Source of the DNA: Jiangella alba
GTDB taxonomy: Bacteria > Actinomycetota > Actinomycetes > Jiangellales > Jiangellaceae
Direction: 5' to 3'
Length of the DNA: 64,000 nucleotides
NCBI RefSeq assembly: GCF_900106035.1
Contig: NZ_FNUC01000003.1
Location: 1 to 64,000 of the forward strand
The notes under the pieces were generated by a model. The model was given only the letters and a program-made list of their open reading frames with translations. It searched no databases and was not told the DNA's origin. The stretch's first letter is position 1. Every line of letters begins with the position of its first letter. The translations under genes and the position numbers were made by a program. Of this stretch, positions 1 to 64,000 are shown piece by piece.

Positions 1-2
1 CG

Positions 3-1088
3 CTGTCGTCGCAGCCGGTCGCGCTCGGGCTGTCGCTGGTGTGCGTCGTCATCGCGGCGTACTCGGCCTGGCTGGTGCGCGCCGGGCAGGCCGTCCCCGC
101 CTGGCTGACGGTGCTGTTCGCCATCGCGTTCGTGCTGGCGTTCCTCGTCTGGGCCGTCGCCGGCGAGCAGATCTCGTTCACGTCGCTGCTGCAGGGCGCG
201 CTGGCGCTGTCGGTGCCACTGGTGTTCGGCGCGCTGTCCGGTGTGCTGTGCGAGCGGGCCGGCGTCATCAACATCGCCATCGAGGGCCAGTTGCTGGCCG
301 GCGCGTTCCTGTCCGCCGTCGTCGCCACCCTGACCGGCAGCCTGTACGTCGGCCTCGTGGCGGCGGTCGTGGCCGGGCTGCTGGTGGCGTTCGTGCTGGC
401 GGTCTTCGCGATCAAGTACGTCGTCAACCAGATCATCGTCGGCGTCGTGCTGAACGTGCTCGTGCTCGGCGTGACGAACTTCCTGTACGGGCAGTTGCTG
501 GCGCCCGAGGCGGCCACGTGGAACAGCCCGGGCACGCTGCCGCGGGTGGAGATCCCGCTGCTCAGCGAGATCCCGGTCATCGGGCCGGTGCTGTTCGAGC
601 AGACGATCATCGTCTACGCCATGTACGTCACCGTCGCGCTGGTGCACGTCGCGCTGTTCCGCACCCGCTGGGGCCTGCGCGTCCGCTCCGTCGGCGAGCA
701 CCCGAAGGCGGCCGACACGCTGGGCATCCGCGTCAACACCGTCCGCTTCCGCAACGTCCTGCTCGGCGGCGCGGTGGCCGGCTTCGGCGGCGCGTTCTTC
801 ACGCTCGGCAACGTGGGGGCGTTCTCGCGGGAGATGTCGGCCGGCCAGGGCTTCATCGCGCTGGCGGCGATGATCTTCGGGCGGTGGAGCCCGCTCGGCG
901 CGCTGGGCGCGGCTCTGCTGTTCGGGTTCGCGAACAACCTGCAGAGCGTGCTCGGCATCATCGGCACGCCGATCCCCAGCGAGTTCATGCTGATGCTGCC
1001 GTACATCCTGACGATCTTCGCGGTCGCCGGGCTGGTCGGCCGGGTCCGGGCGCCGGCCGCCGACGGCGAGCCGTACGTGAAGTCGTGA
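3..1088 (+). CDS. Nucleoside-type ABC transporter permease (5' end cut off)
   Basis: The frame is open to the left edge, so the N-terminus lies outside the window. About 361 codons remain, with repeated hydrophobic membrane segments typical of the BPD_transp_2 permease fold. The segment 'GALSGVLCERAGVINIAIEG' matches the YufQ/NupQ-like permeases of BmpA-type nucleoside importers (family knowledge). The stop TGA overlaps the GTG start of the cytidine deaminase gene, so the two are cotranscribed and probably translationally coupled. With thymidine phosphorylase nearby, this supports uptake of (deoxy)nucleosides; sugar import by the same permease family is the main alternative. Confidence 0.85.
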   Translation: MSSQPVALGLSLVCVVIAAYSAWLVRAGQAVPAWLTVLFAIAFVLAFLVWAVAGEQISFTSLLQGALALSVPLVFGALSGVLCERAGVINIAIEGQLLAGAFLSAVVATLTGSLYVGLVAAVVAGLLVAFVLAVFAIKYVVNQIIVGVVLNVLVLGVTNFLYGQLLAPEAATWNSPGTLPRVEIPLLSEIPVIGPVLFEQTIIVYAMYVTVALVHVALFRTRWGLRVRSVGEHPKAADTLGIRVNTVRFRNVLLGGAVAGFGGAFFTLGNVGAFSREMSAGQGFIALAAMIFGRWSPLGALGAALLFGFANNLQSVLGIIGTPIPSEFMLMLPYILTIFAVAGLVGRVRAPAADGEPYVKS

Positions 1089-1486
1089 CGGCGGTCGACT
1101 GGGCCTCGCTGCGCGCCGCCGCCGTCGAGGTGGCGGCGCGGGCGTACGCGCCGTACTCCGGGTTCCCCGTCGGCGCGGCGGCCCTGGTGTCCGACGGCCG
1201 GGTGGTCGTCGGCTGCAACGTCGAGAACGCCGCCTACGGCGTCACCCTGTGCGCCGAGTGCGGCCTGATCTCGTCGCTGGTCGCCGGCGGTGGCGGCCGC
1301 CTGGTCGCCTTCACCTGCGTCGGCGGCGCCGACCGGCGGCTGACCATGCCCTGCGGGCGCTGCCGGCAACTGCTGTGGGAGCACGGCGGGGCGTCGCTGC
1401 TGGTCGAGACGCCGCTCGGCATCCAGACGATGGACCAGGTGCTGCCGCAGGCGTTCGGGGCGGAACAACTGCCGGAACGCCCGTGA
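1085..1486 (+). CDS. cdd: Cytidine deaminase
   Basis: A 133-residue protein, the usual size of the homotetrameric bacterial enzyme, which deaminates (deoxy)cytidine to (deoxy)uridine. The zinc-site motifs are complete: 'NVENAAYG' (substrate ribose binding), 'CAE' with the first zinc Cys and the proton-shuttle Glu, and 'PCGRC' with the other two Cys ligands. The GTG start is inside the stop of the permease gene (GTGA overlap), which fixes the start and implies one transcript with the transporter. Its product feeds uracil-nucleoside phosphorolysis by the thymidine phosphorylase at 3281. Confidence 0.95.
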   Translation: MTAVDWASLRAAAVEVAARAYAPYSGFPVGAAALVSDGRVVVGCNVENAAYGVTLCAECGLISSLVAGGGGRLVAFTCVGGADRRLTMPCGRCRQLLWEHGGASLLVETPLGIQTMDQVLPQAFGAEQLPERP

Positions 1487-1541
1487 CGGCAGCGCGCGGC
1501 GCCGCCGTTCGATCGGTCGCGCGTGGAATGAGCTACGCGAG

Positions 1542-1590
1542 TGTCGGTGCCCGCCCGTAGGGTGGGAAGCCCTCCCAGCCGGGCGGGGAC
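1542..1590 (-). repeat. Interspersed hairpin repeat, copy A
   Basis: Read on the minus strand, this is one of five copies of a ~48-bp element. All share the core CCCACCCTACGGGCGGGCAC followed by C/T-GACA. It lies in the 175-bp gap between cdd and the protease gene, inverted relative to copies B-E. Internal G- and C-runs can pair. After the core it continues CTCGCGTAGCT, partly shared with copy B. Confidence 0.8.
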
Positions 1591-1661
1591 CGCACCCCGG
1601 CGTTCGGTGCGCGTCACGCCGTCCCGGCGGGGTTTGTCCGCGACCGTCCCCGGGAGTCGCC

Positions 1662-2606
1662 ATGGAGTTGCTGACCGCGCGTGAGATCAAGGCCGAGCTC
1701 CGGCGGCGAACGGTCGCGCTCGCCGAGCCGCCGCGGCCGCACACGCCCACCGGCGGCGTGGCCGTCGGCGTGTGCGTCGTCGGGCCGGCCACGTACGGGG
1801 TGGCGGTGCGCACGTTCGGGCCGTCCGAGCTGGCCGACGAGGTCGTGGCGGCCGGCCGCGCGCTGGCCGGCGACGAGTGCGACGTCCGCGACGTCGGGGT
1901 GGTGCGGGCGTCCCAGTGGGACCCCGCCGAGCTGCGGCAACGGCACCGTCCGCTGCATCCCGGCCTGTCCGTCTCGCACGTCGACGTCACGGCGGGCACC
2001 ATCGGCGCGTTCGTCGTCGACGGGTCCGGTGCTGTGCTGGCGCTGTCAAACAACCACGTGCTCGCCGACTCCGGCCGCGCCGCCGCCGGCGACGTCGTCA
2101 TGCAGCCCGGGGTGGCCGACGGCGGCAGCGCGGCCGCCGACCGCATCGGCATCCTCGACGGCGTCGTCGCGCTCGATCCCGTCGCGCCGAACCTCGTCGA
2201 CGCCGCCACCGCGCGCCTCGACGACGACGTCGAGGTGTCCGCGCAGTACCCGGTCGGGGCGCTGGCCGGCTGGGTCGCCGTCACCGACGACGTCGAGGTC
2301 GAGAAGGCCGGCCGCACCACCGGGGTCACCCGCGGCCGGGTCAGCGCCATCGAGATCGACGGCATCAGCGTCCAGTACCCCACCGGCGTCATCGACTTCG
2401 ACGACCAGATCGAGGTCACCGGCGGCGGCCCCGAAGGCTTCTCCTCCGGCGGCGACAGCGGGTCGCTGGTCTACCGCCCCGACACCCGCGAGGCGGTCGG
2501 GCTGCTGTTCGCCGGCAGCGACACCGGCGGGCCCGACGGCCAGGGCCTCACCTACTGCAACCCCATCGGCGCCGTGCTCGACCGCCTGGGCGTCCGGCTG
2601 CTCTAG
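1662..2606 (+). CDS. Chymotrypsin-fold serine peptidase, NAL1-like
   Basis: A 314-residue protein without a signal peptide, so probably cytoplasmic. A trypsin-like triad can be proposed: His in 'SNNHVLAD' (about residue 132), Asp in 'NLVDAATA' (about 180) and Ser in 'SGGDSGSLVY' (about 266). The arrangement resembles the trypsin-like domain found in plant NAL1 and bacterial stand-alone homologues. The ATG has a weak GGGAG upstream. It converges with the next gene so tightly that both stop codons share the palindrome CTAG at 2603-2606. The substrate is unknown, and nothing ties it functionally to the nucleoside genes around it. Confidence 0.75.
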   Translation: MELLTAREIKAELRRRTVALAEPPRPHTPTGGVAVGVCVVGPATYGVAVRTFGPSELADEVVAAGRALAGDECDVRDVGVVRASQWDPAELRQRHRPLHPGLSVSHVDVTAGTIGAFVVDGSGAVLALSNNHVLADSGRAAAGDVVMQPGVADGGSAAADRIGILDGVVALDPVAPNLVDAATARLDDDVEVSAQYPVGALAGWVAVTDDVEVEKAGRTTGVTRGRVSAIEIDGISVQYPTGVIDFDDQIEVTGGGPEGFSSGGDSGSLVYRPDTREAVGLLFAGSDTGGPDGQGLTYCNPIGAVLDRLGVRLL

Positions 2607-3238
2607 ATCGCCGAGATGTCCGACGGCGCGCGCTCGGCCCGGGCGAGCGCCCGCAACACCGCCGGTGCGCCGTGCTTGCGCGCCGACAGCGTCGTGAGCA
2701 GCGCGAACACCGGCGTCAGCACGGCGTCGGGCAACTCCGGGGTGTCGACGCCGACGCTCACGGCGAGGTCGTCGTCGTGGACGGCGATCTCCAGCAGCCG
2801 CGTGGTCAGGTAGTCGTCGAGGGTCAGCGACCAGCGGCCGGTCAGGTGGACGAGCCGCCCGGCCGGCTCCGCCGACAACGTCGCCCGCAGCGTGGCCAGC
2901 GCGGCCGCCGTCTGCTCGACCAGCGCTTCGGGGCCGCCGGCGGCGTTGGCGTCGCCGACCGCGCGGATGGCGACGTTCGTGGCGGCGTCGACGTCGGCGC
3001 CGATCCAGGTGGACCGGAGGTAGTGGTCGAGCAGCGCCGCCGGCTCGTCGTCCGGCACCGGTGTGGCCAGCACGTCCGGCACCCCCAGCACCTGCCCGGC
3101 GAGGTGCCCGGCCAGCCCGCCGACGGTGAACGCCTCGAGCGCGCTCGGCTCGTCCCAGCGCGCCGCGACCGCGGGGTCGCCGAGCAGCGTGAGCGCCGCG
3201 CCCGCGGCGTCGAGGTAGGCCTGCCGCACCGTCGTCAT
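2603..3238 (-). CDS. Maleylpyruvate isomerase N-terminal / DinB-like family protein
   Basis: A 211-residue protein. The N-terminal 'AYLDAAGAALTLLG' with later 'AFTVGGLAGHLAGQVL' is the pattern of the mycothiol-dependent maleylpyruvate isomerase N-terminal (MDMPI) domain. This is a DinB-like four-helix bundle whose conserved His binds a metal in thiol-S-transferases. A second half follows ('LTGRWSLTLDDYLTTRLLEIAVHDDDLA'-type region), as in full-length family members. The substrate cannot be inferred. It is transcribed toward the protease and away from deoA, whose start lies 43 bp upstream. Confidence 0.75.
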   Translation of the reverse strand: MTTVRQAYLDAAGAALTLLGDPAVAARWDEPSALEAFTVGGLAGHLAGQVLGVPDVLATPVPDDEPAALLDHYLRSTWIGADVDAATNVAIRAVGDANAAGGPEALVEQTAAALATLRATLSAEPAGRLVHLTGRWSLTLDDYLTTRLLEIAVHDDDLAVSVGVDTPELPDAVLTPVFALLTTLSARKHGAPAVLRALARAERAPSDISAI

Positions 3239-3280
3239 GCCGCCAGCCTACGGGCCGGCCGGAGGTGCGATGATCCCACC

Positions 3281-4579
3281 ATGGCAGCACCCGAACCCTT
3301 CGACGCCGTCGACGTCATCCGGACCAAGCGCGACCGCGGCGAGCTGTCCGACGGGCAGATCGACTGGGTCGTCGACGCGTACACGCGCGGCGTCGTGGCC
3401 GACGAGCAGATGTCGGCGCTGGCGATGGCGATCCTGCTCAACGGCATGGCCCGGCGCGAGATCTCCCGCTGGACCGACGCGATGATCCGCACCGGCCGGC
3501 GCATGGACTGGTCCGCCGTCGAGCGGCGCACCACCGACAAGCACTCCACCGGGGGCGTCGGCGACAAGATCACGCTCCCGCTGGCGCCGACGGTGGCCGC
3601 GTGCGGCGCTGCCGTCCCGCAGCTGTCCGGCCGCGGGCTCGGCCACACCGGCGGCACGCTGGACAAGCTCGAGTCGATCCCGGGCTGGCGGGCGTCGCTG
3701 TCGGCGTCGGAGATGCTGGACGTGCTGCGGTCGACCGGCGCGGTGGTCTGCGCCGCGGGCGACGACCTCGCGCCGGCGGACAAGAAGCTGTACGCGTTGC
3801 GCGACGTCACCGGCACCGTCGAGGCGATCCCGCTGATCGCGTCGTCGATCATGAGCAAGAAGATCGCCGAGGGCACCGGCGCGCTCGTCCTCGACGTCAA
3901 GGTCGGGTCGGGCGCGTTCATGAAGGACGTCACGTCGGCGCGCGAGCTGGCGTCGACCATGGTCGCGCTGGGCTCCGACGCCGGGGTGCGCACCGTCGCG
4001 CTGCTCACCAACATGGAGACGCCGCTCGGGCTGACGGCGGGCAACGCGCTGGAGGTGCGCGAGTCGGTCGAGGTGCTCGACGGCGGCGGCCCCGGCGACG
4101 TCGTCGAGCTGACCGTCACGCTGGCCCGCGAGATGCTGGCCGCGGCGGGGCTGACCGGGGGTAAGGACCCGGCCGACGCGCTGACGGACGGATCGGCGAT
4201 GGACGTGTGGCGGCAGATGATCTCCGCCCAGGGCGGCGACCCGGCCGCGCCGCTGCCGGTCGCGCGCGAGACGCACGCCGTCCTCGCGCCGGCGTCCGGC
4301 GTCCTGACCAGGCTGGACGCCTACCAGGTGGGCGTCGCCGCGTGGCGGCTCGGTGCGGGGCGGGCGCGCAAGGACGAGTCCGTCCAGGCCGCCGCCGGTG
4401 TCGAGCTGCACGCCAAGCCCGGCGCCGTCGTCCGTGCCGGCGAGCCGCTGCTGACGCTGCACACCGACGAGCCGGCCCGGTTCGACCGCGCGCTCGCGGC
4501 GCTGGAGGACGGCTACGTCATCGCGCCCGAGGGCAGCCGGCCCGACCTGCCGCCGCTGGTCATCGACCGCGTCGGCTGA
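3281..4579 (+). CDS. deoA: Thymidine / pyrimidine-nucleoside phosphorylase
   Basis: A 432-residue protein, standard length. It phosphorolyses thymidine (and uridine or deoxyuridine in some relatives) to base plus (deoxy)ribose-1-phosphate. Hallmarks are the N-terminal 'DVIRTKRDRGELS', 'KHSTGGVGDK' for phosphate binding, and the family signature 'GRGLGHTGGTLDKLESI'. The C-terminal alpha/beta domain is complete. The ATG at 3281 is chosen because homologous sequence begins there; the GGAGG at 3261 is a little distant. It works downstream of cdd; its sugar-phosphate product would pass to a mutase (45568 is a candidate) and DeoC (37235). Confidence 0.95.
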   Translation: MAAPEPFDAVDVIRTKRDRGELSDGQIDWVVDAYTRGVVADEQMSALAMAILLNGMARREISRWTDAMIRTGRRMDWSAVERRTTDKHSTGGVGDKITLPLAPTVAACGAAVPQLSGRGLGHTGGTLDKLESIPGWRASLSASEMLDVLRSTGAVVCAAGDDLAPADKKLYALRDVTGTVEAIPLIASSIMSKKIAEGTGALVLDVKVGSGAFMKDVTSARELASTMVALGSDAGVRTVALLTNMETPLGLTAGNALEVRESVEVLDGGGPGDVVELTVTLAREMLAAAGLTGGKDPADALTDGSAMDVWRQMISAQGGDPAAPLPVARETHAVLAPASGVLTRLDAYQVGVAAWRLGAGRARKDESVQAAAGVELHAKPGAVVRAGEPLLTLHTDEPARFDRALAALEDGYVIAPEGSRPDLPPLVIDRVG

Positions 4580-4598
4580 CCGGTCTACGCTCGGCGCC

Positions 4599-4952
4599 AT
4601 GGTGAGACTGATCGACGCGCCGGCCCGCATCCCGGTGCCCGGCGGCAAGGTCATCGACGAGTACGTCGGCCGCGTCGCGACCCAGAACGGCGCGGTCTCG
4701 GTGGCCCGCATGCAGGCGCCGCCCGGCTGGGACGAGCCGGCGCAGACGCCGGAGTTCGACGAGATCACGCTCGTCCTCAGCGGCAGCGTCGTCGTCGAGC
4801 ACGACGGCGGCAGCGTGGAGGTCGCGGCCGGGCAGGCGCTGTTCACCCAGGCCGGCGAACGGGTGCGGTACACCGCCGGCCCCTCCGGCGCCGAGTACGT
4901 CGCCGTCTGCCTGCCCGCGTTCGCGCCCGACCTGGCTGGTCGCGAGGACTGA
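4599..4952 (+). CDS. Small cupin-domain protein
   Basis: A 117-residue single-domain beta-barrel. The cupin motifs are recognisable around 'PEFDEITLVLSGSVVVEHDGG' and 'VEVAAGQALFTQAGE', resembling EutQ-like cupins. Only some metal-binding His/Glu positions are present, so catalysis is uncertain. The start has no Shine-Dalgarno, but TACGCT at 4586-4591 lies 7 nt upstream of the ATG, which suggests a leaderless transcript. It follows deoA by 19 bp and could also be read through. Function unknown. Confidence 0.7.
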   Translation: MVRLIDAPARIPVPGGKVIDEYVGRVATQNGAVSVARMQAPPGWDEPAQTPEFDEITLVLSGSVVVEHDGGSVEVAAGQALFTQAGERVRYTAGPSGAEYVAVCLPAFAPDLAGRED

Positions 4953-4966
4953 CCGTACGCCGCGCT

Positions 4967-5039
4967 TTGCAATGAGCACCAATACGCACCGCACCGGTAG
5001 CCACACCTGACCGGCGGTGCGTCTACGTGCTCATTGCAA
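4967..5039. repeat. Long inverted repeat with TTGCAATGAGCAC arms, copy 1
   Basis: The left arm TTGCAATGAGCAC (4967-4979) and right arm GTGCTCATTGCAA (5027-5039) are perfect complements. A second paired block, CGCACCGC (4985-4992) with GCGGTGCG (5014-5021), lies inside. The AT content is high for this genome. A second copy with the same arms but a longer middle occurs at 30196-30341. This copy ends 12 bp before the candidate MocR operator and 33 bp before the MocR start codon. Confidence 0.8.
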
Positions 5040-5050
5040 GGGGGCCGCAG

Positions 5051-5068
5051 CTGTACCAGTACGGTTGG
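5051..5068 (+). promoter_or_regulatory. Candidate MocR operator overlapping a leaderless promoter
   Basis: CTGTACCAGTACGGTTGG contains GTAC-CA-GTAC and includes the -10-like TACGGT (5060-5065), six nt before the ATG at 5072. Sixteen bases match, with one difference, the minus-strand sequence upstream of the paiB-like gene (7767-7783). A repeated site in front of a MocR gene and a nearby operon suggests autoregulation plus control of that operon. This is inference. Confidence 0.55.
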
Positions 5069-5071
5069 CGG

Positions 5072-6403
5072 ATGGTGCCCGAACAGTTGATCGCCGGTCG
5101 TACGTCGCGGGCCATCGCCGACAGCGTCGAGGCGGCGATCGAGGCCGGGCGGCTGGCCGAGTCCGAGCCGCTGCCGTCGGTGCGGGGCCTCGCTGCGCGC
5201 CTCGGCGTCAGCCCGACGACGGTCGCCGCGGCCTACCGTGACCTGCGGCTGCGCGGCGTCGTCACCAGCGAGGCCGGCCGCGTCACGCGGGTCGGCGTCC
5301 GGCCGGTCAGCCGGGCCCAGCAGTACGGTGCGGTCGGGCCGGGCGTCCGCGACCTCAGCGACGGCAACCCGGACCCCGAGATGCTGCCCGACGTCGCCGC
5401 CATGCTGCGCCGGATGGAGCTGCCGCGATTCCTGTACGGCGCGCCGGCGGTGCTGCCGGAGCTGGCGGAGATCGGGCTGGCCCAGTTCGCCGATCTCCCC
5501 GCCGTGCTGCGCACCAACGCCGGGCCGCTCGCCGTCGTCGGCGGGGCGATGGACGGTGTCGAGCGGGTGCTCGCGGCCCGGGCCCGGCCCAACGACCGGG
5601 TCGCCGTCGAGGATCCCGGCTACCCCGGTGTGCTGGAGCTGGTCCGGTCGATGGGCATGGTCCCGGTCGGCGTCGCGCTCGACGAGGACGGTCCGGTGCC
5701 GTCCTCGCTGGCGTCGGCGCTGGCCGGCGGGGTCGTCGCGTTCGTCGTCACGCCGCGGGCGCAGAACCCGACCGGCGCCGCCGTCGGGCCGGACCGCGCG
5801 CGCGACCTGCGCGACGTCCTCTACGACCATCCGGACGTCATCGTCATCGAGGACGACCACGCGTCGCTCATCGCCGGCGCCCCGCACGCCTCCGTCTGCG
5901 CGGGCCGCCCGTCGTGGGCGGTCGTGCGGACCACCAGCAAGGTGCTCGGGCCGGACCTGCGCACCGGGTTCCTGCTCGCCGACCCGCGCACCGCCCGCCG
6001 GGTGGCCGAGCGGCAGCTGGTCGGCGCCGGCTGGGTGAGTCACGTGCTGCAGCACCTGGTGGTGCGGCTGTGGTCCGACGACGACATCAGCACCGGCATG
6101 CGGCTGGCCGCCGACGTCTACGGCGCCCGGCGGCGGGCGCTGCTCAACGGCCTGGCCGAGCGTGGGGTGGCGGCGCGCGGGCGGTCCGGCCTGAACGTGT
6201 GGGTGCCGGTGCCGCACGAGGTCCCCGTCGTGCAGGCGCTGCAGAGCCGCGGCTGGGCGGTCCGGGCCGGCGAGCCGCACCGCATGCACAGCGAGCCGTT
6301 CGTCCGCATCACCACGGCGACCCTCTCCGCCGCCGACGCGGACCGCCTCGCCACCGACGTCGCCGCGGTGCTCGGCCGGTCGCAGCGGACGCGGCTGGCC
6401 TGA
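5072..6403 (+). CDS. MocR-type GntR regulator with aminotransferase-like domain
   Basis: A 443-residue protein. A GntR winged helix-turn-helix occupies residues ~1-75 ('EPLPSVRGLAARLGVSPTTVAAAYRDL'). It is followed by a fold-type-I aminotransferase domain with 'EDPGYPG', 'TPRAQNPTGA', 'VIEDDH' and the region 'RTTSKVLGPDLRTGFL', where the PLP Lys is the K of 'SKVLGPDLR'. MocR proteins sense PLP or PLP adducts and usually control a neighbouring operon (family knowledge). The ATG is chosen because TACGGT lies 6 nt upstream and the HTH begins soon after; a longer in-frame start at 5027 would run through the inverted repeat. The likely target is the paiB/amidohydrolase pair. Confidence 0.85.
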   Translation: MVPEQLIAGRTSRAIADSVEAAIEAGRLAESEPLPSVRGLAARLGVSPTTVAAAYRDLRLRGVVTSEAGRVTRVGVRPVSRAQQYGAVGPGVRDLSDGNPDPEMLPDVAAMLRRMELPRFLYGAPAVLPELAEIGLAQFADLPAVLRTNAGPLAVVGGAMDGVERVLAARARPNDRVAVEDPGYPGVLELVRSMGMVPVGVALDEDGPVPSSLASALAGGVVAFVVTPRAQNPTGAAVGPDRARDLRDVLYDHPDVIVIEDDHASLIAGAPHASVCAGRPSWAVVRTTSKVLGPDLRTGFLLADPRTARRVAERQLVGAGWVSHVLQHLVVRLWSDDDISTGMRLAADVYGARRRALLNGLAERGVAARGRSGLNVWVPVPHEVPVVQALQSRGWAVRAGEPHRMHSEPFVRITTATLSAADADRLATDVAAVLGRSQRTRLA

Positions 6404-6900
6404 GCCGGGCGGGCTGGCGCGAGCGGGCGGGGCTGGCGTGAGCGGGCGGGGGCTGGCGCTAGCGGGCGCGGCTGTGTGCTGGACGGGACTGGGCGGGATT
6501 GGCGTGGGCCGGAAGGGTTGGCCTGAGCAGGCGGAGCCGGGCGGGCGGGGCTTTCCGCTGGCAAGGCCGAGCGGACCTGGCCTGAGCAAGCGGAGCCGGG
6601 CGGGGTTGGCCGCTGGGCGAGGCCGAGTGGGGCCGGTGTGAGCGGGGCGGGGTTGGCCGCTGGGCGAGGCCGAGTGGGGGCGGTGTGAGCGGGGCGGGGT
6701 TGGCCGCTGGCGGGGCCGAGCGGGCCTGGCCTGAGCCGGCGGAGCCGGGCGGGGTCAGCTGCTGGGCGGAGCCGAGCGGGGCCGGCGTGGGCAGTCGGGT
6801 TGGCGTGAGCGGGCGGAGCCGGGCGGGTTGGCGTGAGCGGGCCGGGCCGCAGCGGACGGCGGGTCGCAGCGGGCGCGGCGGGCCGGAGTAGGCGCGGCTG
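6404..6900 (+). repeat. G-rich degenerate tandem repeat region (47-bp period)
   Basis: About 500 bp without a convincing gene, built from degenerate G-rich units. The clearest part is a 47-bp period: GGGGTTGGCCGCTGG recurs at 6602, 6649 and 6696. The flanks carry looser versions such as GAGCGGGCGGGGCTGGCG. The plus strand holds many runs of three or more G, so quadruplex formation is possible. Any open frames here are composition artefacts. Confidence 0.75.
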
Positions 6901-6922
6901 GTCTCGAGCGCGCGGTAGGTAT

Positions 6923-6970
6923 GACCCGCCCCTTGAGGGAGGGGGCCCACCCTACGGGCGGGCACTGACA
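6923..6970 (+). repeat. Interspersed hairpin repeat, copy B
   Basis: GACCCGCCCCTTGAGGGAGG leads into the core CCCACCCTACGGGCGGGCAC and TGACA. CCCGCCC on the left can pair with GGGCGGG on the right, and the inner G-run with the C-run. It lies between the G-rich tandem repeats and the 3' end of the paiB-like gene, 67 bp away. The sequence after the core (CTC..CGTAGCT) is partly shared with copy A. Confidence 0.8.
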
Positions 6971-7037
6971 CTCTCGGCCGTAGCTGAGTCCCGGCTTCGC
7001 TGACGTCGCGGCCCCTGGGCTCGTGGGCGACGCGGCG

Positions 7038-7760
7038 TCAGGTCGGTTCGTCGTCGCCGAGGCGGAGGACGTCGGTCATGAGTGCGGCGACTTCGCGGTC
7101 GCGGCCGTGCGTGCTGGCGGCCAGCGTGGCCGCGACCCGGCGCTGCGTCTCGACCGGCTTGTTCTGGCTGAGCTTGAACGTGCTGCGGACGTCGGCGGCG
7201 GTCAGCTCGAACGCGACGATGCCGGCCAGCAGCTGGTCGACGTAGTCCAGCGACGGGGTCGGGTCCCAGCCGGTGCCGGCGTACGCCTCGGTCGCGTCGA
7301 TGCTGGCCATGATGATCGCCAGTGCCTCGTCCCGGTCGTCGACGACCCGGAGCGGACCGCTGACGTGCACGGCGGCGTAGTTCCAGGTGGGGACGTTCGG
7401 ACGGTCACCGTCGTACCAGGTGGGCGAGACGTAGCCGTCCGGGCCGAGGAACACCGCGAGCGCCGAGCCCGCCGTCCGCAACGCCGCCGCCTGCGGGTTC
7501 ACCTTCGCGAGGTGACCGACGATCACGCCGCCGAGCAGCGGCTCGTCGTCGGCCGGCGGCCGGCCGTCCGGGCCGGGCTTGCGCAGCATCGGCACGTGCG
7601 TCGCGACGGGAGCCACCCCGGCGCCCGCCGCCCCGCCGGACGCCGCCCCGCCGCCGGACGCCGGGGAGCCGCCGCAGACGATGAGGCCGAACGGGTTCTC
7701 GCGGACCAACCGGCCCTCGCGGTCCGGCGAGTCGGCGCGGAAGTGCCGAGGCGTGTGCAT
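7038..7760 (-). CDS. PaiB-like FMN-binding split-barrel protein
   Basis: A 240-residue protein. The opening 'HTPRHF', then 'ENPFGLIV', 'ATHVPML', 'GHLAKVNPQ', 'YVSPTWY' and 'VPTWNYAAVHV' are the conserved blocks of the PaiB/FMN_bind_2 family, historically called negative transcriptional regulator. It binds FMN in a PNP-oxidase-like barrel. It is ~30 residues longer than most PaiB proteins because of a Gly/Ala-rich insert after residue ~30 ('ASGGGAASGGAAGAG'), possibly a replication-slippage expansion. The ATG at 7760 is preceded by the candidate MocR site. It is divergent from the amidohydrolase gene and probably coregulated with it. Confidence 0.85.
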   Translation of the reverse strand: MHTPRHFRADSPDREGRLVRENPFGLIVCGGSPASGGGAASGGAAGAGVAPVATHVPMLRKPGPDGRPPADDEPLLGGVIVGHLAKVNPQAAALRTAGSALAVFLGPDGYVSPTWYDGDRPNVPTWNYAAVHVSGPLRVVDDRDEALAIIMASIDATEAYAGTGWDPTPSLDYVDQLLAGIVAFELTAADVRSTFKLSQNKPVETQRRVAATLAASTHGRDREVAALMTDVLRLGDDEPT

Positions 7761-7766
7761 GCGGCT

Positions 7767-7785
7767 CCCAACTGTACTGGTACGG
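7767..7785 (-). promoter_or_regulatory. Second candidate MocR operator, in the divergent paiB/amidohydrolase promoter
   Basis: On the minus strand, GTACCAGTACAGTTGGG lies 6 nt upstream of the paiB-like ATG; it matches the MocR upstream site GTACCAGTACGGTTGG with a single base change. TACAGT within it is a plausible -10. A weaker related element (ACAGTACGCGAACTG) follows at about 7805 toward the amidohydrolase. Confidence 0.55.
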
Positions 7786-7858
7786 TTGCTGCGACCGTAA
7801 CGCAACAGTACGCGAACTGCCAGACTGTGCCCGCGACGGCGGACGACGTGGAGGTGCG

Positions 7859-9484
7859 GTGGAGCTCGACCTGCTGGTGACCGGCGCCCAGATCGTGACC
7901 ATGGACCCAGCCCGCCCGGCCGCCTCGCGGCTCGGCGTCTGGCGGGGCCGCATCGCCGGGCTGGACGAGGAGCTCGACGGGCTGCGGGCGCGGCGGACGG
8001 TCGATCTCGGCGGCGCCACGGTGCTGCCCGGCTTCGTCGACGCACACAGTCATCTCGCGTGGACGGGCATGGCCGCCGGCCTGGTCGACCTGTCCGGCTT
8101 GCGCACCCGCGACGCCGTGCTGGACGCGGTCCGGCGGGCGGCGGACGCGGTGCCAGGCGACGGGTGGGTCGACCTCGCCGGATACGACCAGCGTCCGCTC
8201 GGCGCGCACCTGACCCGCGACGACCTCGAGGCGGCCGCGCCCGGCCGGCGGCTCTACGTCCGGCACACGTCCGGGCACGCCTGCCTGGTCTCCGACGCCG
8301 TCCTGGCCACCGTCACCGACGACGAGTTCGCGGCGCACGCGCCCGGCGTGGTCCGCGACGCCGGCGGCCGGCCGACCGGCCTGCTGGAGGAGGGCGCGAT
8401 GGCGATCGCCCGCGCCCGCCGGCTGCCGTACACGCTGGACGAGATCGTCGCCGCCGTCGAGACCGCCGGGCGCGAATGCCTGGCGCAGGGCATCACGACG
8501 GTCGCCGAGGCTGGCATCGTCACCGACCTCGCCGGGTCGTCGCCGGTCGAGTTGGCCGCGTACCAGGTCGCGCGCGAGCAGGGCCGGCTGCCGGTCCGCG
8601 TCCAGACGATGGTGCCGGCGGCCATGCTGCGGCCGTCCGGCGCGGCCGACGAGGACGGCATCGCGCGCGCCGTCGACCTCGGGCTGCGCACCGGGCTCGG
8701 TGACGACCGGCTGTCGATCGGCGCGCTGAAGCTGTGGCTGGACGGCGGCATGATGGCCCGCACCGCCGCCCTGACCTCGCCGTACCTCACGTCCGACGGC
8801 TCGGACGGCGGCAGCGGCCAGCTCGCGTTCGGCGACGACGAGTTGGCGGCGCTCATCCTCGACGCGCACCGGGCCGGCTGGCAGCTGGCCATCCACGCCA
8901 TCGGCGACGCCGCGGTCGACCAGGCGATCGCCGTCGTCACCGCGGCGCAGGCGGCGCACCCGCGGCCCGGCGCCCGGCACCGCGTCGAGCACTGCGGGCT
9001 GGTCCGCCCCGAGCAGCTGCCGCGGCTGGCGGCGGCCGGCCTGACCGCCGTCGTCCAGCCGACGTTCCTGCACGCCTTCGGCGACGACTACTCGACGATC
9101 ATGGGCCCCGCGCGCAGCGGCTGGATGTACCGCGGCCGGTCGTTCCTCGACCACGGCGTCCGCGTCGCCGGCAGCTCGGACCGGCCGGTGGCCGACGGCG
9201 CCCCGCTGCGGGCGATCCAGTTCATGGTCGACCGCACCAGTTCCGGCGGCGCCCCCGTCGGCCCGGACGAGGCCGTCACCGTCGACGAGGCGCTCGCCGC
9301 CTACACCACCGGCAGCGCCTACGCCTGCCGCGTCGACGACGTCGCCGGCAGCCTGGCGGCGGGCAAGCAGGCCGACCTCGTCGTGCTCGGCGCCGATCCG
9401 CGCGCCGTCGAACCGTCCGCCATCGCCGCCGTCCCGGTCGTCGCGACGATCCTCGGCGGCGAGGTCGTCCACGGGGCGATCTGA
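7859..9484 (+). CDS. Amidohydrolase family 3 (YtcJ-like) protein
   Basis: A 541-residue metal-dependent hydrolase. An N-terminal beta-sandwich half is followed by 'GFVDAHSHL' (metal His pair), 'LWLDGGMMARTAAL' (the Lys of 'ALKLWLDGG' is a likely bridging residue), 'AIHAIGDAAVDQ', 'RVEHCGLV' and 'SSDRPVADGAPL' with the catalytic Asp; it ends 'GSLAAGKQADLVVLGADP'. These are the YtcJ/AF3 blocks. The substrate is unknown; the family hydrolyses exocyclic amide or imine bonds. The GTG start follows GGAGG by 4 nt. It is divergent from the paiB-like gene across a ~100-bp shared promoter and is the plausible metabolic output of the MocR circuit. Confidence 0.85.
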   Translation: MELDLLVTGAQIVTMDPARPAASRLGVWRGRIAGLDEELDGLRARRTVDLGGATVLPGFVDAHSHLAWTGMAAGLVDLSGLRTRDAVLDAVRRAADAVPGDGWVDLAGYDQRPLGAHLTRDDLEAAAPGRRLYVRHTSGHACLVSDAVLATVTDDEFAAHAPGVVRDAGGRPTGLLEEGAMAIARARRLPYTLDEIVAAVETAGRECLAQGITTVAEAGIVTDLAGSSPVELAAYQVAREQGRLPVRVQTMVPAAMLRPSGAADEDGIARAVDLGLRTGLGDDRLSIGALKLWLDGGMMARTAALTSPYLTSDGSDGGSGQLAFGDDELAALILDAHRAGWQLAIHAIGDAAVDQAIAVVTAAQAAHPRPGARHRVEHCGLVRPEQLPRLAAAGLTAVVQPTFLHAFGDDYSTIMGPARSGWMYRGRSFLDHGVRVAGSSDRPVADGAPLRAIQFMVDRTSSGGAPVGPDEAVTVDEALAAYTTGSAYACRVDDVAGSLAAGKQADLVVLGADPRAVEPSAIAAVPVVATILGGEVVHGAI

Positions 9485-9593
9485 GGTCCGCTCCGGGTAC
9501 CCCTTACGGGAGAGCCCCTACGCCCAGCGACGTAGGCGGCGGTTCGGCTCCTGGGCCGATGTGCCGATCCCGGCGGGCTGGGACCGTGGAGGC

Positions 9594-9749
9594 ATGGTGT
9601 TCAGGACGCTGGCGACGGGCGCGTTCCTCGTCGGCGCTCCGACGCGCGACGATTCCGGCGCCGAGCCGGCGGAGTCGTCGTCGCCGGGAGCGGCCGACGG
9701 CGAGCGCGAGCCCGACGCCGTCGCGGGGAAGTGGCAGACCGGCAACTGA
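9594..9749 (+). CDS. Possible small hypothetical protein
   Basis: A 51-codon frame beginning ATG GTG, with GGAGG immediately before it (spacing is too short for the ATG but acceptable for the GTG at 9597). It ends 11 bp before a strong terminator hairpin. The product starts with a short hydrophobic stretch ('TLATGAFLVGAP') and then is rich in Asp, Glu, Ser and Pro. No family is recognised. Position before the terminator is the main argument that it is real. Confidence 0.25.
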   Translation: MVFRTLATGAFLVGAPTRDDSGAEPAESSSPGAADGEREPDAVAGKWQTGN

Positions 9750-9760
9750 ACGGGGACGAC

Positions 9761-9799
9761 GAGAGCGCCGGGCTCGCGGGGGACGAGCCCGGCGCTCTC
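9761..9799. terminator. Perfect 16-bp stem hairpin terminator
   Basis: GAGAGCGCCGGGCTCG (9761-9776) pairs perfectly with CGAGCCCGGCGCTCTC (9784-9799) around a 7-nt loop. It lies between the converging small frame/amidohydrolase unit and the doxX-like gene. It probably ends transcription from both sides; there is no U-tract, as is common in actinomycetes. Confidence 0.85.
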
Positions 9800-9815
9800 G
9801 CCGGTTCAGGGGGTG

Positions 9816-10313
9816 TCAGCGCTCGCTCGGCTCCAGCCGGGCGCCCAGCGCCTTGGCGCCGATCACTAGCACGGCCGCGGCCAGGATGATGTCCTTGAAG
9901 ACGTACTGCGCCTCAAGCGTCGGCGTGCCGTCCGGGAACATGTCGCCGAAGAACAGCACGAGCGGCGACATCATGCCCAGCAGCGACCCCGACAGCACCA
10001 CCAGGCCGGTGCGCAGGAACACGCCGGTGATCAGCGTGAGCCCGACGAACGTCTCGATGACGGCGGTCAGCGTCACGGCGGTCTGCCCGTGCACCAACCC
10101 CAGCGTCAACGCGTCGACCGTCCGCATGACCAGCGGTTCCGCCGGGCTCGCGCCGGGGAAGAACTTCAGCGCGCCGAACGCCAGCACCACGATGCCGAGG
10201 CTGACCTGAAGCGCCTGGATCCCGTGCGCCGACAGCCACCGAGCGGCGACGGCGACCGGGTCGCGGCGGGCGGGAACGCCGGTGCTCTGACGGGCGGGGG
10301 CTGTGGTGGACAT
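9816..10313 (-). CDS. DoxX-family membrane protein
   Basis: A 165-residue protein with four predicted membrane helices: around 'ALQVSLGIVVLAFGALKFF', 'TAVTLTAVIETFVGLTLITGVF', 'GLVVLSGSLLGMMSPLVLFF' and the C-terminal 'DIILAAAVLVIGAKAL'. The 'GALKFFPGASP' loop and overall layout fit DoxX/YkgB-like proteins, some of which act in redox stress; the role here is unknown. An AAGGA-like ribosome site lies upstream of the ATG. A 12-bp hairpin at 10367-10396 lies in its upstream region. Confidence 0.8.
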   Translation of the reverse strand: MSTTAPARQSTGVPARRDPVAVAARWLSAHGIQALQVSLGIVVLAFGALKFFPGASPAEPLVMRTVDALTLGLVHGQTAVTLTAVIETFVGLTLITGVFLRTGLVVLSGSLLGMMSPLVLFFGDMFPDGTPTLEAQYVFKDIILAAAVLVIGAKALGARLEPSER

Positions 10314-10366
10314 GATCTACCATCCTTCGTAGAGAGGGGTCCGCGGCTTGGACTGTCCTTCTCGGC

Positions 10367-10396
10367 GGACCGCCGGAGTTGCCGCTCCGGCGGTCC
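10367..10396. promoter_or_regulatory. 12-bp perfect hairpin upstream of the doxX-like gene
   Basis: GGACCGCCGGAG (10367-10378) pairs perfectly with CTCCGGCGGTCC (10385-10396) around a 6-nt loop, 54 bp upstream of the doxX-like start. It could be a leader hairpin or a terminator for transcription entering from the right. Confidence 0.5.
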
Positions 10397-10587
10397 TTCA
10401 CCGACTCCGTTGGGGAGTGGCTTCACGCTACGAAGGCGACTGCTGCTCGCACGTCGGCTCGGGGGCGTATCTCGCGTCTACGTACGGCGACGTACGGGAT
10501 GCTGACGATCGCCCAGGGGAGTGGGCGGCGTGTGCCGTGTTCGGGGCGCGCCCGGAGGGGGTGGGCGGCGCTGGTGGCAGACGCTTT

Positions 10588-10635
10588 GACCATCCAAGAA
10601 ACGGGTCACCAGGACGACCCGTTTCTTGGATGGTC
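10588..10635. repeat. Perfect 20-bp inverted repeat
   Basis: GACCATCCAAGAAACGGGTC (10588-10607) is the exact complement of 10616-10635, with an 8-nt loop. The arms are AT-rich for this genome. No gene ends close enough to assign it as a terminator with certainty. Only one copy was noticed in the window. Confidence 0.75.
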
Positions 10636-11098
10636 ATCGGCGGTGACGTGGTCGCGCGCTGCGGGCCCACCGACCGTTGCTGAGGCCCGGGAGAGCGGCG
10701 CACGCCCCGGGAACCGGCGGATAGGGCCCGTTTCGGGGTCTCGAGCGCCGGTTTCCGGGGCGTCAGGCGACATCCCGGGCGTCAACGTCCTGGCCTGTCG
10801 TCACGTGTGCAGACCGGATCACGATCGCATCGGGACGGTGGCGTCGCCGGCGAGGGACCGGCTGTGGCGTTGGTGACTCGGGTTTCGTCGTCACCACCAT
10901 GACGTCCACGTCGTCATCCAACGTGGCGGGTATCAGCCGGGCGCCTGCGCTCGAGTGGCCGTTCCCGTTCGCCTCGACCCGGTCATCGTGCTGTTGGCAT
11001 CGGCCCGGCTCGGGTCGTGGCCCCCTGGCTGCCGTTTCATCGCCACCGGGCGTGGGCGGCGTCGCAGCGACCGTTGGGTAGCTTCGCGCCGCAAGTAT

Positions 11099-11146
11099 GA
11101 CCCGCCCCTCTAGGGAGGGTGCCCACCCTACGGGCGGGCACTGACA
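11099..11146 (+). repeat. Interspersed hairpin repeat, copy C
   Basis: GACCCGCCCCTCTAGGGAGG then the core CCCACCCTACGGGCGGGCAC and TGACA. It is closest to copy B; both begin TATGACCCGCCCC. It lies in the gene-poor region, far from any clear gene end. Confidence 0.8.
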
Positions 11147-11239
11147 TACGCGCGCGACTCGAGGCGACGACCGCTGGATGCGACCGTGCCCACCGCGAGG
11201 CCGACGCGAACTGGCTGGGCATGCTGGGCCGCGCTGACG

Positions 11240-11345
11240 GTGGGCCGGTTGGGTCGCGCTGGGTTGGGTCGCGCTGGGTTGGGGTCGCGCTGGGTTGGGG
11301 TCGCGCCGGGGCTGGGTCGCGCCGGGCCGGGTCGCGCCGGGGCTA
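11240..11345 (+). repeat. Short tandem repeats of a GGGTCGCGCTGGGTT-type unit
   Basis: Roughly seven degenerate 13-16-bp units of the form TGGG(G)TCGCGC-T/C-GGG follow one another. About 120 bp further on, CGACGGGCGGGCGGTACGG occurs twice in direct tandem (11462-11480 and 11481-11499). Both look like slippage-derived arrays in non-coding DNA. Confidence 0.7.
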
Positions 11346-11520
11346 AGGCCGGACGCGTGGCGGACGGGGCTGGTGGCTGGGTGCGGTGGTGGTTCGCCGC
11401 GTGGTCGTGGGAGCGGCCAAGCGGCGCGGGTGCTGATGGGCCGTCGCGGGCGACGGCCAGGCGACGGGCGGGCGGTACGGCGACGGGCGGGCGGTACGGC
11501 GCGGCGGCTGAACGGAGAGA

Positions 11521-11563
11521 GGCCGGAGGACCCGGGCGCTGCCTTCGCCCGGATCCTCCGGCC
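11521..11563. terminator. Strong hairpin, probable terminator
   Basis: GGCCGGAGGA (11521-11530) pairs with TCCTCCGGCC (11554-11563), and CCGGGC (11532-11537) with GCCCGG (11547-11552), with one mismatch between and a 9-nt loop. Downstream on the plus strand is ATTTCTCC. It could end transcription from either side, including the small minus-strand gene at 11762. Confidence 0.6.
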
Positions 11564-11761
11564 ATTTCTCCCCGTATCCCCGTCGTGCGGGTCAGCGAGA
11601 CGCTCACCGAACGCCCCAATGCCGTATCAGCCGAACGGCCGACTGGACTTTCCGCCCATTCGAGACCTACCGAGGAATTGCAGCCATGTGATTGCCCCGG
11701 CAAGTCCAGAAAGCGCCAAGAACAATTCGGGCGAATCGCCCCTATTGCCCCGAGTGGGCAA

Positions 11762-11923
11762 TCAGTCGCCGGCGGCGTCGGGGAAGACGGCGGGGAGGCG
11801 ACCGGTGGTGCCGTCGGGAGCGAGCGGGACGATGCGCCGTCCTTCGCGGCGGATGGGGCGCGCCTCCCAGGCGTGGTCGGCGGCGTTCCAGGTCAGGACG
11901 TACTCGGTGTCGCGGTGCAGCAT
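11762..11923 (-). CDS. Small hypothetical protein
   Basis: A 53-codon frame starting ATG, with GGAAGG about 10 nt upstream. The product contains 'EYVLTWNAADHAWEARPI' and 'RRIVPLAPDGTTGRLPAVF', a balanced composition unlike the Arg-rich shadow frames nearby. No family is recognised. Its stop overlaps a hairpin (ATTGCCC 11744-11750 with GGGCAAT 11756-11762), followed by a second one (GGGCGA/TCGCCC at 11729-11741), consistent with a transcript end. It is divergent from the XRE regulator at 12249 and may be its target or unrelated. Confidence 0.45.
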   Translation of the reverse strand: MLHRDTEYVLTWNAADHAWEARPIRREGRRIVPLAPDGTTGRLPAVFPDAAGD

Positions 11924-11992
11924 CGGCCTCAACCTTCCGAAACTCCCCGAACCCCCGCCAACCCCAGCAGTCCCCCTGCGAGAACCATGACC

Positions 11993-12034
11993 GGCGGGTT
12001 GCCGGGTTCGGGGTGGTCTTCCCGGCAACCCGCC
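11993..12034. promoter_or_regulatory. Perfect 14-bp stem hairpin
   Basis: GGCGGGTTGCCGGG (11993-12006) pairs perfectly with CCCGGCAACCCGCC (12021-12034) around a 14-nt loop. It sits in the upstream region of the small minus-strand gene, between it and the XRE regulator. A terminator insulating the two, or a leader structure, are both possible. Confidence 0.55.
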
Positions 12035-12085
12035 TCAAGTCACGGCATCCATGAGCGGTGTCGAATCGGGAGAAAGGCACCGGCC

Positions 12086-12130
12086 ATGACTCGTGTACCG
12101 ATCATTTCGCCGGAATTGGGTGATCAGTAG
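12086..12130 (+). CDS. Possible 14-residue leader peptide
   Basis: An ATG preceded by GGGAGAAAGG at ~8-nt spacing opens a short frame encoding MTRVPIISPELGDQ and ending TAG at 12130, 118 bp before the XRE start. The ribosome site is better than that of many genes here, which is the only evidence for it. Confidence 0.2.
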   Translation: MTRVPIISPELGDQ

Positions 12131-12229
12131 GGCATCGAGGTGGGATCATCGGGGGAGGCAAGTGGGGAGGGTTCGGGATTCTCCGGATCACCTGACAGCA
12201 ATACGCCCACAATGCCATTATGTTCTTCC

Positions 12230-12241
12230 CCACGTACGTGG
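12230..12241. promoter_or_regulatory. Palindromic operator candidate before the XRE gene
   Basis: CCACGTACGTGG is a perfect 12-bp palindrome ending 7 nt before the GTG start at 12249. XRE-family regulators commonly bind such sites in their own promoters. TTATGT just upstream could be the -10. Confidence 0.5.
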
Positions 12242-12248
12242 AGACATC

Positions 12249-13601
12249 GTGCGCGAACCGAACGAGCACCTGCGACTGGCCCGCGAGAGCACGCCGTCAG
12301 CCGACGTGGCGGGAGCGGCGATGTCCCGCCAGGAGCTGGCCGACCGCGTCAACGCCCACCTGTTCGAACACACCGGCCGCCTGTACGAGCTCGACGACAA
12401 CTACGTCGGCAAGCTCGAACGCGGCATCATCCGCTGGCCGCAGGCCGCCTACCGCGACGCGTTACGGGCGGTGCTCGGCGCGGCGACCGACGCCGATCTC
12501 GGCTTCGTCAACACCCGCCGGCTGCAGGCCGCGCCCGTCCTGCAGCGGCAGGACGAAGAACCGCTGGGCGGTGAACCGGACGTGAAGCGGCAGGAGTTCC
12601 TGCGGGCCGCGTTCGTGGGGGTCGGCGGCCTGCTGACGTCGCCGTCGACCTTGCTCGACCTGCTGGCGCCGCTGCGGCCGAGCGACGCGCCGAAGCGGGT
12701 GGGGCGCGGCGAGATCGAGCAGGTCCGCGGCGCCGCCGATCTGTTGGTCAGCTGGGGCCACAGCCACGGCGGCGCCGGGGTGCGCGAGGCGGCGAACGCC
12801 CAGCTGCGGTGGTTCGGCCAGCTGCTGAACGCGCAGGCGACGCCCGAGGTGCGGGTGGAGCTGCACGAGGCGGTCGGGCTGCTCGGCCACGCCACCGCGC
12901 ACATGGCCTTCGACGCGTGCGCGTACGACGACGCGCGGCAGATCTTCAAGTTCGCCCTCGCCTGCTCCGAAGAGGTCGGCAGCTGGCACCTGCGGGCGAA
13001 GGTGCTGTCGTCGCTGGCCCGGCAGGAGATCTGGCGCGGCGAGCCCGACCTCGGCCTGACGTACGCGGAGCTGGCGCTGGTCCGCGCCGACCGCCTGACG
13101 GCGACGGAACAGGCCATGCTGCACACCGCCCGCGCCCGGGCGCTGGCCAAGCTCGGCCGCTACCAGGACACCCTGCGCGCCGTCGGGCAGGCCGACGACG
13201 CGTTCGCCGGCACCGCGCCGGACGGCGACCCGCCGTGGATGGGCTACTACGACGCCGCGCAGCACGCCGGCGACACCGGGCACGCGCTGTTCGACCTGAC
13301 GGTGCAGGGCCACGACACCGAGGCGGCGCCCCGCCTGCTGGCCGCCGTCGACGGCCACACCGCCGGCTACGTCCGCTCCCGGGCGATGTCGCAGACCAAG
13401 CTCGCGTCGCTGACGATGGCCGTCGGCGACCCCGGCGAGGCCGCCCGCATCGGGCTGGCCGCCGTCGACGACGCCGGGCGGCTGCACTCGCGCCGGGCCG
13501 CGATGGACCTCGCCGAACTACGCACCTACGCCGCGCGGCACGCCGGCGTCCCCGAGGTGGCCGAGCTGCGACACCGGGTCACCACCGCTCTGGCGTCGTG
13601 A
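12249..13601 (+). CDS. XRE-family regulator with TPR-like C-terminal region
   Basis: A 450-residue protein. The N-terminal ~75 residues form an unusual XRE helix-turn-helix ('SRQELADRVNAHLFEHTGRL', 'YVGKLERGIIRWP') seen in actinomycete DNA-binding proteins that carry a long tetratricopeptide-like helical region; here residues ~150-445 contain paired helices such as 'AYDDARQIFKFALACSEEVG'. A hydrophobic patch at 'FLRAAFVGVGGLL' follows 'VKRQEF', also typical of the group. The GTG start is chosen because the family begins 'MREPNE'; 150 bp of extra upstream frame is non-homologous. The following kinase-like gene overlaps its stop, so both form one operon. Confidence 0.85.
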   Translation: MREPNEHLRLARESTPSADVAGAAMSRQELADRVNAHLFEHTGRLYELDDNYVGKLERGIIRWPQAAYRDALRAVLGAATDADLGFVNTRRLQAAPVLQRQDEEPLGGEPDVKRQEFLRAAFVGVGGLLTSPSTLLDLLAPLRPSDAPKRVGRGEIEQVRGAADLLVSWGHSHGGAGVREAANAQLRWFGQLLNAQATPEVRVELHEAVGLLGHATAHMAFDACAYDDARQIFKFALACSEEVGSWHLRAKVLSSLARQEIWRGEPDLGLTYAELALVRADRLTATEQAMLHTARARALAKLGRYQDTLRAVGQADDAFAGTAPDGDPPWMGYYDAAQHAGDTGHALFDLTVQGHDTEAAPRLLAAVDGHTAGYVRSRAMSQTKLASLTMAVGDPGEAARIGLAAVDDAGRLHSRRAAMDLAELRTYAARHAGVPEVAELRHRVTTALAS

Positions 13602-14482
13602 CGGCCGACGACACCCACCGCGTACTGCACTGCGCCTGCCTCCGCGCCGGACTCGACCCGGCGCCGGCCGAGCTGATCCGGCGCGCCGAGAACTCCGTCT
13701 ACCGGCTGCCCGGCGAGGTCATCGCCCGCGTCGGACGCTCCGGCCAGGCCGCCGCGGCGGGCAAGGAGGTCCGCGTCGCGCACTGGCTGGAGGACGCGGG
13801 ACTGGCGGCCGTCCGCGCCCTCCCCGGCGTCGATCAGCCGGTCGACGTCGACGGCGTCCCGGTGACGTTCTGGCGGGCGCTCCCGCCGCACCAGGAGGCC
13901 GCGGACCCGCAGCTGGCCGCCGTCCTGCGCCGATTGCACGCGCTCGACCCGCCGGACGAGTTCGCGCTGCCGGAGCTGGCGCCGTTCGTGCGGATCCGGG
14001 ACCGGATCGAGGCGGCGCCGACGGTGCCGGCGGCGGACCGCGCGTGGCTGCTGGGGTACCTCGCCGACCTCGAGGACCGGATGGCGGAGCTGCCCGACGG
14101 GCTCGCCGCCGCCGTCGTCCACGGCGACGCGTGGGCGGGGAACGTGGTGGCCGACGACGACGGCACCGTCTGGCTGCTGGACCTCGAGCGGTTCGCCGTC
14201 GGCCCGCCGGAGTGGGACCTGGTGTCGACGGCGGTCCGCCTGACGTCGTTCGGGACGCTCGACGCCGCCGGGTACGCGCGGTTCTGCGCCGCCTACGGCC
14301 ACGACGTCATCGGCTGGGCCGGGTACGAGACGCTGCGCGACATCCGCGAGCTACGCGCCTGCTCGTACATGCTGCAGCACGCCTGGCGCGGCGACGCCGC
14401 CCGGGCCGAGGCCGAACGCCGGGTCGGCTGCCTGCGCGGACGATGTGGAGACCGGCCGTGGCGGTGGCGGCGGGTGTTCTGA
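13598..14482 (+). CDS. Aminoglycoside-phosphotransferase-fold protein
   Basis: A 294-residue protein whose GTG start overlaps the XRE stop (GTGA). It has the APH/choline-kinase fold: an N-terminal nucleotide-binding lobe with 'RAENSVYRLPGEVIARVGR', the catalytic loop 'VVHGDAWAGNV' (HGDxxxxN complete) and the metal motif 'VWLLDLERFAVGPPEWDL'. Such proteins follow XRE-TPR regulators in many actinomycetes and need not inactivate antibiotics; the substrate is unknown. The last ~20 residues are Arg/Trp/Cys-rich and look unlike the family. Confidence 0.8.
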   Translation: MTADDTHRVLHCACLRAGLDPAPAELIRRAENSVYRLPGEVIARVGRSGQAAAAGKEVRVAHWLEDAGLAAVRALPGVDQPVDVDGVPVTFWRALPPHQEAADPQLAAVLRRLHALDPPDEFALPELAPFVRIRDRIEAAPTVPAADRAWLLGYLADLEDRMAELPDGLAAAVVHGDAWAGNVVADDDGTVWLLDLERFAVGPPEWDLVSTAVRLTSFGTLDAAGYARFCAAYGHDVIGWAGYETLRDIRELRACSYMLQHAWRGDAARAEAERRVGCLRGRCGDRPWRWRRVF

Positions 14483-14497
14483 GGCTAGGGTTCCGCC

Positions 14498-15238
14498 ATG
14501 CCCGACTTCGACGGCGACGACCTGAGCGGGTCCCGCTTCCGCCGGGTCGACCTGTCCGGCGCTCGCTTCCAGGACGTCGACCTGTCCCGGGCCGTCCTGC
14601 GCGGGGTCGAGCTGAACAACGCCGACATCAGCGGCGACATCACCGGGCTCACCCTCAACGGCGTCGACGTCGCGCCGCTGGTCGAGGCGGAGCTGGACCG
14701 TCGCGACCCCTACCGACTGCTGCTGCGGCCGAGCGACGCCGACGGCTGCCGCGCCGCGTACGAGCTGCTGGTGCGGCGCTGGGACGGGACCATCGCGCGG
14801 GCCCGGCGGCTCGATCCGGCGCTGCTGCACGAATCCGTCGACGGCGAATGGTCGTTCATCGAGACGCTGCGGCACCTGGTCTTCGTGACCGACTCGTGGG
14901 TGCGGCGCGCGATCCTCGGCGAGCCGGCGCCGTGGCATCCACTGGCGCTGCCCTGGGACGGCATGCCCGATCTCCCCGGCGTTCCCCGCGACCGCGCCGC
15001 CCGGCCGTCCCTCGACACCGTCGTCGACCTGGTGCGGGATCGGCGGGCGACGGTGCGGTCGCTGCTCGGCGGCCTGACGGACGCGACGTTCGCCGCCGAC
15101 ACCGTGGCGCCCGACGGCCCCGGCTGGCCGCCGGCGCGCAGCTTCCCGGTGGGCGACTGCCTGCGCGTGCTGTTCGACGAGGAGTACCAGCACCGGTTGT
15201 ACGCCGAGCGCGACTTGGCCGTGCTCGAGGCGCGTTGA
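14498..15238 (+). CDS. Pentapeptide-repeat / DinB-like two-part protein
   Basis: A 246-residue protein. Residues ~5-55 read as pentapeptide repeats (A(D/N)LXX-like: 'DLSGSRFRRVDLSGARFQDV', then 'DLSRAVLRGVELNNADISG'). Residues ~85-240 form a DinB-superfamily helical bundle with 'WSFIETLRHLVFVTDSWVRR' and 'FDEEYQHRLYAERDL', which carry candidate metal His residues. Fusions of this type are found in actinomycetes; the function is unknown. There is no Shine-Dalgarno; TAGGGT (14486-14491) lies 6 nt before the ATG, implying a leaderless transcript. Confidence 0.75.
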   Translation: MPDFDGDDLSGSRFRRVDLSGARFQDVDLSRAVLRGVELNNADISGDITGLTLNGVDVAPLVEAELDRRDPYRLLLRPSDADGCRAAYELLVRRWDGTIARARRLDPALLHESVDGEWSFIETLRHLVFVTDSWVRRAILGEPAPWHPLALPWDGMPDLPGVPRDRAARPSLDTVVDLVRDRRATVRSLLGGLTDATFAADTVAPDGPGWPPARSFPVGDCLRVLFDEEYQHRLYAERDLAVLEAR

Positions 15239-15258
15239 GCGCGATGTGAGCCGTGGTA

Positions 15259-15306
15259 GACCCCTCCCGGCCCGGGTGGGGCCCACCCTACGGGCGGGCA
15301 CCGACA
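15259..15306 (+). repeat. Interspersed hairpin repeat, copy D
   Basis: Identical over 49 bp (counting one preceding A) to copy E at 44633-44680, although 29 kb apart. GGGTGGG and CCCACCC pair around a single base; the core CCCACCCTACGGGCGGGCAC then CGACA follows. It lies between the DinB-like gene and the gene at 15373. Confidence 0.85.
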
Positions 15307-15372
15307 ACGTCGCCGACGACGACCGGCGCCAGGCGAGGAGAATGGGCCCGTCGACGACGGAGGGACGGGGAC

Positions 15373-16623
15373 GTGGCCGGGAAGCTGACCGAGCAGGTGT
15401 CCACGGCGGCGGTGCTGGGCGGGCTGGCGGGCGCCGCGCTGGGGGCGGGACGGGGACGGCGGACGGCCGGGCTCGGCGCGCTGGCCGGCGCGGCCGTGCT
15501 CGCGACGTCGGAGTACGTGGCCCGGCGGCGGCAGCGGCCGGACGAGATCCCCGCACTGCCGCACCGCATCCTCGCCAGCGGCGCCGTCGCCGCGCCGCTG
15601 GGCTGGGCGGCCGGCGCGCTGACCCGCCAACCGGCCGCCCGGGTGGCGCTGGCGGCCGGTGGCGTGGCCGGTGGGCTGGGCGTCCGGCCGCAGAAGGTCG
15701 CGCTCGGCCCGGCCGTCGGGCTGGCGCTGCGCCCCGTCGTCGCGAGGCGCACCCCCGCGCAGGCCGCCGCCGTCACCGTCGTCGCGTACCGGCTGGCCGC
15801 GGCCGCGTTGTTCCGCGACCCGCAGGTGACGCTGCTGGCCGAGCGGGCCGCGCCCGACGACCTGCCGTTCGTGGTGCCGCTGGCCGCGCAGGGCGGCTAC
15901 GTCGGCACCGACTTCGTCCGTACCCTCGCCACCGAGCTGGACGGCGACTACACCCGCGACGCGGCGGACGTCGGCATCGTCGCGTCGCTGGACGAGCTGG
16001 TCGGCGGCGACTTCTATCCCACCGCGGTCGACCCGCTGGTGCGCGAGTTCTACGAGCACACGACCAGGTTCGCGCTCGACATCGAGCCCGAGTGGCGGGC
16101 CTGGGTGCGCCCGGGCTACCTGCTGTACCGCACGGCGCTCGCGCGGCCGCTCGGCCAGGCCAACGTGCCGATGAACCAGCGGCAGGCGCAGCGCGGCGTC
16201 GTCAGCCGCATCGACACCGTCGACCAGCCAGACGGCACCCGGGTGCGCGGCTGGATCCGCTCCTACGCCGACGACGACGAGCCGATCTACGTCGGCATCT
16301 ACACGACCTACCGGCGCGGCGGGCGCGGCTACGTCAGCGTCGGCTTCCCGCTGCCCGGCGGCAGTTTCACCGCCACGCTGGAGCCGCGGCTGCGCCCGGG
16401 CGGCGGGCTGACGCTGTCCAGCCACGGCGCCCACGCCGACGCCGGGCACTATCTCACCGTCGTCGACCCCGACACCGGTGAGTTGACGACGCTCATGGTG
16501 CCGGGGTTCGGCGAGGAGCTACAGGTCTGGTCCGACGCCGGCGAGCTCCGCGCCGACCACGCGTTCTCGTTGTTCGGGCTGCCGTTCCTGGTGCTGCGCT
16601 ACCGCATCCGCCGTAAGGACTGA
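15373..16623 (+). CDS. Unknown protein with hydrophobic Gly/Ala-rich N-terminal half
   Basis: A 416-residue protein of no family I recognise. Residues ~10-140 contain several Ala/Gly-rich hydrophobic stretches ('[15 protein letters not shown]', '[15 protein letters not shown]', '[14 protein letters not shown]') that could insert in a membrane. The remainder is soluble, with conserved-looking patches '[20 protein letters not shown]', '[12 protein letters not shown]' and a C-terminal '[12 protein letters not shown]'. The GTG start is chosen because GGAGGG lies ~10 nt upstream; the longer frame would run into repeat copy D. It converges with ackA, 4 bp away. Confidence 0.65.
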
Positions 16624-16627
16624 CGCG

Positions 16628-17776
16628 TCAGGACGCGGGCGCGGCGACCAGGCCCGACGCCTGGCGGGCGATCTCCAGCTCCTCGTCGGTGGGGACGACC
16701 AGGACGGTGATGGCGGCCTCGTCGGGCGAGATGACCTGCGCGCGGCTGCCGGTGAAGGAGTTGCGGACGTGGTCGACCTCGACGCCGAGGTGGCGCAGGC
16801 CCGCCAGCGAGTGCGACCGCACCCACGAGTCGTTCTCGCCGACGCCGGCCGTGAAGACGATCGCGTGCGCCCGGCCCAGCACGGCGAGGTACGCGCCCAC
16901 GTAGTGCCGGATGCGGTAGCAGTACAGCTCCCGCGCCAGCTGCGCCGCGGCGTCGCCGGCCTTGGCCTGCCGGTGCACCTCGCGCAGGTCGTTCGCGCCG
17001 GCGAGGCCGAGCAGCCCGCTGGACCGGTTGGCCAGCCGGTCGAGGTCGTCGACGGACAGGCCGGCCTCGCGGTGCAGGTAGAACAGCGCGCCGGGGTCGA
17101 TGTCGCCGGTGCGGGTGCCCATGACCAGGCCCTCCAACGGCGTCAGCCCCATCGAGGTGTCGACGGAGCGGCCGCCCCGCACCGCCGTGGCCGACGCGCC
17201 GTTGCCGAGGTGCAGGACGACGAGGTTGGTGTCGTCGGGGTCGCGGTCCAGCAGCCGGGCCGCCGCGCGGCTGACGTACGAGACGGACGTGCCGTGGAAG
17301 CCGTACCGGCGCACGCCGTAGCGGGCGGCGAGATCGCGTTCGAGGGCGTACGTGTACGCGACCGGCGGCAGCGTCTGGTGGAACGCGGTGTCGAAGACGG
17401 CGACGTGCGGGACGTCGGGCAGCTCGCGCCGGGCCAGCCGCAGCGCCGTCAGTCCCGGCGGGTTGTGCAGCGGAGCCAGCGGCGACAGCTCCTCGATGAC
17501 CCGCTCGACGTCGTCGTCGACGAGGGTGGGCTCGGCGAAGCGGTCGCCGCCGTGCACGATGCGGTGACCCACGGCGGCGAGGCCGAGTTCGGCCAGCGGC
17601 CCGCAGTCGCGCTCGAGCTCGGCGACGACCTGGCGCAGCGCGGCGGCGTGATCGGGCACGCCGTCGTCCTCGCCGATGCGCTCGACGATCCCTTTGGCCA
17701 GGCGCGCCGGTCCGTCCGGGGCGATCAGCTGGTACTTGATGGACGACGATCCGCAGTTGAGCACGAGGACGGTCAT
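16628..17776 (-). CDS. ackA: Acetate kinase
   Basis: A 382-residue ASKHA-fold kinase that interconverts acetate + ATP and acetyl-phosphate + ADP. The first residues 'VLVLNCGSSSIKYQL' are the acetate-kinase signature, followed by 'GHRIVHGG', 'FDTAFHQTLP', 'YGFHGTS' with the catalytic region and 'LVVLHLGNGAS'. It is divergent from an LLM-type oxidoreductase that lies between it and pta; in most bacteria ackA and pta are adjacent, so the two may have separate promoters here. It may also use acetate from acetaldehyde made by DeoC and the aldehyde dehydrogenase. Confidence 0.97.
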   Translation of the reverse strand: MTVLVLNCGSSSIKYQLIAPDGPARLAKGIVERIGEDDGVPDHAAALRQVVAELERDCGPLAELGLAAVGHRIVHGGDRFAEPTLVDDDVERVIEELSPLAPLHNPPGLTALRLARRELPDVPHVAVFDTAFHQTLPPVAYTYALERDLAARYGVRRYGFHGTSVSYVSRAAARLLDRDPDDTNLVVLHLGNGASATAVRGGRSVDTSMGLTPLEGLVMGTRTGDIDPGALFYLHREAGLSVDDLDRLANRSSGLLGLAGANDLREVHRQAKAGDAAAQLARELYCYRIRHYVGAYLAVLGRAHAIVFTAGVGENDSWVRSHSLAGLRHLGVEVDHVRNSFTGSRAQVISPDEAAITVLVVPTDEELEIARQASGLVAAPAS

Positions 17777-17820
17777 CGAGGGAATCCGTTCCTGTCGGAG
17801 GGTGCCGTTATGGTGCGGCC

Positions 17821-18786
17821 ATGACCAACCGCCTGCAGGTCGGAATGAGCTTCGACCGTACGTTCCCGCCCGCCTTCGTCACCGAGGCCGCCCGCGCGCT
17901 CGACGCCGGCGGCGCCCAGCAGCTCTGGGTCATCGAGGACTGCTTCTACACCGCAGGTCCCAGCCTGGCGGCCGCAGCGCTGTCGGTGACCGAGCAGCTC
18001 ACGGTGGGTGTGGGCATCCTGCCGGCGGTCGCTCGCACCGCGCCGGTCACGGCCATGGAGATCGCGACGCTGTGCGGGCTGGGCCCCGGCCGCGTGCTCC
18101 CCGGCATCGGCCACGGGGTGCAGGAGTGGATGGCGCAGATGGGGGTGCGGCCGGTGTCGCCGCTCACCGCGCTGGAAGAGGTGCTCGTCGCGGTCCGGCG
18201 GCTGCTCGCGGGCGACGAGGTCACCAGCCACGGCCACTACGTCGACCTCGACGCCGTCCGGCTCGAGCATCCCCCGGCCGACCCGCCGCCGGTGCTGGCC
18301 GGGGTGTTCGGTCCGAAGTCGCTGGAGCTGGCCGGACGGGTCGCCGGCGGGCTGGTGCTGGCCGAGCCGGCCAGTCCGTCGTACGTGCGCTGGGCCATGA
18401 AGCAGGCCGGCCGCACACCCGGCGACCCCGACTTCCACCTCGCGACGTTCGGCGTGCTGTGCGTGAAGAAGGACCGCGTCGAGGCCTACCGCACCATGGC
18501 TCCGTGGCTGGCCGAGCAGTTGCAGGAGCCGCGCACGCCGTACACGTCGCTGCCGTTCTTCGACGACCTCGCCGCCCGGTTCGCCGACAAGGGCGTCGAC
18601 GGCCTGGCCACCATGCCGTCCGAGTGGTGGACCGAGCTGGCCCCGGTCGGCACCATCGACGACGCCGCCGAGCACCTGCGGGGGCTCGAGGAAGCCGGCG
18701 TCCAGAGCGTCGGCCTCTTCCCCCTCCGCGACGTCGAGGCGGCGCGCACCCAGCTGGCGGAGGTGGTCGAGCTGGCGCGGCGATGA
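17821..18786 (+). CDS. LLM-class (luciferase-like) flavin/F420-dependent oxidoreductase
   Basis: A 321-residue TIM-barrel protein of the luciferase-like family. It has 'RVLPGIGHGVQEWMAQMG' (the conserved G-x-G-x2-W-type phosphate loop), 'PVSPLTALEEVLVAVRRLLAG', 'PPPVLAGVFGPKSLELAGRVAGG' and a C-terminal 'VGTIDDAAEHLRGLEEAGV'. The closest known members use coenzyme F420 or FMN; the substrate is unknown. TATGGT (17809-17814) 6 nt before the ATG suggests a leaderless transcript. It interrupts the ackA-pta neighbourhood on the opposite strand. Confidence 0.85.
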   Translation: MTNRLQVGMSFDRTFPPAFVTEAARALDAGGAQQLWVIEDCFYTAGPSLAAAALSVTEQLTVGVGILPAVARTAPVTAMEIATLCGLGPGRVLPGIGHGVQEWMAQMGVRPVSPLTALEEVLVAVRRLLAGDEVTSHGHYVDLDAVRLEHPPADPPPVLAGVFGPKSLELAGRVAGGLVLAEPASPSYVRWAMKQAGRTPGDPDFHLATFGVLCVKKDRVEAYRTMAPWLAEQLQEPRTPYTSLPFFDDLAARFADKGVDGLATMPSEWWTELAPVGTIDDAAEHLRGLEEAGVQSVGLFPLRDVEAARTQLAEVVELARR

Positions 18787-18829
18787 CGACGCAGCGGTCA
18801 TGACATCCCCGCCCCGGACGCCCGCCTGG

Positions 18830-19025
18830 ACTGCGGGCCGAGCCGCGGCTCCGGGTGCTGCGCCCGCCTGGGTTGTGGCGGCGGCCGTGGCCTGAGCTGG
18901 GTCGCCGGCCCGGGCTGCGCCCGCCTGGACTGCGGCGGCGGCGCGGGCTGTGGCGGCGGCCGCGGCCTGAGCCGGGTCGCCCGCCCGGGCTGCGACGACG
19001 GCTCGGGTTGTGGCGGCGGCCGTGG
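18830..19025. repeat. Imperfect GC-rich tandem repeats downstream of pta
   Basis: Three degenerate units of about 45-75 bp begin CTGCGCCCGCCTGG or CTGCGACGACGG and share TGGCGGCGGCCG and CTGAGC-GGGTCGCC. They fill the gap between the 3' ends of the LLM gene and pta. Read on the minus strand just past the pta stop, one frame stays open and would encode Ala-rich sequence, but nothing shows it is translated. Confidence 0.65.
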
Positions 19026-21119
19026 TCACGAGGCTTCCGTCTCGGGCACCGGCGCCGAGGGCGGAACCGACTGCGCCTGGATCGCGGTGATCGCGATCGT
19101 GTTGACGATGTCGCGGACCAGGGCGCCGCGCGACAGGTCGTTCACCGGCTTGCGCAGGCCCTGCAACACGGGCCCGACGGCCACGGCGCCGGCGCTGCGC
19201 TGCACCGCCTTGTAGGTGTTGTTGCCGGTGTTGAGGTCGGGGAAGACGAACACCGTCGCCCGGCCGGCCACTTCGCTGCCGGGCAGTTTGGCGCGGGCCA
19301 CGCTGGCGTCGACGGCGGCGTCGTACTGGATGGGGCCCTCGACCTCGAGGTCGGGCCGGCGCTCGCGCACCAGCGACGTCGCCGTGCGGACCTTGTCGAC
19401 GTCCGAGCCGGTGCCGGACTCGCCGGTGGAGTAGGACAGCATCGCGACCCGGGGCGCCACGCCGAACTGCGCCGCCGTCTCGGCGGACGAGATCGCGATG
19501 TCGGCCAGTTGCTCGGCCGTGGGGTCGGGGTTGACGGCGCAGTCGCCGTAGACGAGCACGCGGTCGCGCAGGCACATGAAGAACACGCTCGACACGATCG
19601 ACGTGGCGGGCAGCGTCTTGATGACCTCGAACGCCGGCCTGATGGTGTGCGCCGTGGTGTGCGCGGCGCCGGACACCATGCCGTCGGCGAGGCCGAGCTG
19701 CACCATCATCGTGCCGAAGTAGGAGACGTCGGCGACCTGGTCCCAGGCCGCCTCCTGGGTGACGCCGCGGTGGGCGCGCAGCCGCGCGTACTCGTGCGCG
19801 AACCGGCCGCGCAGCTCGCTCTCGCGCGGGTCGACGATATCGGCGGCGCCGATGTCGACGCCGACGCGGTCGGCCGCCGCCGCGACGTCGGCCGGCGGGC
19901 CGAGCAGCGTGAGGTCGGCGATGCCGCGCCGCAGCACGGTGTCGGCGGCGCGCAGGATGCGCTCCTCGGTGCCCTCGGGGAGGACGATGCGCCGCCGCGA
20001 CGAGCGCGCACGGTCGACGAGGTCGTGCTCGAACATCAACGGCGTGACGACGTCGCTGCGGGTGACGTCGAGGCGGTCGAGCAGGTCGCCGGCGTCGACG
20101 TGCCGGTCGAACAGCGCCAGCGCGGTCTGCACCTTGCGGGTGGCGTCGTAGGTCAGCCGGCCGCGCACCGCCGCCAGCGCCGTCGCCGTCCCGAACGTGT
20201 CGCCCGGCGCGGTGACGATCGGCAGCCCGACGTCGAGGCCGTCCATCAGCCGGACGATCTGCGGCGGCAGCTCGAACCCGCCGTTCAGCACGATGCCGGC
20301 CAGCGTCGGGAACGTCTTCGCCGCGTGCGCCGCCACCACGCCGAGCAGCACGTCGGTGCGGTCGGCGGGGGTGATGACGACGGCGTCGTCGAACAGGCGG
20401 TCCAGCACGTGCGGCAGCGTCATGCCGGCGACGACCAGCCCGCCGACCTCGCGGCCCAGCCGCGACGCGTCGCCGCGGAACAGCTCGCCGCCGGACGCCG
20501 CGACGAGGTCGGCCATCGTCGGCGCCGACAGCAGCGGCTCCTCGGGCAGCGCCCACGCCGGGCCGAGCTCGCCCAGCGCCGCGCACGCGTCGTCCAGCGC
20601 GCCCGGCGGCACCCGGTTGGCGATCAGCGCGGCCAGCGTGCCGAAGTTCGCGGCCAGCTCCGCGGTGGCGAGCTCGGCGACGGCGCGCAGGTCGGCCGGC
20701 GAGCGGTCGTGGCCGTTGAGCACCAGCACGACCGGCGCGCCGAGGTTCGCCGCCACCCGCGCGTTGAAGGAGAACTCCGTCGGGCTGTCGACGTCGGTGT
20801 AGTCGCTGCCGACGATGACGACCGCCTCGCACTGCGCGGCGACGGTGCGGTACCGGCCGAGGATCGTGCTCAGCGCGGCGTCGGGGTCGGCGTGCACGTC
20901 CTCGTAGGTGACGCCGGCGCACACGTCGTACGGCAGGTCGACGCCGTCGTGCTCGAGCAGCAGCTCCAGGACGTAGTCGGGCTGGGCGCCGGCGCGGACC
21001 ACCGGGCGGAACACGCCGACCCGGCCCAGCCGGCGGGTGAGTGCCTCCAGCGCGCCGAGCGCGACCGTCGACTTCCCGGTCTCGCCCGTCACCGATGTCA
21101 CGTAGACGCTGCGAGCCAC
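19026..21119 (-). CDS. pta: Phosphate acetyltransferase, long form
   Basis: A 697-residue protein interconverting acetyl-CoA + Pi and acetyl-phosphate + CoA. The N-terminal ~200 residues form a BioD-like P-loop domain ('TSVTGETGKSTVALG'). A DRTGG middle domain follows (residues ~220-350), and the C-terminal PTA_PTB catalytic domain begins at 'RIVLPEGTEERIL' and includes 'DGMVSGAAHTTAHTIRPAF' and 'FVFPDLNTGNNTYKAVQRS'. This is the long three-domain type of E. coli and actinomycetes. It starts at GTG. Its partner ackA lies 1.2 kb downstream on the same strand, beyond an opposite-strand gene. Confidence 0.96.
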   Translation of the reverse strand: MARSVYVTSVTGETGKSTVALGALEALTRRLGRVGVFRPVVRAGAQPDYVLELLLEHDGVDLPYDVCAGVTYEDVHADPDAALSTILGRYRTVAAQCEAVVIVGSDYTDVDSPTEFSFNARVAANLGAPVVLVLNGHDRSPADLRAVAELATAELAANFGTLAALIANRVPPGALDDACAALGELGPAWALPEEPLLSAPTMADLVAASGGELFRGDASRLGREVGGLVVAGMTLPHVLDRLFDDAVVITPADRTDVLLGVVAAHAAKTFPTLAGIVLNGGFELPPQIVRLMDGLDVGLPIVTAPGDTFGTATALAAVRGRLTYDATRKVQTALALFDRHVDAGDLLDRLDVTRSDVVTPLMFEHDLVDRARSSRRRIVLPEGTEERILRAADTVLRRGIADLTLLGPPADVAAAADRVGVDIGAADIVDPRESELRGRFAHEYARLRAHRGVTQEAAWDQVADVSYFGTMMVQLGLADGMVSGAAHTTAHTIRPAFEVIKTLPATSIVSSVFFMCLRDRVLVYGDCAVNPDPTAEQLADIAISSAETAAQFGVAPRVAMLSYSTGESGTGSDVDKVRTATSLVRERRPDLEVEGPIQYDAAVDASVARAKLPGSEVAGRATVFVFPDLNTGNNTYKAVQRSAGAVAVGPVLQGLRKPVNDLSRGALVRDIVNTIAITAIQAQSVPPSAPVPETEAS

Positions 21120-21172
21120 CCCGTGAGGCTATATCGCCACGGTGCACCTCGTGCGGCGACTTCCCCGGCGAG

Positions 21173-21661
21173 TCACGACACGTCCGAACCGCGCCGCGGC
21201 GGGTCGCCCGGCGACGCCGCGTCCGACCGCGTGAACACCGAGAACGTGCCGTCGGCCTCCAGCACCATGAGATCGACGGCGGCGAGGTCGCGCACGCCGT
21301 GCTCGCGCGCCGCCGCCAGCACGTCGTCGACCGGCAGCCGCTCGTAGCGCAGCACCGTGTCGTCGACGTGGCCGTCCTTGACCAGGATGGTCGGCTCGCC
21401 CTCCAGCAGCCGCCGCGGCCGCCGGAACCGCCAGCTCAGCCAGGACAGCAGCACCGACAGCAGCGTGAACGTCGCCACCGCCAGCGTGCCGCCGGTCAGC
21501 GAGAGGTCCTCCTGCAGGACGGTCTGGCTGATCAGGTCGCCGAGCGTCACCAGCAGGATCAGCTCGAACGCGGACAGCTGCGTCACCTGCCGCTTGCCCG
21601 ACACCCGCAGCACGAACCAGAGCAGGACGAAGACGACGGCCGCCCGGATGACGATGTCCAT
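21173..21661 (-). CDS. DUF421 (YetF-like) membrane protein
   Basis: A 162-residue protein with membrane helices at residues ~3-20, 34-50 and 60-78, then a soluble domain. 'VLRVSGKRQVTQLSAFELILLVTLGDLISQTVL' is the conserved DUF421 transmembrane block (shown here only to identify it), and the tail has 'GEPTILVKDGHVD' and 'AVDLMVLEADGTFSVF', as in YetF. The ATG overlaps the stop of the upstream gene by one base, so the two are coupled. The role in the family is unclear, with links to envelope or sporulation membrane functions. Confidence 0.85.
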   Translation of the reverse strand: MDIVIRAAVVFVLLWFVLRVSGKRQVTQLSAFELILLVTLGDLISQTVLQEDLSLTGGTLAVATFTLLSVLLSWLSWRFRRPRRLLEGEPTILVKDGHVDDTVLRYERLPVDDVLAAAREHGVRDLAAVDLMVLEADGTFSVFTRSDAASPGDPPRRGSDVS

Positions 21662-22185
21662 CAGGGCAGCACCGCCATCCGGAACCGCACCTCGGCCACG
21701 GCCGCGCCGGTGTCGTCGACGACGGCGACGGAGTACCGGCCCAGCCCGGGCAGCTGGCCGGGCGCCGTCCGCGCGTCCAGCAGGACGTGCAGGGTGTCGC
21801 CGCGCGGCGGGGTGAACTCGTACTCGACGCGGTCCGGGCCGACGCTCTCGCCGTCGGGATTCGGCGACCAGTTGTTGAAGTCCAGGCGGTCCAGCAGGTC
21901 CCGGCTGACCGCCAGCGTCACCGGGCCGTCGAACCCGCCGGGCCGCGTGAGGGTGATCTCCAGCGGGACGGGCAGCCCGGACCGGGTGATCTGGCCGTGC
22001 CGGACGATCAGCTCGTAGCCGTCGCCGGACGCCGTCGTGGTGGCCGCCCGCGGCCCGAGCAGACCGGTGAGCGCGGCCAGAACCAGGAGGACCAGTGCCA
22101 CGATGCCGACGCGCCGCAGGTTCCGGCCGCGGCGAGCGGCGGCGGCGTCGCGGGAACTGGGCAACGTCGCGAGGGATCGGGTCAC
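21661..22185 (-). CDS. Membrane-anchored protein of unknown function
   Basis: A 174-residue protein. A basic N-terminus ('ARRGRNLRRVG') precedes one transmembrane helix (residues ~26-46), giving an N-in, C-out topology. The outer ~125 residues look like a beta-sandwich ('PVPLEITLTRPGGFDGPVTLAVS', '...GRYSVAVVDDTGAAVAEVRFRM'). Start is GTG. It is coupled to the DUF421 gene downstream by stop/start overlap, and such pairs recur in actinomycetes, so the two may act together at the membrane. Confidence 0.7.
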   Translation of the reverse strand: MTRSLATLPSSRDAAAARRGRNLRRVGIVALVLLVLAALTGLLGPRAATTTASGDGYELIVRHGQITRSGLPVPLEITLTRPGGFDGPVTLAVSRDLLDRLDFNNWSPNPDGESVGPDRVEYEFTPPRGDTLHVLLDARTAPGQLPGLGRYSVAVVDDTGAAVAEVRFRMAVLP

Positions 22186-22238
22186 AACCGGCTCGTACCC
22201 AGCGGCGATGTAGCCATTCGGCGGGGTAGGTTCGGAGC

Positions 22239-23369
22239 ATGCGACCGACCGACGCCGAGATCCTGGCCGCGCCGAAGGTGCTGCTGCACGACCACCTCGA
22301 CGGCGGGCTGCGGCCGGCCACCGTCCTCGAGCTGGCGGGAGAGGCCGGGCACGAGCTGCCGGCCGCCGACGAAGCCAGCCTGCGGCAGTGGTTCACCGAC
22401 GCCGCCGACTCGCTCTCGCTGGAGCGGTATCTGGCGACGTTCGAGCACACGGTCGCGGTCATGCAGACCCACGACGCGCTGGTGCGGGTGGCCGCCGAGT
22501 GCGCCGAGGACCTCGCCGCCGACGGCGTCGTCTACGCCGAGGTGCGGTACGCGCCGGAGCAGCACCTCGCCGGCGGCCTGTCGCTGGACGACGTCGTCGC
22601 GGCGGTCGAGCAGGGGTTCCGGCTGGGCGAGACGCGGGCGGCCGCGGCGGGCCGGCCCATCCGGGTCGCGACGCTGCTGACGGCCATGCGGCACGCCGCG
22701 CGGTCGCGCGAGATCGCCGAGCTGGCGGTCGCGAACCGCGAGGCCGGCGTCGTCGGCTTCGACATCGCCGGCGCCGAGGCCGGCTTCCCACCCACCCGCC
22801 ACCTCGACGCGTTCGAGTACCTGCGCCGCGAGAACGCGCACTTCACCATCCACGCCGGCGAGGCGTTCGGGCTGCCGTCCATCTGGGAGGCGCTGCAGTG
22901 GTGCGGGGCCGACCGCCTGGGCCACGGCGTGCGCATCATCGACGACGTCTCGGTGGCGCCCGACGGTTCGGTGACGCTGGGGCGGCTGGCGGCGTACGTC
23001 CGCGACAAGCGGATCCCGCTGGAGCTGTGCCCGTCGTCGAACATCCAGACCGGCGCCGCGGGCTCGATCGCCGAGCACCCGTTCGGCCTGCTCGCGCGGC
23101 TGCGGTTCCGGGTTACCGTCAACACCGACAACCGGCTGATGAGCGGGACGTCGATGTCCCGCGAGTTCGCCCTGCTGGCCGGCGCCTTCGGCTACGACCT
23201 GCCCGACTTCGAGTGGTTCACGGTCAATGCGCTGAAGAGTGCGTTCATCCCGTTCGACCAGCGGCTGGCGCTGATCAACGACGTCGTCAAGCCCGGGTAC
23301 GCCGCGCTGGGCGCCCAGCGGGCGTTCGACCGCGTGCGGTCGGCCGGGGTCAGTCCTCGCTCGGCATGA
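22239..23369 (+). CDS. add: Adenosine deaminase
   Basis: A 376-residue metal-dependent TIM-barrel deaminase converting (deoxy)adenosine to (deoxy)inosine. '[12 protein letters not shown]' has the metal HxH motif, '[11 protein letters not shown]' the third His and catalytic Glu, 'RLGHGVRI' the catalytic His and 'VNTDNRLMS' the metal Asp. Actinobacterial forms use this TDNR variant. A leaderless start is likely: TAGGTT (22227-22232) lies 6 nt before the ATG. Inosine made here is the substrate of the purine nucleoside phosphorylase at 52410. The 3' end overlaps the converging pspC-like gene by 20 bp. Confidence 0.96.
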
Positions 23370-23562
23370 TGATCCAGAGCGCCAGGTAGACGAGCACCTG
23401 CGGGCCGGGCAGCAGGCAGGACAGCAGGAAGAGGATGCGCACGGTGCGCGTCTTCATGCCGAACCGCCGGGCCAGGCCGGCGCAGACGCCGCCGATCATG
23501 CGGTTGCCGGTCGGGCGGACCAGGCCGCCCCGGGCCTCTGAGAAGTAGCTGCTTGTGCTCAT
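23350..23562 (-). CDS. PspC-domain membrane protein
   Basis: A 70-residue protein. '[27 protein letters not shown]' is the PspC domain (conserved GGVCAGLA), followed by one membrane helix ending '[11 protein letters not shown]'. Stand-alone PspC proteins in actinomycetes are associated with envelope stress, without a defined partner here. Its last codons overlap the end of add on the other strand. Confidence 0.9.
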
Positions 23563-23633
23563 ACCTCAACGGTAGGTCCGCGGGCACCCGGAGGACGTCC
23601 GTCTCGCGGATGGTCCGACCCGGAGGCCGCAGG

Positions 23634-24254
23634 TCAGGGCTTCCCGGAGGGTGCACCGGCGGCGCCCCTGAGCGCGTCCCGGACCTGCTGTGCGTCGGCC
23701 GGGCGGGCGCCGAGGGAGCGCTGCCGTTCGACGATCGCCCGCTCGGTGCGCATCAGCTCGCGCCCGCGGCGCAGCAGCGTCAGCGGCGGCTTGCGGCGCT
23801 CGGCGAGGTCGCGGGCGAGCCGGCGCACGAAGTTCTTCCACGGCTTGCGGCGCAGCACGATGGCGTCGGCCAGGATGCCCCGGGACCGGCATGCCTCGAC
23901 GATGTCGGCCGCGAACAGCCCTTCGGCGACGAACACCGGCGCCGTGCCGACGGTGAACGGCTCGGCGCCGACGGTGCGGTCGTGCGCGATGTCGTAGACC
24001 GGGATCTGCGCGCTGCCGGTGCGGCTGATCTGGACCAGCGTGTCGACGGCGCGCTCGGCGTCCCAGGCGCGGGGATCGTCCCAGTCGACGATGCCCAGCT
24101 CCGGGTGGCGCGGCATGCCGGGGTCGTCGCCGTCGCGGTAGAAGTGGTCGAGGTTCAGCACCGGCAGGCCGCTCTCGCGGGCCAGCCGGGACTTGCCGCT
24201 GCCCGACGGGCCGGCGAGAAGGACGACACGGTGCACGGGGGCACAGTCTGTCAC
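23634..24254 (-). CDS. Uridine-kinase-like P-loop protein
   Basis: A 206-residue NTPase. Walker A is 'LLAGPSGSGKSRLA' (residues ~12-25). 'LNLDHFYRDGDDPGMP', 'IVDWDDPRAWD' and 'IPVYDIAHDRTVG' match the phosphate-acceptor and lid regions of uridine/phosphoribulokinase-like enzymes. Many actinomycetes carry this diverged form annotated as uridine kinase; activity on uridine would fit the nucleoside genes of this window, but another small substrate is possible. The start may be the GTG at 24254 or the in-frame GTG 18 nt further in; neither has a clear ribosome site. Confidence 0.75.
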   Translation of the reverse strand: MTDCAPVHRVVLLAGPSGSGKSRLARESGLPVLNLDHFYRDGDDPGMPRHPELGIVDWDDPRAWDAERAVDTLVQISRTGSAQIPVYDIAHDRTVGAEPFTVGTAPVFVAEGLFAADIVEACRSRGILADAIVLRRKPWKNFVRRLARDLAERRKPPLTLLRRGRELMRTERAIVERQRSLGARPADAQQVRDALRGAAGAPSGKP

Positions 24255-24285
24255 GACCGCCCGGGCCGCCTGCCCGAGCGGGCGG

Positions 24286-24861
24286 TCAGTGCAGGCTGGG
24301 CCGGTAGACGAGCTCCTGGGTGCGGCCGTCGAGGGTGCGGGTCTCGATCAGCTCGAGGTCGAAGTCGGCCGCGCCCTGGAAGATCGGCTCCGTCCCGGAC
24401 CGCCCGGTGATCACCGGGAAGAGCGTTACCTGGACGCGGTCGACCAGCCCCGCGGCCAGCAGCGCCCGGTTCATCGACAGGCTGCCGTGTGAGCGCAGCG
24501 GCACCGCCGACTCCTCCTTGAGCCGGGCGACGACGTCGACGGCGTCACCGGCCGCGACGGTCGCGTCGGGCCAGTCGAGCGGTTCGCGCAGCGTGGACGA
24601 GACGACGGTCGCGGGCAGGTTCCGCATGCGGGTGACCCAGGGGTCGCGGACCTCGTCGCCGTCGGTGCTCTCGGCCAGCATCCGCGCGAACGCTCGATAG
24701 GTGGTGGCGCCGAAGACCATGCGCTGCTCCTCGTCGTACAGCGAGAGGCGGTGGTCGAGCAGCTCAGGGCCCTGTTTGCCCCAGTAGCCGGTCCAATCGC
24801 CGGTGGCGGTGCCGAAGCCGTCGAGGCTGGAGAAGACGTCGAAGGTGTAGGTCGCGGTCAT
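24286..24861 (-). CDS. DHFR/RibD C-terminal family reductase 1
   Basis: A 191-residue dihydrofolate-reductase-fold protein. The N-terminal 'YTFDVFSSLDGFGTATGDW', then 'RMVFGATTYRAFARML', 'LRSHGSLSMNRALLAAGLVD' and 'VTLFPVITGRSGTEPIF' are the blocks of the RibD-C group (YwjB/YyaP-like), not of FolA. It is presumably NADPH-dependent; the substrate is unknown. It lies in tandem with a second member 71 bp upstream, but the two are only distantly similar, so an old duplication or independent recruitment is possible. Confidence 0.85.
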   Translation of the reverse strand: MTATYTFDVFSSLDGFGTATGDWTGYWGKQGPELLDHRLSLYDEEQRMVFGATTYRAFARMLAESTDGDEVRDPWVTRMRNLPATVVSSTLREPLDWPDATVAAGDAVDVVARLKEESAVPLRSHGSLSMNRALLAAGLVDRVQVTLFPVITGRSGTEPIFQGAADFDLELIETRTLDGRTQELVYRPSLH

Positions 24862-24932
24862 GATGCCCTCCTGGGTTCGATGGGACGCTCATACCCGCAA
24901 CGAACGGGGTGGGCCCGTTTCGACATCCGCCG

Positions 24933-25541
24933 TCAGATGGCCACCGGTGCGTACCGCGCCCGTCCGGCCGGCCGGTAGGTCTGAACGACGACGCCCTTCG
25001 GGAAGGCGCGCGACTCGGCCAGATCGAGCGCGTGGTCCGGGCCGTCGTCGGGGAACAACCGGGTGCCCTCGCCGACGACGACCGGGAAGACGAGCAGCTC
25101 CAGCTCGTCGACGAGGTCGTTCTCGAGCAGCCCGCGGACCAGGGCGATGCTGCCGTGCACCTGCAGCTCGCCGCCCGGCGCGGCCTTCAGCTCGCGGACG
25201 GCGTCGGCTCCGGCGACGACGGTGGCCGGCGTCCAGCCCGGGTCGGTGAGCGTGGTCGAGGCCACGTACTTGGGTCGCTGCTGGAAGGCCTGGCCGACAG
25301 GGCTGTTCACCATCTCGTCGATCGTGCCCCAGGTGCTGGCGAAGAACTCGTAGGTCCGCCGGCCGAACAGGAACGCGTCGGCGCTCTGGCAGCGCTGTTC
25401 GACGTAGGCCGTCGCCTCGTCGTCGAAGTGCGGCATGGCCCAGCCGCCGCGGACGAACCCGGGGTCGAGATCGGGGTGCGCCCCGCCGTTGCCCTGCGCC
25501 ACGCCGTCGACCGTGACCTGCATGATCGCCGTCAATTTCAT
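24933..25541 (-). CDS. DHFR/RibD C-terminal family reductase 2
   Basis: A 202-residue DHFR-fold protein. It starts 'MKLTAIMQVTVDGVAQGNGG', then has 'GGWAMPHFDDEA', 'FLFGRRTYEFFASTWG', 'VHGSIALVRGLLENDLVDEL' and 'VFPVVVGEGTRLFPDDG'. It belongs to the same broad group as its neighbour but to a different subfamily. The start at 25541 is used because the family begins at this Met; the longer frame adds a basic tail. The upstream region to csoR is divergent. Confidence 0.85.
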   Translation of the reverse strand: MKLTAIMQVTVDGVAQGNGGAHPDLDPGFVRGGWAMPHFDDEATAYVEQRCQSADAFLFGRRTYEFFASTWGTIDEMVNSPVGQAFQQRPKYVASTTLTDPGWTPATVVAGADAVRELKAAPGGELQVHGSIALVRGLLENDLVDELELLVFPVVVGEGTRLFPDDGPDHALDLAESRAFPKGVVVQTYRPAGRARYAPVAI

Positions 25542-25649
25542 GATCGTGTCCCGTCTTTCCGTGCGTATCCGGCGCGGTGCCGGACGCCGTCCGCGCCGAG
25601 CGAACCACACGGGCGGCGTCGCCTCGGCGTCACTTCGCTGTCACGTGAG

Positions 25650-25679
25650 TGGACATACCCTAGGGGGGTAGTGTATGAA
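25650..25679 (+). promoter_or_regulatory. csoR operator: CsoR operator within the copper-operon promoter
   Basis: TACCC-TAGGG-GGGTA (25656-25670) is a G/C-tract dyad of the kind bound by CsoR tetramers. It sits between a -35-like TGGACA (25650-25655) and a -10-like TATGAA (25674-25679) at 18-bp spacing, so CsoR binding would block RNA polymerase, and Cu(I) would release it. Confidence 0.75.
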
Positions 25680-25750
25680 TGTGTCAGACGTCGATACGGC
25701 ACCTGGGTACCGTGTAGGGGAACGGATCGGCGTCGACGCGAGGAGGACAC

Positions 25751-26062
25751 ATGACCGAGACACTGGACGAGGGCTCCGCCCCCCATGGCTACATCCACCG
25801 CAAGGACGACTACCTCAAGCGGCTCACCCGCATCGAGGGTCAGGCGCGGGGGCTGCAGCGCATGGTGGACGAGGAGAAGTACTGCATCGACATCCTCACG
25901 CAGGTCTCGGCCATGACGAAGGCACTGGAGTCGGTCGCGCTCGGCCTGCTGGAGGAGCACCTGGCCCACTGCGTCGTCGAGGCGGCCCGTCAGGGCGGCG
26001 CCGAGGCCGACGCGAAGGTCAAGGAGGCCTCCGACGCCATCGCCCGGCTCGTCCGGTCCTGA
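25751..26062 (+). CDS. csoR: Copper-sensing repressor CsoR
   Basis: A 103-residue four-helix DUF156 protein. The Cu(I) triad is complete: Cys45 ('KYCIDIL'), His70 ('LLEEHLAH') and Cys74 ('HCVVEAA'), with the same 25- and 4-residue spacing as M. tuberculosis CsoR (C36-H61-C65). DNA-contact residues are in 'YLKRLTRIEGQARG'. AGGAGG stands 4 nt before the ATG. It is the first gene of csoR-copZ-secreted protein-copA, downstream of a matching operator, so it autoregulates the operon and derepresses it on copper excess. Confidence 0.95.
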   Translation: MTETLDEGSAPHGYIHRKDDYLKRLTRIEGQARGLQRMVDEEKYCIDILTQVSAMTKALESVALGLLEEHLAHCVVEAARQGGAEADAKVKEASDAIARLVRS

Positions 26063-26105
26063 CTCGCGCCGTCCACGCACCACCGTTCCGAGGGAAGGCA
26101 TCGCC

Positions 26106-26315
26106 ATGACCACTTCTACCTACACCGTCGTCGGCATGACCTGTGACCACTGCGCCGGGTCGGTCCGCGAAGAGCTCGGCCGACTCGACGGCGTCAGCCA
26201 GGTCGACGTCGACCTCGCCACCGGCAACGTCGACGTCACCAGCGCGACGCCGCTCGGCGCCGACGACGTCAAGGCCGCGGTAGAAGAGGCCGGCTATCAG
26301 CTCGCCGGGTCCTGA
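26106..26315 (+). CDS. copZ: Copper chaperone CopZ
   Basis: A 69-residue single heavy-metal-associated domain. The Cu(I) site is 'GMTCDHC' (Cys13 and Cys16), and the ferredoxin-like fold ends 'AVEEAGYQLAG'. It takes cytosolic Cu(I) and delivers it to the CopA ATPase encoded two genes downstream. A GGGAAGG ribosome site precedes the ATG. It lies 43 bp after csoR in the same operon. Confidence 0.94.
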   Translation: MTTSTYTVVGMTCDHCAGSVREELGRLDGVSQVDVDLATGNVDVTSATPLGADDVKAAVEEAGYQLAGS

Positions 26316-26339
26316 TCCCCTGTCCACGGAGGTAGTGCC

Positions 26340-27263
26340 ATGAACGCGCCGGCCAAGCTCGGCGTCTACGCGCTGTGCCTTGCCGGCGCGTTCGGACTGG
26401 CAGCCGCGGTCGGCGGTGTCGTCGGCCCCATCGGCGACGACGACACCGCGCCCGCCGCGACCGAGTCCGAGGAGTCCGGCATGGCCGGGCACGGAGACGA
26501 AGCAGGCGAGGAGGAGGAAGGCCACACCGAGTCGGCCGAGGGCGCCGACCACCTGCCCGGCGGCCTGATGTCGTCGGAGAACGGCTACACGTTCGCGCTG
26601 GTGGCCGACACCCTGCCGGCCGGCCCCGCCCGGCCGCTCCAGTTCACCATCGACGGGCCCGACGGCCCCGTCACCGACTACGACGTCGAGCACGAGCAGG
26701 AACTGCACCTCATCGCCGTGCGCCGCGACCTCACCGGGTACCAGCACGTCCACCCGGTCCGGGCCGGCGACGGCACCTGGAGCGTCCCGCTCGACCTCAC
26801 GTCCGGCGAGTGGAAGCTGTTCGCCGACTTCTCCACCGAGGGTGAGGCCCTGACGCTCGGGACCAGTCTGTCCGTCCCGGGCGACTACCAGCCGGCGGCG
26901 CTGCCACCTGCCAGCACCACCGCAGAGGTCGACGGCTACACCGTCACGCTCGACGGCCACATGGACACCGGGGTCGAGTCGAAGCTGACGCTGTCCGTCA
27001 GCCGCGACGGCGTCCCCGTGACCGACCTCGAGCCGTACCTCGGCGCCTACGGCCACCTGGTGGCGCTGCGCGACGGCGACCTCGCCTACCTGCACGTCCA
27101 CCCCGAGGGCGAGCCCGGCGACGGCGTGACGCCGTCCGGACCGGACGTCTCGTTCTTCGCCACCGCCGCGTCCGCGGCCGACTACCGCCTGTTCTTCGAC
27201 TTCGAGCACGACGGTGTCGTCCGTACCGCGGAGTTCACGATCGCCGCGGAGGATCACCCATGA
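26340..27263 (+). CDS. Secreted/membrane-anchored His-rich copper-operon protein
   Basis: A 307-residue protein. An N-terminal signal or anchor helix (residues ~7-30) is followed by an acidic, His/Met-containing linker ('[16 protein letters not shown]'). Two related domains follow, each with the motif HL-x-A-(V/L)-R ... (Y)-x-HVHP: '[17 protein letters not shown]' at ~123-139 and '[17 protein letters not shown]' at ~239-255. The duplicated HxH-type motif suggests two extracytoplasmic metal sites (inference). The gene overlaps copA by ATGA and recurs in actinomycete csoR operons. It may scavenge or hand over periplasmic copper; no enzymatic domain is recognised. Confidence 0.75.
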
Positions 27264-29476
27264 GCACCGTCGACCTCGACATCGGTGGCATGACCTGCGC
27301 CTCGTGCGCCATGCGGGTCGAGAAGAAGCTGAACAAGCTCGAGGGCGTCACGGCCACCGTCAACTACGCGACGGAGAAGGCGCGGGTCAGCTACGACGGC
27401 GACATCGCCACCGCGGAGCTGATCGAGGCCGTCGAGTCCGCGGGGTACACCGCGCGGCTTCCGCAGCCCGAGTCGTCCGCCGCCGAGGTGGCGGAGGCCG
27501 ACCCGGTGCGTCCGCTGCGCGACCGGCTGATCCTGTCCGCCGTGCTCAGCGTGCCGGTCATCGTGCTGGCCATGGTGCCGGCCTGGCAGTTCGACTACTG
27601 GCAGTGGCTGTCGCTGACGCTGGCCGCTCCGGTCGTGCTCGGCGCCGGGCTGCCGTTCCACAAGGCGGCCTGGACCAACCTGCGGCACGGCACCGCCACC
27701 ATGGACACCCTCATCTCCATGGGCACGCTGGCCGCGCTGAGCTGGTCGGTGTACGCGCTGTTCTGGGGCACGGCCGGCATGCCCGGCATGACGCACCCGT
27801 TCGAGTTCACCATCTCGCGCGGTGGCGGCGCCGGTGACATCTACCTCGAGGTCGCGGCCGGTGTCACCACGTTCATCCTGGCCGGGCGGTACTTCGAGGC
27901 CCGGTCGAAGCGGCGGGCCGGTGCGGCGCTGCGGGCGCTGCTCGAGCTGGGCGCCAAGGAGGTCTCCGTCCTGCGCGACGGCGTCGAGCAGCGCATTCCG
28001 GCGGCGGACCTCGCCGTCGGCGACCTGTTCGTGGTCCGGCCGGGGGAGAAGATCGCCACCGACGGCGTCGTCACCGAGGGCGCGTCGGCCGTCGACCGGT
28101 CGATGCTCACCGGCGAGTCCGTCCCGGTCGAGGTCGGTGCGGGCGACGAGGTCGCCGGCGCCACCGTCAACGCGCACGGCCGGCTGGTCGTGCGGGCCAC
28201 CCGGGTCGGCGCCGACACCCAGCTCGCGCAGCTGGCCAAGCTGGTCGAGGACGCACAGAACGGCAAGGCCGAGGTCCAGCGCCTGGCCGACCGCGTCTCC
28301 GGCATCTTCGTGCCGATCGTCATCGGGCTGGCCGTCGCGACGCTGGGCTTCTGGCTCGGCACCGGCGGCGGGGCCGCGGCGGCGTTCGCGGCCGGGGTGG
28401 CCGTGCTCATCATCGCCTGCCCGTGCGCGCTGGGCCTGGCCACGCCGACGGCGCTGCTGGTCGGCACCGGCCGCGGGGCGCAGTTGGGCATCATCATCAA
28501 GGGCCCGCAGGTGCTGGAGTCGACCCGCCGCGTCGACACCGTCGTGCTCGACAAGACCGGCACGGTCACCACCGGCACCATGACGCTGGTCGACGTCGTG
28601 CCCGCCGACGACGAGTCCGCCGACGAGCTGCTGCGGCTGGCCGGCGCCCTGGAGGACGCGTCGGAGCACCCCATCGCCAAGGCCATCGCCGACGGCGCCC
28701 GCTCGAAGGCCGGCGCGCTGCCGGCCGTCGAGGACTTCCGCAACATCGAGGGCCTCGGCGTCCAGGGTGTCGTCGACGGGCACGGGGTGCTGGCCGGGCG
28801 GCCGCGGCTGCTCGCCGAGTGGTCCGTCCACCTGCCGCCGTCGCTGGAGGTGGCGATGGAGCGGGCCGAGGCCGCGGGCCGCACCGCCGTGGCCGTCGCG
28901 TGGGATGGCGCCGCCCGCGGCGTGCTGGTGGTCGCCGACGCCGTCAAGCCGACGTCCGCCGACGCGATCGCCCGGCTGCGCGGCCTGGGGCTGACCCCGA
29001 TCCTGCTGACCGGCGACAACGAGGCGACCGCCCGCACGGTGGCCCGTGAGGTCGGCATCGACGAGGTGGTCGCGGAGGTGCTGCCGGCCGACAAGGTCGA
29101 CGTGGTGAAGCGGCTGCAGAGCGAGGGCAAGGTCGTCGCGATGGTCGGCGACGGTGTCAACGACGCCGCCGCGCTGGCCCAGGCCGACCTCGGCCTGGCG
29201 ATGGGCACCGGCACCGACGTCGCCATCGAGGCGTCCGACCTCACGCTGGTCCGCGGCGACCTCAACGCGGCGGCCGACGCCATCCGGCTGGCCCGGCGCA
29301 CGCTCACGACCATCAAGGGGAACCTGTTCTGGGCCTTCGGCTACAACGTCGCGGCGCTGCCGCTGGCCGCGGCCGGACTGCTCAACCCGATGCTGGCGGG
29401 CGCGGCCATGGCGTTCTCGTCGGTGTTCGTGGTGTCGAACAGCCTGCGGCTGCGCCGGTTCAAGGCAGCGGCCTGA
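27260..29476 (+). CDS. copA: Copper-exporting P1B-type ATPase
   Basis: A 738-residue protein. An N-terminal HMA domain has 'GMTCASC' (residues ~10-16); eight membrane helices are expected. The actuator motif is 'TGES' (~284), the Cu(I) channel motif 'CPC' (~387), the phosphorylation site 'DKTGT' (~431), the nucleotide-domain His-Pro is in 'SEHPIAKAI', and 'GDGVND' completes the P-domain; YN and MxxS signatures in the last helices ('GYNVAALPL', '[17 protein letters not shown]') indicate the Cu(I) subclass. The start overlaps the preceding stop. A strong terminator follows. Receives Cu(I) from CopZ. Confidence 0.97.
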
Positions 29477-29494
29477 CGCCGGCACACCCGCGTT

Positions 29495-29535
29495 GGGCGG
29501 CGCGGCTCGCGGTTCACCCCGCGGCCGCGCCGCCC
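29495..29535 (+). terminator. Terminator of the copper operon
   Basis: GGGCGGCGCGGC (29495-29506) pairs perfectly with GCCGCGCCGCCC (29524-29535); CGCGG (29508-29512) with CCGCG (29519-29523) extends it inward, with one bulged base and a 6-nt loop. It lies 18 bp after the copA stop and is followed by a T-containing stretch (TCGTCGTTTCGG). Confidence 0.85.
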
Positions 29536-29573
29536 TCGTCGTTTCGGTGACTGTCACGAGTTGACGAGCGCGG

Positions 29574-30068
29574 TCACACCTTGGGCGGCGGAGGATCGTG
29601 CCGGAACTGCTTGACCCGCACCTCCCACGTACTGCGCCGACGCTTCGCGTCGCGCCACACCCGGTTGCGGTGGTAGGTCTCCGGCGGCTTCGCGAGGCCG
29701 TAGCTGCTCGCCCACCAGTCGTCGGCGACTGGATCCAGAACCAGGTCCAGGTGCGCTGGGAACATCTTCTCGCCGCCGTCGCGTGTCTCGTCCCAGACGC
29801 GCATGGGCGCGATGACCTTGCCATCTGCGTTCGTCACGACGAGCATCAGTTCGGCCACGTCGACGATACGGAGCAGGGTGGCGATGCTCGGCACGAGGCG
29901 TCCTGCCTCCAGTCGTGAGACGGTCGAATGCGACACGCCGATACGGGCCGCCAGCTCGCGTTGGCTCAGGTCGGCGAGGCGCCGCACCCGCCTGACGAGC
30001 CCAGGCAGCGTTGACGGCTCGAGCCGCGCCAGCGGCTCGTCATCGTCGGGGGGTTCGACCGGCGTCAT
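29574..30068 (-). CDS. XRE-family HTH regulator
   Basis: A 164-residue protein. The helix-turn-helix lies at residues ~22-75 ('VRRLADLSQRELAARIGVSHSTVSRLEAGR'). The C-terminal half is unknown, with 'MRVWDETRDGGEKMFPAHLDLV', 'DDWWASSYGLAKPPETYHRNRVWRD'-type aromatic and basic patches and an Arg/Lys-rich stretch. Similar proteins are scattered singletons in actinomycetes. Its GC content is visibly lower than its neighbours, hinting at transfer. It converges with copA and is divergent from the inverted repeat and padR. Confidence 0.8.
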   Translation of the reverse strand: MTPVEPPDDDEPLARLEPSTLPGLVRRVRRLADLSQRELAARIGVSHSTVSRLEAGRLVPSIATLLRIVDVAELMLVVTNADGKVIAPMRVWDETRDGGEKMFPAHLDLVLDPVADDWWASSYGLAKPPETYHRNRVWRDAKRRRSTWEVRVKQFRHDPPPPKV

Positions 30069-30195
30069 GGGTCAAGCCTCGGGCGTCGTCGGCTGCTCCG
30101 CATGGCGTCGGGCGTCGATTGTGGACAACCTTCCTGATCGGTTCGACCTGTGGACGACCCGCTGACGGTGGCACGTCCGGAGTCCGTGTCGAGCG

Positions 30196-30341
30196 CTTTG
30201 CAATGAGCACCTATGCGCACCGCCTGCCCGCTCGGCGGCGGATGGCGGGCGCCTCGTCCGTATCCAGCTCGCGCCCGTCGTCACGTCTCGCCCGCTGGCG
30301 CCTCGCGGCCTGCGTGGTGCGTAGGGGTGCTCATTGCAAAG
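30196..30341. repeat. Long inverted repeat with TTTGCAATGAGCACC arms, copy 2
   Basis: CTTTGCAATGAGCACC (30196-30211) pairs with GGTGCTCATTGCAAAG (30326-30341); CGCACC (30216-30221) and GGTGCG (30316-30321) pair further in. The ~94-bp middle is unrelated to that of copy 1 (4967-5039). It lies in the 368-bp gap between the XRE gene and padR; nothing else but the palindrome at 30406 was recognised in that gap. Confidence 0.8.
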
Positions 30342-30405
30342 GGGCCGGGGGCAGGCGGGGTCGCCGGGCCTCCGAGTCGCCGGATGTGCGGCGTGTCGCG
30401 TGACG

Positions 30406-30417
30406 CGCGGTACCGCG
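30406..30417. promoter_or_regulatory. Palindrome upstream of padR
   Basis: CGCGGTACCGCG is a perfect 12-bp palindrome 19 bp before the padR ATG; AATAGT (30427-30432) between them could be a -10. It does not match the ATGT-N8-ACAT PadR consensus, so assignment to PadR is a guess based on position. Confidence 0.35.
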
Positions 30418-30436
30418 GCATGCAGAATAGTCCGCC

Positions 30437-30772
30437 ATGGACACCAGTCAGCTCCTCAAGGGTGTGCTCGACCTCGCCGTGCTCGCCGTCCTGCGCGAGG
30501 ACGACGGCTACGGCTATGACGTCGTGCGGCGGCTGCGTGCCGCCGGGCTGACCGAGGTCGGCGACGCCTCGGTGTACGGGACGCTCCGGCGGCTGTACCA
30601 CGCCGGCGCGCTGACCACGTACGTCGTGCCTTCCGAGGAGGGCCCGCACCGCAAGTACTACAGCCTCAACGGCACCGGCCGCGACCTGCTGCGACGCTCG
30701 GCCAAGACGTGGCGCGAGTTCGCCGGGGTGCTGACGGAGCTGGTCGACCACGCCACCAAGGAGGCAGCGTGA
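30437..30772 (+). CDS. PadR-family transcriptional regulator
   Basis: A 111-residue winged-helix protein. 'LDLAVLAVLREDDGYGYDVVRRLRAAGL', 'GDASVYGTLRRLYHAGALTTYVVPS' and 'HRKYYSLNGTGRDLL' are the PadR N-terminal domain blocks (YG-x-GY motif and the wing). The short C-terminal helix makes it subfamily 2 (PadR-s2). The stop overlaps the GTG of the next gene, which encodes a HAAS-like membrane protein; PadR-HAAS pairs are a common two-gene unit in which the regulator controls its membrane partner. Confidence 0.92.
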   Translation: MDTSQLLKGVLDLAVLAVLREDDGYGYDVVRRLRAAGLTEVGDASVYGTLRRLYHAGALTTYVVPSEEGPHRKYYSLNGTGRDLLRRSAKTWREFAGVLTELVDHATKEAA

Positions 30773-31953
30773 GCACCACCCGGGCCACCGCCCACCCGGC
30801 CGTCGCGACGTACGTCGCCGCGGTCCGCGACGAGCTCGGCGACCTGCCGGCGGACGAGCTCGCGGAGATCGCCGAGGACGTCCGCGACCACCTCGACCAC
30901 GTCGCGGCCGAGTACGGCGACGACGTCACCATCGGCGTGCTGATCGACCGCCTGGGCGCGCCGGCGGCGTACGCGGCCGAGCTGCGCGCCGCGGCCGGGC
31001 TGCCGCAGCCCGAGCCGGAGCCGAGCGTCGAGCGGACCGGTTTCATCCGGCGGCTGGTCCGGTTCATGGTCGCGTTCTTCGGCTGGACCGCGGTCGGGCT
31101 GGCCGCGGTCGCGTTCGTCGACACCGTGTTCGGGCTCAGCGGTTCACCCGCGACGTTCGCGGTGCCGGCGCTGGTCTCCGCCGTGCTCGCTGTCGCGGGG
31201 GCGTTGCTGCTGGTCATCGGCCGTGTGGACGCCGTCGCCGAGCTGCGGAGGCTGCCGACGGCGCCGCTGCTGGCGCAGGTCGAGGAGTGGGTGCGCAGCA
31301 TGCCGTGGGGCCGGCCGGCGATCGAGCTGGTGACGTCGCTGCGCCCGGCCTGGTGGCTGGCGCGGGCCGTCGCGCTCGGCATGATCACCGCGCTCGTGCT
31401 GGGCAGCGTCCCGTTCGGCATCGCGGTGTTCCTGGTGGCGGCGGTCGCGTCGGTGTGGCTGGGCCGGCGGGCCGCGGCCCGGCAGATCCGCGGGCCGCGG
31501 CTGGTCGCGGTGCAGGCGGTCAACGCCGCGCTGGCGATCGGCGGCCTGGTGGTAGCCGGGGTGGCGCTCGACGCCGCCACCAGCGACCGGGTGCAGTACG
31601 TGGACGGCGGCTACGACTACCCGGGCCCGGGCTTCTACGACCAGAACGGCGCGCAGATCACCAACATCTTCCCGTACGGCGCCGACGGCGCCCTGCTGGA
31701 GAACGTCCGGCTCTACGACGGCGACGGCAACCCGATCGACCTCGGCTGGCGGGAGGACTGCTACGACGGCGCCTACGACGAGCAGTCGTTCACGGCCGCC
31801 AACCCGTGGGGCGACCACGTCTTCCCGCGGCTGACGGTCGGGGTGACGCCAGACGGCCGGTGCGAGCAGGCGGTCCTGGACGCGCCGTTCGGGCCGCAGC
31901 TGCCGGGCACGGTGACGGTGCCGCCGCCGTCGGATCCCGACGCGCTGAAGTGA
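30769..31953 (+). CDS. HAAS-domain-like membrane protein
   Basis: A 394-residue protein. The N-terminal ~75 residues ('YVAAVRDELGDLPADELAEIAEDVRDHLDHVAAEYGDDV', quoted in part to identify it, plus 'LIDRLGAPAAYAAELRAAAG') form the helical HAAS/DUF1700-type domain. Four membrane helices follow (about residues 95-115, 120-145, 200-225 and 245-265). The C-terminal ~120 residues are outside or soluble, Tyr/Gly/Asp-rich ('YDYPGPGFYDQNG', 'LRLYDGDGNPIDLG'-like). The GTG start overlaps the padR stop. Function unknown; the operon suggests a membrane-stress circuit. Confidence 0.8.
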   Translation: MSTTRATAHPAVATYVAAVRDELGDLPADELAEIAEDVRDHLDHVAAEYGDDVTIGVLIDRLGAPAAYAAELRAAAGLPQPEPEPSVERTGFIRRLVRFMVAFFGWTAVGLAAVAFVDTVFGLSGSPATFAVPALVSAVLAVAGALLLVIGRVDAVAELRRLPTAPLLAQVEEWVRSMPWGRPAIELVTSLRPAWWLARAVALGMITALVLGSVPFGIAVFLVAAVASVWLGRRAAARQIRGPRLVAVQAVNAALAIGGLVVAGVALDAATSDRVQYVDGGYDYPGPGFYDQNGAQITNIFPYGADGALLENVRLYDGDGNPIDLGWREDCYDGAYDEQSFTAANPWGDHVFPRLTVGVTPDGRCEQAVLDAPFGPQLPGTVTVPPPSDPDALK

Positions 31954-31957
31954 CCGG

Positions 31958-32830
31958 TCAGACGCCGACCGGGTGCCAGACGGTCTTCGTCTCGAGGTAG
32001 GCGGTGATGCGCTCGAGGCCGGGCTCGGCGATCCAGTCGGGCTCGGCCTGCGGCGCGCGCACCACCCGCTTGAGGTTGTCGGCCGCGGCCAGCTCGAGCG
32101 CGCTCGCCCGTTCGGCGTCGCCCGCGGCGCCGGCGAGGTCGACGGCGTTGACGTCCATGTGCGCGGCCAGGACGGGCGCGGTGTCGGCGAGGGCGCCGGT
32201 GAGGACGTTCACGACGCCGCCCGGGACGTCGGACGTCGCCAGCACCTCGGACAGCGTGATGGCCGGCAGCGGCCTGTCGGCCGAGGCGAGAAGCACCGCG
32301 GTGTTGCCACCGACGACGACCGGCGCCAGCACCGAGACCAGGCCTAGCAGCGACGAGCGCTGCGGCGCCAGCACGGCGACCACGCCGGTGGGCTCGGGCA
32401 CGGAGAAGTCGAAGTACGGGCCGGCGACCGGGTTGCTCGACCCGACCACCTGGGCGATCTTGTCGGCCCACCCGGCGTACCAGACCCAGCGGTCGATGGC
32501 CTCGTCGACCAGCGACACGGCCTTCGCGCGGGCCACGCCCTCGCCGGCGGCGACCTCGTCGACGAACTGGGTGTGCCGGCCCTCCATGACCTCGGCGACG
32601 CGGTACAGCACCTGGCCGCGGTTGTAGGCCGTGGCGCCGGACCAGCCGGGCACCGCCTTGCGGGCGGCGACGACGGCGTCGCGGGCGTCCTTGCGCGACG
32701 CCCAGGCCGCGTTGGCGAGGAACCGGCCCTTGGCGTCGGTGACCTCGTAGGACCGGCCGGACTCGGAGCGGGGGAACTTGCCGCCGACGTACAGCTTGTA
32801 GGTCTTCTTCACAGCCAGCCGCTCGGCCAT
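31958..32830 (-). CDS. Truncated, probably non-catalytic aldehyde dehydrogenase homologue
   Basis: A 290-residue protein homologous to the first ~60% of aldehyde dehydrogenases. It retains 'YKLYVGGKFPRSESGRSYEV', 'YNRGQVLYRVAEVME' and a degenerate cofactor region 'PTGVVAVLAPQRSSLLGLVSVLAPVVVGGN', but lacks the ELGGK Glu, the nucleophilic Cys and the oligomerisation domain. There is no frameshift; the short form ends cleanly. The start overlaps by one base the stop of the full-length enzyme upstream, and such long/short ALDH pairs recur next to deoC in actinomycetes (recalled), so it is likely a conserved partner, not debris. Confidence 0.8.
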   Translation of the reverse strand: MAERLAVKKTYKLYVGGKFPRSESGRSYEVTDAKGRFLANAAWASRKDARDAVVAARKAVPGWSGATAYNRGQVLYRVAEVMEGRHTQFVDEVAAGEGVARAKAVSLVDEAIDRWVWYAGWADKIAQVVGSSNPVAGPYFDFSVPEPTGVVAVLAPQRSSLLGLVSVLAPVVVGGNTAVLLASADRPLPAITLSEVLATSDVPGGVVNVLTGALADTAPVLAAHMDVNAVDLAGAAGDAERASALELAAADNLKRVVRAPQAEPDWIAEPGLERITAYLETKTVWHPVGV

Positions 32831-34272
32831 CAGTGCTCGCCCTTCAGGTATGCCAGGAGACCGTGCCGGCCGCCCTCGCGGCCGTAGCCCGACTCCTTGT
32901 AGCCGCCGAACGGCGACGTGGGGTCGAACCGGTTGAACGTGTTGGCCCACACGACGCCGGCCCGCAGCTGCTGCGCCATGGACAGGATGCGCGAGCCCTT
33001 CTCCGTCCACACACCCGCGGACAGCCCGAACGGCGTGTTGTTGGCCTTCTCGACCGCCTCGGCCGGGGTGCGGAACGTCAGCACCGACAGGACCGGGCCG
33101 AAGATCTCCTCGCGGGCGATGCGGTGCGCCTGCGTGACGCCGGTGAACAGCGTCGGCGGGAACCAGAAGCCGCGCTCGGGCAGCTCGCACTCGGGCGACC
33201 AGCGCTGGGCCCCTTCGGCCTCGCCGACCTCGGACAGCTCGCGGATGCGGGCCAGCTGCTCGGCGGAGTTGATGGCGCCGATGTCGGTGTTCTTGTCGAG
33301 CGGGTCGCCGACGCGCAGCGTGCCGAGCCGCCGCTTCAGCCGGCCCAGGACGTCGTCGTAGACCGACTCCTGCACCAGCAGCCGCGAGCCCGCGCAGCAC
33401 ACGTGCCCCTGGTTGAAGAAGATGCCGTTGACGATGCCCTCGACCGCCTGGTCGATGGGCGCGTCGTCGAACACGATGTTCGCGGCCTTGCCGCCGAGCT
33501 CGAGCGTCGCCTTCTTGGTGGTGCCGGCGACACTGCGGGCGATCTGCTTGCCGACCTCGGTGGACCCGGTGAACGCGACCTTGTCGACGCCGGGGTGCTC
33601 GACCAGCGCGCGGCCGGTGTCGCCGGCGCCGGTGAGGATGTTGACGACGCCCGGCGGGAGGTCGGCCTGCTGGCAGATCTCGGCGAACAGCAGCGCCGTC
33701 AGCGGGGTGGTCTCGGCCGGCTTGAGCACGACGGTGTTGCCGGCGGCCAGCGCGGGCGCGATCTTCCACGACAGCATGAGCAGCGGGAAGTTCCACGGGA
33801 TGACCTGGGCGGCGACGCCGTACGGCTTCGGGTCGGGACCGGCGCCGGCCCACGCCAGCTTGTCGGCCCAGCCGGCGTAGTAGAAGAAGTGCGCCGCGAC
33901 CAGCGGGATGTCGACGTCGCGGGACTCGCGGATCGGCTTGCCGTTGTCGATGGACTCGAGGACGGCCAGTTCGCGGGCGCGCTCCTGGATGATGCGGGCG
34001 ATGCGGAACAGGTACTTGCCGCGGTCGCGTCCCGACAGCTTCGACCACGTGCGCTCGTAGGCACGGCGGGCCGCCTGGACCGCCTTGTCGACGTCCGCGG
34101 CGCCGGCCGAGGCGATCTCGGCCAGCACCTCCTCGGTGGCCGGGTTGACCGACTTGAACGTCGAGCCGTCGACGGGCTCGGCGAACTCGCCGTTCACGAA
34201 CAGCCCGTACGAGCTGCGGATGTCGACGATGGCCTGCGACTCCGGCGCTGGCGCGTACTCGAACTTCGTCAT
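32830..34272 (-). CDS. NAD(P)-dependent aldehyde dehydrogenase
   Basis: A 480-residue full-length enzyme. It has 'QVIPWNFPLLMLSWKIAPALAAGN' (oxyanion Asn and cofactor contacts), 'FTGSTEVGKQI', 'LELGGKAANIVF' (general-base Glu) and 'FFNQGHVCCAGSRLLVQ' with the nucleophilic Cys, here a Cys-Cys pair. 'EEIFGPVLSV' follows. The start is taken at MTKFEYAP, where homology begins. Location next to deoC suggests oxidation of acetaldehyde from deoxyribose breakdown. It forms a two-gene operon with the truncated homologue. Confidence 0.92.
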   Translation of the reverse strand: MTKFEYAPAPESQAIVDIRSSYGLFVNGEFAEPVDGSTFKSVNPATEEVLAEIASAGAADVDKAVQAARRAYERTWSKLSGRDRGKYLFRIARIIQERARELAVLESIDNGKPIRESRDVDIPLVAAHFFYYAGWADKLAWAGAGPDPKPYGVAAQVIPWNFPLLMLSWKIAPALAAGNTVVLKPAETTPLTALLFAEICQQADLPPGVVNILTGAGDTGRALVEHPGVDKVAFTGSTEVGKQIARSVAGTTKKATLELGGKAANIVFDDAPIDQAVEGIVNGIFFNQGHVCCAGSRLLVQESVYDDVLGRLKRRLGTLRVGDPLDKNTDIGAINSAEQLARIRELSEVGEAEGAQRWSPECELPERGFWFPPTLFTGVTQAHRIAREEIFGPVLSVLTFRTPAEAVEKANNTPFGLSAGVWTEKGSRILSMAQQLRAGVVWANTFNRFDPTSPFGGYKESGYGREGGRHGLLAYLKGEH

Positions 34273-34403
34273 GGTGATCAGTCCAGCGTCACGTAGGTGT
34301 CCGTCACGTTTCCCAGGGTAGACGTTCGCGGGCGGTCTACGAGCCGTGCGGCCCTGGCGCCACCCTGGGGGCCCTGCCACCATGAGGTCCGGGGGCGAAC
34401 AGG

Positions 34404-35615
34404 ATGAGCCATCGGGGGCGACGGCCGCCGGCGCTGCGGCGACTGGCGGCGCTCGGAGCGGACCGGTCGGCCGGTGAGGACGACCGGCTGCGGCGCTCCA
34501 CGCTGGTGCTGTCGACCGGACTGGTGTGCGCGCTGACGCCGTTCTGGATCGTCACCTACCTCCTGCTCGGGCTGCCGGTGGCGGCGCTGATCCCGCTGGC
34601 CTATCTCGTGGTGTCGCTCGGTTCGCTGGCGTGGTTCGCGCGGACCCGGCGGTTCGCCACGTTCCGGGCGACGCAGCTGGCGATGATGCTCGTCCTGCCC
34701 TTCGCCCTGCAGTGGTCGCTGGGCGGGTTCGCCGCGTCGGGTGCGGTGTCGCTGTGGGCGCTGTCGGCCGCGCTCGGCGCGCTGCTGTTCATGGGCTCGG
34801 GCGAGGCGATCCCCTGGTTCGCCGCCTACCTCACGCTCCTGGTGGTCTCGGTGCTGGTGGAGCCGCTGCTGGAACCCGCCGGCATCCCCGGCGGCGTGCT
34901 CGTCGCGTTCTTCGCCGGCAACCTCGCCGGGCCGTCCCTGGTCGCGTACCTGCTGCTGCAGTACTTCGTCCGCGGCCGCGATCGCGAGCACGTCCGCTCG
35001 GAGCGGCTGCTGCTGAACGTGCTGCCCGCCCCGGTCGCCGCGCGGCTCAAGCGGCGCGACGCGATCATCGCCGACCGTCACGAGGCCACGGTCCTGTTCG
35101 CCGACATCGTCGACTTCACGCCGCTGTCGGCGGCGCTGCCACCGGAGGAGGTGGTGCGGCTCCTCGACGGCGTCTTCAGCGCCTTCGACCGGCTGGCCGA
35201 CGAGCACGGGCTGGAGAAGATCAAGACGATCGGCGACGCCTACATGGTGGCCGGCGGCGTCCCGGTGCCGCGTGAGGACCATTGTGCGGCCGTCGCGGAC
35301 ATGGCGCTCGCGATGCTGCGGGAGTGCGAGCGCCGTGGTGCCGGCCCGGACGGCCTGCGGTTCCGGATCGGCATGGACACCGGGCCGGTGGTGGCCGGTG
35401 TGATCGGCCGGCGCAAGTTCATCTACGACCTGTGGGGCGACACCGTCAACACCGCCAGCCGCATGGAGAGCCACGGCGTGCCGGGCGCGATCCAGGTCTC
35501 GGCCCGGGTGCACGAGCGGCTGCGGGAGCGCTATCTCTTCCGGTCGCGCGGGACCATCGACGTCAAGGGCAAGGGCCCGATGCCGACGTGGCTGCTGCTG
35601 GGCCCCGACCGCTGA
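34404..35615 (+). CDS. Membrane-bound class III adenylate/guanylate cyclase
   Basis: A 403-residue protein. The first ~190 residues hold about six membrane helices. A short linker ('RSERLLLNVLPAPVAARLK') leads to the catalytic domain at ~215-400. 'TVLFADIVDFTPLSA' gives one metal Asp, 'IKTIGDAYMVAGGVP' the substrate Lys and second metal Asp, and 'DLWGDTVNTASRMES' the adenine/transition-state Asp, Asn and Arg. All catalytic residues are present and the Lys/Asp pair favours ATP. This is the mycobacterial/actinobacterial six-helix type with no HAMP domain. Likely makes cAMP; it stands alone between the ALDH pair (divergent) and the BNR-repeat gene. Confidence 0.93.
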   Translation: MSHRGRRPPALRRLAALGADRSAGEDDRLRRSTLVLSTGLVCALTPFWIVTYLLLGLPVAALIPLAYLVVSLGSLAWFARTRRFATFRATQLAMMLVLPFALQWSLGGFAASGAVSLWALSAALGALLFMGSGEAIPWFAAYLTLLVVSVLVEPLLEPAGIPGGVLVAFFAGNLAGPSLVAYLLLQYFVRGRDREHVRSERLLLNVLPAPVAARLKRRDAIIADRHEATVLFADIVDFTPLSAALPPEEVVRLLDGVFSAFDRLADEHGLEKIKTIGDAYMVAGGVPVPREDHCAAVADMALAMLRECERRGAGPDGLRFRIGMDTGPVVAGVIGRRKFIYDLWGDTVNTASRMESHGVPGAIQVSARVHERLRERYLFRSRGTIDVKGKGPMPTWLLLGPDR

Positions 35616-35703
35616 TCGCGATTGTCCGTACCGGTGTTTGCGCGGGTCGCGCTGCGGTGCCAGCGTCGAGAAGCGTGTGAATCGATCTCGGGGGGCGATC
35701 TCC

Positions 35704-37227
35704 ATGCCCAGACGGCGAACTCTCACGTTCACAGCCGGTGCCGCGTTCCTCGTGGCCGGAGCGATCCCGGCGATCGCCGGGCCGCTGGCCACCGGCCCGC
35801 TGGTCCAGGTGTCGGGGACGAGTCCGTTCCTCGGCTGCACCGCGGACGGCGTCGACGACCAGTCCGGGACGGTCTTCCTCAACAGCGAGGTGGAGCCGTT
35901 CGTCGATGTGAGTCCGGCCGACCCGGACGACGTCGCCGGCATCTGGCAGGCCGACCGCTGGGACAACGGCGGTGCCCGCGGCCTGGTCGCGGGGGTCAGC
36001 CAGGACGGCGGCAGCACCTGGCAGCAGGTGCCCGTCCCGGGCATCACGCTGTGCTCCGGCGGGACGTACGACCGCGCGACCGATCCGTGGGTCTCGTTCG
36101 CCCCGGACGGACGGCTGCACCAGCTGGCGCTGTCGTTCAACGACGTCGCGCCGCCGTTCGAACCGCGCGACTTCGACCACGCCCTGCTGGCCAGCTACTC
36201 CGCCGACGGGGGCCTGACCTGGAGCGACCCGGTCGAGGTGATCCGCGACCTGGACGCGAACGTCTTCAACGACAAGCAGTCCATCACCGCCGACCCCACC
36301 GACCCGGACCTCGTGTACGCCGTCTGGGACCGGCTGGTCTTCCCGGGCAGTGAGCGCGCCAGCGTGATCGCCGGCTTCGTCACCCAGGCGTTCTCCGGGC
36401 CGGCGTGGTTCGCCCGCAGCACGGACGGCGGAGTGACGTGGGAGGCGCCGAAGGCGATCTACGACCCGGGCATGCGCGACCAGACCATCGGCAACCAGAT
36501 CGCCGTCCAGCCCGACGGCACGCTGGTGAACGTCTTCAACGAGATCCGCAACGACAACAGCGGCGGCCACCGCGGCAACAACGTCGCCGTGATGCTCTCC
36601 GACGACCAGGGCGTCACCTGGTCGGACCGGATCTTCGTCAGCCGGCTCGGCACCGTCGAGATCACCGACCCTGACACCGGCGACCCCGTCCGGACCGGCG
36701 ACATCATCCCCGACATCGCGGTCGACCGGGACAACGGTGCGTTGTACGCCGTGTGGCAGGACGCCCGGTTCAGCGGCGGCGAGTTCGACAGCATCGCCTT
36801 CTCACAGTCGCTCGACGGCGGGCTCACCTGGTCCGAGCCGATCAAGGTGAACCTGACGCCCGGCACCGTGCCGCCCGGCAACCAGCAGGCGTTCACGGCG
36901 TCGGTGCACGTGGCGGACGACGGGACCATCGGCGTGACGTACTACGACTTCCGCAACAACACGCCGTCGGCGACGACGCTGCCCACCGACTACTGGCTGG
37001 TGCACTGCCACCCGGCGACGCCGGCGAGCTGCGCCGACGAGGCGAACTGGACCGACGAGGTGCGGCTCACGAACGCGCCGTTCGACATGCGGCTGGCGCC
37101 GTTCGCGCTCGGGTTCTTCACCGGTGACTACGAGGGTCTGTCGAACATCGGGACGGACTTCGCGGCGTTCTTCTCCCAGTCGCACGGCACCGACCCGGCC
37201 AGCACGTTCTTCCGGACGGCCGGGTGA
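35704..37227 (+). CDS. Secreted BNR/Asp-box (sialidase-like) propeller protein
   Basis: A 507-residue protein with a signal peptide (residues 1-~26, 'RRRTLTFTAGAAFLVAGAIPAIAG'-type, with Ala-Gly cleavage). At least five Asp boxes (S-x-D-x-G-x-T-W) mark beta-propeller blades: 'SQDGGSTW', 'SADGGLTW', 'STDGGVTW', 'SDDQGVTW' and 'SLDGGLTW'. This is the sialidase/exo-alpha-sialidase-like fold, but the catalytic Arg triad of true sialidases could not be assigned, so glycan hydrolysis is unproven. The ATG at 35704 gives the signal peptide. Convergent with deoC, 7 bp away. Confidence 0.85.
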   Translation: MPRRRTLTFTAGAAFLVAGAIPAIAGPLATGPLVQVSGTSPFLGCTADGVDDQSGTVFLNSEVEPFVDVSPADPDDVAGIWQADRWDNGGARGLVAGVSQDGGSTWQQVPVPGITLCSGGTYDRATDPWVSFAPDGRLHQLALSFNDVAPPFEPRDFDHALLASYSADGGLTWSDPVEVIRDLDANVFNDKQSITADPTDPDLVYAVWDRLVFPGSERASVIAGFVTQAFSGPAWFARSTDGGVTWEAPKAIYDPGMRDQTIGNQIAVQPDGTLVNVFNEIRNDNSGGHRGNNVAVMLSDDQGVTWSDRIFVSRLGTVEITDPDTGDPVRTGDIIPDIAVDRDNGALYAVWQDARFSGGEFDSIAFSQSLDGGLTWSEPIKVNLTPGTVPPGNQQAFTASVHVADDGTIGVTYYDFRNNTPSATTLPTDYWLVHCHPATPASCADEANWTDEVRLTNAPFDMRLAPFALGFFTGDYEGLSNIGTDFAAFFSQSHGTDPASTFFRTAG

Positions 37228-37234
37228 CCGGAGG

Positions 37235-38191
37235 TCAGTCGAGGGTGAAGTAGTCGGGGCCCGCGTAGCGGCCGGTGGCGAGCTTCTGCCGCTGCATGAG
37301 CAGGTCGTTGAGCAGGCTGGACGCGCCCAGCCGGAACCAGTCGGGGTCGAGCCAGTCGTCGCCCGCGGTCTCGTTGACCAGGACCAGGTACTTGATGGCG
37401 TCCTTGCTGGTGCGGATGCCGCCGGCCGGCTTCACCCCGACCTGGCGGCCGGTGGCCTCGCGGAAGTCGCGGACCGCCTCGAGCATGACCAGCGTGACGG
37501 GCAGCGTGGCGGCCGGCGCGACCTTGCCGGTGCTGGTCTTGATGAAGTCGGCGCCGGCCAGCATGGCCAGCCACGACGCCCTTCTGACGTTGTCGTAGGT
37601 GGCGAGCTCGCCGGTCTCGAGGATGACCTTGAGGTGGGCGTCGCCGGCGGCCTGCTTGACCGCGACGATCTCGTCGAACACCGCGCCGTAGCGGCCGGCC
37701 AGGAACGCGCCGCGGTCGATGACCATGTCGACCTCGTCGGCGCCGGCCGCGACCGCGTCGCGGGTGTCGGCCTCCTTGATCGCCAGGCTGGTGCGTCCGG
37801 ACGGGAACCCGGTGGCGACGCTGGCCACCTTGACCTTTCGGTGAGCGCCGCCGAGTGCTTCCACCGCCGTGGCGACGAGGTCGGGGTAGACGCAGATGGC
37901 GGCGACCTGGGGGACCGTGCGGTCCGACGGGTCGGGGCGCAGCGCCTTGGCGCACAGCGCCCGCACCTTGCCCGGGGTGTCCTGGCCCTCCAGCGTCGTC
38001 AGGTCGATCATCGAGATGGCGAGGTCGATGGCGTACTGCTTGGCCGTGGTCTTGATGGACCGCGTGCCCAGCGTGGCCGCCCGGGCCTCGGCGCCGGTCT
38101 GGTCGACCCCCGGCAGGCCGTGCAGGAAGCGGCGCAACGACGCCTCGGAGGAGGCGATGTCGGACAGGCGCGCATCGTCGAGCGTGGTCAC
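37235..38191 (-). CDS. deoC: Deoxyribose-phosphate aldolase
   Basis: A 318-residue TIM-barrel class I aldolase that splits 2-deoxyribose-5-phosphate into glyceraldehyde-3-phosphate and acetaldehyde. It has 'KVASVATGFPSGRTSLAIK', 'EVDMVIDRGAFLAG' and the Schiff-base region 'ADFIKTSTGKVAPAATL', with the second Lys in 'VGVKPAGGIRT'. It is longer than the ~220-residue E. coli-like core because of N- and C-terminal extensions, as in the actinobacterial/eukaryotic DERA subgroup. It completes the pathway from DeoA and the mutase. Divergent from the HisD-like gene; the LacI operator at 38260 lies in the shared gap. Confidence 0.95.
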   Translation of the reverse strand: MTTLDDARLSDIASSEASLRRFLHGLPGVDQTGAEARAATLGTRSIKTTAKQYAIDLAISMIDLTTLEGQDTPGKVRALCAKALRPDPSDRTVPQVAAICVYPDLVATAVEALGGAHRKVKVASVATGFPSGRTSLAIKEADTRDAVAAGADEVDMVIDRGAFLAGRYGAVFDEIVAVKQAAGDAHLKVILETGELATYDNVRRASWLAMLAGADFIKTSTGKVAPAATLPVTLVMLEAVRDFREATGRQVGVKPAGGIRTSKDAIKYLVLVNETAGDDWLDPDWFRLGASSLLNDLLMQRQKLATGRYAGPDYFTLD

Positions 38192-38259
38192 GCATCGAGT
38201 CTAGGCCGCTCGTCCGTCATCCGAGATCCGGCCGGGTCTGGCCTCCTGCCGGGCGGCGG

Positions 38260-38275
38260 GTGTATACGTATACAC
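38260..38275. promoter_or_regulatory. LacI-family operator
   Basis: GTGTATACGTATACAC is a perfect 16-bp palindrome with the central CG typical of LacI/GalR operators. It ends exactly at the ATG of the HisD-like gene (38276), so repressor binding would cover the start region and any -10. The presumptive repressor is encoded one gene downstream. It may also affect the divergent deoC 69 bp away. Confidence 0.8.
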
Positions 38276-39595
38276 ATGCTGACGCTCAAGGATCGTTCCG
38301 CCGCCGTGGACCGCAGCGCCGAGGCCGCCGCCGTCACCGCCACCGTCGCGAGCATGCTGGCCGAGATCGAGGCCGGGGGCGACGCCGCCGTCCGGAAGTA
38401 CTCCGAGCAGCTGGACTCCTGGTCGCCGCCGTCGTTCCGGCTGACCGAGGAGGAGATCGAGCGGATCGTCGCGACGGTGCCGGAACAGGCGCTGGACGAC
38501 ATCCGGTTCGCGCAGGCGCAGGTGCGCGCGTTCGCCGAGCGGCAGCTGGCGTCGATGCACGAGTTCGAGGTCGAGACGCTGCCGGGCGTGCGCCTCGGGC
38601 AGAAGCACCTGCCGATCGCGTCCGTCGGCGCCTACATCCCGGGCGGGCGCTACCCGCTGACCGCGTCGGCGCACATGACGATCGTGACGGCGAAGGTGGC
38701 CGGCGTGCCGCGGGTGGCGGCCTGCACGCCGCCGATCCGCGGCGAGATCCCCGCCGCGACGATCGCGGCGATGTCGCTGGCCGGCGCCGACGAGATCTAC
38801 CTGCTCGGCGGCGTCCAGGCCATCGGCACGCTGGCGCTGGGCACCGAGACCGTGCCGCGGGTCGACCTCATCGCCGGGCCGGGCAACGCCTACGTCGCCG
38901 AGGCGAAGAAGCAGCTCTACGGCCGCGTCGGGCTGGACCTGTTCGCCGGGCCGACGGAGATCCTGGTGCTCGCCGACGAGACCGCCGACCCGTTCACCGT
39001 CGCCGTCGACCTGCTGTCGCAGGCCGAGCACGGGCCCGACTCGCCCGCCGTCCTCATCACCACCAGCGAATCGGTGGCGCGGGCCGCCCTCGCCCACGTC
39101 GAGGAGATCCTCCCCGGCATGCCGACGAAGGACATGGCCGAACCGGCCTGGCGCAACCACGGCGAGGTGCACGTCGCCGCCTCGCTGGACGAGGCGTACG
39201 CGCTGGTCGACGAGCGGGCGTTCGAGCACGTCGAGGTGCTGACGGCGGACCCGCGGGCGGCGCTGGACCGGCTGCGCAACTACGGCAGCCTGTTCCTCGG
39301 GTCGCTGACCACGGTGTCGTACGGCGACAAGGTCATCGGCACCAACCACGTGCTGCCGACGCGCGGCGCCGCCCGCTACACCGGCGGGCTGTGGGTCGGG
39401 AAGTACCTCAAGACCGTCACGTACCAGGAGATCACCGACCCGGCGTCCAGCGCGCTGCTCGGCGAGGTGTGCGGCCGTGCGTCGCGGGTCGAGCTGTTCG
39501 AGGGGCACGCCCGCTCCGGCGACATCCGCGCGGCGGCGCACACCGGCGCGACGCTGCCGTGGACGGACCACGCGTTCGGGGCCGTGCGAGACTGA
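38276..39595 (+). CDS. Histidinol-dehydrogenase-family oxidoreductase
   Basis: A 439-residue HisD-family protein with the usual blocks 'YIPGGRYPLTASAHM', 'GADEIYLLGGVQAIGTLALG', 'IAGPGNAYVAEAKKQLYG', 'FAGPTEILVLADE' and 'SQAEHGPDSPAVLIT' (zinc/substrate Gln-His). The catalytic segment is 'WRNHGEVHV' instead of the APEHLEL of true HisD; this, the LacI partner and the lack of other his genes argue for a HisD paralogue acting on another alcohol, such as the sulfopropanediol dehydrogenases (inference). The start abuts the operator; it lies 5 bp before lacI. Confidence 0.8.
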   Translation: MLTLKDRSAAVDRSAEAAAVTATVASMLAEIEAGGDAAVRKYSEQLDSWSPPSFRLTEEEIERIVATVPEQALDDIRFAQAQVRAFAERQLASMHEFEVETLPGVRLGQKHLPIASVGAYIPGGRYPLTASAHMTIVTAKVAGVPRVAACTPPIRGEIPAATIAAMSLAGADEIYLLGGVQAIGTLALGTETVPRVDLIAGPGNAYVAEAKKQLYGRVGLDLFAGPTEILVLADETADPFTVAVDLLSQAEHGPDSPAVLITTSESVARAALAHVEEILPGMPTKDMAEPAWRNHGEVHVAASLDEAYALVDERAFEHVEVLTADPRAALDRLRNYGSLFLGSLTTVSYGDKVIGTNHVLPTRGAARYTGGLWVGKYLKTVTYQEITDPASSALLGEVCGRASRVELFEGHARSGDIRAAAHTGATLPWTDHAFGAVRD

Positions 39596-39600
39596 CCGGC

Positions 39601-40581
39601 ATGGCCCCTGGACGTCCTCCCACCAGCGTCGACGTCGCGCGGGCGGCGGGCACGTCGCAGGCGACGGTGTCGCGGGCGCTCAACGGCGGGCGGGTGGCGG
39701 CGGCCACCCGCGACCGCATCCTGGCCATCAGCCGCGAGCTCGGCTACACCCCCAACGCGGCGGCCCGGTCGATGGTGACCAGCCGGACCGGTCTGGTCGG
39801 CGTCGTCGTGTCGGACCTCACCAACCCGTTCTACCCGGAGTTCCTGGAAGAGATCGCCGCCTGCCTTGCGGGCCGGCGGCAGCACATGGTGCTGCAGAAC
39901 GCCGGCGAGTCGGTCGAGCTGCTGCTGCAGCAACGCGTCGACGGCATCGTGTTCACCGCCGCGGTCGAGGGGTCGACGGCGGTGGCGGACCTGGTGGCGC
40001 GCCGGTTCCCGGTGGTGCTGGCCAACCGGGTCCTGGACGCCGCCTGCGACACCGTCGAGGGCGACCACCCGGCCGGCGCCGCCGCCGTCGTCGACCACCT
40101 GGCCGGGCTGGGGCACCGGCGCATCGCGGTGCTGGCCGGGCTGCCCGGCGCGAGCACGTCGGCGCGGCGGCTGGCCGGGATCCGTTCACGGCTGTCGGCG
40201 CTCGGCCTGCCGGCGGCGACCGTCGTCGAGACCGGGTTCGACTACGCCCGCGCCGTCGCGGCGGCGACGTCGCTGCTGACCGGGTCGTCGCCTCCGTCGG
40301 CGATCGTCGGGCTGAACGACCAGGTCGCGTTCGCCGCCCTCAACGCGGCCGCCGCCCTGGGCGTCGCGGTGCCGTCGCGGCTGTCCGTCGCCGGCTTCGA
40401 CGACGTCCGCCAGGCGTCGTGGCCCACCATCGGGCTGACGACGGTGCGGCAGCCGCAGGCCGCGATGGCCGCCCGCTCCGTCGCGCTGCTGAACGAGCGC
40501 ATCGACGACCCCGCGCTGCCGCCGCGGCACGAGGTGCTGCCGGCCGAGCTCGTCGTCCGCTCGACGACCGGCCCGGCCTAG
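39601..40581 (+). CDS. LacI-family transcriptional regulator
   Basis: A 326-residue protein. An N-terminal HTH with 'TSVDVARAAGTSQATVSRALNGG' and hinge ('LGYTPNAAARSMVTSRT') is followed by a periplasmic-binding-protein-like sensor from 'VGVVVSDLTNPFYPEF'. The segment 'VAGFDDVRQASWPTIGLTTVRQP' is the conserved C-lobe. The effector is unknown but presumably the substrate of the HisD-like enzyme encoded just upstream. The perfect palindrome before that gene is the expected binding site. Confidence 0.92.
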   Translation: MAPGRPPTSVDVARAAGTSQATVSRALNGGRVAAATRDRILAISRELGYTPNAAARSMVTSRTGLVGVVVSDLTNPFYPEFLEEIAACLAGRRQHMVLQNAGESVELLLQQRVDGIVFTAAVEGSTAVADLVARRFPVVLANRVLDAACDTVEGDHPAGAAAVVDHLAGLGHRRIAVLAGLPGASTSARRLAGIRSRLSALGLPAATVVETGFDYARAVAAATSLLTGSSPPSAIVGLNDQVAFAALNAAAALGVAVPSRLSVAGFDDVRQASWPTIGLTTVRQPQAAMAARSVALLNERIDDPALPPRHEVLPAELVVRSTTGPA

Positions 40582-40750
40582 CCTCGACGTCGGCGCGAGC
40601 CAGTCGATCCAGACAATCATCCCGTGTGGACGAGGCGTGAACGGGGTTCGTCGCTCCACAATCGCCTGGAGAGCCCGGCGTCGCGAGACTGCCGTCCGAG
40701 TGCACGCAGCCTCGCGCGCCGATCATCCCCGGCGCGAGGGGACGGAGACG

Positions 40751-43159
40751 ATGAGTGGACCCGATCGCAGCAGGCTTCCGATCAGACGCGAGACCTTCGC
40801 GGGGGTTGTCGGCAGGACCCTCGACGGATCGAGACCCGACTGGAACCTGATCGAGCACCCGAGGCCGCCGGGCGGTGCTCCGAACGTGCTGTTGGTGCTG
40901 ATCGACGACGCAGGGTTCGGCAACCCGAGCACCTTCGGCGGGCCGATCCGGACGCCCACCTACACGCGCATGGCCGCGACCGGACTGCGGTACAACCGGT
41001 TCCACGTCACAGCGCTGTGCTCACCGACGCGGGCGGCGCTGCTGACCGGGCGGAACAACCACGCGGTCGGATTCGGTTCGGTCGGCGAGTTCGCCGGAGG
41101 GTTCCCCGGCTACTCCGCCACCCTTCCGCGAGATTGTGCGCCCGTGCCGCGGATCCTCCGCGACAACGGCTACAGCACGGCGGCCTTCGGCAAATGGCAT
41201 CTGACGCCCGACGGGCAGCAGGGCCCGGCGGGGCCGTTCGACCGCTGGCCGAACGGCTGGGGGTTCGACTACTTCTACGGGATCCTCGGCGGCGGGTCGA
41301 GCCAGTGGGACCCGTGCCTCGCCGAGAACCAGAAGATCATCGGTACGCCGGAGGAGTTCTACGACGAGCAGCACCCGTACTACTTCCCCGACGCGATGGC
41401 CGACCGAACCATCGAATGGCTGCACGGTGTGCGTGCGCAGGACGCCCACAAGCCGTTCTTCGTCTACTACTCGACAGGCTGCAGCCATGCACCGCACCAC
41501 GTGGCGAAGGAGTGGGCGGACCGGTACAAGGGCCAGTTCGACGAGGGATGGGAGGCGCTGCGCGAGCAGACCTTCGCCCGCCAGCAGGAGCTCGGTGTCA
41601 TCCCGGCCGACGCCGAGCTGACCCCCCGCGACGAGGCGTTCCCGGCCTGGAGCGATGTGCCCGACAACGTGAAGCCGTTCTACGCCCGCCAGATGGAGGT
41701 CTACGCGGGATACTCCGAGAACGCGGACCACAACGTCGGGCGCGTGATCGACGCGATCGACGACCTGGGCGAGCTCGACAACACCCTGATCCTCTGGATC
41801 TGGGGCGACAACGGCGCGAGCATGGAAGGCTCCGTCACCGGCTCGTTCAACGAGCTGACCATGCAGAACGGCCTCCCGCTCACCGACGAGATGCAGCTGC
41901 AGCTCGCGGAGCGCTACGGCGGACTCGACGCCTGGAGCACGTCGCTCATGGCGCCGCACTATGGGGCGGCGTGGGCATGGGCGGGGAACACGCCGTTCAA
42001 GTGGGGCAAGCAGGTGGGCTCGCATCTCGGCGGCACACGCAACCCGCTGGTCGTGCACTGGCCGGCCCGCATCACCGAGGAGGGCGGGCTGCGCACGCCG
42101 TTCTCCCACGTGATCGACGTGGCACCCACGATCCTCGAGGCTGCCGGTATCCCCGCGCCGGACACCGTCGACGGCATCGAGCAGGAGCCGCTGCACGGAA
42201 CGTCGTTCGTCGCATCCCTGAGCGACGGCGCCGCGCCCGAACACCACACGCAGCAGTACTTCGAGACCATCGGCAACCGGGCCATGTACAAGGACGGCTG
42301 GTGGCTAGCGATGAAGACGGAGCGCATCCCGTGGTTGCTCACCCCGGAAGCGCTCGCGCCGTACGCGCCGGGCGTCTGGGACCCGGACTCGGGTCCCGCC
42401 GAGCTGTACTACCTGCCCGACGACTTCACCCAGGCCAAGGACCTGGCTGCCGAGCACCCCGAGAAGGTCGACGAGCTGAAGGACCTGTTCTGGCGGGAGG
42501 CCGAGCGCTACAAGGTGTTGCCCCTGCTCGCGACCCTGTCGACGTTCTTCGGCATGGTGCCGCCCCTCGGGGGTGAGACGAGCTACGAGTTCCGGGGCGA
42601 CGTGCAGAACGTGATGCCGGGCATGATCCCGAGGATCTACAACCACTCGTACACGATCACCGCCGACCTGGTCGTGCCCGACGGCGGCGCTGAGGGCGTG
42701 ATCGTCGCCGAGGCCGACCACCTCGGCGGATTCACCCTCTACGTCAAGAACGGAAGGCTGACACACACCTACTCGATGATGGGCGTGTTCGTCTTCAAGC
42801 AGGTCGCGGACGAGGATCTCCCGAGCGGCGACGTGACCGTCCGCATGGAGTTCAGGGCCGACAGCGCCAAGCCGGCGACCGGCGGCGACGTGGCCTTGTT
42901 CATCGGGGACCGGCAGGTCGGCAAGGGGCGCATGGACCACACCGTCCCGGTCCGGTTCTCGGGCTACTCGGGGATGGACATCGGGCGCGACAACGGTGGC
43001 GTCGTCGATCGCAGCTACGAGCGGGAGAAGCCCTTCGCGTTCACGGGCACGGTCGAGCGGGTCGTGTTCGACGTCAAGCCCCACCTGTCGGGCGAGGACG
43101 AGCAGCAGCTCCACACCGCTGAGCAGCACGGACAAGCCGCCCACGGGCTGTCAGCCTGA
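40751..43159 (+). CDS. Type I arylsulfatase
   Basis: An 802-residue sulfatase. The formylglycine motif is 'ALCSPTRAALLTGR', with Cys90 in C-x-P-x-R, preceded by 'VLLVLIDDAGFGNPS' (metal Asp pair). 'FGKWHLTP' and 'WIWGDNGASMEG' complete the active site. The ~200-residue C-terminal beta-rich part matches large AslA-type enzymes of actinomycetes. There is no signal peptide. GGAG stands at 40743-40746 before the ATG. GC content (~65%) and use of AT-ending codons are clearly unlike the neighbours, pointing to acquisition. Needs a formylglycine-generating enzyme, not seen in this window. Confidence 0.93.
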   Translation: MSGPDRSRLPIRRETFAGVVGRTLDGSRPDWNLIEHPRPPGGAPNVLLVLIDDAGFGNPSTFGGPIRTPTYTRMAATGLRYNRFHVTALCSPTRAALLTGRNNHAVGFGSVGEFAGGFPGYSATLPRDCAPVPRILRDNGYSTAAFGKWHLTPDGQQGPAGPFDRWPNGWGFDYFYGILGGGSSQWDPCLAENQKIIGTPEEFYDEQHPYYFPDAMADRTIEWLHGVRAQDAHKPFFVYYSTGCSHAPHHVAKEWADRYKGQFDEGWEALREQTFARQQELGVIPADAELTPRDEAFPAWSDVPDNVKPFYARQMEVYAGYSENADHNVGRVIDAIDDLGELDNTLILWIWGDNGASMEGSVTGSFNELTMQNGLPLTDEMQLQLAERYGGLDAWSTSLMAPHYGAAWAWAGNTPFKWGKQVGSHLGGTRNPLVVHWPARITEEGGLRTPFSHVIDVAPTILEAAGIPAPDTVDGIEQEPLHGTSFVASLSDGAAPEHHTQQYFETIGNRAMYKDGWWLAMKTERIPWLLTPEALAPYAPGVWDPDSGPAELYYLPDDFTQAKDLAAEHPEKVDELKDLFWREAERYKVLPLLATLSTFFGMVPPLGGETSYEFRGDVQNVMPGMIPRIYNHSYTITADLVVPDGGAEGVIVAEADHLGGFTLYVKNGRLTHTYSMMGVFVFKQVADEDLPSGDVTVRMEFRADSAKPATGGDVALFIGDRQVGKGRMDHTVPVRFSGYSGMDIGRDNGGVVDRSYEREKPFAFTGTVERVVFDVKPHLSGEDEQQLHTAEQHGQAAHGLSA

Positions 43160-43181
43160 CCCCGCCGGAGGAGTGATCGCG

Positions 43182-43697
43182 ATGCCATTCGACGCCGAGG
43201 TGACCGACGTCCTGATCGGCGGATACATGTCCGGCGCCGCCGCCCACGAGGACTACGACGCGGTCCTGACCTGCGGTGCGCGCCTCTGGGGCGCCGTCGT
43301 GGTCAGCCGGGATCTCGACGGCAGCCTCACGGTGGAACACACCGACCACATGGTCGAGGAAGGCGCTGGAGGCCTTGCCTCGGTCGGCTTCGTGGTCGGC
43401 CTCTTCGCGCCACCGCTGCTCGCGGCGACGGCCATCGGCGCGGCCCTCGGCGCGGTCACCGGAAAGGCACTGCACCAGAGGACGGGCAGCAAGATCGAGG
43501 AGGCGGCGGCCGAGACGATTCCCATCGGCGGCGCCGGGTTGATCGTCGCCTACAAGCACGCCGATGCCGCGACGGTCGAGCCGGCCGTCACGCGCGCGCT
43601 CCAGAAGGCCGTCGGCAAGGCGGAGGGACACCACGTCGACGCCCTGAGAGGTGCGCTCGCCGACGCCCAGAAGAAGCTGACCGAAGGCGGCGGATGA
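43182..43697 (+). CDS. DUF1269-like glycine-zipper membrane protein
   Basis: A 171-residue protein with a central hydrophobic Gly/Ala-rich segment ('GLASVGFVVGLFAPPLLAATAIGAALGAVTGKALHQ', quoted in part) between two soluble halves. This is the DUF1269 pattern. GGAGGAG stands 8 nt before the ATG, 22 bp after the sulfatase stop, so both share a transcript; sulfatase-DUF1269 pairs recur in actinomycetes. Like the sulfatase it has lower GC than the surroundings. Function unknown. Confidence 0.8.
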   Translation: MPFDAEVTDVLIGGYMSGAAAHEDYDAVLTCGARLWGAVVVSRDLDGSLTVEHTDHMVEEGAGGLASVGFVVGLFAPPLLAATAIGAALGAVTGKALHQRTGSKIEEAAAETIPIGGAGLIVAYKHADAATVEPAVTRALQKAVGKAEGHHVDALRGALADAQKKLTEGGG

Positions 43698-43820
43698 CGG
43701 AGCGTCAGGACAGGCGAGAGGAACGTCGCGACCGCCGAGACGACCGTCGCTGAGCGATTCGCCTGATCTCTGGCAGATCCCGCCCTGCGATGCACGATCG
43801 CCGCTGCCCGACGCCCTGGC

Positions 43821-44567
43821 TCACATCCGCGCCCGCAGTACGTCGATCTCGCAGCCGGGCGCGGCCGGGTCGAAGCCGTGCTGGATCAGCCAGCGGATGT
43901 TCAGCAGGCTGCGCAGCGACCACCACGCGCGGATCACGTCGCGGTCGGCGTCCGCGCCGTAGCCCGCGACGACGTCGTCGAGGTGTTCCTCGTGGCCGAG
44001 CGTCAGGGAGGCGAGGTCGAACATGGGGTCGCCCCGGCCCGCCTCGGACCAGTCGAGCACGCCGGTGACCTCGTCGCCGTCGACGAACACGTGCGTGAGC
44101 TGGAAGTCGCCGTGCGAGAACACCGGCGTCCACGGCCGGAACGCGGCCTCGGCGACCTCGCGGTTGCGCTCGACCAGGTCGGCGGGGACGACGCCGTTCG
44201 CGACCAGCCACTCGCACTCGTCGTCGAGGCCGGCCGCGTCCTGCTCGGGACCCCGGCCCGGCCACGGCGGCAGCGGCGCGTCGTGCAGTTTCCGTGCGAC
44301 GGCTCCGGCCGCGGCCCACGCCGCCGGCGACGCGGGCGACGGTTCGCCGAGGACGCCGAGGGCCGTTCCGGGGAGCGCGGCGAGGGCGAGCACGGGCGGC
44401 TCGCGCCACAGGACCCGCGGCGTGGGGATGGGCGCGAGGGCCATCGCCTCGACCTCGACGGCGGTGCGCCTCGAGTCGGCGTCGACCTTCAGGAACACCT
44501 CGCCCACTCGCAGCGTGGTCCGCTCCCGATGCGCGACGATGACCTCGATCTCATCCACGCCGGCCAT
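43821..44567 (-). CDS. Aminoglycoside-phosphotransferase-fold protein, altered catalytic loop
   Basis: A 248-residue APH-fold protein. The catalytic loop reads 'FSHGDFQLTHVFVDG': the His-Gly-Asp is present, but the Asn of HGDxxxxN is His. The metal motif 'VTGVLDWSEAGRGDPMFDLA' is intact. The Asn change may weaken metal binding or reflect a subgroup feature. The gene is unlinked to the sulfatase genes and converges with them. Repeat copy E lies just upstream of its start. Substrate unknown; resistance should not be assumed. Confidence 0.8.
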   Translation of the reverse strand: MAGVDEIEVIVAHRERTTLRVGEVFLKVDADSRRTAVEVEAMALAPIPTPRVLWREPPVLALAALPGTALGVLGEPSPASPAAWAAAGAVARKLHDAPLPPWPGRGPEQDAAGLDDECEWLVANGVVPADLVERNREVAEAAFRPWTPVFSHGDFQLTHVFVDGDEVTGVLDWSEAGRGDPMFDLASLTLGHEEHLDDVVAGYGADADRDVIRAWWSLRSLLNIRWLIQHGFDPAAPGCEIDVLRARM

Positions 44568-44959
44568 TCTCGAAGGCCGCTCGCCGGCGTCGCAACGGGT
44601 TTTGCCGCGGGCGGGGATCGCGCGCTACGGCAGACCCCTCCCGGCCCGGGTGGGGCCCACCCTACGGGCGGGCACCGACACACTCGCCGACGCGGGCGAC
44701 GCTACGGCTACCGCGGTCGCCACCGCTGCCGCTACCGCTTCCGCAGCCGACGCGGGCCGGGCTGGTGTCGTGCGTCGCTGATTCGTTGACAACGCTGGTC
44801 GTCGCTAGGGGTGACGAGACCCACCTTCATGATCATCAACCTTTTGCGCTGTCATGACGACCGAGAAGGTGGATGAAAACGGCCGGTCCGGGTGGCGGGG
44901 CAGGACTACGACCAGACCGTCCACACGGTCGCCTGTCATCTGGATTCAGACGCGCGACA
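44568..44959. other. 392-bp intergenic region
   Basis: Contains repeat copy E (44633-44680), a short array of GCTACCGC-like units (~44700-44750), and from 44815 an AT-richer stretch with an inverted pair, CCACCTTC (44821-44828) and GAAGGTGG (44865-44872), around TGATCATCAACCTTTTGCGC. The last could be a small mobile or structural element; no gene was found. Confidence 0.6.
44633..44680 (+). repeat. Interspersed hairpin repeat, copy E
   Basis: Identical to copy D at 15259-15306 over the whole element, including GACCCCTCCCGGCCCGGGTG and the core CCCACCCTACGGGCGGGCAC then CGACA. It lies 65 bp upstream of the minus-strand APH-fold gene. Confidence 0.85.
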
Positions 44960-45571
44960 CTAGGAGCCGGACGGGTCGACGCGGAGGCTGCCGCCGAACA
45001 TGGTGCCGGTCACGGTGATGACGTGGGTCACCGCGCCCGGCGCGGCCCGCCGGGAGGCGTGGTCGCGGACCCGGCTGCCGGTCGCGACGATGCCGCTGAG
45101 GTCGACCGCGACGCCCGGGGGCACGGTCAGCCGCACCCGCGAACCGGACGTCGAGAGGCGCAGCGTGCTCCGCCCGCCGTCCGGCAGCTGCGCCTGGGTG
45201 TAGTCCAGCCGCGCCGAACCGCCGATCACGCCGAGCTCGACGACCCGCGGCACCGTCCACGCGCCCTCGCGCCGGAACCGCTGGCCGGCCGCCTGCCACG
45301 TCACCACCGCATCCGCCGAGGCCGGGGCCGCCGAGGCCGCCGCCGGCACCGGCGCGGACGAAGGCGGCGCGGGCGCCTCGGCCGGCAGGTCCTCCGTCAG
45401 CGGCTCCAGGTCGGCGAACGTGCGCGCCCGGAGCGCCCGCTCGACCCGTTCCTCCAGTTCGTCGGTGTCCAGCCGCCCGTCGGCCGCCGCGTCGCGGAGG
45501 ATCTCGACCATCCGGTCGCGGTCGGCGTGCGAGACGCGCAGCCGGCGGGGGTCGGGCTCGTCGGTGCTCAT
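44960..45571 (-). CDS. DUF1707 (SHOCT-like) domain protein
   Basis: A 203-residue protein. Residues ~9-58 ('RLRVSHADRDRMVEILRDAA', 'GRLDTDELEERVERALRART') are the DUF1707 domain, a short helical motif. A Pro/Ala linker follows, and the C-terminal half is a beta-helix-like LiaF/'cell wall-active antibiotics response' type domain ('VELGVIGGSARLDYTQAQLPDGG', 'VPPGVAVDLSGIVATGSRV'). No membrane helix is present. The ATG overlaps the stop of the upstream mutase gene (ATGA). Possibly an envelope-stress-linked protein. Confidence 0.85.
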   Translation of the reverse strand: MSTDEPDPRRLRVSHADRDRMVEILRDAAADGRLDTDELEERVERALRARTFADLEPLTEDLPAEAPAPPSSAPVPAAASAAPASADAVVTWQAAGQRFRREGAWTVPRVVELGVIGGSARLDYTQAQLPDGGRSTLRLSTSGSRVRLTVPPGVAVDLSGIVATGSRVRDHASRRAAPGAVTHVITVTGTMFGGSLRVDPSGS

Positions 45572-47244
45572 GACGCCAGCCCGAGCGCGGCGCCGATGTC
45601 GGCGCGGACGGCGGCCAGCCGGTCGCGGGCGGTCGCCCGCGCGGCCGCCACGTCGCCGTCGCCGACCGGGACCACGACCTCCAGGTAGCACTTGAGCTTC
45701 GGCTCGGTGCCGCTCGGCCGGACGACGACGCGGGTGGCGTCGGCGGTGAGGTAGCGCAGGCCGTCGGTCGGGGGCAGCCCGCCGTCGCCGGCCAGCAGGT
45801 CGTCGGCCGTGACGACGGCCGACCCCGCCAGCGACGACGGCGGCGCCGAGCGCAGCCGGGCCATCGCGGCGGCGATCAGCGACAGGTCCTCGACGCGGAC
45901 GGAGAGCTGGTCGGTCGCGTGCAGGCCGTGCGCCACCGCGAGGTCGTCGAGCACGTCCCACAGCGTCCTGCCTGCCGCCGCCGTCGCAGCGGCCAGCTCG
46001 GCCACCAGCACCGCCGTCGAGATGCCGTCCTTGTCGCGCACCGACTCGGGGTCGACGCAGTAGCCGAGCGCCTCCTCGTAGCCGTACGTCAGGCCGGGCA
46101 CCCGCGAGATCCACTTGAACCCGGTCAGCGTCTCGGCGTGCGGCAGCCCGTGCGCCGCGGCGATGCGCCCGAGCAGCCGCGACGACACGATCGAGTTGGC
46201 CAGCACGCCCGTGCGCCCGCGCTCGGCGAGGTGCGCGCCCAGCAGCGCGCCGACCTCGTCGCCGTGCAGCATCGTCCAGCCGCCGGAACGTGCGGGCAGG
46301 GCGACGGCGCACCGGTCGGCGTCGGGGTCGTTCGCGATGACGATGTCCGCCTCGACCCGCTGCGCGAGCGCGAGCGCGAGGTCGATGGCGCCCGGCTCCT
46401 CCGGGTTCGGGAACGCGACGGTGGGGAAGTCGGGGTCGGGTTCGGCCTGCTCGGCGACGGTGTGCAGGTCGGTGAAGCCGGCCCGGATCAGCGCCTCGGC
46501 GGCGGTGACGCCGCCCACCCCGTGCAGCGACGTGTGGACGATGCGCAGCTTGCGCGGCCCGCCGGGCGCCGCCACCTCAGCGGCCGAGGCCAGGTACGCC
46601 GTCACGACGTCCTCGCCGATCTCCGCCCAGCCGTCCTCGGCCCGCGCGACGGCGGCGACGGACGTGACGGCGTCGATGTGCGCGGCGATCTCGGCGTCGG
46701 CCGGCGCGACCAGCTGTGAGCCGCCGTCGGGGCCGCCCAGGTACACCTTGTAGCCGTTGTCCTGCGGCGGGTTGTGGCTGGCCGTCACCATGACCCCGGC
46801 GTCGGCGGACAGCCGCCGCACCGAGAACGCCAGCACCGGCGTCGGCAGCAGCCGCGGCAGCACCAGCGCCTCGATGCCGGCCGCGGTCAGCACGGCGGCG
46901 GTGTCGGTGGCGAAGTCGAAGGAGCGGTACCGGGCGTCGTAGCCGATGACGACGCGGTGCCGGGCGCCGTTCACCGGGGTGCGGGCCGTCAGCAGGTACG
47001 CGGCCAGCCCGGCGGCGGCGCGGATGACGACGGCGCGGTTCATGCGGTTCGGGCCCGCGCCGATGGCGCCGCGCAGCCCGGCCGTGCCGAACTGCAGGAT
47101 GCCGGCGAACCGGTCGGCGAGGTCCGCGGTCGCGGCGTCGTCGCCGGTCGCGGCGGCGTCGAGCACCGTCTGCAGCTCCGCCCGGGTGGCCGGGTCGGGG
47201 TCGTCGGCCAGCCAGGCGCGGGCCTGCTCGAGCACGTCGGTCAT
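45568..47244 (-). CDS. Phosphohexomutase / phosphopentomutase-like enzyme (PGM2 type)
   Basis: A 558-residue alpha-D-phosphohexomutase. 'VMVTASHNPPQDNGYKVYLG' holds the phospho-Ser loop, 'NDPDADRCAVAL' the Mg-binding DxDxD, 'GDEVGALLG' and 'EEALGYCVD' the sugar loop, and 'VRPSGTEPKLKCYLEV' the phosphate loop. Size and motifs match the PGM2/PmmB group, which in actinomycetes lies beside deoC and PNP genes and may act as a phosphopentomutase on (deoxy)ribose-1-phosphate (inference from context). ATG 47244 has GGGGAGG upstream. Confidence 0.88.
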   Translation of the reverse strand: MTDVLEQARAWLADDPDPATRAELQTVLDAAATGDDAATADLADRFAGILQFGTAGLRGAIGAGPNRMNRAVVIRAAAGLAAYLLTARTPVNGARHRVVIGYDARYRSFDFATDTAAVLTAAGIEALVLPRLLPTPVLAFSVRRLSADAGVMVTASHNPPQDNGYKVYLGGPDGGSQLVAPADAEIAAHIDAVTSVAAVARAEDGWAEIGEDVVTAYLASAAEVAAPGGPRKLRIVHTSLHGVGGVTAAEALIRAGFTDLHTVAEQAEPDPDFPTVAFPNPEEPGAIDLALALAQRVEADIVIANDPDADRCAVALPARSGGWTMLHGDEVGALLGAHLAERGRTGVLANSIVSSRLLGRIAAAHGLPHAETLTGFKWISRVPGLTYGYEEALGYCVDPESVRDKDGISTAVLVAELAAATAAAGRTLWDVLDDLAVAHGLHATDQLSVRVEDLSLIAAAMARLRSAPPSSLAGSAVVTADDLLAGDGGLPPTDGLRYLTADATRVVVRPSGTEPKLKCYLEVVVPVGDGDVAAARATARDRLAAVRADIGAALGLAS

Positions 47245-47309
47245 CGCGAACCTCCCCTTCTCACGGGGCGGCACCGTGCGCCGGTCCGTGTTCAGGAGAT
47301 CCTAGGAGC

Positions 47310-50300
47310 ATGCAGGTCTCCATTCTCGGACCGGTGCGGGTCGGCGCCGCCGGTGAGATCCCGGGCGCGGGCGTGCGCGCCCTGCTCGCGCGGCTGGCGC
47401 TGGCGCCGGGCCGGGTGGTCGGGGTCGAGACCATCGTCGACGACCTGTGGGCCGGGCCGCCCGCCAACCCGGCCAACGCCGTGCAGGCGGCGGCGTCGCG
47501 GCTGCGCAAGGCGCTGAACGGGCACCCGGTGACGGTCGACGCGGTGGCCGGCGGGTACCGCCTCGCGGTCGCCCGCGGCGACGTCGACGCCGCCGCGGCC
47601 GACGCGCTGCTGGCAGGCGCGGCTGCGGCGCTGCGCGACGGCGATCCCGCGGCCGCTGCCGCCGGGTCCGGCCAGGCCCTGGATCTCTGGCGGGGCGAGC
47701 CGCTGGCCGACGTCGGCGACGCGCCGTTCGCGCCGGTCGAGGCGGTCCGGCTGGCCACGCTGCGGCTGGACCTGCGCCGCACCCGCATCGAGGCCGACCT
47801 GCGCCGCGGCTCCCACGCCGACCTCCCGGCCGAGCTGGCCGGGCTCGTCGACGACCACCCGCTGGACGAGGCGCTGCTCGGCCAGCTGATGCGCGCGCTC
47901 GTCGCCACCGGCCGGTCGGCCGAGGCGCTGGCCGCGTACGAGGACGGCCGCGAGCGGCTGGCCGAGGCGTTCGGCGCCGACCCGGGCCCGCAGCTGCGCG
48001 ACGTCCATCTGGCGGTGCTGACGCACGACCGCCCGGCGCTGCGGCTCGGCCCGGAGTCGCTGATCGCGCCGGCCGCACCCGACGCGCCCGCCGGGCCGGA
48101 GCCGAGCGGGCCCGGCCGCCCGCGGCTGCGCCGTTCCGTCACCCCGCTGCTCGGCCGCGACGACGAGCTGGCGCGGGTCGAGGCGCTGCTCGACGACGCC
48201 CGGCTGGTCACGCTGCTGGGCCCGGGCGGCGTCGGCAAGACCCGGCTCGCGACCGAACTGGGGCTGCGCCGGCTGGACCGCACCGGCCGCCCGGTGCACC
48301 TGGTCGAGCTGGCCGGTCTGCGCGACGACGCCGACGTGCTGCCCGCCGTGCTGGCCGCGCTCGGGCTGCGCGAGGTCAGCCTGGTCGACCGCGCCGGGTA
48401 TCCGCTGTCGCGCACGCCGATCGAGCGGCTGCGCGACCTGCTGGCCGACAGCGACGCGCTGATCGTCGTCGACAACTGCGAGCACCTGGTCGACGCCGTC
48501 GCGCAGGTGGTGCACGAGATCGTGACGGCGTCGGCGGAGGTCCGCGTGCTGGCCACCAGCCGCACCCCGCTGGCCGTCGACGGCGAGGCCGTGCACCCGC
48601 TGCCCGCGCTGGCGCTGCCGCCCGACGGCGCCGGCCCGCTCGACTACCCGGCGGTGCGGCTGTTCCACGACCGCGCCCGGGCGGCCCGGCCGGCCGCCCG
48701 GCTGGACCCCGACGTCGTCACGGAGATCTGCCGGCACCTCGACGGCCTGCCGCTGGCCATCGAGCTGGCCGCGGCGAAGGTGCGGTCGATGTCGGTGGAG
48801 CAGCTGGCCGCCCGCCTCGACGACCGGTTCGGGCTGCTGGTCGGCGGCCCGCGGTCCGCGCCCGAGCGGCACCGCACGCTGCTCGCCGTCGTCCGCTGGA
48901 GCTGGGAGCTGCTGGGCCCCGCCGAGCAGGCGGTGCTGCGCCGGCTGGCCGTGCTGCCGGTCGGCGCCGACGCCGTCGCGGCGGCGGCCGTCTGCGGGTT
49001 CGGCGAGGTCGGCGCGGACGCCGTCGAGGCCGCCCTGGCCGGGCTGGCCGACCAGTCGCTGCTGGTCGTCGACGAGTCCGGCGGCGCAGTGCGGTTCCGG
49101 CTGCTCGAGACCGTCCGCGAGTTCGCCGACGCCGAGCTCGACGCGGCCGGCGAACGCGCCGCGACGATGGCCCGGCTGGTCGCCTGGGCCGCCGACCTCG
49201 CGCTGCGGGCCGAGCCGAACCTGCGCGGCCGCAGCCAGGTGACGTGGTTCGGCGTGCTGGCCGGCGAGCACGACAACCTGGTCGCCGGGCTGCGCGCCGC
49301 CATCGACACCGGCGACACCGGGTCGGCGTACACCATCGCGGTGACGATGTGCTGGTACTGGGCGGCGCTGGGCCTGCACTTCGAGGTGGCCGGCTGGGGC
49401 GAGCAGCTGATCGCGATGGACGGGCCGGCCGACCCCAGCACCGCCGCCGTCCTGTACGCCATCATGATCCCGAACTCGCTGGTCGCCGGGCCGACCCGCA
49501 TGGGGGTGCGGTACATCAGGCGGCTGCGCCGGCTGGTCCGCGACGACGCCGGGCTGAGCCCGCTGGCCCGGGCCTTCGGCGAGCTCGTGCTCGCCGCGAT
49601 GAACGGCCGGCCGTCGGAGCTGCAGCGGGCGGCCGCGAGCGTCGAGGCAGCCGGCGACCCGTGGGCGCGGTCCATGGCGTCGCTGTTCTTCAGCATCCTG
49701 GCCGACAACGAGGGGGAGCGGGGGGAGTCGCGCCGCCTGGCGCAGGAGGCGCGGACCGGCTTCGCCGCTCTCGGCGACCGGTGGGGCGTGGCGATGACCT
49801 CGATGACCCTCGGGCTGACGGAGGCCGCCGACGGCGACGGCACCACGGCCATCGAGCTGCTGGACGAGGCCGTGCGCAGCTTCGACATCCTCGGCATCCG
49901 CGAGGACGGCCGCCAGGTGCAGCTGCTGCGCGCGATCGTGCTGGTGCGCTCCGGGGAGATTTCGCGCGGCGTCGCCGAGCTGACCGCGCTGCAGGAGCGC
50001 TACCCGAACGACCCCGAGGTCGTCACCATGGCCGAGACCGGGCTGGCCGAGGCGGCGGCCCGGCTCGGCGACGCCCTGTCCATGCTGGCCCACTACGACG
50101 TCGCGGTCGCGGCGGCGCGGTCGGAGGAGGTGGGCGGGCCGCCGCAGCTGCGCGTCATGGCGCTGGCCGGCGCGGCCCTCGCCCGGCTGCGGGTCGGCCG
50201 CGACGACGTCGACGACCTGCTCGCCGACTCCTACCGGCTGGCGGTCGCCGACGGCGACCGGCCGGTCATCGGCGTGGTCGCGGTCGCCTACGGGCGGCTG

Positions 50301-50513
50301 GCCCTCGCCCGCGGCGACGGCGGCCGCGCGGCCCGGCTGATCGCGCTCGGCCGTCGCGTCGGCGCCGTCGAGCTGCTGGGCGACGTCCGCCACCCGGCCT
50401 TCGTCGAGCTCGCCGAGCCCGACGAGCAGCTGCTGGCGGCCGAACGCGAGCGCGCCCACGACCTCCCCGGCATCGCCGTCGTGCGGGAGATCGGGACGCT
50501 GCTCCGTCCGTGA
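47310..50513 (+). CDS. AfsR/SARP-family regulator with NB-ARC and TPR regions
   Basis: A 1067-residue regulator. Residues 1-~85 are an OmpR-type winged helix ('ALLARLALAPGRVVGVETIVDDLW'), ~90-235 the BTAD domain ('LLGQLMRALVATGRSAEALAAYEDGRERL', quoted to identify it), ~270-560 an NB-ARC ATPase with Walker A 'LLGPGGVGKTRLA' (~302) and Walker B 'LIVVDNCEHLVD' (~384), and ~650-1050 TPR-like helices. This is the large SARP architecture of actinomycete pathway regulators. It converges with a DrrBA exporter operon whose upstream region holds three SARP-type heptamers, so that operon is a probable target. Confidence 0.92.
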   Translation: MQVSILGPVRVGAAGEIPGAGVRALLARLALAPGRVVGVETIVDDLWAGPPANPANAVQAAASRLRKALNGHPVTVDAVAGGYRLAVARGDVDAAAADALLAGAAAALRDGDPAAAAAGSGQALDLWRGEPLADVGDAPFAPVEAVRLATLRLDLRRTRIEADLRRGSHADLPAELAGLVDDHPLDEALLGQLMRALVATGRSAEALAAYEDGRERLAEAFGADPGPQLRDVHLAVLTHDRPALRLGPESLIAPAAPDAPAGPEPSGPGRPRLRRSVTPLLGRDDELARVEALLDDARLVTLLGPGGVGKTRLATELGLRRLDRTGRPVHLVELAGLRDDADVLPAVLAALGLREVSLVDRAGYPLSRTPIERLRDLLADSDALIVVDNCEHLVDAVAQVVHEIVTASAEVRVLATSRTPLAVDGEAVHPLPALALPPDGAGPLDYPAVRLFHDRARAARPAARLDPDVVTEICRHLDGLPLAIELAAAKVRSMSVEQLAARLDDRFGLLVGGPRSAPERHRTLLAVVRWSWELLGPAEQAVLRRLAVLPVGADAVAAAAVCGFGEVGADAVEAALAGLADQSLLVVDESGGAVRFRLLETVREFADAELDAAGERAATMARLVAWAADLALRAEPNLRGRSQVTWFGVLAGEHDNLVAGLRAAIDTGDTGSAYTIAVTMCWYWAALGLHFEVAGWGEQLIAMDGPADPSTAAVLYAIMIPNSLVAGPTRMGVRYIRRLRRLVRDDAGLSPLARAFGELVLAAMNGRPSELQRAAASVEAAGDPWARSMASLFFSILADNEGERGESRRLAQEARTGFAALGDRWGVAMTSMTLGLTEAADGDGTTAIELLDEAVRSFDILGIREDGRQVQLLRAIVLVRSGEISRGVAELTALQERYPNDPEVVTMAETGLAEAAARLGDALSMLAHYDVAVAAARSEEVGGPPQLRVMALAGAALARLRVGRDDVDDLLADSYRLAVADGDRPVIGVVAVAYGRLALARGDGGRAARLIALGRRVGAVELLGDVRHPAFVELAEPDEQLLAAERERAHDLPGIAVVREIGTLLRP

Positions 50514-50516
50514 GGG

Positions 50517-51350
50517 TCAGGACTTGCGGCGGTAGGCCCGCACGGTCAGCGGCGCGAACACCGCGACCAGGGCCGCGCAGCCGATCAGCGACCACCCGAT
50601 CGCGCCCGCCTCCGGAGCGCCGGCCATCAGCCCGCGCACCGCGGTGACCAGGTGCGACACCGGGTTGACGTCGACCCAGGCGCGCAGCCAGCCGGGCATC
50701 GTCGACGGGTCGACGAACACGTTGCTGGCGAACGTCAGCGGGAACATCGCCAGCATGCTGACGCCCTGCACCGCGCCGGCCGAGCGCATGACCAGCCCGA
50801 GGAAGGCGAAGATCCAGCTCAGCGAGAACGCGAACACCAGCACCAGCAGCACGGCGGCGACCACGTCGAACACGGTGCCGTCCGGCCGGAAGCCCATGGC
50901 CATGCCGACGCCGAGGCAGACGACCGCCGCCACGACGTAGCGGATGCTGTCGGCCAGCAGCGCGCCGACCAGCGCGGACGGCCGCCAGATCGGCAGCGAG
51001 CGGAACCGGTCGAAGATGCCCTTGCCGATGTCGGTGTTCAGTGAGATGCCGGTGTACAGCGACGCCATCACGACGGTCTGCACGAGGATGCCGGGCAGCA
51101 CGAACTGCAGGTACTGCTGCGTGCTGCCGGAGACGGCGCCGCCGAACAGGTAGACGAACATCACGATGAAGATCACCGGCTGGAACGTCACGTCGAACAA
51201 CTGCTCCGGGATGCGCCGGATCTTCAGCACGCTGCGCCAGCCCAGCGTCAGGCTGGCCGACAGCGCGCTCGGCGGCTGCGGGCGCTCCACCCGGGCGGCG
51301 ACGCTGCTGGCCGGCCGCTCGACGGCGCGGGTCTCGGTGGTGGTGGTCAT
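50517..51350 (-). CDS. ABC-2 type permease, DrrB-like
   Basis: A 277-residue membrane protein with six predicted helices. '[27 protein letters not shown]' is the N-terminal ABC2_membrane block, followed by '[16 protein letters not shown]' and '[12 protein letters not shown]', typical of the daunorubicin-resistance permease family. The ATG overlaps the stop of the ATPase gene upstream (ATGA), so the pair makes one exporter. Its stop is 3 bp from the SARP stop. The cargo is unknown, probably a hydrophobic small molecule. Confidence 0.92.
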
Positions 51351-52312
51351 GCGGCGGTCCTCTCGGCGTCGTCGTCGGCGCTGTGGCCGGTCAGGGTGAG
51401 GAAGACCTCGTCCAGGCTGGGGCGCTGCACGCCGATCTCGTCGATGCGGACGCCCTCGGCGCGCAGCCGGATCATCAGGTCGGCGACGAGGTCGGGGTCG
51501 GCGACCGGTGCGGTGATGACGCCGGCTTCCGGCGTGCGGTGCGGCGTGGTGTCCAGGGTCTGCGCCACCAGCCGCTCGGCGAGGTCGCGCTGCGTCTCGT
51601 CGGCCAGCCGCAGGTGCAGCGAGCTGCGGCCCACGGACGCCTTGAGGTCGGCGCTGGTGCCCTCGGCGATGACGGTGCCGCGGTCGATGACGGCGATGCG
51701 GTCGGCCAGCTGGTCGGCCTCGTCGAGGTACTGCGTGGTGAGCAGCACCGTCGTGCCGCCGGCGACGAGGTCGCGGACGATGTCCCAGACCTGCCCGCGG
51801 CTGCGCGGGTCCAGGCCGGTGGTCGGCTCGTCCAGGAACAGCACGTCCGGCGTGACGACGATGCTGGCCGCGAGGTCGATGCGCCGGCGCATGCCGCCGG
51901 AGAAGTGCTTGACCGGCCGGCTCGCGGCGTCGGTGAGGTCGAAGCTCTCCAGCAGCTCGGCCGCCCGCCGCTTCGACTGGGTGCGGCTCAGACCGACCAG
52001 CCGCGACTGCAGCACCAGGTTCTCGGTGCCGGTGAGGTCCTCGTCGACCGACGCGTACTGGCCGGTCAGGCCGATGAACTTGCGCACCTCGTCGGCGTCG
52101 TCGACGACGTCGCGGCCCAGCACCCGCGCGCTGCCGCCGTCGGGGCGCAGCAGGGTGGTGAGCATGCGGACGGTGGTGGTCTTCCCGGCGCCGTTCGGCC
52201 CGAGGACCCCGTACACGGTGCCGGCGCGGACGGCGAGGTCGACGCCGTCGACGGCGCGGTTCTCGCCGAACGTCTTGACCAGGCCGTGTGCCTCGATGGC
52301 CAGTGTGGTCAT
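51347..52312 (-). CDS. ABC transporter ATPase, DrrA-like
   Basis: A 321-residue nucleotide-binding protein: Walker A '[15 protein letters not shown]', Q-loop '[18 protein letters not shown]', signature '[12 protein letters not shown]', Walker B '[12 protein letters not shown]' and H-loop '[13 protein letters not shown]'. The C-terminal ~90 residues match the DrrA tail ('[21 protein letters not shown]'). AGGAGG precedes the ATG by 5 nt. It heads the two-gene exporter operon, with SARP-box repeats about 50-75 bp upstream. Confidence 0.93.
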
Positions 52313-52358
52313 GCGGTCCTCCTGAGTTGATGTGCTCAGGATTCAGCGTCGGGGGTGC

Positions 52359-52387
52359 GGCTGACCGGCCGCTGACAGAGCGCTGAC
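52359..52387 (-). promoter_or_regulatory. Three SARP-type heptamer repeats upstream of drrA-like gene
   Basis: On the minus strand, GTCAGCG (52387-52381), GTCAGCG (52376-52370) and GTCAGCC (52365-52359) follow at exactly 11-bp intervals, separated by 4-bp spacers. Direct heptamers with 4-bp spacing just upstream of a -10 are the classic SARP binding arrangement. The last heptamer ends 46 bp before the drrA-like ATG. Confidence 0.7.
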
Positions 52388-52409
52388 GGACCTCGTCAGA
52401 GGCTGGTCG

Positions 52410-53222
52410 TCAGAGTTTGGCGACCACCGCGGCGAGCAGGGCGCTGATGCGCGGGCCGGCGGCCTGACCTGCCTCGATGACCTCGGCGTGGCTCAGCGGC
52501 GTGGTGCTGATGCCGGCGGCGGGGTTGGTGACCAGCGAGATGCCGAGCACCTCGAGGCCGGCCTCGCGCGCGGCGATGGCCTCCAGCGCCGTCGACATGC
52601 CGACGAGGTCGCCGCCGAGGCGCTGCGCCATGCGGACCTCGGCCGGGGTCTCGTAGTGCGGGCCGCGGAACTGGACGTAGACGCCGTCGGGCAGGCTCGG
52701 GTCGACCTCGCGGGCGACGGCGCGCAGCCGCTGCGCGTAGAGGTCGGTGAGGTCGACGAAGTTCGCCCCCTCGATGGGCGACTCGGCGGTCAGGTTGAGG
52801 TGGTCGCTGATCAGCACCGGCGTGCCGGCCGGCCACTCCTCGCGCAGCCCGCCGCAGCCGTTCGTCAGTACCAGCGTGCGTGCGCCCGCCGCGGCCGCCG
52901 TGCGCACCCCATGCACGACGGCGCGCACGCCGCGGCCCTCGTAGAGGTGGGTGCGGGCGCCGAGGACGAGGGCGTGCCGGCCGGTGTCGCCGATGCGGAC
53001 GGAGCGCAGCGTGCCCACGTGCCCCTCGACGGCCGGCTTCGCGAACCCGGGGACGTCGGTGCTCGGGATGGTCGCCACGGTCTCGCCGACGAGGTCGGCC
53101 GCGCCGCCCCACCCGGACCCCAGCACCAGCGCGATGTCGTGCCGCTCCACCCCGGTGGCGGCGGCGATGTGCTCGGCCGCGGCCCGTGCGGCGGCCCGCG
53201 GATCGTCCAGCAGCTCGGTCAC
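52410..53222 (-). CDS. Purine nucleoside phosphorylase
   Basis: A 270-residue trimeric-type PNP that phosphorolyses (deoxy)inosine and (deoxy)guanosine. 'IALVLGSGWGGAADLV' is the phosphate loop, 'GRTHLYEG'-like 'ARTHLYEGRG' the conserved His-Tyr-Glu, 'LVLTNGCGGLREEW' the mid-domain block, and 'ISLVTNPAAGIS' carries the base-binding Asn. The GTG at 53222 gives the usual length; TACAGT lies 6 nt upstream, so the transcript is probably leaderless. It takes inosine from adenosine deaminase (22239), releasing sugar-1-phosphate for the mutase. Confidence 0.93.
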   Translation of the reverse strand: MTELLDDPRAAARAAAEHIAAATGVERHDIALVLGSGWGGAADLVGETVATIPSTDVPGFAKPAVEGHVGTLRSVRIGDTGRHALVLGARTHLYEGRGVRAVVHGVRTAAAAGARTLVLTNGCGGLREEWPAGTPVLISDHLNLTAESPIEGANFVDLTDLYAQRLRAVAREVDPSLPDGVYVQFRGPHYETPAEVRMAQRLGGDLVGMSTALEAIAAREAGLEVLGISLVTNPAAGISTTPLSHAEVIEAGQAAGPRISALLAAVVAKL

Positions 53223-53320
53223 CGGCCGACTGTACCTTGCGGGGGCGCCCGCCTCGTCCGCTGCTTCGGCCACTCTCGTCGAGGATGCTGACCGCCCGGG
53301 GTCCGGGGGTTGGATGCGAC

Positions 53321-53361
53321 GTGTTGACGGTGGCGCCAACTGTTGGCGTCAGCGTCAACAC
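53321..53361. terminator. Nested hairpin after lspA
   Basis: GTGTTGACG (53321-53329) pairs with CGTCAACAC (53353-53361), and inside it GCCAAC (53335-53340) with GTTGGC (53342-53347). It starts 30 bp past the lspA stop, on the way to the PNP promoter, so it is most likely a terminator; a regulatory site for PNP is the alternative. Confidence 0.6.
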
Positions 53362-53390
53362 GCGCGAACGCAGCACCGCCCGTATGGCGG

Positions 53391-53981
53391 TCAGGCGCCG
53401 GCCTTCGGTGCGGAGTCGCGGCGGACGCCGTCGATGCTGACGCCGCGCCAGGTCAGGATCGCGATGAGGACGGCCGCCACCGTGATGGCGATGTCGGCGA
53501 CGTTACCCACGAACAGGCCGCCGTAGTCGATGAAGTCGACGACGTGGCCCTCGGGGAAGCCCGGATCGCGGAACAGCCGGTCGATGAGGTTGCCGAACGC
53601 GCCGCCCAGCAGCAGCCCGAGCGCGATGGCCCACGCCGTCGAGCCGAGCTTCGCCGACGCCCGGATGACCGCCGCGATCACGACGACCACGAGCAGCGTG
53701 AGCAGCCACGTCAGCCCTGTCGCGATCGAGAACGCCGCGCCCGAGTTGTACAGCAGCCGCAGCTGCAGCAGGTCGCCGACGATCTCGATCGGCTCGCGGC
53801 CGGCCAGCTCGCGCTCGGCCCACCACTTGGTCAGCTGGTCGGCCGCCGTCAGCGCGACGGTGATGGCGGCGAGCCGGCCGATCAGCCGCCAGTTCGTCGA
53901 CGAGGACGGCGCGGGCTGCTCGGGCGATGGGTCGCCGGCCGCGGGATCGTCGCCGGCCGCGGGGTCGGGTGTGGTCGGCAC
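53391..53981 (-). CDS. lspA: Lipoprotein signal peptidase (signal peptidase II)
   Basis: A 197-residue membrane aspartyl protease that cleaves prolipoprotein signal peptides. Four membrane helices are present; 'ALTAADQLTKWWAE' is in the first, and the catalytic Asp residues are in 'GGAFGNLIDRLF' and 'FVGNVADIAI'. The GTG start at 53981 is preferred; an upstream GTG at 54056 would add 25 residues that reach within 8 bp of the divergent lpdA-like gene. The Pro/Asp-rich N-terminal tail before helix 1 is common in actinomycetes. Confidence 0.93.
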   Translation of the reverse strand: MPTTPDPAAGDDPAAGDPSPEQPAPSSSTNWRLIGRLAAITVALTAADQLTKWWAERELAGREPIEIVGDLLQLRLLYNSGAAFSIATGLTWLLTLLVVVVIAAVIRASAKLGSTAWAIALGLLLGGAFGNLIDRLFRDPGFPEGHVVDFIDYGGLFVGNVADIAITVAAVLIAILTWRGVSIDGVRRDSAPKAGA

Positions 53982-54063
53982 GGTGTAAGGGTGCCATGCC
54001 GGTGCGCCGCGCCCCAGCACCGGGCGGACGACAGAGCGTACCGGTGTACGGGACAATGGCCGG

Positions 54064-55431
54064 GTGACACGTGTGGCGATTCTCGGTGGCGGACCCGGCG
54101 GCTACGAGGCGGCGCTGGTGGCGGCGCAGCTCGGAGCGGAGGTCACGCTGGTCGACCGCGACGGCCTGGGCGGCTCGGCCGTCCTCACCGACTGCGTGCC
54201 CAGCAAGACCCTCATCGCGACCGCCGAGGTGGTCAGCGACGCCGCCGAGTCCGCGGAACTGGGCGTCGAGCTGGGCCACGACTCCGTCGGCGTCGACCTG
54301 CGGCGGGTCAACAAGCGGGTGCTCGAACTGGCCAAGGCGCAGTCGGCCGACACCGCGGCGACGGTCGAGAAGGCCGGCGTGCGCATCGTGCGCGGCAGCG
54401 GGCGGCTGGCGCCCGGCGACCGCGTCGTCGTCGACGATGGCGCCCACGAGTTCGTCGCCGACGTCGCGCTGCTGGCCACGGGCGCGCGGCCGCGCATCCT
54501 GCCCGAGGCCGAGCCCGACGGCGAGCGCATCCTCACCTGGGAGCAGGTCTACGACCTCGACGAGCTCCCGTCGCACCTGATCGTCGTCGGTTCCGGCGTC
54601 ACCGGCGCCGAGTTCGCCAGCGCCTACAACGCGCTCGGGTCCGAGGTCACGCTGGTGTCGTCGCGCGACCGCGTCCTGCCCGGCGAGGACGCCGACGCCG
54701 CGTACGTCCTGGAAGAGGTGTTCGCGCGGCGCGGGCTGAACGTGCTGTCGCGGTCGCGGGCGGCGTCGGTGCGGCGCGACGGCTCGGGGGTCGTCGTGAC
54801 GCTGACGGACGGGCGCGCGGTGCGCGGCTCGCACTGCCTCATGGCGGTCGGGTCGGTGCCGAACGTCGAGGGGCTCGGGCTGTCCGACTGCGGCGTGGCG
54901 CTCGACGACCGCGGCTTCGTCAAGGTCGACCGCGTGTCCCGCACGTCGGCGCGCGGCGTGTACGCGGCCGGCGACGTCACCGGCGTCAACATGCTCGCGT
55001 CGGTGGCGGCCATGCAGGGGCGGACGGCCATGTGGCACGCCCTCGGCGACGCCGTGTCGCCGCTGAACCTCAAGACCGTCGCCGCGAACGTCTTCACCGA
55101 CCCCGAGATCGCCACCGTCGGCTGGTCCCAGGCCGCCGTCGACGCCGGCGACATCGACGCCGTGGCCGTCAAGCTGCCGCTGGCCACCAACGCGCGGGCG
55201 AAGATGCTGGGCATCCGCGACGGTTTCGTGAAGCTGTTCTGCCGGCCCGGCACCGGCATCATCGTCGGCGGGGTCGTGGTGGCGCCGCGGGCCAGCGAGC
55301 TGATCCACCCCATCTCACTGGCGGTCGAGGCCGCCCTCACCGTCGACCAGATGGCCCGCGCCTTCACCGTCTACCCGTCGCTGTCCGGCTCGGTGGCCGA
55401 GGCGGCGCGGCAGCTGCACCGCCGCGACTAA
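54064..55431 (+). CDS. Lpd-like NAD(P)H:quinone reductase flavoprotein (LpdA type)
   Basis: A 455-residue FAD protein of the disulfide-reductase superfamily. 'AILGGGPGGYEAAL' is the FAD loop, 'LIVVGSGVTGAEFASAYNALGS' the NAD(P) loop, and 'VYAAGDVTGVNMLASVAAMQGR' the second FAD motif. The redox site reads 'GGSAVLTDCVPSKT': the second Cys (Cys44) is present but the first (position 39) is Ala, so a CxxxxC disulfide cannot form. The same pattern is known from the M. tuberculosis LpdA group (Rv3303c-like), which reduces quinones and not lipoamide. Start GTG; divergent from lspA. Confidence 0.88.
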   Translation: MTRVAILGGGPGGYEAALVAAQLGAEVTLVDRDGLGGSAVLTDCVPSKTLIATAEVVSDAAESAELGVELGHDSVGVDLRRVNKRVLELAKAQSADTAATVEKAGVRIVRGSGRLAPGDRVVVDDGAHEFVADVALLATGARPRILPEAEPDGERILTWEQVYDLDELPSHLIVVGSGVTGAEFASAYNALGSEVTLVSSRDRVLPGEDADAAYVLEEVFARRGLNVLSRSRAASVRRDGSGVVVTLTDGRAVRGSHCLMAVGSVPNVEGLGLSDCGVALDDRGFVKVDRVSRTSARGVYAAGDVTGVNMLASVAAMQGRTAMWHALGDAVSPLNLKTVAANVFTDPEIATVGWSQAAVDAGDIDAVAVKLPLATNARAKMLGIRDGFVKLFCRPGTGIIVGGVVVAPRASELIHPISLAVEAALTVDQMARAFTVYPSLSGSVAEAARQLHRRD

Positions 55432-55901
55432 CCGCTGACGAAGAACGGCGCCGGGTCGTCCTTCAGCGCCTGCAGCAGCCGCTGCTGCTGGTCGCCGGTC
55501 AGCGGCGGCAGCTCGTCCGGCGCGAACCAGCCGACCGCCAGCGACTCGTCGTCGTTGACCTTGGCCTCGCCGCCGACCGGGCGACACCGGAAGGCGATGT
55601 CGAGGAACTGGACGCGGTCGCCGTTCGGGTAGGCCGCCGGCGTGCCGGCGACGACGCTGCTGAGGCGCTCGACCTCGATGCGCACCCCGGTCTCCTCCCA
55701 CGCCTCCCGCACGACGGCGACGGCGGGCTGCTCGCCGGGCTCGAGGATGCCGCTGATCAGCGCCCACTGCCCGGTGTCGGAGCGCTGGTGCAGCAGCACC
55801 CGCCCCTCCCCGTCGACGACGACCGCCGTGACGCCGCTCAGCCACAGCAACTCGTGGCCGACGCGCTCGCGCAGCGCCAGGATGAACTCAGGCGTCGGCA
55901 C
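55428..55901 (-). CDS. Nudix hydrolase
   Basis: A 157-residue protein with a complete Nudix box, 'GILEPGEQPAVAVVREAWEETGV' (pattern G-x5-E-x7-REUXEEXGU), after 'GVTAVVVDGEGRVLLHQRSDTGQWALIS'. It resembles the MutT/NudX-type hydrolases annotated as acting on nucleoside-diphosphate derivatives; the substrate is unknown. Its stop codon overlaps the stop of the converging lpdA-like gene within a TTAG-type junction. Confidence 0.9.
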   Translation of the reverse strand: MPTPEFILALRERVGHELLWLSGVTAVVVDGEGRVLLHQRSDTGQWALISGILEPGEQPAVAVVREAWEETGVRIEVERLSSVVAGTPAAYPNGDRVQFLDIAFRCRPVGGEAKVNDDESLAVGWFAPDELPPLTGDQQQRLLQALKDDPAPFFVSG

Positions 55902-55921
55902 GGCTCAGCGCTTCGCCGAGC

Positions 55922-57160
55922 TCACTCGAACCCGCCGAAGTCGCCGCCGCCGCCGTCGAAACCGCCACCGCCCCAGTCACCGCCGCCGCCGTCGAAGCCA
56001 CCGCCACCGAAGTCGCCACCGCCACCGTCGAAGCCGCCGCCATCGCCACCGCCGTCGATGTAGACGGGGTTGGACAGCGCCGAACCCAGCATGGTGCCCA
56101 TGAGCATGCCCGGCAGCAGGCCGCCGAAGTACCCGCCGGCCCACCCGCCGTACGCGGGGCCCGCGTCGTAGTACGGACGGCGTTCGCCGTCGCCGACCGG
56201 GACCATGCGGGTCTCGGGATCGGCGCCGGCCTTGACCCGCATCGCGTCGGCGGCGCAGGCCGGGACCGTGCGCGGCGCGCCACCGATGGGCGCCCAGTCC
56301 ACGTCCTCGACGGACGGGCCGTGGCCGGGGTCGAAGAAGCAGGGCAGCCGGCGCTCCGGGATCGGCTCGCCCTTGACCCGCGCATCGACGCAGGCCAGCA
56401 GCCAGCGGCCCTCCTCGAGGGCGGTGGTGACGGGCTTGAGATCGGTGGGCCGCTCGGCGCGGTCGGCGAAGGTCTTGGCGTTCTCGTAGAGGTCGAGGGC
56501 GCGGCCGTACTCGTTGCGGGCCTCGATCGGGACCTTGGAGTCGTGACGGAGGTCGAGGTCGAGCTCGGACAGCCGCTCGCCGTACTTGGTGATGTCCTCC
56601 TCGAGGGCGCCGCGGACCTGCACGAGTTGCGCACGTTCCTTGCTGCGCTTGTTGCGGCGGTACAGCAGGAAGCCGCCACCGCCGGCGGCCGCCAGGATGG
56701 CGAGCGGGAGCAGCCCGCCTCCTCCACTGTCACGCGATCCGGAACCCGTACCGCCCCCAGAGCCCTGCCCGGAGATGGCCTGCTCCGCCGTCGCGACGAA
56801 GTCGGAGATGCCGCTGCCGAGATTGTCGCTCGCGTTGCCGAGTTCCTGGCTCGCCATCCCCTCGGCATCCCGGAATTCGGTCGAGCCGGCGCTGAGTCTC
56901 TGGTCTCCGAAGACCACGAGATAGGTGCCGTCGCCCAGTTGCTGGTTCAACGCGGCGGCCGCGCCCGAATTGGCCAGCGCTGCGGGGAGAACCGCGACGT
57001 AGAACGTCGACGACGCGTCCTCGACGGCGGAACGCGCCGTGGACTGTGCGCTGCTGTCGAACGTGACGCCGAGCTCACTGAGTTCGTCGACCGCGGCCGG
57101 GTCGACGTAGAGCGGGTCGGATTGGAGGGCGGCGGCGACGTCGTCCAAGCTGCTCGACAT
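55922..57160 (-). CDS. Single-pass membrane protein with Gly-rich FDGGGGD tail
   Basis: A 412-residue protein. Residues 1-~125 are a soluble domain ('LVVFGDQRLSAG'; resembles TPM-type outer domains only loosely). A Ser/Gly linker leads to one membrane helix at ~150-165 ('LLPLAILAAAGGGGFLLYRR') followed by basic residues. Then comes a coiled, charged segment ('ALEEDITKYGERLSELDLDL') and a Cys-containing module ('RRLPCFFDPGHGPSV', 'PACAADAMRVKAG'). The last ~50 residues repeat F/W-x-GGGGD ('GGGGFDGGGGDFGGG'). No signal peptide. Similar TPM-like proteins with Gly-rich tails occur in actinomycetes; function unknown. Confidence 0.75.
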   Translation of the reverse strand: MSSSLDDVAAALQSDPLYVDPAAVDELSELGVTFDSSAQSTARSAVEDASSTFYVAVLPAALANSGAAAALNQQLGDGTYLVVFGDQRLSAGSTEFRDAEGMASQELGNASDNLGSGISDFVATAEQAISGQGSGGGTGSGSRDSGGGGLLPLAILAAAGGGGFLLYRRNKRSKERAQLVQVRGALEEDITKYGERLSELDLDLRHDSKVPIEARNEYGRALDLYENAKTFADRAERPTDLKPVTTALEEGRWLLACVDARVKGEPIPERRLPCFFDPGHGPSVEDVDWAPIGGAPRTVPACAADAMRVKAGADPETRMVPVGDGERRPYYDAGPAYGGWAGGYFGGLLPGMLMGTMLGSALSNPVYIDGGGDGGGFDGGGGDFGGGGFDGGGGDWGGGGFDGGGGDFGGFE

Positions 57161-57260
57161 ACACCCATCATCCACGGTCTGGCGCGTCGTGCCACGAGCA
57201 GGTCCGGCCGGGACGATCAGCCGCGCCGGCGTTGTCGGGGCCGGATGGTTCGATGGACCC

Positions 57261-58391
57261 GTGGAGAAGCTCACCTGGAACCAGGTGCTGGCCCGCCGGC
57301 TGCGGCGCCTGCACGTCACCGACCCGTCCGCCGGTCTCGTCGACACCGCGGGCCGGTTGGTGGGGCTGCACGCGCAGGTGGCGTCGTCCGCCGAGCTGAT
57401 CGCCGCCGTCCGCACGCCGGGCTACGCGCTCGGCGACACCGGCACGGCGCTGTGGACCGACCGCACGCTGGTGAAGACGTGGGGCATGCGCGGCACGCTG
57501 CACCTGTTCCCGTCGCACGAGCTGCCGCTGCTGGTGGCGGCCTGGGCGCAGCGGCAGTGGCCCAACGTCAACGCCGCGTGGGAGCGCTACCACGGCGTCA
57601 ACCTCGCCGTGTTGCAGCAGGTCACCGAGATCATCGGCCAGGTGCTGCCGGGCCGGGTGCTCACCCGCGAGGAACTGCTGGCCGAGATCGCCCGCGAGGT
57701 CCGCGCCCCCGGCATCGCCGACGCGGTGCGGTCGGGGTGGGGCCAGATGTTCAAGCCGGCCGCGGCGGGCGGCCTGCTCTGCTCGGGGCCTGAGCGCGAC
57801 CGCAACGTCACCTTCACCAGCCCGCGCACCTGGCTGCCCGACGTCTCGTGGGACGACCAGCCCGACCAGCACACCGCCCTGAGCACGCTCATCGAGCGGT
57901 TCCTCGACATCTACGGGCCGGCCACCCACGTCGACTTCAGCCGCTGGTGGGGCATCGACGCCGCGAAGGCGCGGCGGGTCTTCAAGGAGCACGCCGAGGT
58001 CATGGTCGAGGCCGAGGTCGACGGCGTCGCGTGCTGGTCCACGCCGGCGGCGCTGGCCGACCTCCAAGCGCACGAGGGCGACGACGGCGGCGGCGTCCAC
58101 CTGCTGCCCGGCTTCGACCCGTACGTCATCGCGCCCATCGGGCACCGCGTGCACACCGTGCCCGACGGCTTCATCGACCGCGTGTCGCGCGCCGCCGGCT
58201 GGATCTCGCCGGTCGTGCTGGTCGACGGCGTCGTGCGCGGCGTCTGGAGCCACGAGCTGAAGAACGGCGCGCTGACCATCACCGTCGAACCGTTCGCCAA
58301 GGTCAGCGCCGCCACGAAGAAGGCCGCGACGGCCGCGGCCCGGCGCTACGGAGAACTGTTCGACGCCGAGCCGCGGCTCACCTGGGGGTGA
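57261..58391 (+). CDS. Winged-helix DNA-binding protein, AlkZ/YcaQ-like (HTH_42)
   Basis: A 376-residue protein of the HTH_42 family, which contains DNA glycosylases such as AlkZ and YcaQ. 'LVGLHAQVASSAELIAAVRTPGYAL' is the family N-terminus; 'VKTWGMRGTLHLFPSHEL' and 'HLLPGFDPYVIAPIGHR' are other conserved blocks. The catalytic Q-x-Q/D position reads His-Ala-Gln, as recalled for the AlkZ-like 2 subgroup, whose activity on interstrand crosslinks is less certain. GTG start chosen because homology begins at 'EKLTWNQV'. Converges with the PPOX gene, 4 bp away. Confidence 0.82.
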   Translation: MEKLTWNQVLARRLRRLHVTDPSAGLVDTAGRLVGLHAQVASSAELIAAVRTPGYALGDTGTALWTDRTLVKTWGMRGTLHLFPSHELPLLVAAWAQRQWPNVNAAWERYHGVNLAVLQQVTEIIGQVLPGRVLTREELLAEIAREVRAPGIADAVRSGWGQMFKPAAAGGLLCSGPERDRNVTFTSPRTWLPDVSWDDQPDQHTALSTLIERFLDIYGPATHVDFSRWWGIDAAKARRVFKEHAEVMVEAEVDGVACWSTPAALADLQAHEGDDGGGVHLLPGFDPYVIAPIGHRVHTVPDGFIDRVSRAAGWISPVVLVDGVVRGVWSHELKNGALTITVEPFAKVSAATKKAATAAARRYGELFDAEPRLTWG

Positions 58392-58395
58392 TGCG

Positions 58396-58791
58396 TCAGG
58401 CGGCCTCTTCGTGCACCCGGTCCACGGCGACGCGCACCGTCACCCGCTGCTCGCCCTCCTTGCGGAACGGGTAGCTGTCGGCGTCGAGGTACTTCTTCGC
58501 CAGCCGGTCGATCACGTCGTCGCCGTCGTCGGTGGTGAGGGTGGCGCGGCCGGTGACGCTGGCCCACCGCCACGCGTTGTCCGGGTCCAGCACGCTCACC
58601 GAGACGACGTCGTTCTCACGCAGCCGCCGCTCCTTCACCCGGCCGGCGGCGGTGTTGAAGACCACGCCGTCGCCGTCGACGTCCACCCAGACGATCGAGT
58701 TGTGTGGGCGGCCGTCGGCGTCGAGGACGGTGGCCCAGGCCGGGATCGGGCGGGAGAACAGCTCACGGGCGGTGTCCGACAGAGCGGGCAT
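58396..58791 (-). CDS. PPOX-class (F420/FMN) split-barrel oxidoreductase
   Basis: A 131-residue pyridoxamine-phosphate-oxidase-like protein. 'WATVLDADGRPHNSIVWVDVDGDGVVFNT', 'RLRENDVVSVSVLDPDNAWRWASVTGRA' and 'DRLAKKYLDADSYPF' are the blocks of the actinobacterial F420-dependent (TIGR03618-like) group; the cofactor cannot be decided from sequence. The start at 58791 gives the family length. Upstream (58816-58849) are two small dyads, TTGAC-GT-GTCAA and GTGTTG...CAACAC, that may be regulatory. Confidence 0.85.
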   Translation of the reverse strand: MPALSDTARELFSRPIPAWATVLDADGRPHNSIVWVDVDGDGVVFNTAAGRVKERRLRENDVVSVSVLDPDNAWRWASVTGRATLTTDDGDDVIDRLAKKYLDADSYPFRKEGEQRVTVRVAVDRVHEEAA

Positions 58792-58876
58792 ACGGGTGCA
58801 TCCCTTCAGAAAAGGTTGACGTGTCAAGTGTTGCCACTATCGACAACACCGGACGCACCCGTGGTCCTTCCCGGAA

Positions 58877-60658
58877 TCAGCCTTCGATCGTGCAGATGAC
58901 GGCGCCGTTCGCGATGGTCGCACCGACCTCGGCGGTCAGCCCGGTGACCGTGCCGGCCTTGTGCGCCGTGATGGGCTGCTCCATCTTCATCGCCTCCATG
59001 ACGACGACGACGTCACCTTCGGCGACGCTCTGGCCGTCCTCGGCGACCACCTTGATGATGGTCCCCTGCATCGGCGACGTGAGCGCGTCGCCGCCGGCCG
59101 CGGCCGCACCGGCCCGCCCGGACGAGCGCCGCACCGGCCGCCGGGCCGCCCCGGCCCCCGCGCCGACGAGGGCGGACGAGCCCAGCCCGGCCGGCAGCAC
59201 GACCTCCAGCCGCTTGCCGCCGATCTCGACGGTGATGCGCTCGCGCGCGTCGTCACCCTCCGGCGCGGCGTCGGCGGCGAACGGCGCGAACGGGTTCGTC
59301 CACTCGGTCTCGATCCAGCGGGTGTGCACGGCGAACGGCTCGTCGTCGGCGGCGGGGACGAAGGCGGGGTCGTCGAGGACGGCGCGGTGGAACGGGATGA
59401 CCGTGGCCAGGCCGCCGACCTCGAACTCGGCCAGCGCCCGCCGCGCCCGCTCGACCGCCTGACGCCGCGAGGCGCCGGTGACCACCAGCTTGGCCAGCAG
59501 GGAGTCGAAGTTCTGCCCGACGACGCTGCCCGCCTCGACGCCGGCGTCGACGCGCACGCCCGGTCCGGACGGCGGCCGGAACGTGGTGACGGCGCCCGGG
59601 GTGGGCAGGAAGTTGCGCCCGGGGTCCTCGCCGTTGATGCGGAACTCGATCGAGTGCCCGCGCACGACCGGGTCGTCGTAGCCCAGTTCCTCGCCCTCGG
59701 CGACGCGGAACATCTCACGGACGAGGTCGAGGCCGGTGACCTCCTCGGTGACCGGGTGCTCGACCTGCAGCCGGGTGTTGACCTCGAGGAACGAGATGGT
59801 GCCGTCGAGGCCGACCAGGAACTCGCAGGTGCCGGCGCCGACGTAGCCGGCCTCGCGCAGGATGGCCTTGGACGCGCGGTACAGCTCGGCGTTCTGCTCG
59901 TCGGTGAGGAATGGCGCCGGCGCCTCCTCGACCAGCTTCTGGTGCCGCCGCTGCAGCGAGCAGTCGCGGGTCGAGACGACGACGACGTTGCCGTGGCGGT
60001 CGGCCAGGCACTGGGTCTCGACGTGGCGCGGGCGGTCGAGGTAGCGCTCGACGAAGCACTCGCCGCGGCCGAACGCCGCGACGGCCTCGCGCACCGCGGA
60101 CTCGTACAGGTCGGGGATCTCGTCCAGCGTGCGGGCCACCTTGAGGCCGCGCCCGCCGCCGCCGAAGGCGGCCTTGATGGCGACCGGCAGCCCGTGCTCC
60201 TCGGCGAACGCGACGACCTCGGCGGCGCCGGTGACGGGGTCGGAGCTGCCGGCGACGAGCGGTGCGCCGGCCCGCGCGGCGATGTGCCGGGCGCTGACCT
60301 TGTCGCCCAGTGCGGTGATGGCGGCCGGCGGCGGGCCGATCCAGACCAGCCCGGCGTCGAGGACGGCCTGCGCGAACCCGGCGTTCTCGGCGAGGAAGCC
60401 GTAGCCGGGGTGGACGGCGTCGGCGCCGGAGCGCGCGGCGACGTCGAGCAGCTTCGCGATGTCGAGGTAGGTCTCGGCGGCGGTCTCGCCGCCGAGCGCG
60501 TACGCCTCGTCGGCGAGCCGGGCGTGCGGCGCGTCGCGGTCGCCGTCGGCGTAGACGGCCACGCTGGTGAGGCCGCCGTCGCGGCAGGCGCGGATGACCC
60601 GCACCGCGATCTCGCCCCGGTTGGCCACGAGAACCTTGCTGATCCGGCGGTACTCCAC
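58877..60658 (-). CDS. Acetyl-/propionyl-CoA carboxylase alpha subunit (biotin carboxylase + BCCP)
   Basis: A 593-residue two-domain subunit. The biotin carboxylase starts '[22 protein letters not shown]', with the ATP-grasp lid '[26 protein letters not shown]' (quoted in part), '[17 protein letters not shown]' and '[22 protein letters not shown]'. A linker leads to the C-terminal biotinyl domain with '[19 protein letters not shown]', the biotin-accepting Lys being in 'AMKM'. This is the AccA/AccA3 type of actinomycetes that pairs with separate carboxyltransferase beta subunits (not in the window) to make malonyl- or methylmalonyl-CoA. Confidence 0.96.
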
Positions 60659-60708
60659 GCTGGCTCCCTCCCAGAACTGCTGGCGAGTCTAGGGTGTCGC
60701 GTTCCCAG

Positions 60709-60737
60709 GCAACCCGCGCGGCCGGTGCTGCGTGTTC
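60709..60737 (+). promoter_or_regulatory. ECF-type promoter before sigma gene 1
   Basis: GCAACC (60709-60714) and CGTGTTC (60731-60737) are separated by exactly 16 bp, 36 bp before the ATG. The same two boxes at the same spacing precede sigma gene 2 (62685-62713), although the spacers differ. Confidence 0.65.
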
Positions 60738-60773
60738 ACGGCAATGACGCGATACGGGCAGAGCGGGGTCGTG

Positions 60774-61340
60774 ATGCTAATACAGTCCCCTGACGGGGAA
60801 ACCGCACCGGCCGTGGGCGCGACGGTGATGGCGGGCCGCATCGAGCCGGACGAGGCGACGATGGATTTCGAGGAGTTCGCCCGGGCCAGTCTGCCCGGTC
60901 TGCTGCGCTATGGACACGCGCTGACGGGGTCGCCGCACGACGCGGCCGACCTCGTGCAGACAGCGCTGGAGAAGGCCGGCGCCCGGTGGTCGAAGATCAC
61001 CCGGCACGACGCCGACCCGATCGCCTACGTGCGGCGATCGATGGCCAACGCGCACGTGAGCCGCTGGCGGCGGCGCCGGCGCGAGGTGCTGGTCGACGAG
61101 TTCCCGGACCAGGGCGTGGCCCTGCCGGACCGCCTCGACGGCGAGCCGCTCTGGCACGCGCTGGCCGAACTGCCGCCGCGGCAGCGAGCCGTGGTGGTGC
61201 TGCGCTACTACGAGGACCTGTCCGAGGCGGAGATCGCCGCGGCTCTGGGCATCACCGCGGGCACGGTGAAGAGCCAGGCGAGCAAGGCACTGACGAAGTT
61301 GAGGGCGAGCATGTCCTCGGTGGAGGGACGAGACCGATGA
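60774..61340 (+). CDS. SigE-family ECF RNA polymerase sigma factor 1
   Basis: A 188-residue sigma factor. Region 2 is around 'FEEFARASLPGLLRYGHALTGSPHDAADLVQTALEK' (quoted in part), region 4 around 'LPPRQRAVVVLRYYEDLSEAEIAAALGITAGTVKSQASKAL'. It belongs to the group named SigE family in actinomycetes. The start is uncertain (ATG 60774 or GTG 60771; an inner ATG at 'MDFEEF' is possible). The upper start is preferred because the N-terminal segment is conserved in paralogue 2 with only a frame-preserving 3-nt gap. It is coupled (ATGA) to the next gene, and the ECF-type promoter suggests autoregulation. Confidence 0.9.
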   Translation: MLIQSPDGETAPAVGATVMAGRIEPDEATMDFEEFARASLPGLLRYGHALTGSPHDAADLVQTALEKAGARWSKITRHDADPIAYVRRSMANAHVSRWRRRRREVLVDEFPDQGVALPDRLDGEPLWHALAELPPRQRAVVVLRYYEDLSEAEIAAALGITAGTVKSQASKALTKLRASMSSVEGRDR

Positions 61341-62680
61341 ACGACTTCGACGACGATCTGCGCCGCCTGCTGGGTGACGACCGGCTCGCGCTGACACCGC
61401 GCGCCGACGCCGTCGACCGCATCGTCAGGGGCGCCCGGCGCCGTCGCGCCGCACGGGTGGCCGCGACCGCGGCGGGCAGCGTGGGTCTGGTGGCCGCGGT
61501 GACGGTGGGATCGTTCGCGGTGGCCGGCCAGTTCACCGCCGCGCCGGACCCCGTGCAGCCGGCCGAGACCCCGTCCGTCCCGACCGACGACCCGACGCCG
61601 GCACCCAGCGAGACCCCGACGGCCGCCGCGCCGGTGGTGGTCTACCCGAACGAGGGCATCGACGGCCTCACCGTCGGCACGAAGCTGGCCGACCTGGAGA
61701 ACGTCGACGGCGTCGAGATCACCCGGTACGCGCCGGAGGACGGCTACAGCGAGCTCTGCTACGGCGAGTACCGCAGCCCGAGCGCGCACGGGTACATCTC
61801 GACCCGGGGAACGTTCGGGATGGTCCCGGACGACCTGGACCCGTACTACGAGGTGTCCACCGTGAGCTTCGACGTGCCGGTGGCGACCCCCGAGGGGATC
61901 ACGCCGGGCGCCACCGAGACCGACCTCTTCGCGGCGTACCCGAACCTCGATCTCTACGGCAAGCCCGACGACGGGCACCGGGCGGTGTTCGAGGGCGAGG
62001 ACATCATCCAGCGCGGCTGGGACTTCCCGGTGACCGGCGGCGTCGTCACCGAGATCGTCATGGAGGGCCTGCACCAGTGTCAGAAGGCGCCGATCCTCGA
62101 CCCGCCCACCGGCGGCGACGAGGGCGAGGAGGAGCCGGCCGACCCGCCGGACGGCACCGAGCCGGCCGACGACCCCACCGAGACGCCCGGCGACACCGAC
62201 ACACCCGGTGGCGGCACCGAGGCCGGGTGGAGCGTCGACGGCGACGAGATCCTGTCCCCGATCCGGCTCGGCATGACGCTGGCGGAGCTGCAGGCGGTCG
62301 AGGGCGTGCAGATCAGCACCGACGGCGGCGGCGACGGGATCTGCTACGGCAGCTTCACGCTGGGCACGCAGACCGGCGCGATCTCGGTGCGGCGCGACTT
62401 CGGCAGCGACGACCCGCCGGAGCCCGCCGGGTCGGACGACGACTACCGCGTCACGTACTTCTCGACCAGCGACCCGGCCGCGACGACGCCGCTCGGGATC
62501 GGCCCGGGGTCGACCTTCGAGCAGGTGCGCGAGGCCTACCCGGACGTCGTCACCGGCGACACCTTCGACGCCTACGTGCCCGACGCGGGGAACCCGGCGG
62601 TGCGCTGGCTGTTCGTGTCGGGCGACGGCGAGACGGTCGCGAGCCTGGGCCTCGACGCCGGCCAGAACTGCTGGGGCTGA
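61337..62680 (+). CDS. Membrane partner protein 1 of the sigma module (duplicated domain)
   Basis: A 447-residue protein. A ~35-residue basic cytoplasmic part with conserved start 'MNDFDDDLRRLLGDDRLAL' leads to one membrane helix (~37-60). Outside, Pro/Thr-rich linkers separate two copies of a ~60-residue domain, near residues 107-165 and 305-360, with the pattern V-G-x-K/M-L-A-(D/E)-L ... V-x-G-V-x-I ... CYG-x-(F/Y) ... G-(Y/A)-IS-x-R. Each has one conserved Cys in CYG. There is no zinc-finger anti-sigma motif. The gene order and start overlap suggest it is the signal-sensing or anti-sigma partner (inference). Confidence 0.75.
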   Translation: MNDFDDDLRRLLGDDRLALTPRADAVDRIVRGARRRRAARVAATAAGSVGLVAAVTVGSFAVAGQFTAAPDPVQPAETPSVPTDDPTPAPSETPTAAAPVVVYPNEGIDGLTVGTKLADLENVDGVEITRYAPEDGYSELCYGEYRSPSAHGYISTRGTFGMVPDDLDPYYEVSTVSFDVPVATPEGITPGATETDLFAAYPNLDLYGKPDDGHRAVFEGEDIIQRGWDFPVTGGVVTEIVMEGLHQCQKAPILDPPTGGDEGEEEPADPPDGTEPADDPTETPGDTDTPGGGTEAGWSVDGDEILSPIRLGMTLAELQAVEGVQISTDGGGDGICYGSFTLGTQTGAISVRRDFGSDDPPEPAGSDDDYRVTYFSTSDPAATTPLGIGPGSTFEQVREAYPDVVTGDTFDAYVPDAGNPAVRWLFVSGDGETVASLGLDAGQNCWG

Positions 62681-62684
62681 TCGA

Positions 62685-62713
62685 GCAACCAACCGGCCCG
62701 TCCGCGCGTGTTC
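62685..62713 (+). promoter_or_regulatory. ECF-type promoter before sigma gene 2
   Basis: GCAACC (62685-62690), a 16-bp spacer, then CGTGTTC (62707-62713), 37 bp before the ATG. Boxes and spacing are identical to those before sigma gene 1. It begins 4 bp after the stop of the first membrane-partner gene, so module 2 has its own promoter. Confidence 0.65.
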
Positions 62714-62750
62714 CTGATCAACGAGGCAGGGACGGCGAAGCGGGGTCGTG

Positions 62751-63314
62751 ATGTTCATTCAGTCCCCAGGCGGGGAGGCCGCACCGGCCGTGGGCGCGAC
62801 GGTGGTGGGCCGCTCGGAGACGGGCGAGGCGACGGTGGAGTTCGAGGACTTCGTCCGGGCGAGTCTGCCCGGGCTGCTGCGGTACGGACACGCGCTGACG
62901 GGGTCGCCGCACGACGGCGCCGACCTCGTGCAGACGGTGCTGGAGAAGGTGGGGTCGCGCTGGGCGAAGCTGATGCGCCAGGACGTCGACCCGCTCGCCT
63001 ACGTGCGCCGGTCCATGGCCAACGCGCACGTGAGCCGCTGGCGGCGGCGCCGGCGTGAGGTGCTGGTCGACGAGTTCCCGGAGCGCGCGGTCATGCCGCC
63101 CGACCGCCTCGACGGCGAGCCGGTGTGGCAGGCGCTGGCCCAGCTGCCGCCGCGGCAGCGGGCGGTGCTGGTGCTGCGCTACTACGAGGACTTCTCCGAG
63201 GCGCAGATCGCGGCGACGCTCGGTATCTCCGCGGGCACGGTGAAGAGCCAGGCGAGCAAGGCGCTGGCGAAGTTGAGGGCGAGTCTGTCCTCGGTGGAGG
63301 GAAGCGACCGATGA
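62751..63314 (+). CDS. SigE-family ECF RNA polymerase sigma factor 2
   Basis: A 187-residue paralogue of sigma factor 1. The two are near identical across region 2.3-2.4 ('YVRRSMANAHVSRWRRRRRE' is the same in both) and in region 4 ('AGTVKSQASKAL'), and differ mostly in the linker ('ERAVMPPDRLDG') and N-terminus. It begins with ATG 62751 (GTG 62748 is the alternative). The near-identical DNA-binding regions suggest overlapping promoter specificity, and both genes carry the same upstream boxes. Coupled to the following partner gene by ATGA. Confidence 0.9.
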   Translation: MFIQSPGGEAAPAVGATVVGRSETGEATVEFEDFVRASLPGLLRYGHALTGSPHDGADLVQTVLEKVGSRWAKLMRQDVDPLAYVRRSMANAHVSRWRRRRREVLVDEFPERAVMPPDRLDGEPVWQALAQLPPRQRAVLVLRYYEDFSEAQIAATLGISAGTVKSQASKALAKLRASLSSVEGSDR

Positions 63315-64000
63315 ACGAGTTCGACGACGAGTTGCGCCGGATCTTCGGCGACGACCGGCTCGCGGTGCCGCCCGGCTCGGACGCGGTCGGGCGCATCGTC
63401 CGCGGTGCCCGCCGACGGCGCACCGTGCGCATGGTCGCCTCCGCCGCGGGCTCGGTCGGCCTGGTGGCGGCGGTCGCGTTCGGCTCGATGGCCGTCACCG
63501 GGCAGTTCACCGCGGCGCCCACGTACGAGCCGCAGCCGGCCGAGTCGCCGGAGGTCAGGCCGGCGCCCGAGCTGACGCCCGACAGCGAGACGCCGCCCAA
63601 GGGCGCGGCCGCCCCGTCCGGCGACATCACCGGCGACGCGACCGGCGAGGCCAGTGGCCCGTCCACGGCCGACCCGGCGACGGAGCAGCCCATCGGCGCC
63701 GACCCGGGCGGCGAGGCGTCCGGCGACGTCCCCGAACCGGTCGACGTCAGCGGGTTGCCGCTGTTCGACCCGGCCGCGCCGTTCGACGGCGTCCAGGTGC
63801 GCATGACGCTGGCCGAGCTGGCCAGTGTCCCCGGGATCGAGATCACCCGGCTGAGCAGCGACCCCCGCAGCATCTCGCCGGCCGCCTGCTACGGCTCGTT
63901 CCGCACGGCGACCTCGCACGGCTACATCTCGCTGCGCGGTGCCTGGGGGAGCCCGCCGGACGACCCGGCCGAACTGTACGCCGCGTACGAGGTCGCGACC
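63311..64000 (+). CDS. Membrane partner protein 2 of the sigma module (3' end cut off)
   Basis: The first 230 codons are visible; the gene runs off the right edge. It opens 'MNEFDDELRRIFGDDRLAV', followed by a membrane helix (~37-60) and a long Pro/Glu/Ala-rich linker that differs from partner 1 ('GDITGDATGEASGPSTADPA'). The first copy of the CYG domain begins at ~155: 'VRMTLAELASVPGIEITRL', 'CYGSFRTATSHGYISLRG'. It is clearly paralogous to the protein at 61337, with the extracytoplasmic linker diverging fastest. Whether it has the second domain copy cannot be seen. Confidence 0.85.
   Translation, partial: MNEFDDELRRIFGDDRLAVPPGSDAVGRIVRGARRRRTVRMVASAAGSVGLVAAVAFGSMAVTGQFTAAPTYEPQPAESPEVRPAPELTPDSETPPKGAAAPSGDITGDATGEASGPSTADPATEQPIGADPGGEASGDVPEPVDVSGLPLFDPAAPFDGVQVRMTLAELASVPGIEITRLSSDPRSISPAACYGSFRTATSHGYISLRGAWGSPPDDPAELYAAYEVAT

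Follow-up and report, generated by a model that had tools for sequence, protein, structure and literature searches.

A predicted PtsJ-like MocR repressor circuit with a probable heme-type PaiB in Jiangella alba

Does a MocR regulator in the soil bacterium Jiangella alba control itself and a nearby PaiB/amidohydrolase pair through one shared operator, and what might such a pair do? MocR regulons have chiefly been tied to vitamin B6, GABA, taurine and ectoine. Most annotations make PaiB-family proteins flavin-binding regulators, yet recent structures show several of them to be heme enzymes. The locus lies in the window, that is, the whole stretch of 64,000 nucleotides that was analysed (contig NZ_FNUC01000003.1, positions 1 to 64,000). 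At a probability of roughly 70%, we consider it a small regulon in which a PtsJ-like MocR represses genes close by, with PaiB as a heme-type partner.

The regulator gene mocR (5072..6403, + strand, 443 aa) has an ATG start and is probably leaderless. The paiB gene (7038..7760, - strand, 240 aa) encodes a PF04299 (FMN_bind_2) protein (Pfam 3.2e-38), and amh (7859..9484, + strand, 541 aa), with a GTG start and GGAGG upstream, encodes an Amidohydro_3 (YtcJ-like) metal hydrolase. The mocR and paiB genes are convergent, and paiB and amh form a divergent pair, as the initial annotation had it. Its naming of amh as an amidohydrolase of family 3 also holds, with a PF07969 match of 6.7e-92 and the ligand set HxH, Lys, His, His and Asp; the structural relatives are 3igh and 3icj, and the metal-ligand motifs DAHSH, KLWLDG, IHAIGD, RVEHC and SSDRP align with 3igh. 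Both the position of the mocR ATG and the box ahead of it are kept in sister species, and an upstream GTG at 5027 was ruled out as the mocR start because ATG 5072 is the conserved one.

A palindrome ahead of mocR and paiB

The box said to be shared by the two genes is present twice, as GTACCAGTAC(G/A)GTTGG at 5053-5068 (+), 3 nt upstream of the mocR ATG at 5072, and at 7768-7783 (-), where the gap to the paiB ATG at 7760 is 7 nt and not the 6 nt first given. Its overlap with a -10-like TACNGT was confirmed at both genes. Two exact copies of GTACCAGTACRGTTGG exist in the 7.68-Mb genome, each close upstream of mocR or paiB. With two mismatches allowed the genome scan returned 8 boxes against 9 for a reversed control pattern, and since the control is equally frequent we treat the six matches with two mismatches as background; when these were scored with a matrix, only C4:3333822, with a palindrome centre of CCGG, reached 17.8. 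A scan of the window with up to 3 mismatches gave 4 box matches against 0.27 expected.

The element behind the box is a 16-bp palindrome, ACNGTACYRGTACNGT, which had been overlooked, as had the second site and the conservation described below. In the paiB/amh gap the predicted operator O1 (7771..7786, ACTGTACTGGTACGGT) matches it perfectly, while the predicted operator at mocR (5050..5068, + strand, GCTGTACCAGTACGGTTGG), which spans the -10-like TACGGT at 5060-5065, matches except for the outermost base; a looser 14-bp palindromic core occurs exactly at five places genome-wide, two of them at this locus. O1 holds a -10-like TACAGT oriented to paiB and a TACGGT oriented to amh, the start of which is 73 nt away. 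At mocR, 6 nt separate TACGGT from the ATG, and in sister species TACNGT stands 6 or 7 nt from it, a spacing that fits expectation for a leaderless transcript. A direct repeat at +22, AACAGTTG (5082-5089, inside the start of mocR), was dropped because it is absent from most sister species.

A putative second operator, O2 (7794..7809), is a degenerate palindrome, ACCGTAACGCAACAGT, that would overlie the paiB -35 region. Its centre is 23 bp from that of O1 in Jiangella and 22 bp in Phytoactinopolyspora, and in Jiangella anatolica it is a perfect copy, ACCGTACCAGTACAGT. The O1-O2 block is retained even in species with tens of bp inserted before the paiB start, and this variable distance makes a simple model of -10 occlusion at paiB harder to hold.

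Co-inheritance in the Jiangellaceae and relatives elsewhere

The family comparison covered 22 Jiangellaceae genomes, whose counts are not independent. Both mocR and paiB occur in 15/22 and neither in 7/22, whereas amh is found in the same 15 and also in three genomes lacking both (G226, G102 and G019). The three genes together are conserved in Jiangella and partly in the sister genus. Beyond the window, 14 other genomes of the family conserve the predicted operator, with the site kept at paiB in those read that have both genes, and it was not found at the amh locus of the three genomes with amh alone. One of these, the Jiangella genome G226, is missing mocR, paiB and the whole operator region; its amh, 95% identical to that of the window, begins about 9 nt past the stop codon of a cupin gene. 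Conversely, in G192 and G200 mocR lies on a separate contig, and operators are still present at mocR and at paiB/amh. The shared operator proposed by the initial annotation is thus supported, at the level of sequence, by the joint presence of the two genes, their joint loss and the persistence of the site where mocR has moved elsewhere, and because of these three lines we read control by MocR of itself and of paiB as very probable; membership of paiB in the regulon is likewise strongly favoured.

For amh the case is weaker. In G174 an M19 dipeptidase gene stands between amh and paiB, paiB and mocR keep their operators, and amh has its own site, TATCCGCACTAGTACAGATA, with a matrix score of 13.2 on a scale where 316 kb of other MocR loci, themselves with related operators, hold five positions at or above 13. 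Since amh, once split from paiB, carries its own site, its place in the proposed circuit is plausible, and we lean towards including it; since it persists without mocR in three genomes, it would not be strictly dependent on the regulator. The comparison suggests mocR and paiB as the core pair, with amh as a likely member that can be detached from it.

The regulator itself satisfies the subfamily architecture, a GntR winged helix (PF00392, 6.6e-13) followed by an aminotransferase-like domain (PF00155, Aminotran_1_2, 6.2e-23). Against the NCBIfam model PtsJ (NF012025) it scores 345.2 bits, below the cut-off of 573, and is best called PtsJ-like, not PtsJ. In an alignment of 95 relatives the pocket is nearly constant, with the PLP lysine Lys290 in 95/95, Asn232 in 94/95, Asp261 in 89/95 and Arg412 in 95/95. 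A quick tree of 94 MocR relatives, in which long branches are present, groups all Jiangellaceae MocRs with one Streptacidiphilus protein.

Among MocR relatives in Streptomyces-type families, other actinomycetes, Chloroflexota and Acidobacteriota, the typical arrangement is a divergent Pyridox_ox_2 gene. In one family (f19) a PaiB-like gene adjoins the Pyridox_ox_2 gene on the same strand in 11 loci, the two overlapping by 4 bp in one of them (L087), and a PaiB-like gene stands immediately divergent to mocR in Streptacidiphilus and one further genus. The PaiB-like proteins at these outside loci are only about 27-33% identical to that of the window, which suggests that the PaiB-MocR pairing may have arisen by repeated association and not as one inherited pair.

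Orthologous MocRs with Pyridox_ox_2 carry a related palindrome of the TGCACTAGTGCA type (GYNCYRGNRC), in most of the cases listed 22 nt before a leaderless GTG start. Compared with shuffled sequences, GYNCYRGNRC occurs at 31/42 loci with Pyridox_ox_2 (2.7 expected) and at 11/11 with both Pyridox_ox_2 and a PaiB-like gene (0.8 expected), and it is rare in PdxS-linked and other MocR groups. Since MocR orthologues with other partners have related palindromes too, the operator family, judged by these comparisons, tracks the regulator, whichever partner it has, and not PaiB. The initial annotation had staked the linkage on whether homologous MocR genes bear the same site without these partners: outside the family a related palindrome does occur with other partners, but within the Jiangellaceae an operator without paiB was not found.

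PaiB as a probable heme protein

By both sequence and predicted fold, the solved structures nearest to PaiB are heme-bound piperazate synthases, the N-hydroxylamine dehydratase NohD and the heme-bound Bacillus PaiB. The sequence matches are 9kea (3.8e-39), 9ebk (3.4e-35), the NohD group (1e-27 to 1e-31) and 9vyc (4.4e-22); the AlphaFold2 model, with a mean pLDDT of 76.9, finds 9ebm in Foldseek (1.7e-17, TM 0.78 on target). Residue roles described for piperazate synthase (PMC13274692) were mapped onto PaiB by alignment to SbPZS (9QLK) over a stretch encoded at 7158..7670 (- strand), giving Thr54 for T38, His83 for the axial H61, Asn88 for N66, Thr125 for T102, Tyr173 for Y150, Lys196 for K173 and Lys201 for K178. 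All 15 PaiB sequences compared, the distant Streptacidiphilus one included, have His83, Thr125, Tyr173, Lys196 and Lys201. Piperazate-synthase-type proteins are commonly annotated as FMN-binding (PMC13274692). The label of flavin protein given to PaiB is probably wrong, since the closest structures are heme enzymes and the axial histidine and key catalytic residues are conserved; we regard heme as its cofactor with good confidence.

Which reaction PaiB might perform is harder to say. It shares 31-37% identity over the fold and the same split barrel with the heme-dependent piperazate synthases (KtzT, PipS, LnzB and SbPZS), together with the axial histidine and the Thr/Tyr/Lys residues. However, it departs from the active-site set of a bona fide piperazate synthase, with Phe7 for Tyr7, Ala85 for Asn63 and Asn200 where the substrate contact Asp177 stands, though Lys201 is kept, and no N-hydroxylase or NRPS gene was recognised among the genes examined beside the locus. 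As far as mutant names reveal the wild-type residues of NohD (PDB 9OQS and mutants), PaiB shares His2, the alanine two residues past the axial histidine (Ala59) and Val96 (Val123 in PaiB); unlike NohD it has Tyr173 in place of Arg144, as in piperazate synthase, which its C-terminal Lys-Pro also resembles. Bacillus PaiB, described as a regulator of sporulation and proteases, belongs to the same Pfam family and has a heme-bound structure (9VYC), but is only about 26% identical. Because the Bacillus protein takes up heme yet shows no N-N bond activity (PMC13274692), we predict heme binding more firmly than the chemistry, and a substrate of the hydroxylamine type remains a tentative suggestion from sequence at somewhat less than even odds.

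The unusual Gly/Ala insert pointed out earlier is present, at about residues 31-50. Its length differs between sister species and pLDDT falls below 50 at 36-46, on which grounds a functional role was rejected; the model would make it a variable, probably disordered loop.

Proposed mechanism, alternatives and meaning

We propose that MocR occupies the 16-bp palindrome over the -10 hexamers of two promoters, that of paiB and its own, which appears to be leaderless, with a second, weaker site at paiB/amh some two helical turns from O1. Bound MocR would shut off its own gene and paiB, and probably the divergent amh too. With PLP or a PLP-reactive amine present, the PLP-carrying aminotransferase-like domain (Lys290) would be expected to release the DNA or reshape its binding, and the regulon, with PaiB as a heme-binding split barrel, would handle an N-hydroxylated amine or something similar, a role proposed in so far as PaiB likely belongs to the heme family of piperazate synthase, N-hydroxylamine dehydratase and PaiB. 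From the sequence comparisons we infer strongly that MocR binds the palindrome. Repression of paiB is likely, if less secure, and is expected along with that of mocR because the site covers both -10s, as PtsJ represses pdxK.

A doubt about sign comes from the known activators of the subfamily. Both GabR and PdxR act as activators on their targets, and MocR might likewise activate paiB and amh and repress only itself. In PMC5320631 the characterised PdxR switches on a divergent operon while keeping its own gene repressed, and O1 and O2 do sit a long way ahead of where amh starts (7859), possibly upstream of its promoter. Yet the strongest paiB site is over the likely -10, an unusual place for an activator, and PtsJ, the closest named relative, is a repressor; we find activation unlikely. 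A similarly low weight goes to vitamin B6 salvage, in which MocR would sense PLP and control PaiB as a split barrel resembling pyridoxamine phosphate oxidase, with amh an incidental neighbour. The closest named MocR, PtsJ, represses pdxK in Salmonella (PMC13353753), sister MocRs are paired with Pyridox_ox_2, and the PdxW regulons consist mainly of putative pyridoxamine phosphate oxidases (PMC5320631). What tells against salvage is that PaiB has heme enzymes as its nearest solved relatives and conserves their heme and catalytic residues, that five further Pyridox_ox_2 matches in the genome exceed the cut-off, and that amh carries its own operator in G174.

The palindrome might instead be the site of another regulator, such as PaiB, which carries the annotation of a negative transcriptional regulator, or an element shared by leaderless promoters. 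It overlaps -10-like hexamers, and PDB entries name PaiB-family proteins as regulators. But the conserved element is symmetric and reaches past the -10, related palindromes are found at orthologous MocR genes without PaiB, G226 lost the site together with mocR while keeping amh, and Pfam recognised no DNA-binding domain in PaiB, all of which makes this reading very improbable. A bolder form of the repressor model is a long shot: PLP bound to MocR would be the bait for hydroxylamines, hydrazines and similar amines that poison PLP, and MocR would respond by switching on PaiB, as a heme-dependent enzyme that removes hydroxylamines, and the amidohydrolase, which would make it a PLP-based sensor of PLP poisons. 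If true, it would account for the appearance, across several lineages, of PaiB-like genes next to MocRs of this clade.

How new is the arrangement that we favour, a PtsJ-like repressor with a heme-type PaiB? PtsJ of Salmonella is the best-matching named MocR (345 bits over the full length) and a local repressor of a vitamin B6 gene, but the score is far under 573 and the partner here is PaiB/amidohydrolase, not pyridoxal kinase; the operator-bearing genes are mocR and paiB/amh, and no kinase match was seen among the neighbours scanned, so control of pdxK has no counterpart. That a MocR regulon has one split-barrel partner is already well established, as in PdxW (Suvorova and Rodionov 2016, PMC5320631); the PdxW regulons too are very small, with palindromic or direct boxes whole helix turns apart. 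They differ in that our partner is PF04299 and not PF12900, though of the same split-barrel class (sister MocRs do have PF12900), and that neither PaiB (FMN_bind_2) nor Amidohydro_3 is among the members named in that main text. A partial literature search, which covered the main text of PMC5320631, gave nothing relevant on a MocR + PaiB pairing. We see the locus as one variation on a known MocR theme, because PtsJ-like relatives elsewhere have a related palindrome together with a divergent Pyridox_ox_2 gene, which a PaiB-like gene follows in some cases; the form with PaiB and the amidohydrolase, in which the partner looks like a heme enzyme, was not found in the literature searched. The initial remark that the combination was not recognised as described is fair for the three genes together, less so for the clade, whose usual partner elsewhere is the split-barrel Pyridox_ox_2, at times with a PaiB-like gene after it.

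A tightly co-inherited regulator would give a direct handle on the role of stand-alone PaiB members, and a compound that releases MocR, once found, would point to the likely substrate class of PaiB. The locus would also extend MocR regulons to a heme-type partner, with a compact predicted operator open to immediate testing.

A hairpin upstream of mocR and its genomic relatives

Directly upstream of mocR, the gene for the PtsJ-like MocR regulator, lies a strong hairpin (window 4967-5039, z -7.1) with the arms TTGCAATGAGCAC and GTGCTCATTGCAA, which is absent from the matching position in the sister species whose sequence was compared. Scanning the J. alba genome with the arm as a pattern returned 138 copies, 71 on the forward and 67 on the reverse strand, while the reversed control pattern gave 0 matches genome-wide. 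These copies are mainly arranged as inverted pairs with a few tens of bp between partners, along with a single array of eight direct copies at a period of 38 bp (contig C3, 530662-530941), and they look like a large dispersed palindromic-repeat family.

Repeats between mocR and paiB

Degenerate G+C-rich tandem repeats with periods of 10-149 bp fill window 6384-6903, between the convergent stops of mocR and paiB; in one sister species this gap is just ~20 bp.

PaiB-like and dipeptidase genes at related loci

Adjoining Pyridox_ox_2 and PaiB-like genes, divergent from a PtsJ-like MocR, occur at the f19 family loci L087, L056, L099 and eight others, and at L087 the two genes overlap by 4 bp. At L100 and L115, from two genomes of one other genus, MocR and the PaiB-like gene are directly divergent without Pyridox_ox_2 between them. 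The heme-ligand motif His is retained in both PaiB-like proteins compared, those of L087 and L100.

Phytoactinopolyspora G174 carries an M19 membrane-dipeptidase gene (L066, 2600-3790) whose start is divergent from that of the Amidohydro_3 gene, and the MocR-type site, a putative operator, sits in the intergenic region of this pair. The dipeptidase may be an additional regulon member in this species.

Follow-up and report, generated by a model that had tools for sequence, protein, structure and literature searches.

Tandem SigE-family sigma factor and membrane-partner modules of Jiangella alba look like one switch with two detectors

At 60709-64735 of a Jiangella alba contig, a two-gene module has been duplicated in tandem, in which the gene for an ECF sigma factor is followed by one for a one-span membrane protein with a predicted anti-sigma role. 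Because the two copies carry the same start signal but different outer sensors, they look like one stress-response switch equipped with two detectors, and we consider it probable that a single promoter specificity with two sensor inputs explains the tandem modules. An ECF module of a kind common in actinobacteria is present here twice in a row, and its promoter logic is ordinary; no named family covers the sensor domain or the presumptive sigma-holding domain, and the overall design is already known.

Two modules behind identical boxes

The window analysed here is the stretch of 64,000 nucleotides at positions 1 to 64,000 of the forward strand of contig NZ_FNUC01000003.1 (RefSeq assembly GCF_900106035.1); this contig measures 3.3 Mb, the window lying at its left end, and the genome 7.68 Mb. 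As a first-pass annotation of this DNA had recognised, it holds two adjacent sigma/membrane-partner units, each preceded by GCAACC-N16-CGTGTTC; the extent of 60709-64000 given there is too short, since the last gene exceeds the window (Table 1). The stop codon of sigma 1 and the start codon of partner 1 overlap in an ATGA, and the same sigma/partner overlap is found in 15/15 copies of the genus.

Table 1. Features of the tandem locus and its borders (window coordinates unless a locus is named)
Feature	Position	Strand	Description
Biotin-carboxylase-type gene, divergent	58877..60658	-	Left border of the conserved slot; named from its own sequence
Promoter, module 1 (putative)	60709..60737	+	GCAACC (-35), 16-bp spacer, CGTGTTC (-10)
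Sigma 1	60774..61340	+	188 aa, SigE-family ECF sigma; start ATG 60774, GTG 60771 possible
Partner 1	61337..62680	+	447 aa; anti-sigma-like domain at the N-terminus (1-40), TM (about 41-66), D1, D2
Outer domain D1, partner 1	61634..62089 (residues about 108-248)	+	Two Cys, residues 141 and 248
Outer domain D2, partner 1	62228..62677 (residues about 301-447)	+	Two Cys, residues 336 and 445
Promoter, module 2 (putative)	62685..62713	+	GCAACC, 16-bp spacer, CGTGTTC; starts 5 bp past the partner 1 stop
Sigma 2	62751..63314	+	187 aa, SigE-family ECF sigma
Partner 2	63311..64000 (window); true end at contig position 64735	+	474 aa; layout of partner 1 with longer linker, D1 and D2
MerR-type regulator	L005:6243-6626	-	Between the module and the acyl-CoA dehydrogenase / carboxyltransferase cluster

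Both sigma factors score above the curated cut-off of the SigE family TIGR02983 (173.4 bits for sigma 1 and 167.4 bits for sigma 2, against 141.55), as do 14 sigma factors of this genome in total, and both carry Sigma70_r2 and Sigma70_r4_2 as their only Pfam domains, about 20 residues apart, which places them in group IV (ECF). They are 80% identical to each other; residues 84-110, at the end of region 2, are identical, and region 4.2 shows few, conservative changes, in agreement with the near-identity of the DNA-binding regions reported in the first pass. Given a dN of 0.11 and a dS of 0.30 between the copies, the duplication appears to be an older and constrained one, not fresh.

GCAACC-N16-CGTGTTC occurs twice in the window (0.02 matches expected by chance), both times before the modules, and the genome-wide search that had been proposed for the box pair returned four matches, two of which are the modules' own. 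The distances from box end to ATG (36 bp in module 1 and 37 bp in module 2) are as first described, and so is the divergence of the spacers around unchanged boxes, the two copies agreeing at 6/16 spacer positions versus 13/13 box positions. All 15 intact module copies of Jiangella have GCAACC and GCGT without any change, always with a spacer of exactly 16 nucleotides. The looser pair CAAC-N15..18-CGT[CG] lies upstream of 17 of 43 SigE-family sigma genes, against 0.85 expected (counted within 200 nt upstream of sigma2, with the expectation taken from mononucleotide shuffles; 29 genes from across the class and the 14 of this genome, both modules included), and the strict form CAACC-N14..17-GCGT[CG] is present at 8 of 19 further SigE-like loci, against 0.06 expected; sequence searches supplied both sets, which therefore overlap to some degree in what they can show.

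AAC/CGT boxes, an adjacent co-transcribed anti-sigma gene, and positive autoregulation are regarded as hallmarks of ECF systems (PMC8103513), and boxes of the AAC/CGT type stand upstream of the sigma operon in both modules. Because the looser pair recurs before SigE-family sigma genes across the class, the module boxes are, on sequence grounds, an ordinary ECF autoregulatory promoter, and their conservation and recurrence, taken together with these hallmarks, indicate that the identical boxes are real and selected, but expected. The selection on the boxes that had been proposed is supported both by the 15 orthologous modules and by the recurrence before SigE-type sigma genes of other families, and recognition by the modules' own sigma factors is the natural reading. 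The leader RNA was predicted to form no structure more stable than that of shuffled sequences.

A short cytoplasmic domain and paired outer domains

The partners consist of some 40 basic residues, one TM helix whose cytoplasmic side, judging from the sequence, carries arginines, a linker rich in P/T/D/E, and two outer domains, the N-terminus being cytoplasmic by the positive-inside rule. Searches of Pfam, NCBIfam, and the PDB sequences gave no match for whole partners, and the N-terminal domain matches no known anti-sigma family in sequence. Partners 1 and 2 share 29 of its 40 residues. A profile built from 18 partners found 11 matches to the domain in this genome, all directly after a SigE-family sigma gene, a count that is partly circular because five further partners of this genome contributed to the profile; the other genomes are less affected, and across the 21 genomes with matches at least 42 of 70 lie directly after such a gene. 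The outer parts behind the domain vary, with BNR-like repeats, DUF4232, and others, and this combination of a constant N-terminal domain with varied outer parts is what one would expect if an anti-sigma domain were joined to exchangeable sensors. The domain was modelled with helices at residues 2-11 and 25-46, at low pLDDT. A class I zinc anti-sigma domain (ZAS) is ruled out: no zinc-binding Cys is present in the cytoplasmic part, the 15 genus partners having no Cys before residue 126, and the domain falls short of class I domains in length. Translation from an internal start at residue 30 is impossible in one copy (G008b), which has GTC there, and the indels in the first 29 codons of the partners, all multiples of three, likewise argue against it.

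We found no curated family that describes such ATGA-overlapping partners, abundant though they are beside SigE-family sigma genes in Actinomycetia. The common sigma-linked domain of about 40 residues would, together with the common promoter, allow such systems to be recognised and their sensors to be classified.

The outer domains, one or two per partner and two in each partner of this locus, span about 140 residues and contain exactly two cysteines each; because there is no other Cys in any of the 15 genus partners, one disulfide per domain is suggested. The repeat had initially been described as a CYG motif domain of about 60 residues, a description that this longer unit with its two conserved cysteines replaces. 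The divergence of the outer parts noted at the same time is borne out, with 64/141 identical residues in D1 and 63/147 in D2 (about 43-45%), compared with 29/40 at the N-termini. Pfam gave no match above cut-off for the outer domains (the best, BLIP, reached an E of 0.12 in one member), and a PDB sequence search with the partner and the separate domains gave none. Modelled alone with AlphaFold, D2 reached a mean pLDDT of 85.6 and a pTM of 0.82, and its best full-domain fold matches were 4ifa (Z 8.6), YjgB/DUF4309 (Z 8.0, 113 residues), and YfeY (Z 7.5, 117 residues), while half of the D1 model resembles BLIP and BamE at a Z of about 6 (BLIP 6.2); none of the fold matches to an outer domain exceeded Z 9. 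As these values are near those of common arrangements, the predicted link to the YjgB/DUF4309-type fold is a lead and no family assignment. The suggestion that this may be a new sensor domain therefore holds in part: no sequence family of Pfam, NCBIfam, or the PDB matches it, but its predicted fold resembles YjgB/DUF4309 and it has a relative in Amycolatopsis. In Amycolatopsis sp. GM8 (L122:3393-4828), a sigma factor 66% identical to sigma 1 is accompanied by a partner in which a domain related to the outer domain occurs once, with CCAACC-N16-CGTC upstream.

Distribution and history in the genus

The module occupies the same locus in 11 of the 12 Jiangella genomes examined, once or twice per genome. 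Its slot is bordered on the left by the divergent biotin-carboxylase-type gene, an ortholog of which lies beside the module in 11/11 genomes, and on the right by the MerR gene and an acyl-CoA dehydrogenase / carboxyltransferase cluster, found almost wherever the contig reaches. This cluster, which looks like a leucine-degradation (liu) locus, is the only hint about the signal in the neighbourhood, and it also exists without the module. Elsewhere in the Jiangellaceae, either nothing or unrelated genes are found in the slot. In a module-less Jiangella and in another genus (L214, L215, positions 241-1010, reverse complement) these are genes for a membrane protein and a lipoprotein-like protein, so that insertions may be especially frequent at this site.

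The two-copy state is common to four species, the a and b copies forming separate groups on the sigma tree, and two types of outer part can be told apart with strong support (100/100). J. rhizosphaerae (G002) and one further genome (G001) have a type-b outer part, but their sigma factor and N-terminal domain fall outside the b group. On the sigma-plus-N-terminus tree, a group of all b-type carriers was rejected (p 0.0165, for a group named after the tree had been seen), and one of the b copies with G002 alone was not (p 0.38); on the outer-part tree, placing G002 with the a copies was rejected (p about 1e-12). The history of the outer part thus disagrees in part with that of the sigma factor and N-terminal domain, and an exchange of sensors by recombination between tandem copies is, on balance, likely. 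We tentatively put forward, as a possible generalisation, that a constant unit of sigma factor, short anti-sigma-like domain, and fixed promoter is combined with exchangeable sensors, tandem duplication and recombination between the copies first providing one promoter class with two inputs and then exchanging sensors between lineages.

Several loci depart from the intact arrangement or repeat it elsewhere. In J. muralis (L071:8458-9534 / L117), partner 1 stops after D1 through a frame break and is followed, in another frame, by a D2 remnant that is 94% identical to the D2 of the window. In J. anatolica (L074:6036-6305), a sigma-2-like fragment lacking boxes of its own lies directly behind a truncated partner 1, near a contig end, and may be due to a deletion or to an assembly effect. 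The J. alba genome carries a second tandem pair of SigE-family sigma and membrane-partner modules (contig C3:1707375-1709693; L018, L019, L153), in which each sigma domain has a GCAACCC...CGT pair some 80 nt before it, and similar close module pairs are found in other genomes (G054, contigs C22 and C35; G031, contig C3).

Shared or separate circuits, and known systems

In the mechanism that we propose, the N-terminal domain would tether the sigma factor to the membrane until the disulfide-type outer domains perceive a signal, whereupon the sigma factor would be released and would transcribe the operon that encodes it from GCAACC-N16-CGTGTT. The two copies hardly differ in boxes and DNA-binding regions, so either sigma factor should fire both promoters, and two sensors of different type would feed one amplifying switch. 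Motif searches of the Jiangella genomes found no conserved target besides the modules: the strict motif matched only the module in J. alba, G010, and G001, with one additional site in G008, and the looser motif gave 37 sites in J. alba, most in coding frames and a few scoring non-coding. One of these non-coding sites that is shared between species was rejected as a target, being the end of uvrC, and the GCGTC form gave no obviously shared intergenic site, as judged by eye from codon patterns. As no additional conserved target emerged, the case for one regulon comes down to the two promoters, and the original proposal of one regulon fed by two sensors remains plausible, in view of near-identical DNA-binding regions, identical boxes, and diverged sensors, but gains no further genus-wide target.

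Each copy nevertheless keeps private differences in its sigma factor and N-terminal domain that could insulate the copies from each other, which speaks against a single switch. Two insulated paralogous circuits, in which each sigma factor binds its cognate anti-sigma domain alone and small differences around the -10 box or in the spacer keep the promoters distinct, would be in keeping with copies that have been kept apart, in separate groups of the sigma tree, since before the four two-module species split, and with the private changes that b sigma factors and b N-terminal domains have in common. The spacers, moreover, differ between the two promoters, and ECF promoter selectivity is modulated by spacer sequence according to the title of a paper cited in PMC6767563. 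We regard such insulation as unlikely, since the two copies do not differ in their boxes, in spacer length, or at the end of region 2, show none but conservative changes in region 4.2, and have 29/40 residues of the N-terminal domain in common. That the second copy is redundant, the duplication being without lasting function and on its way to loss or merger, would agree with the 7 of 11 module-bearing genomes that have a single copy or a damaged second one, as well as with the loss of D2 in J. muralis and the sigma fragment behind the truncated partner in J. anatolica; it is improbable in the light of the four species that keep both sigma factors intact, a dN well below dS between the copies, and the retention of boxes at both promoters.

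The remaining readings concern the partner and the boxes. A partner that is merely a co-transcribed envelope protein would account for the missing sequence match to known anti-sigma domains and for a cytoplasmic part free of zinc-finger cysteines, but the strong linkage to SigE-family sigma genes across many different outer domains, the cytoplasmic N-terminus, and the translational overlap make this quite improbable. Although the copies are 84-87% identical in DNA in parts, a merely apparent conservation of the boxes, through recent duplication or chance, is already disfavoured and extremely improbable, as it is at odds with the diverged spacers between unchanged boxes, their constancy over 15 copies, and their recurrence in other families. 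One switch with two sensor inputs is thus the reading that we prefer, and the tandem pair provides a natural test of whether duplicated sigma/anti-sigma pairs share or split a regulon.

Operons of the RpoE-RseA and SigW-RsiW type resemble the Jiangella modules in having two genes, a sigma factor with sigma2 and sigma4 only, an AAC...CGT autoregulatory promoter (hallmarks in PMC8103513), and a one-TM partner with an outer sensor. They differ in that the Jiangella N-terminal domain has only about 40 residues, no zinc-finger Cys, and no sequence match, and in that the locus consists of two adjacent modules with different sensors. The Streptomyces coelicolor SigE, which gave TIGR02983 its name and is ECF39 in PMC8999054, is of the same family, both Jiangella sigma factors lying above its cut-off, and the search for its promoters relied on AAC in the -35 region and TC in the -10 region, with spacers of 16 or 17 bp in the promoter model (PMC6767563). 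Unlike the Jiangella modules, however, it is under the CseBC two-component system and is among the sigma factors not associated with an anti-sigma factor (PMC8999054). Like the class II anti-sigma domain of CnrY from Cupriavidus metallidurans, the Jiangella domain is under 50 residues, and two helices are predicted before or into its TM segment, but with no sequence match found and helices of low confidence the resemblance is one of size only. For D2 and half of D1, the predicted folds are like the alpha/beta domains of YjgB/DUF4309, YfeY, and BLIP/BamE; there is no significant sequence match to these, and the Jiangella domains have a fixed Cys pair each. Finally, paralogous EcfG pairs such as EcfG1 and EcfG2 of Sphingopyxis also place two paralogous ECF sigma factors in one response (PMC8103513), although they belong to another sigma group with another input pathway, and EcfG2 drives EcfG1 hierarchically.
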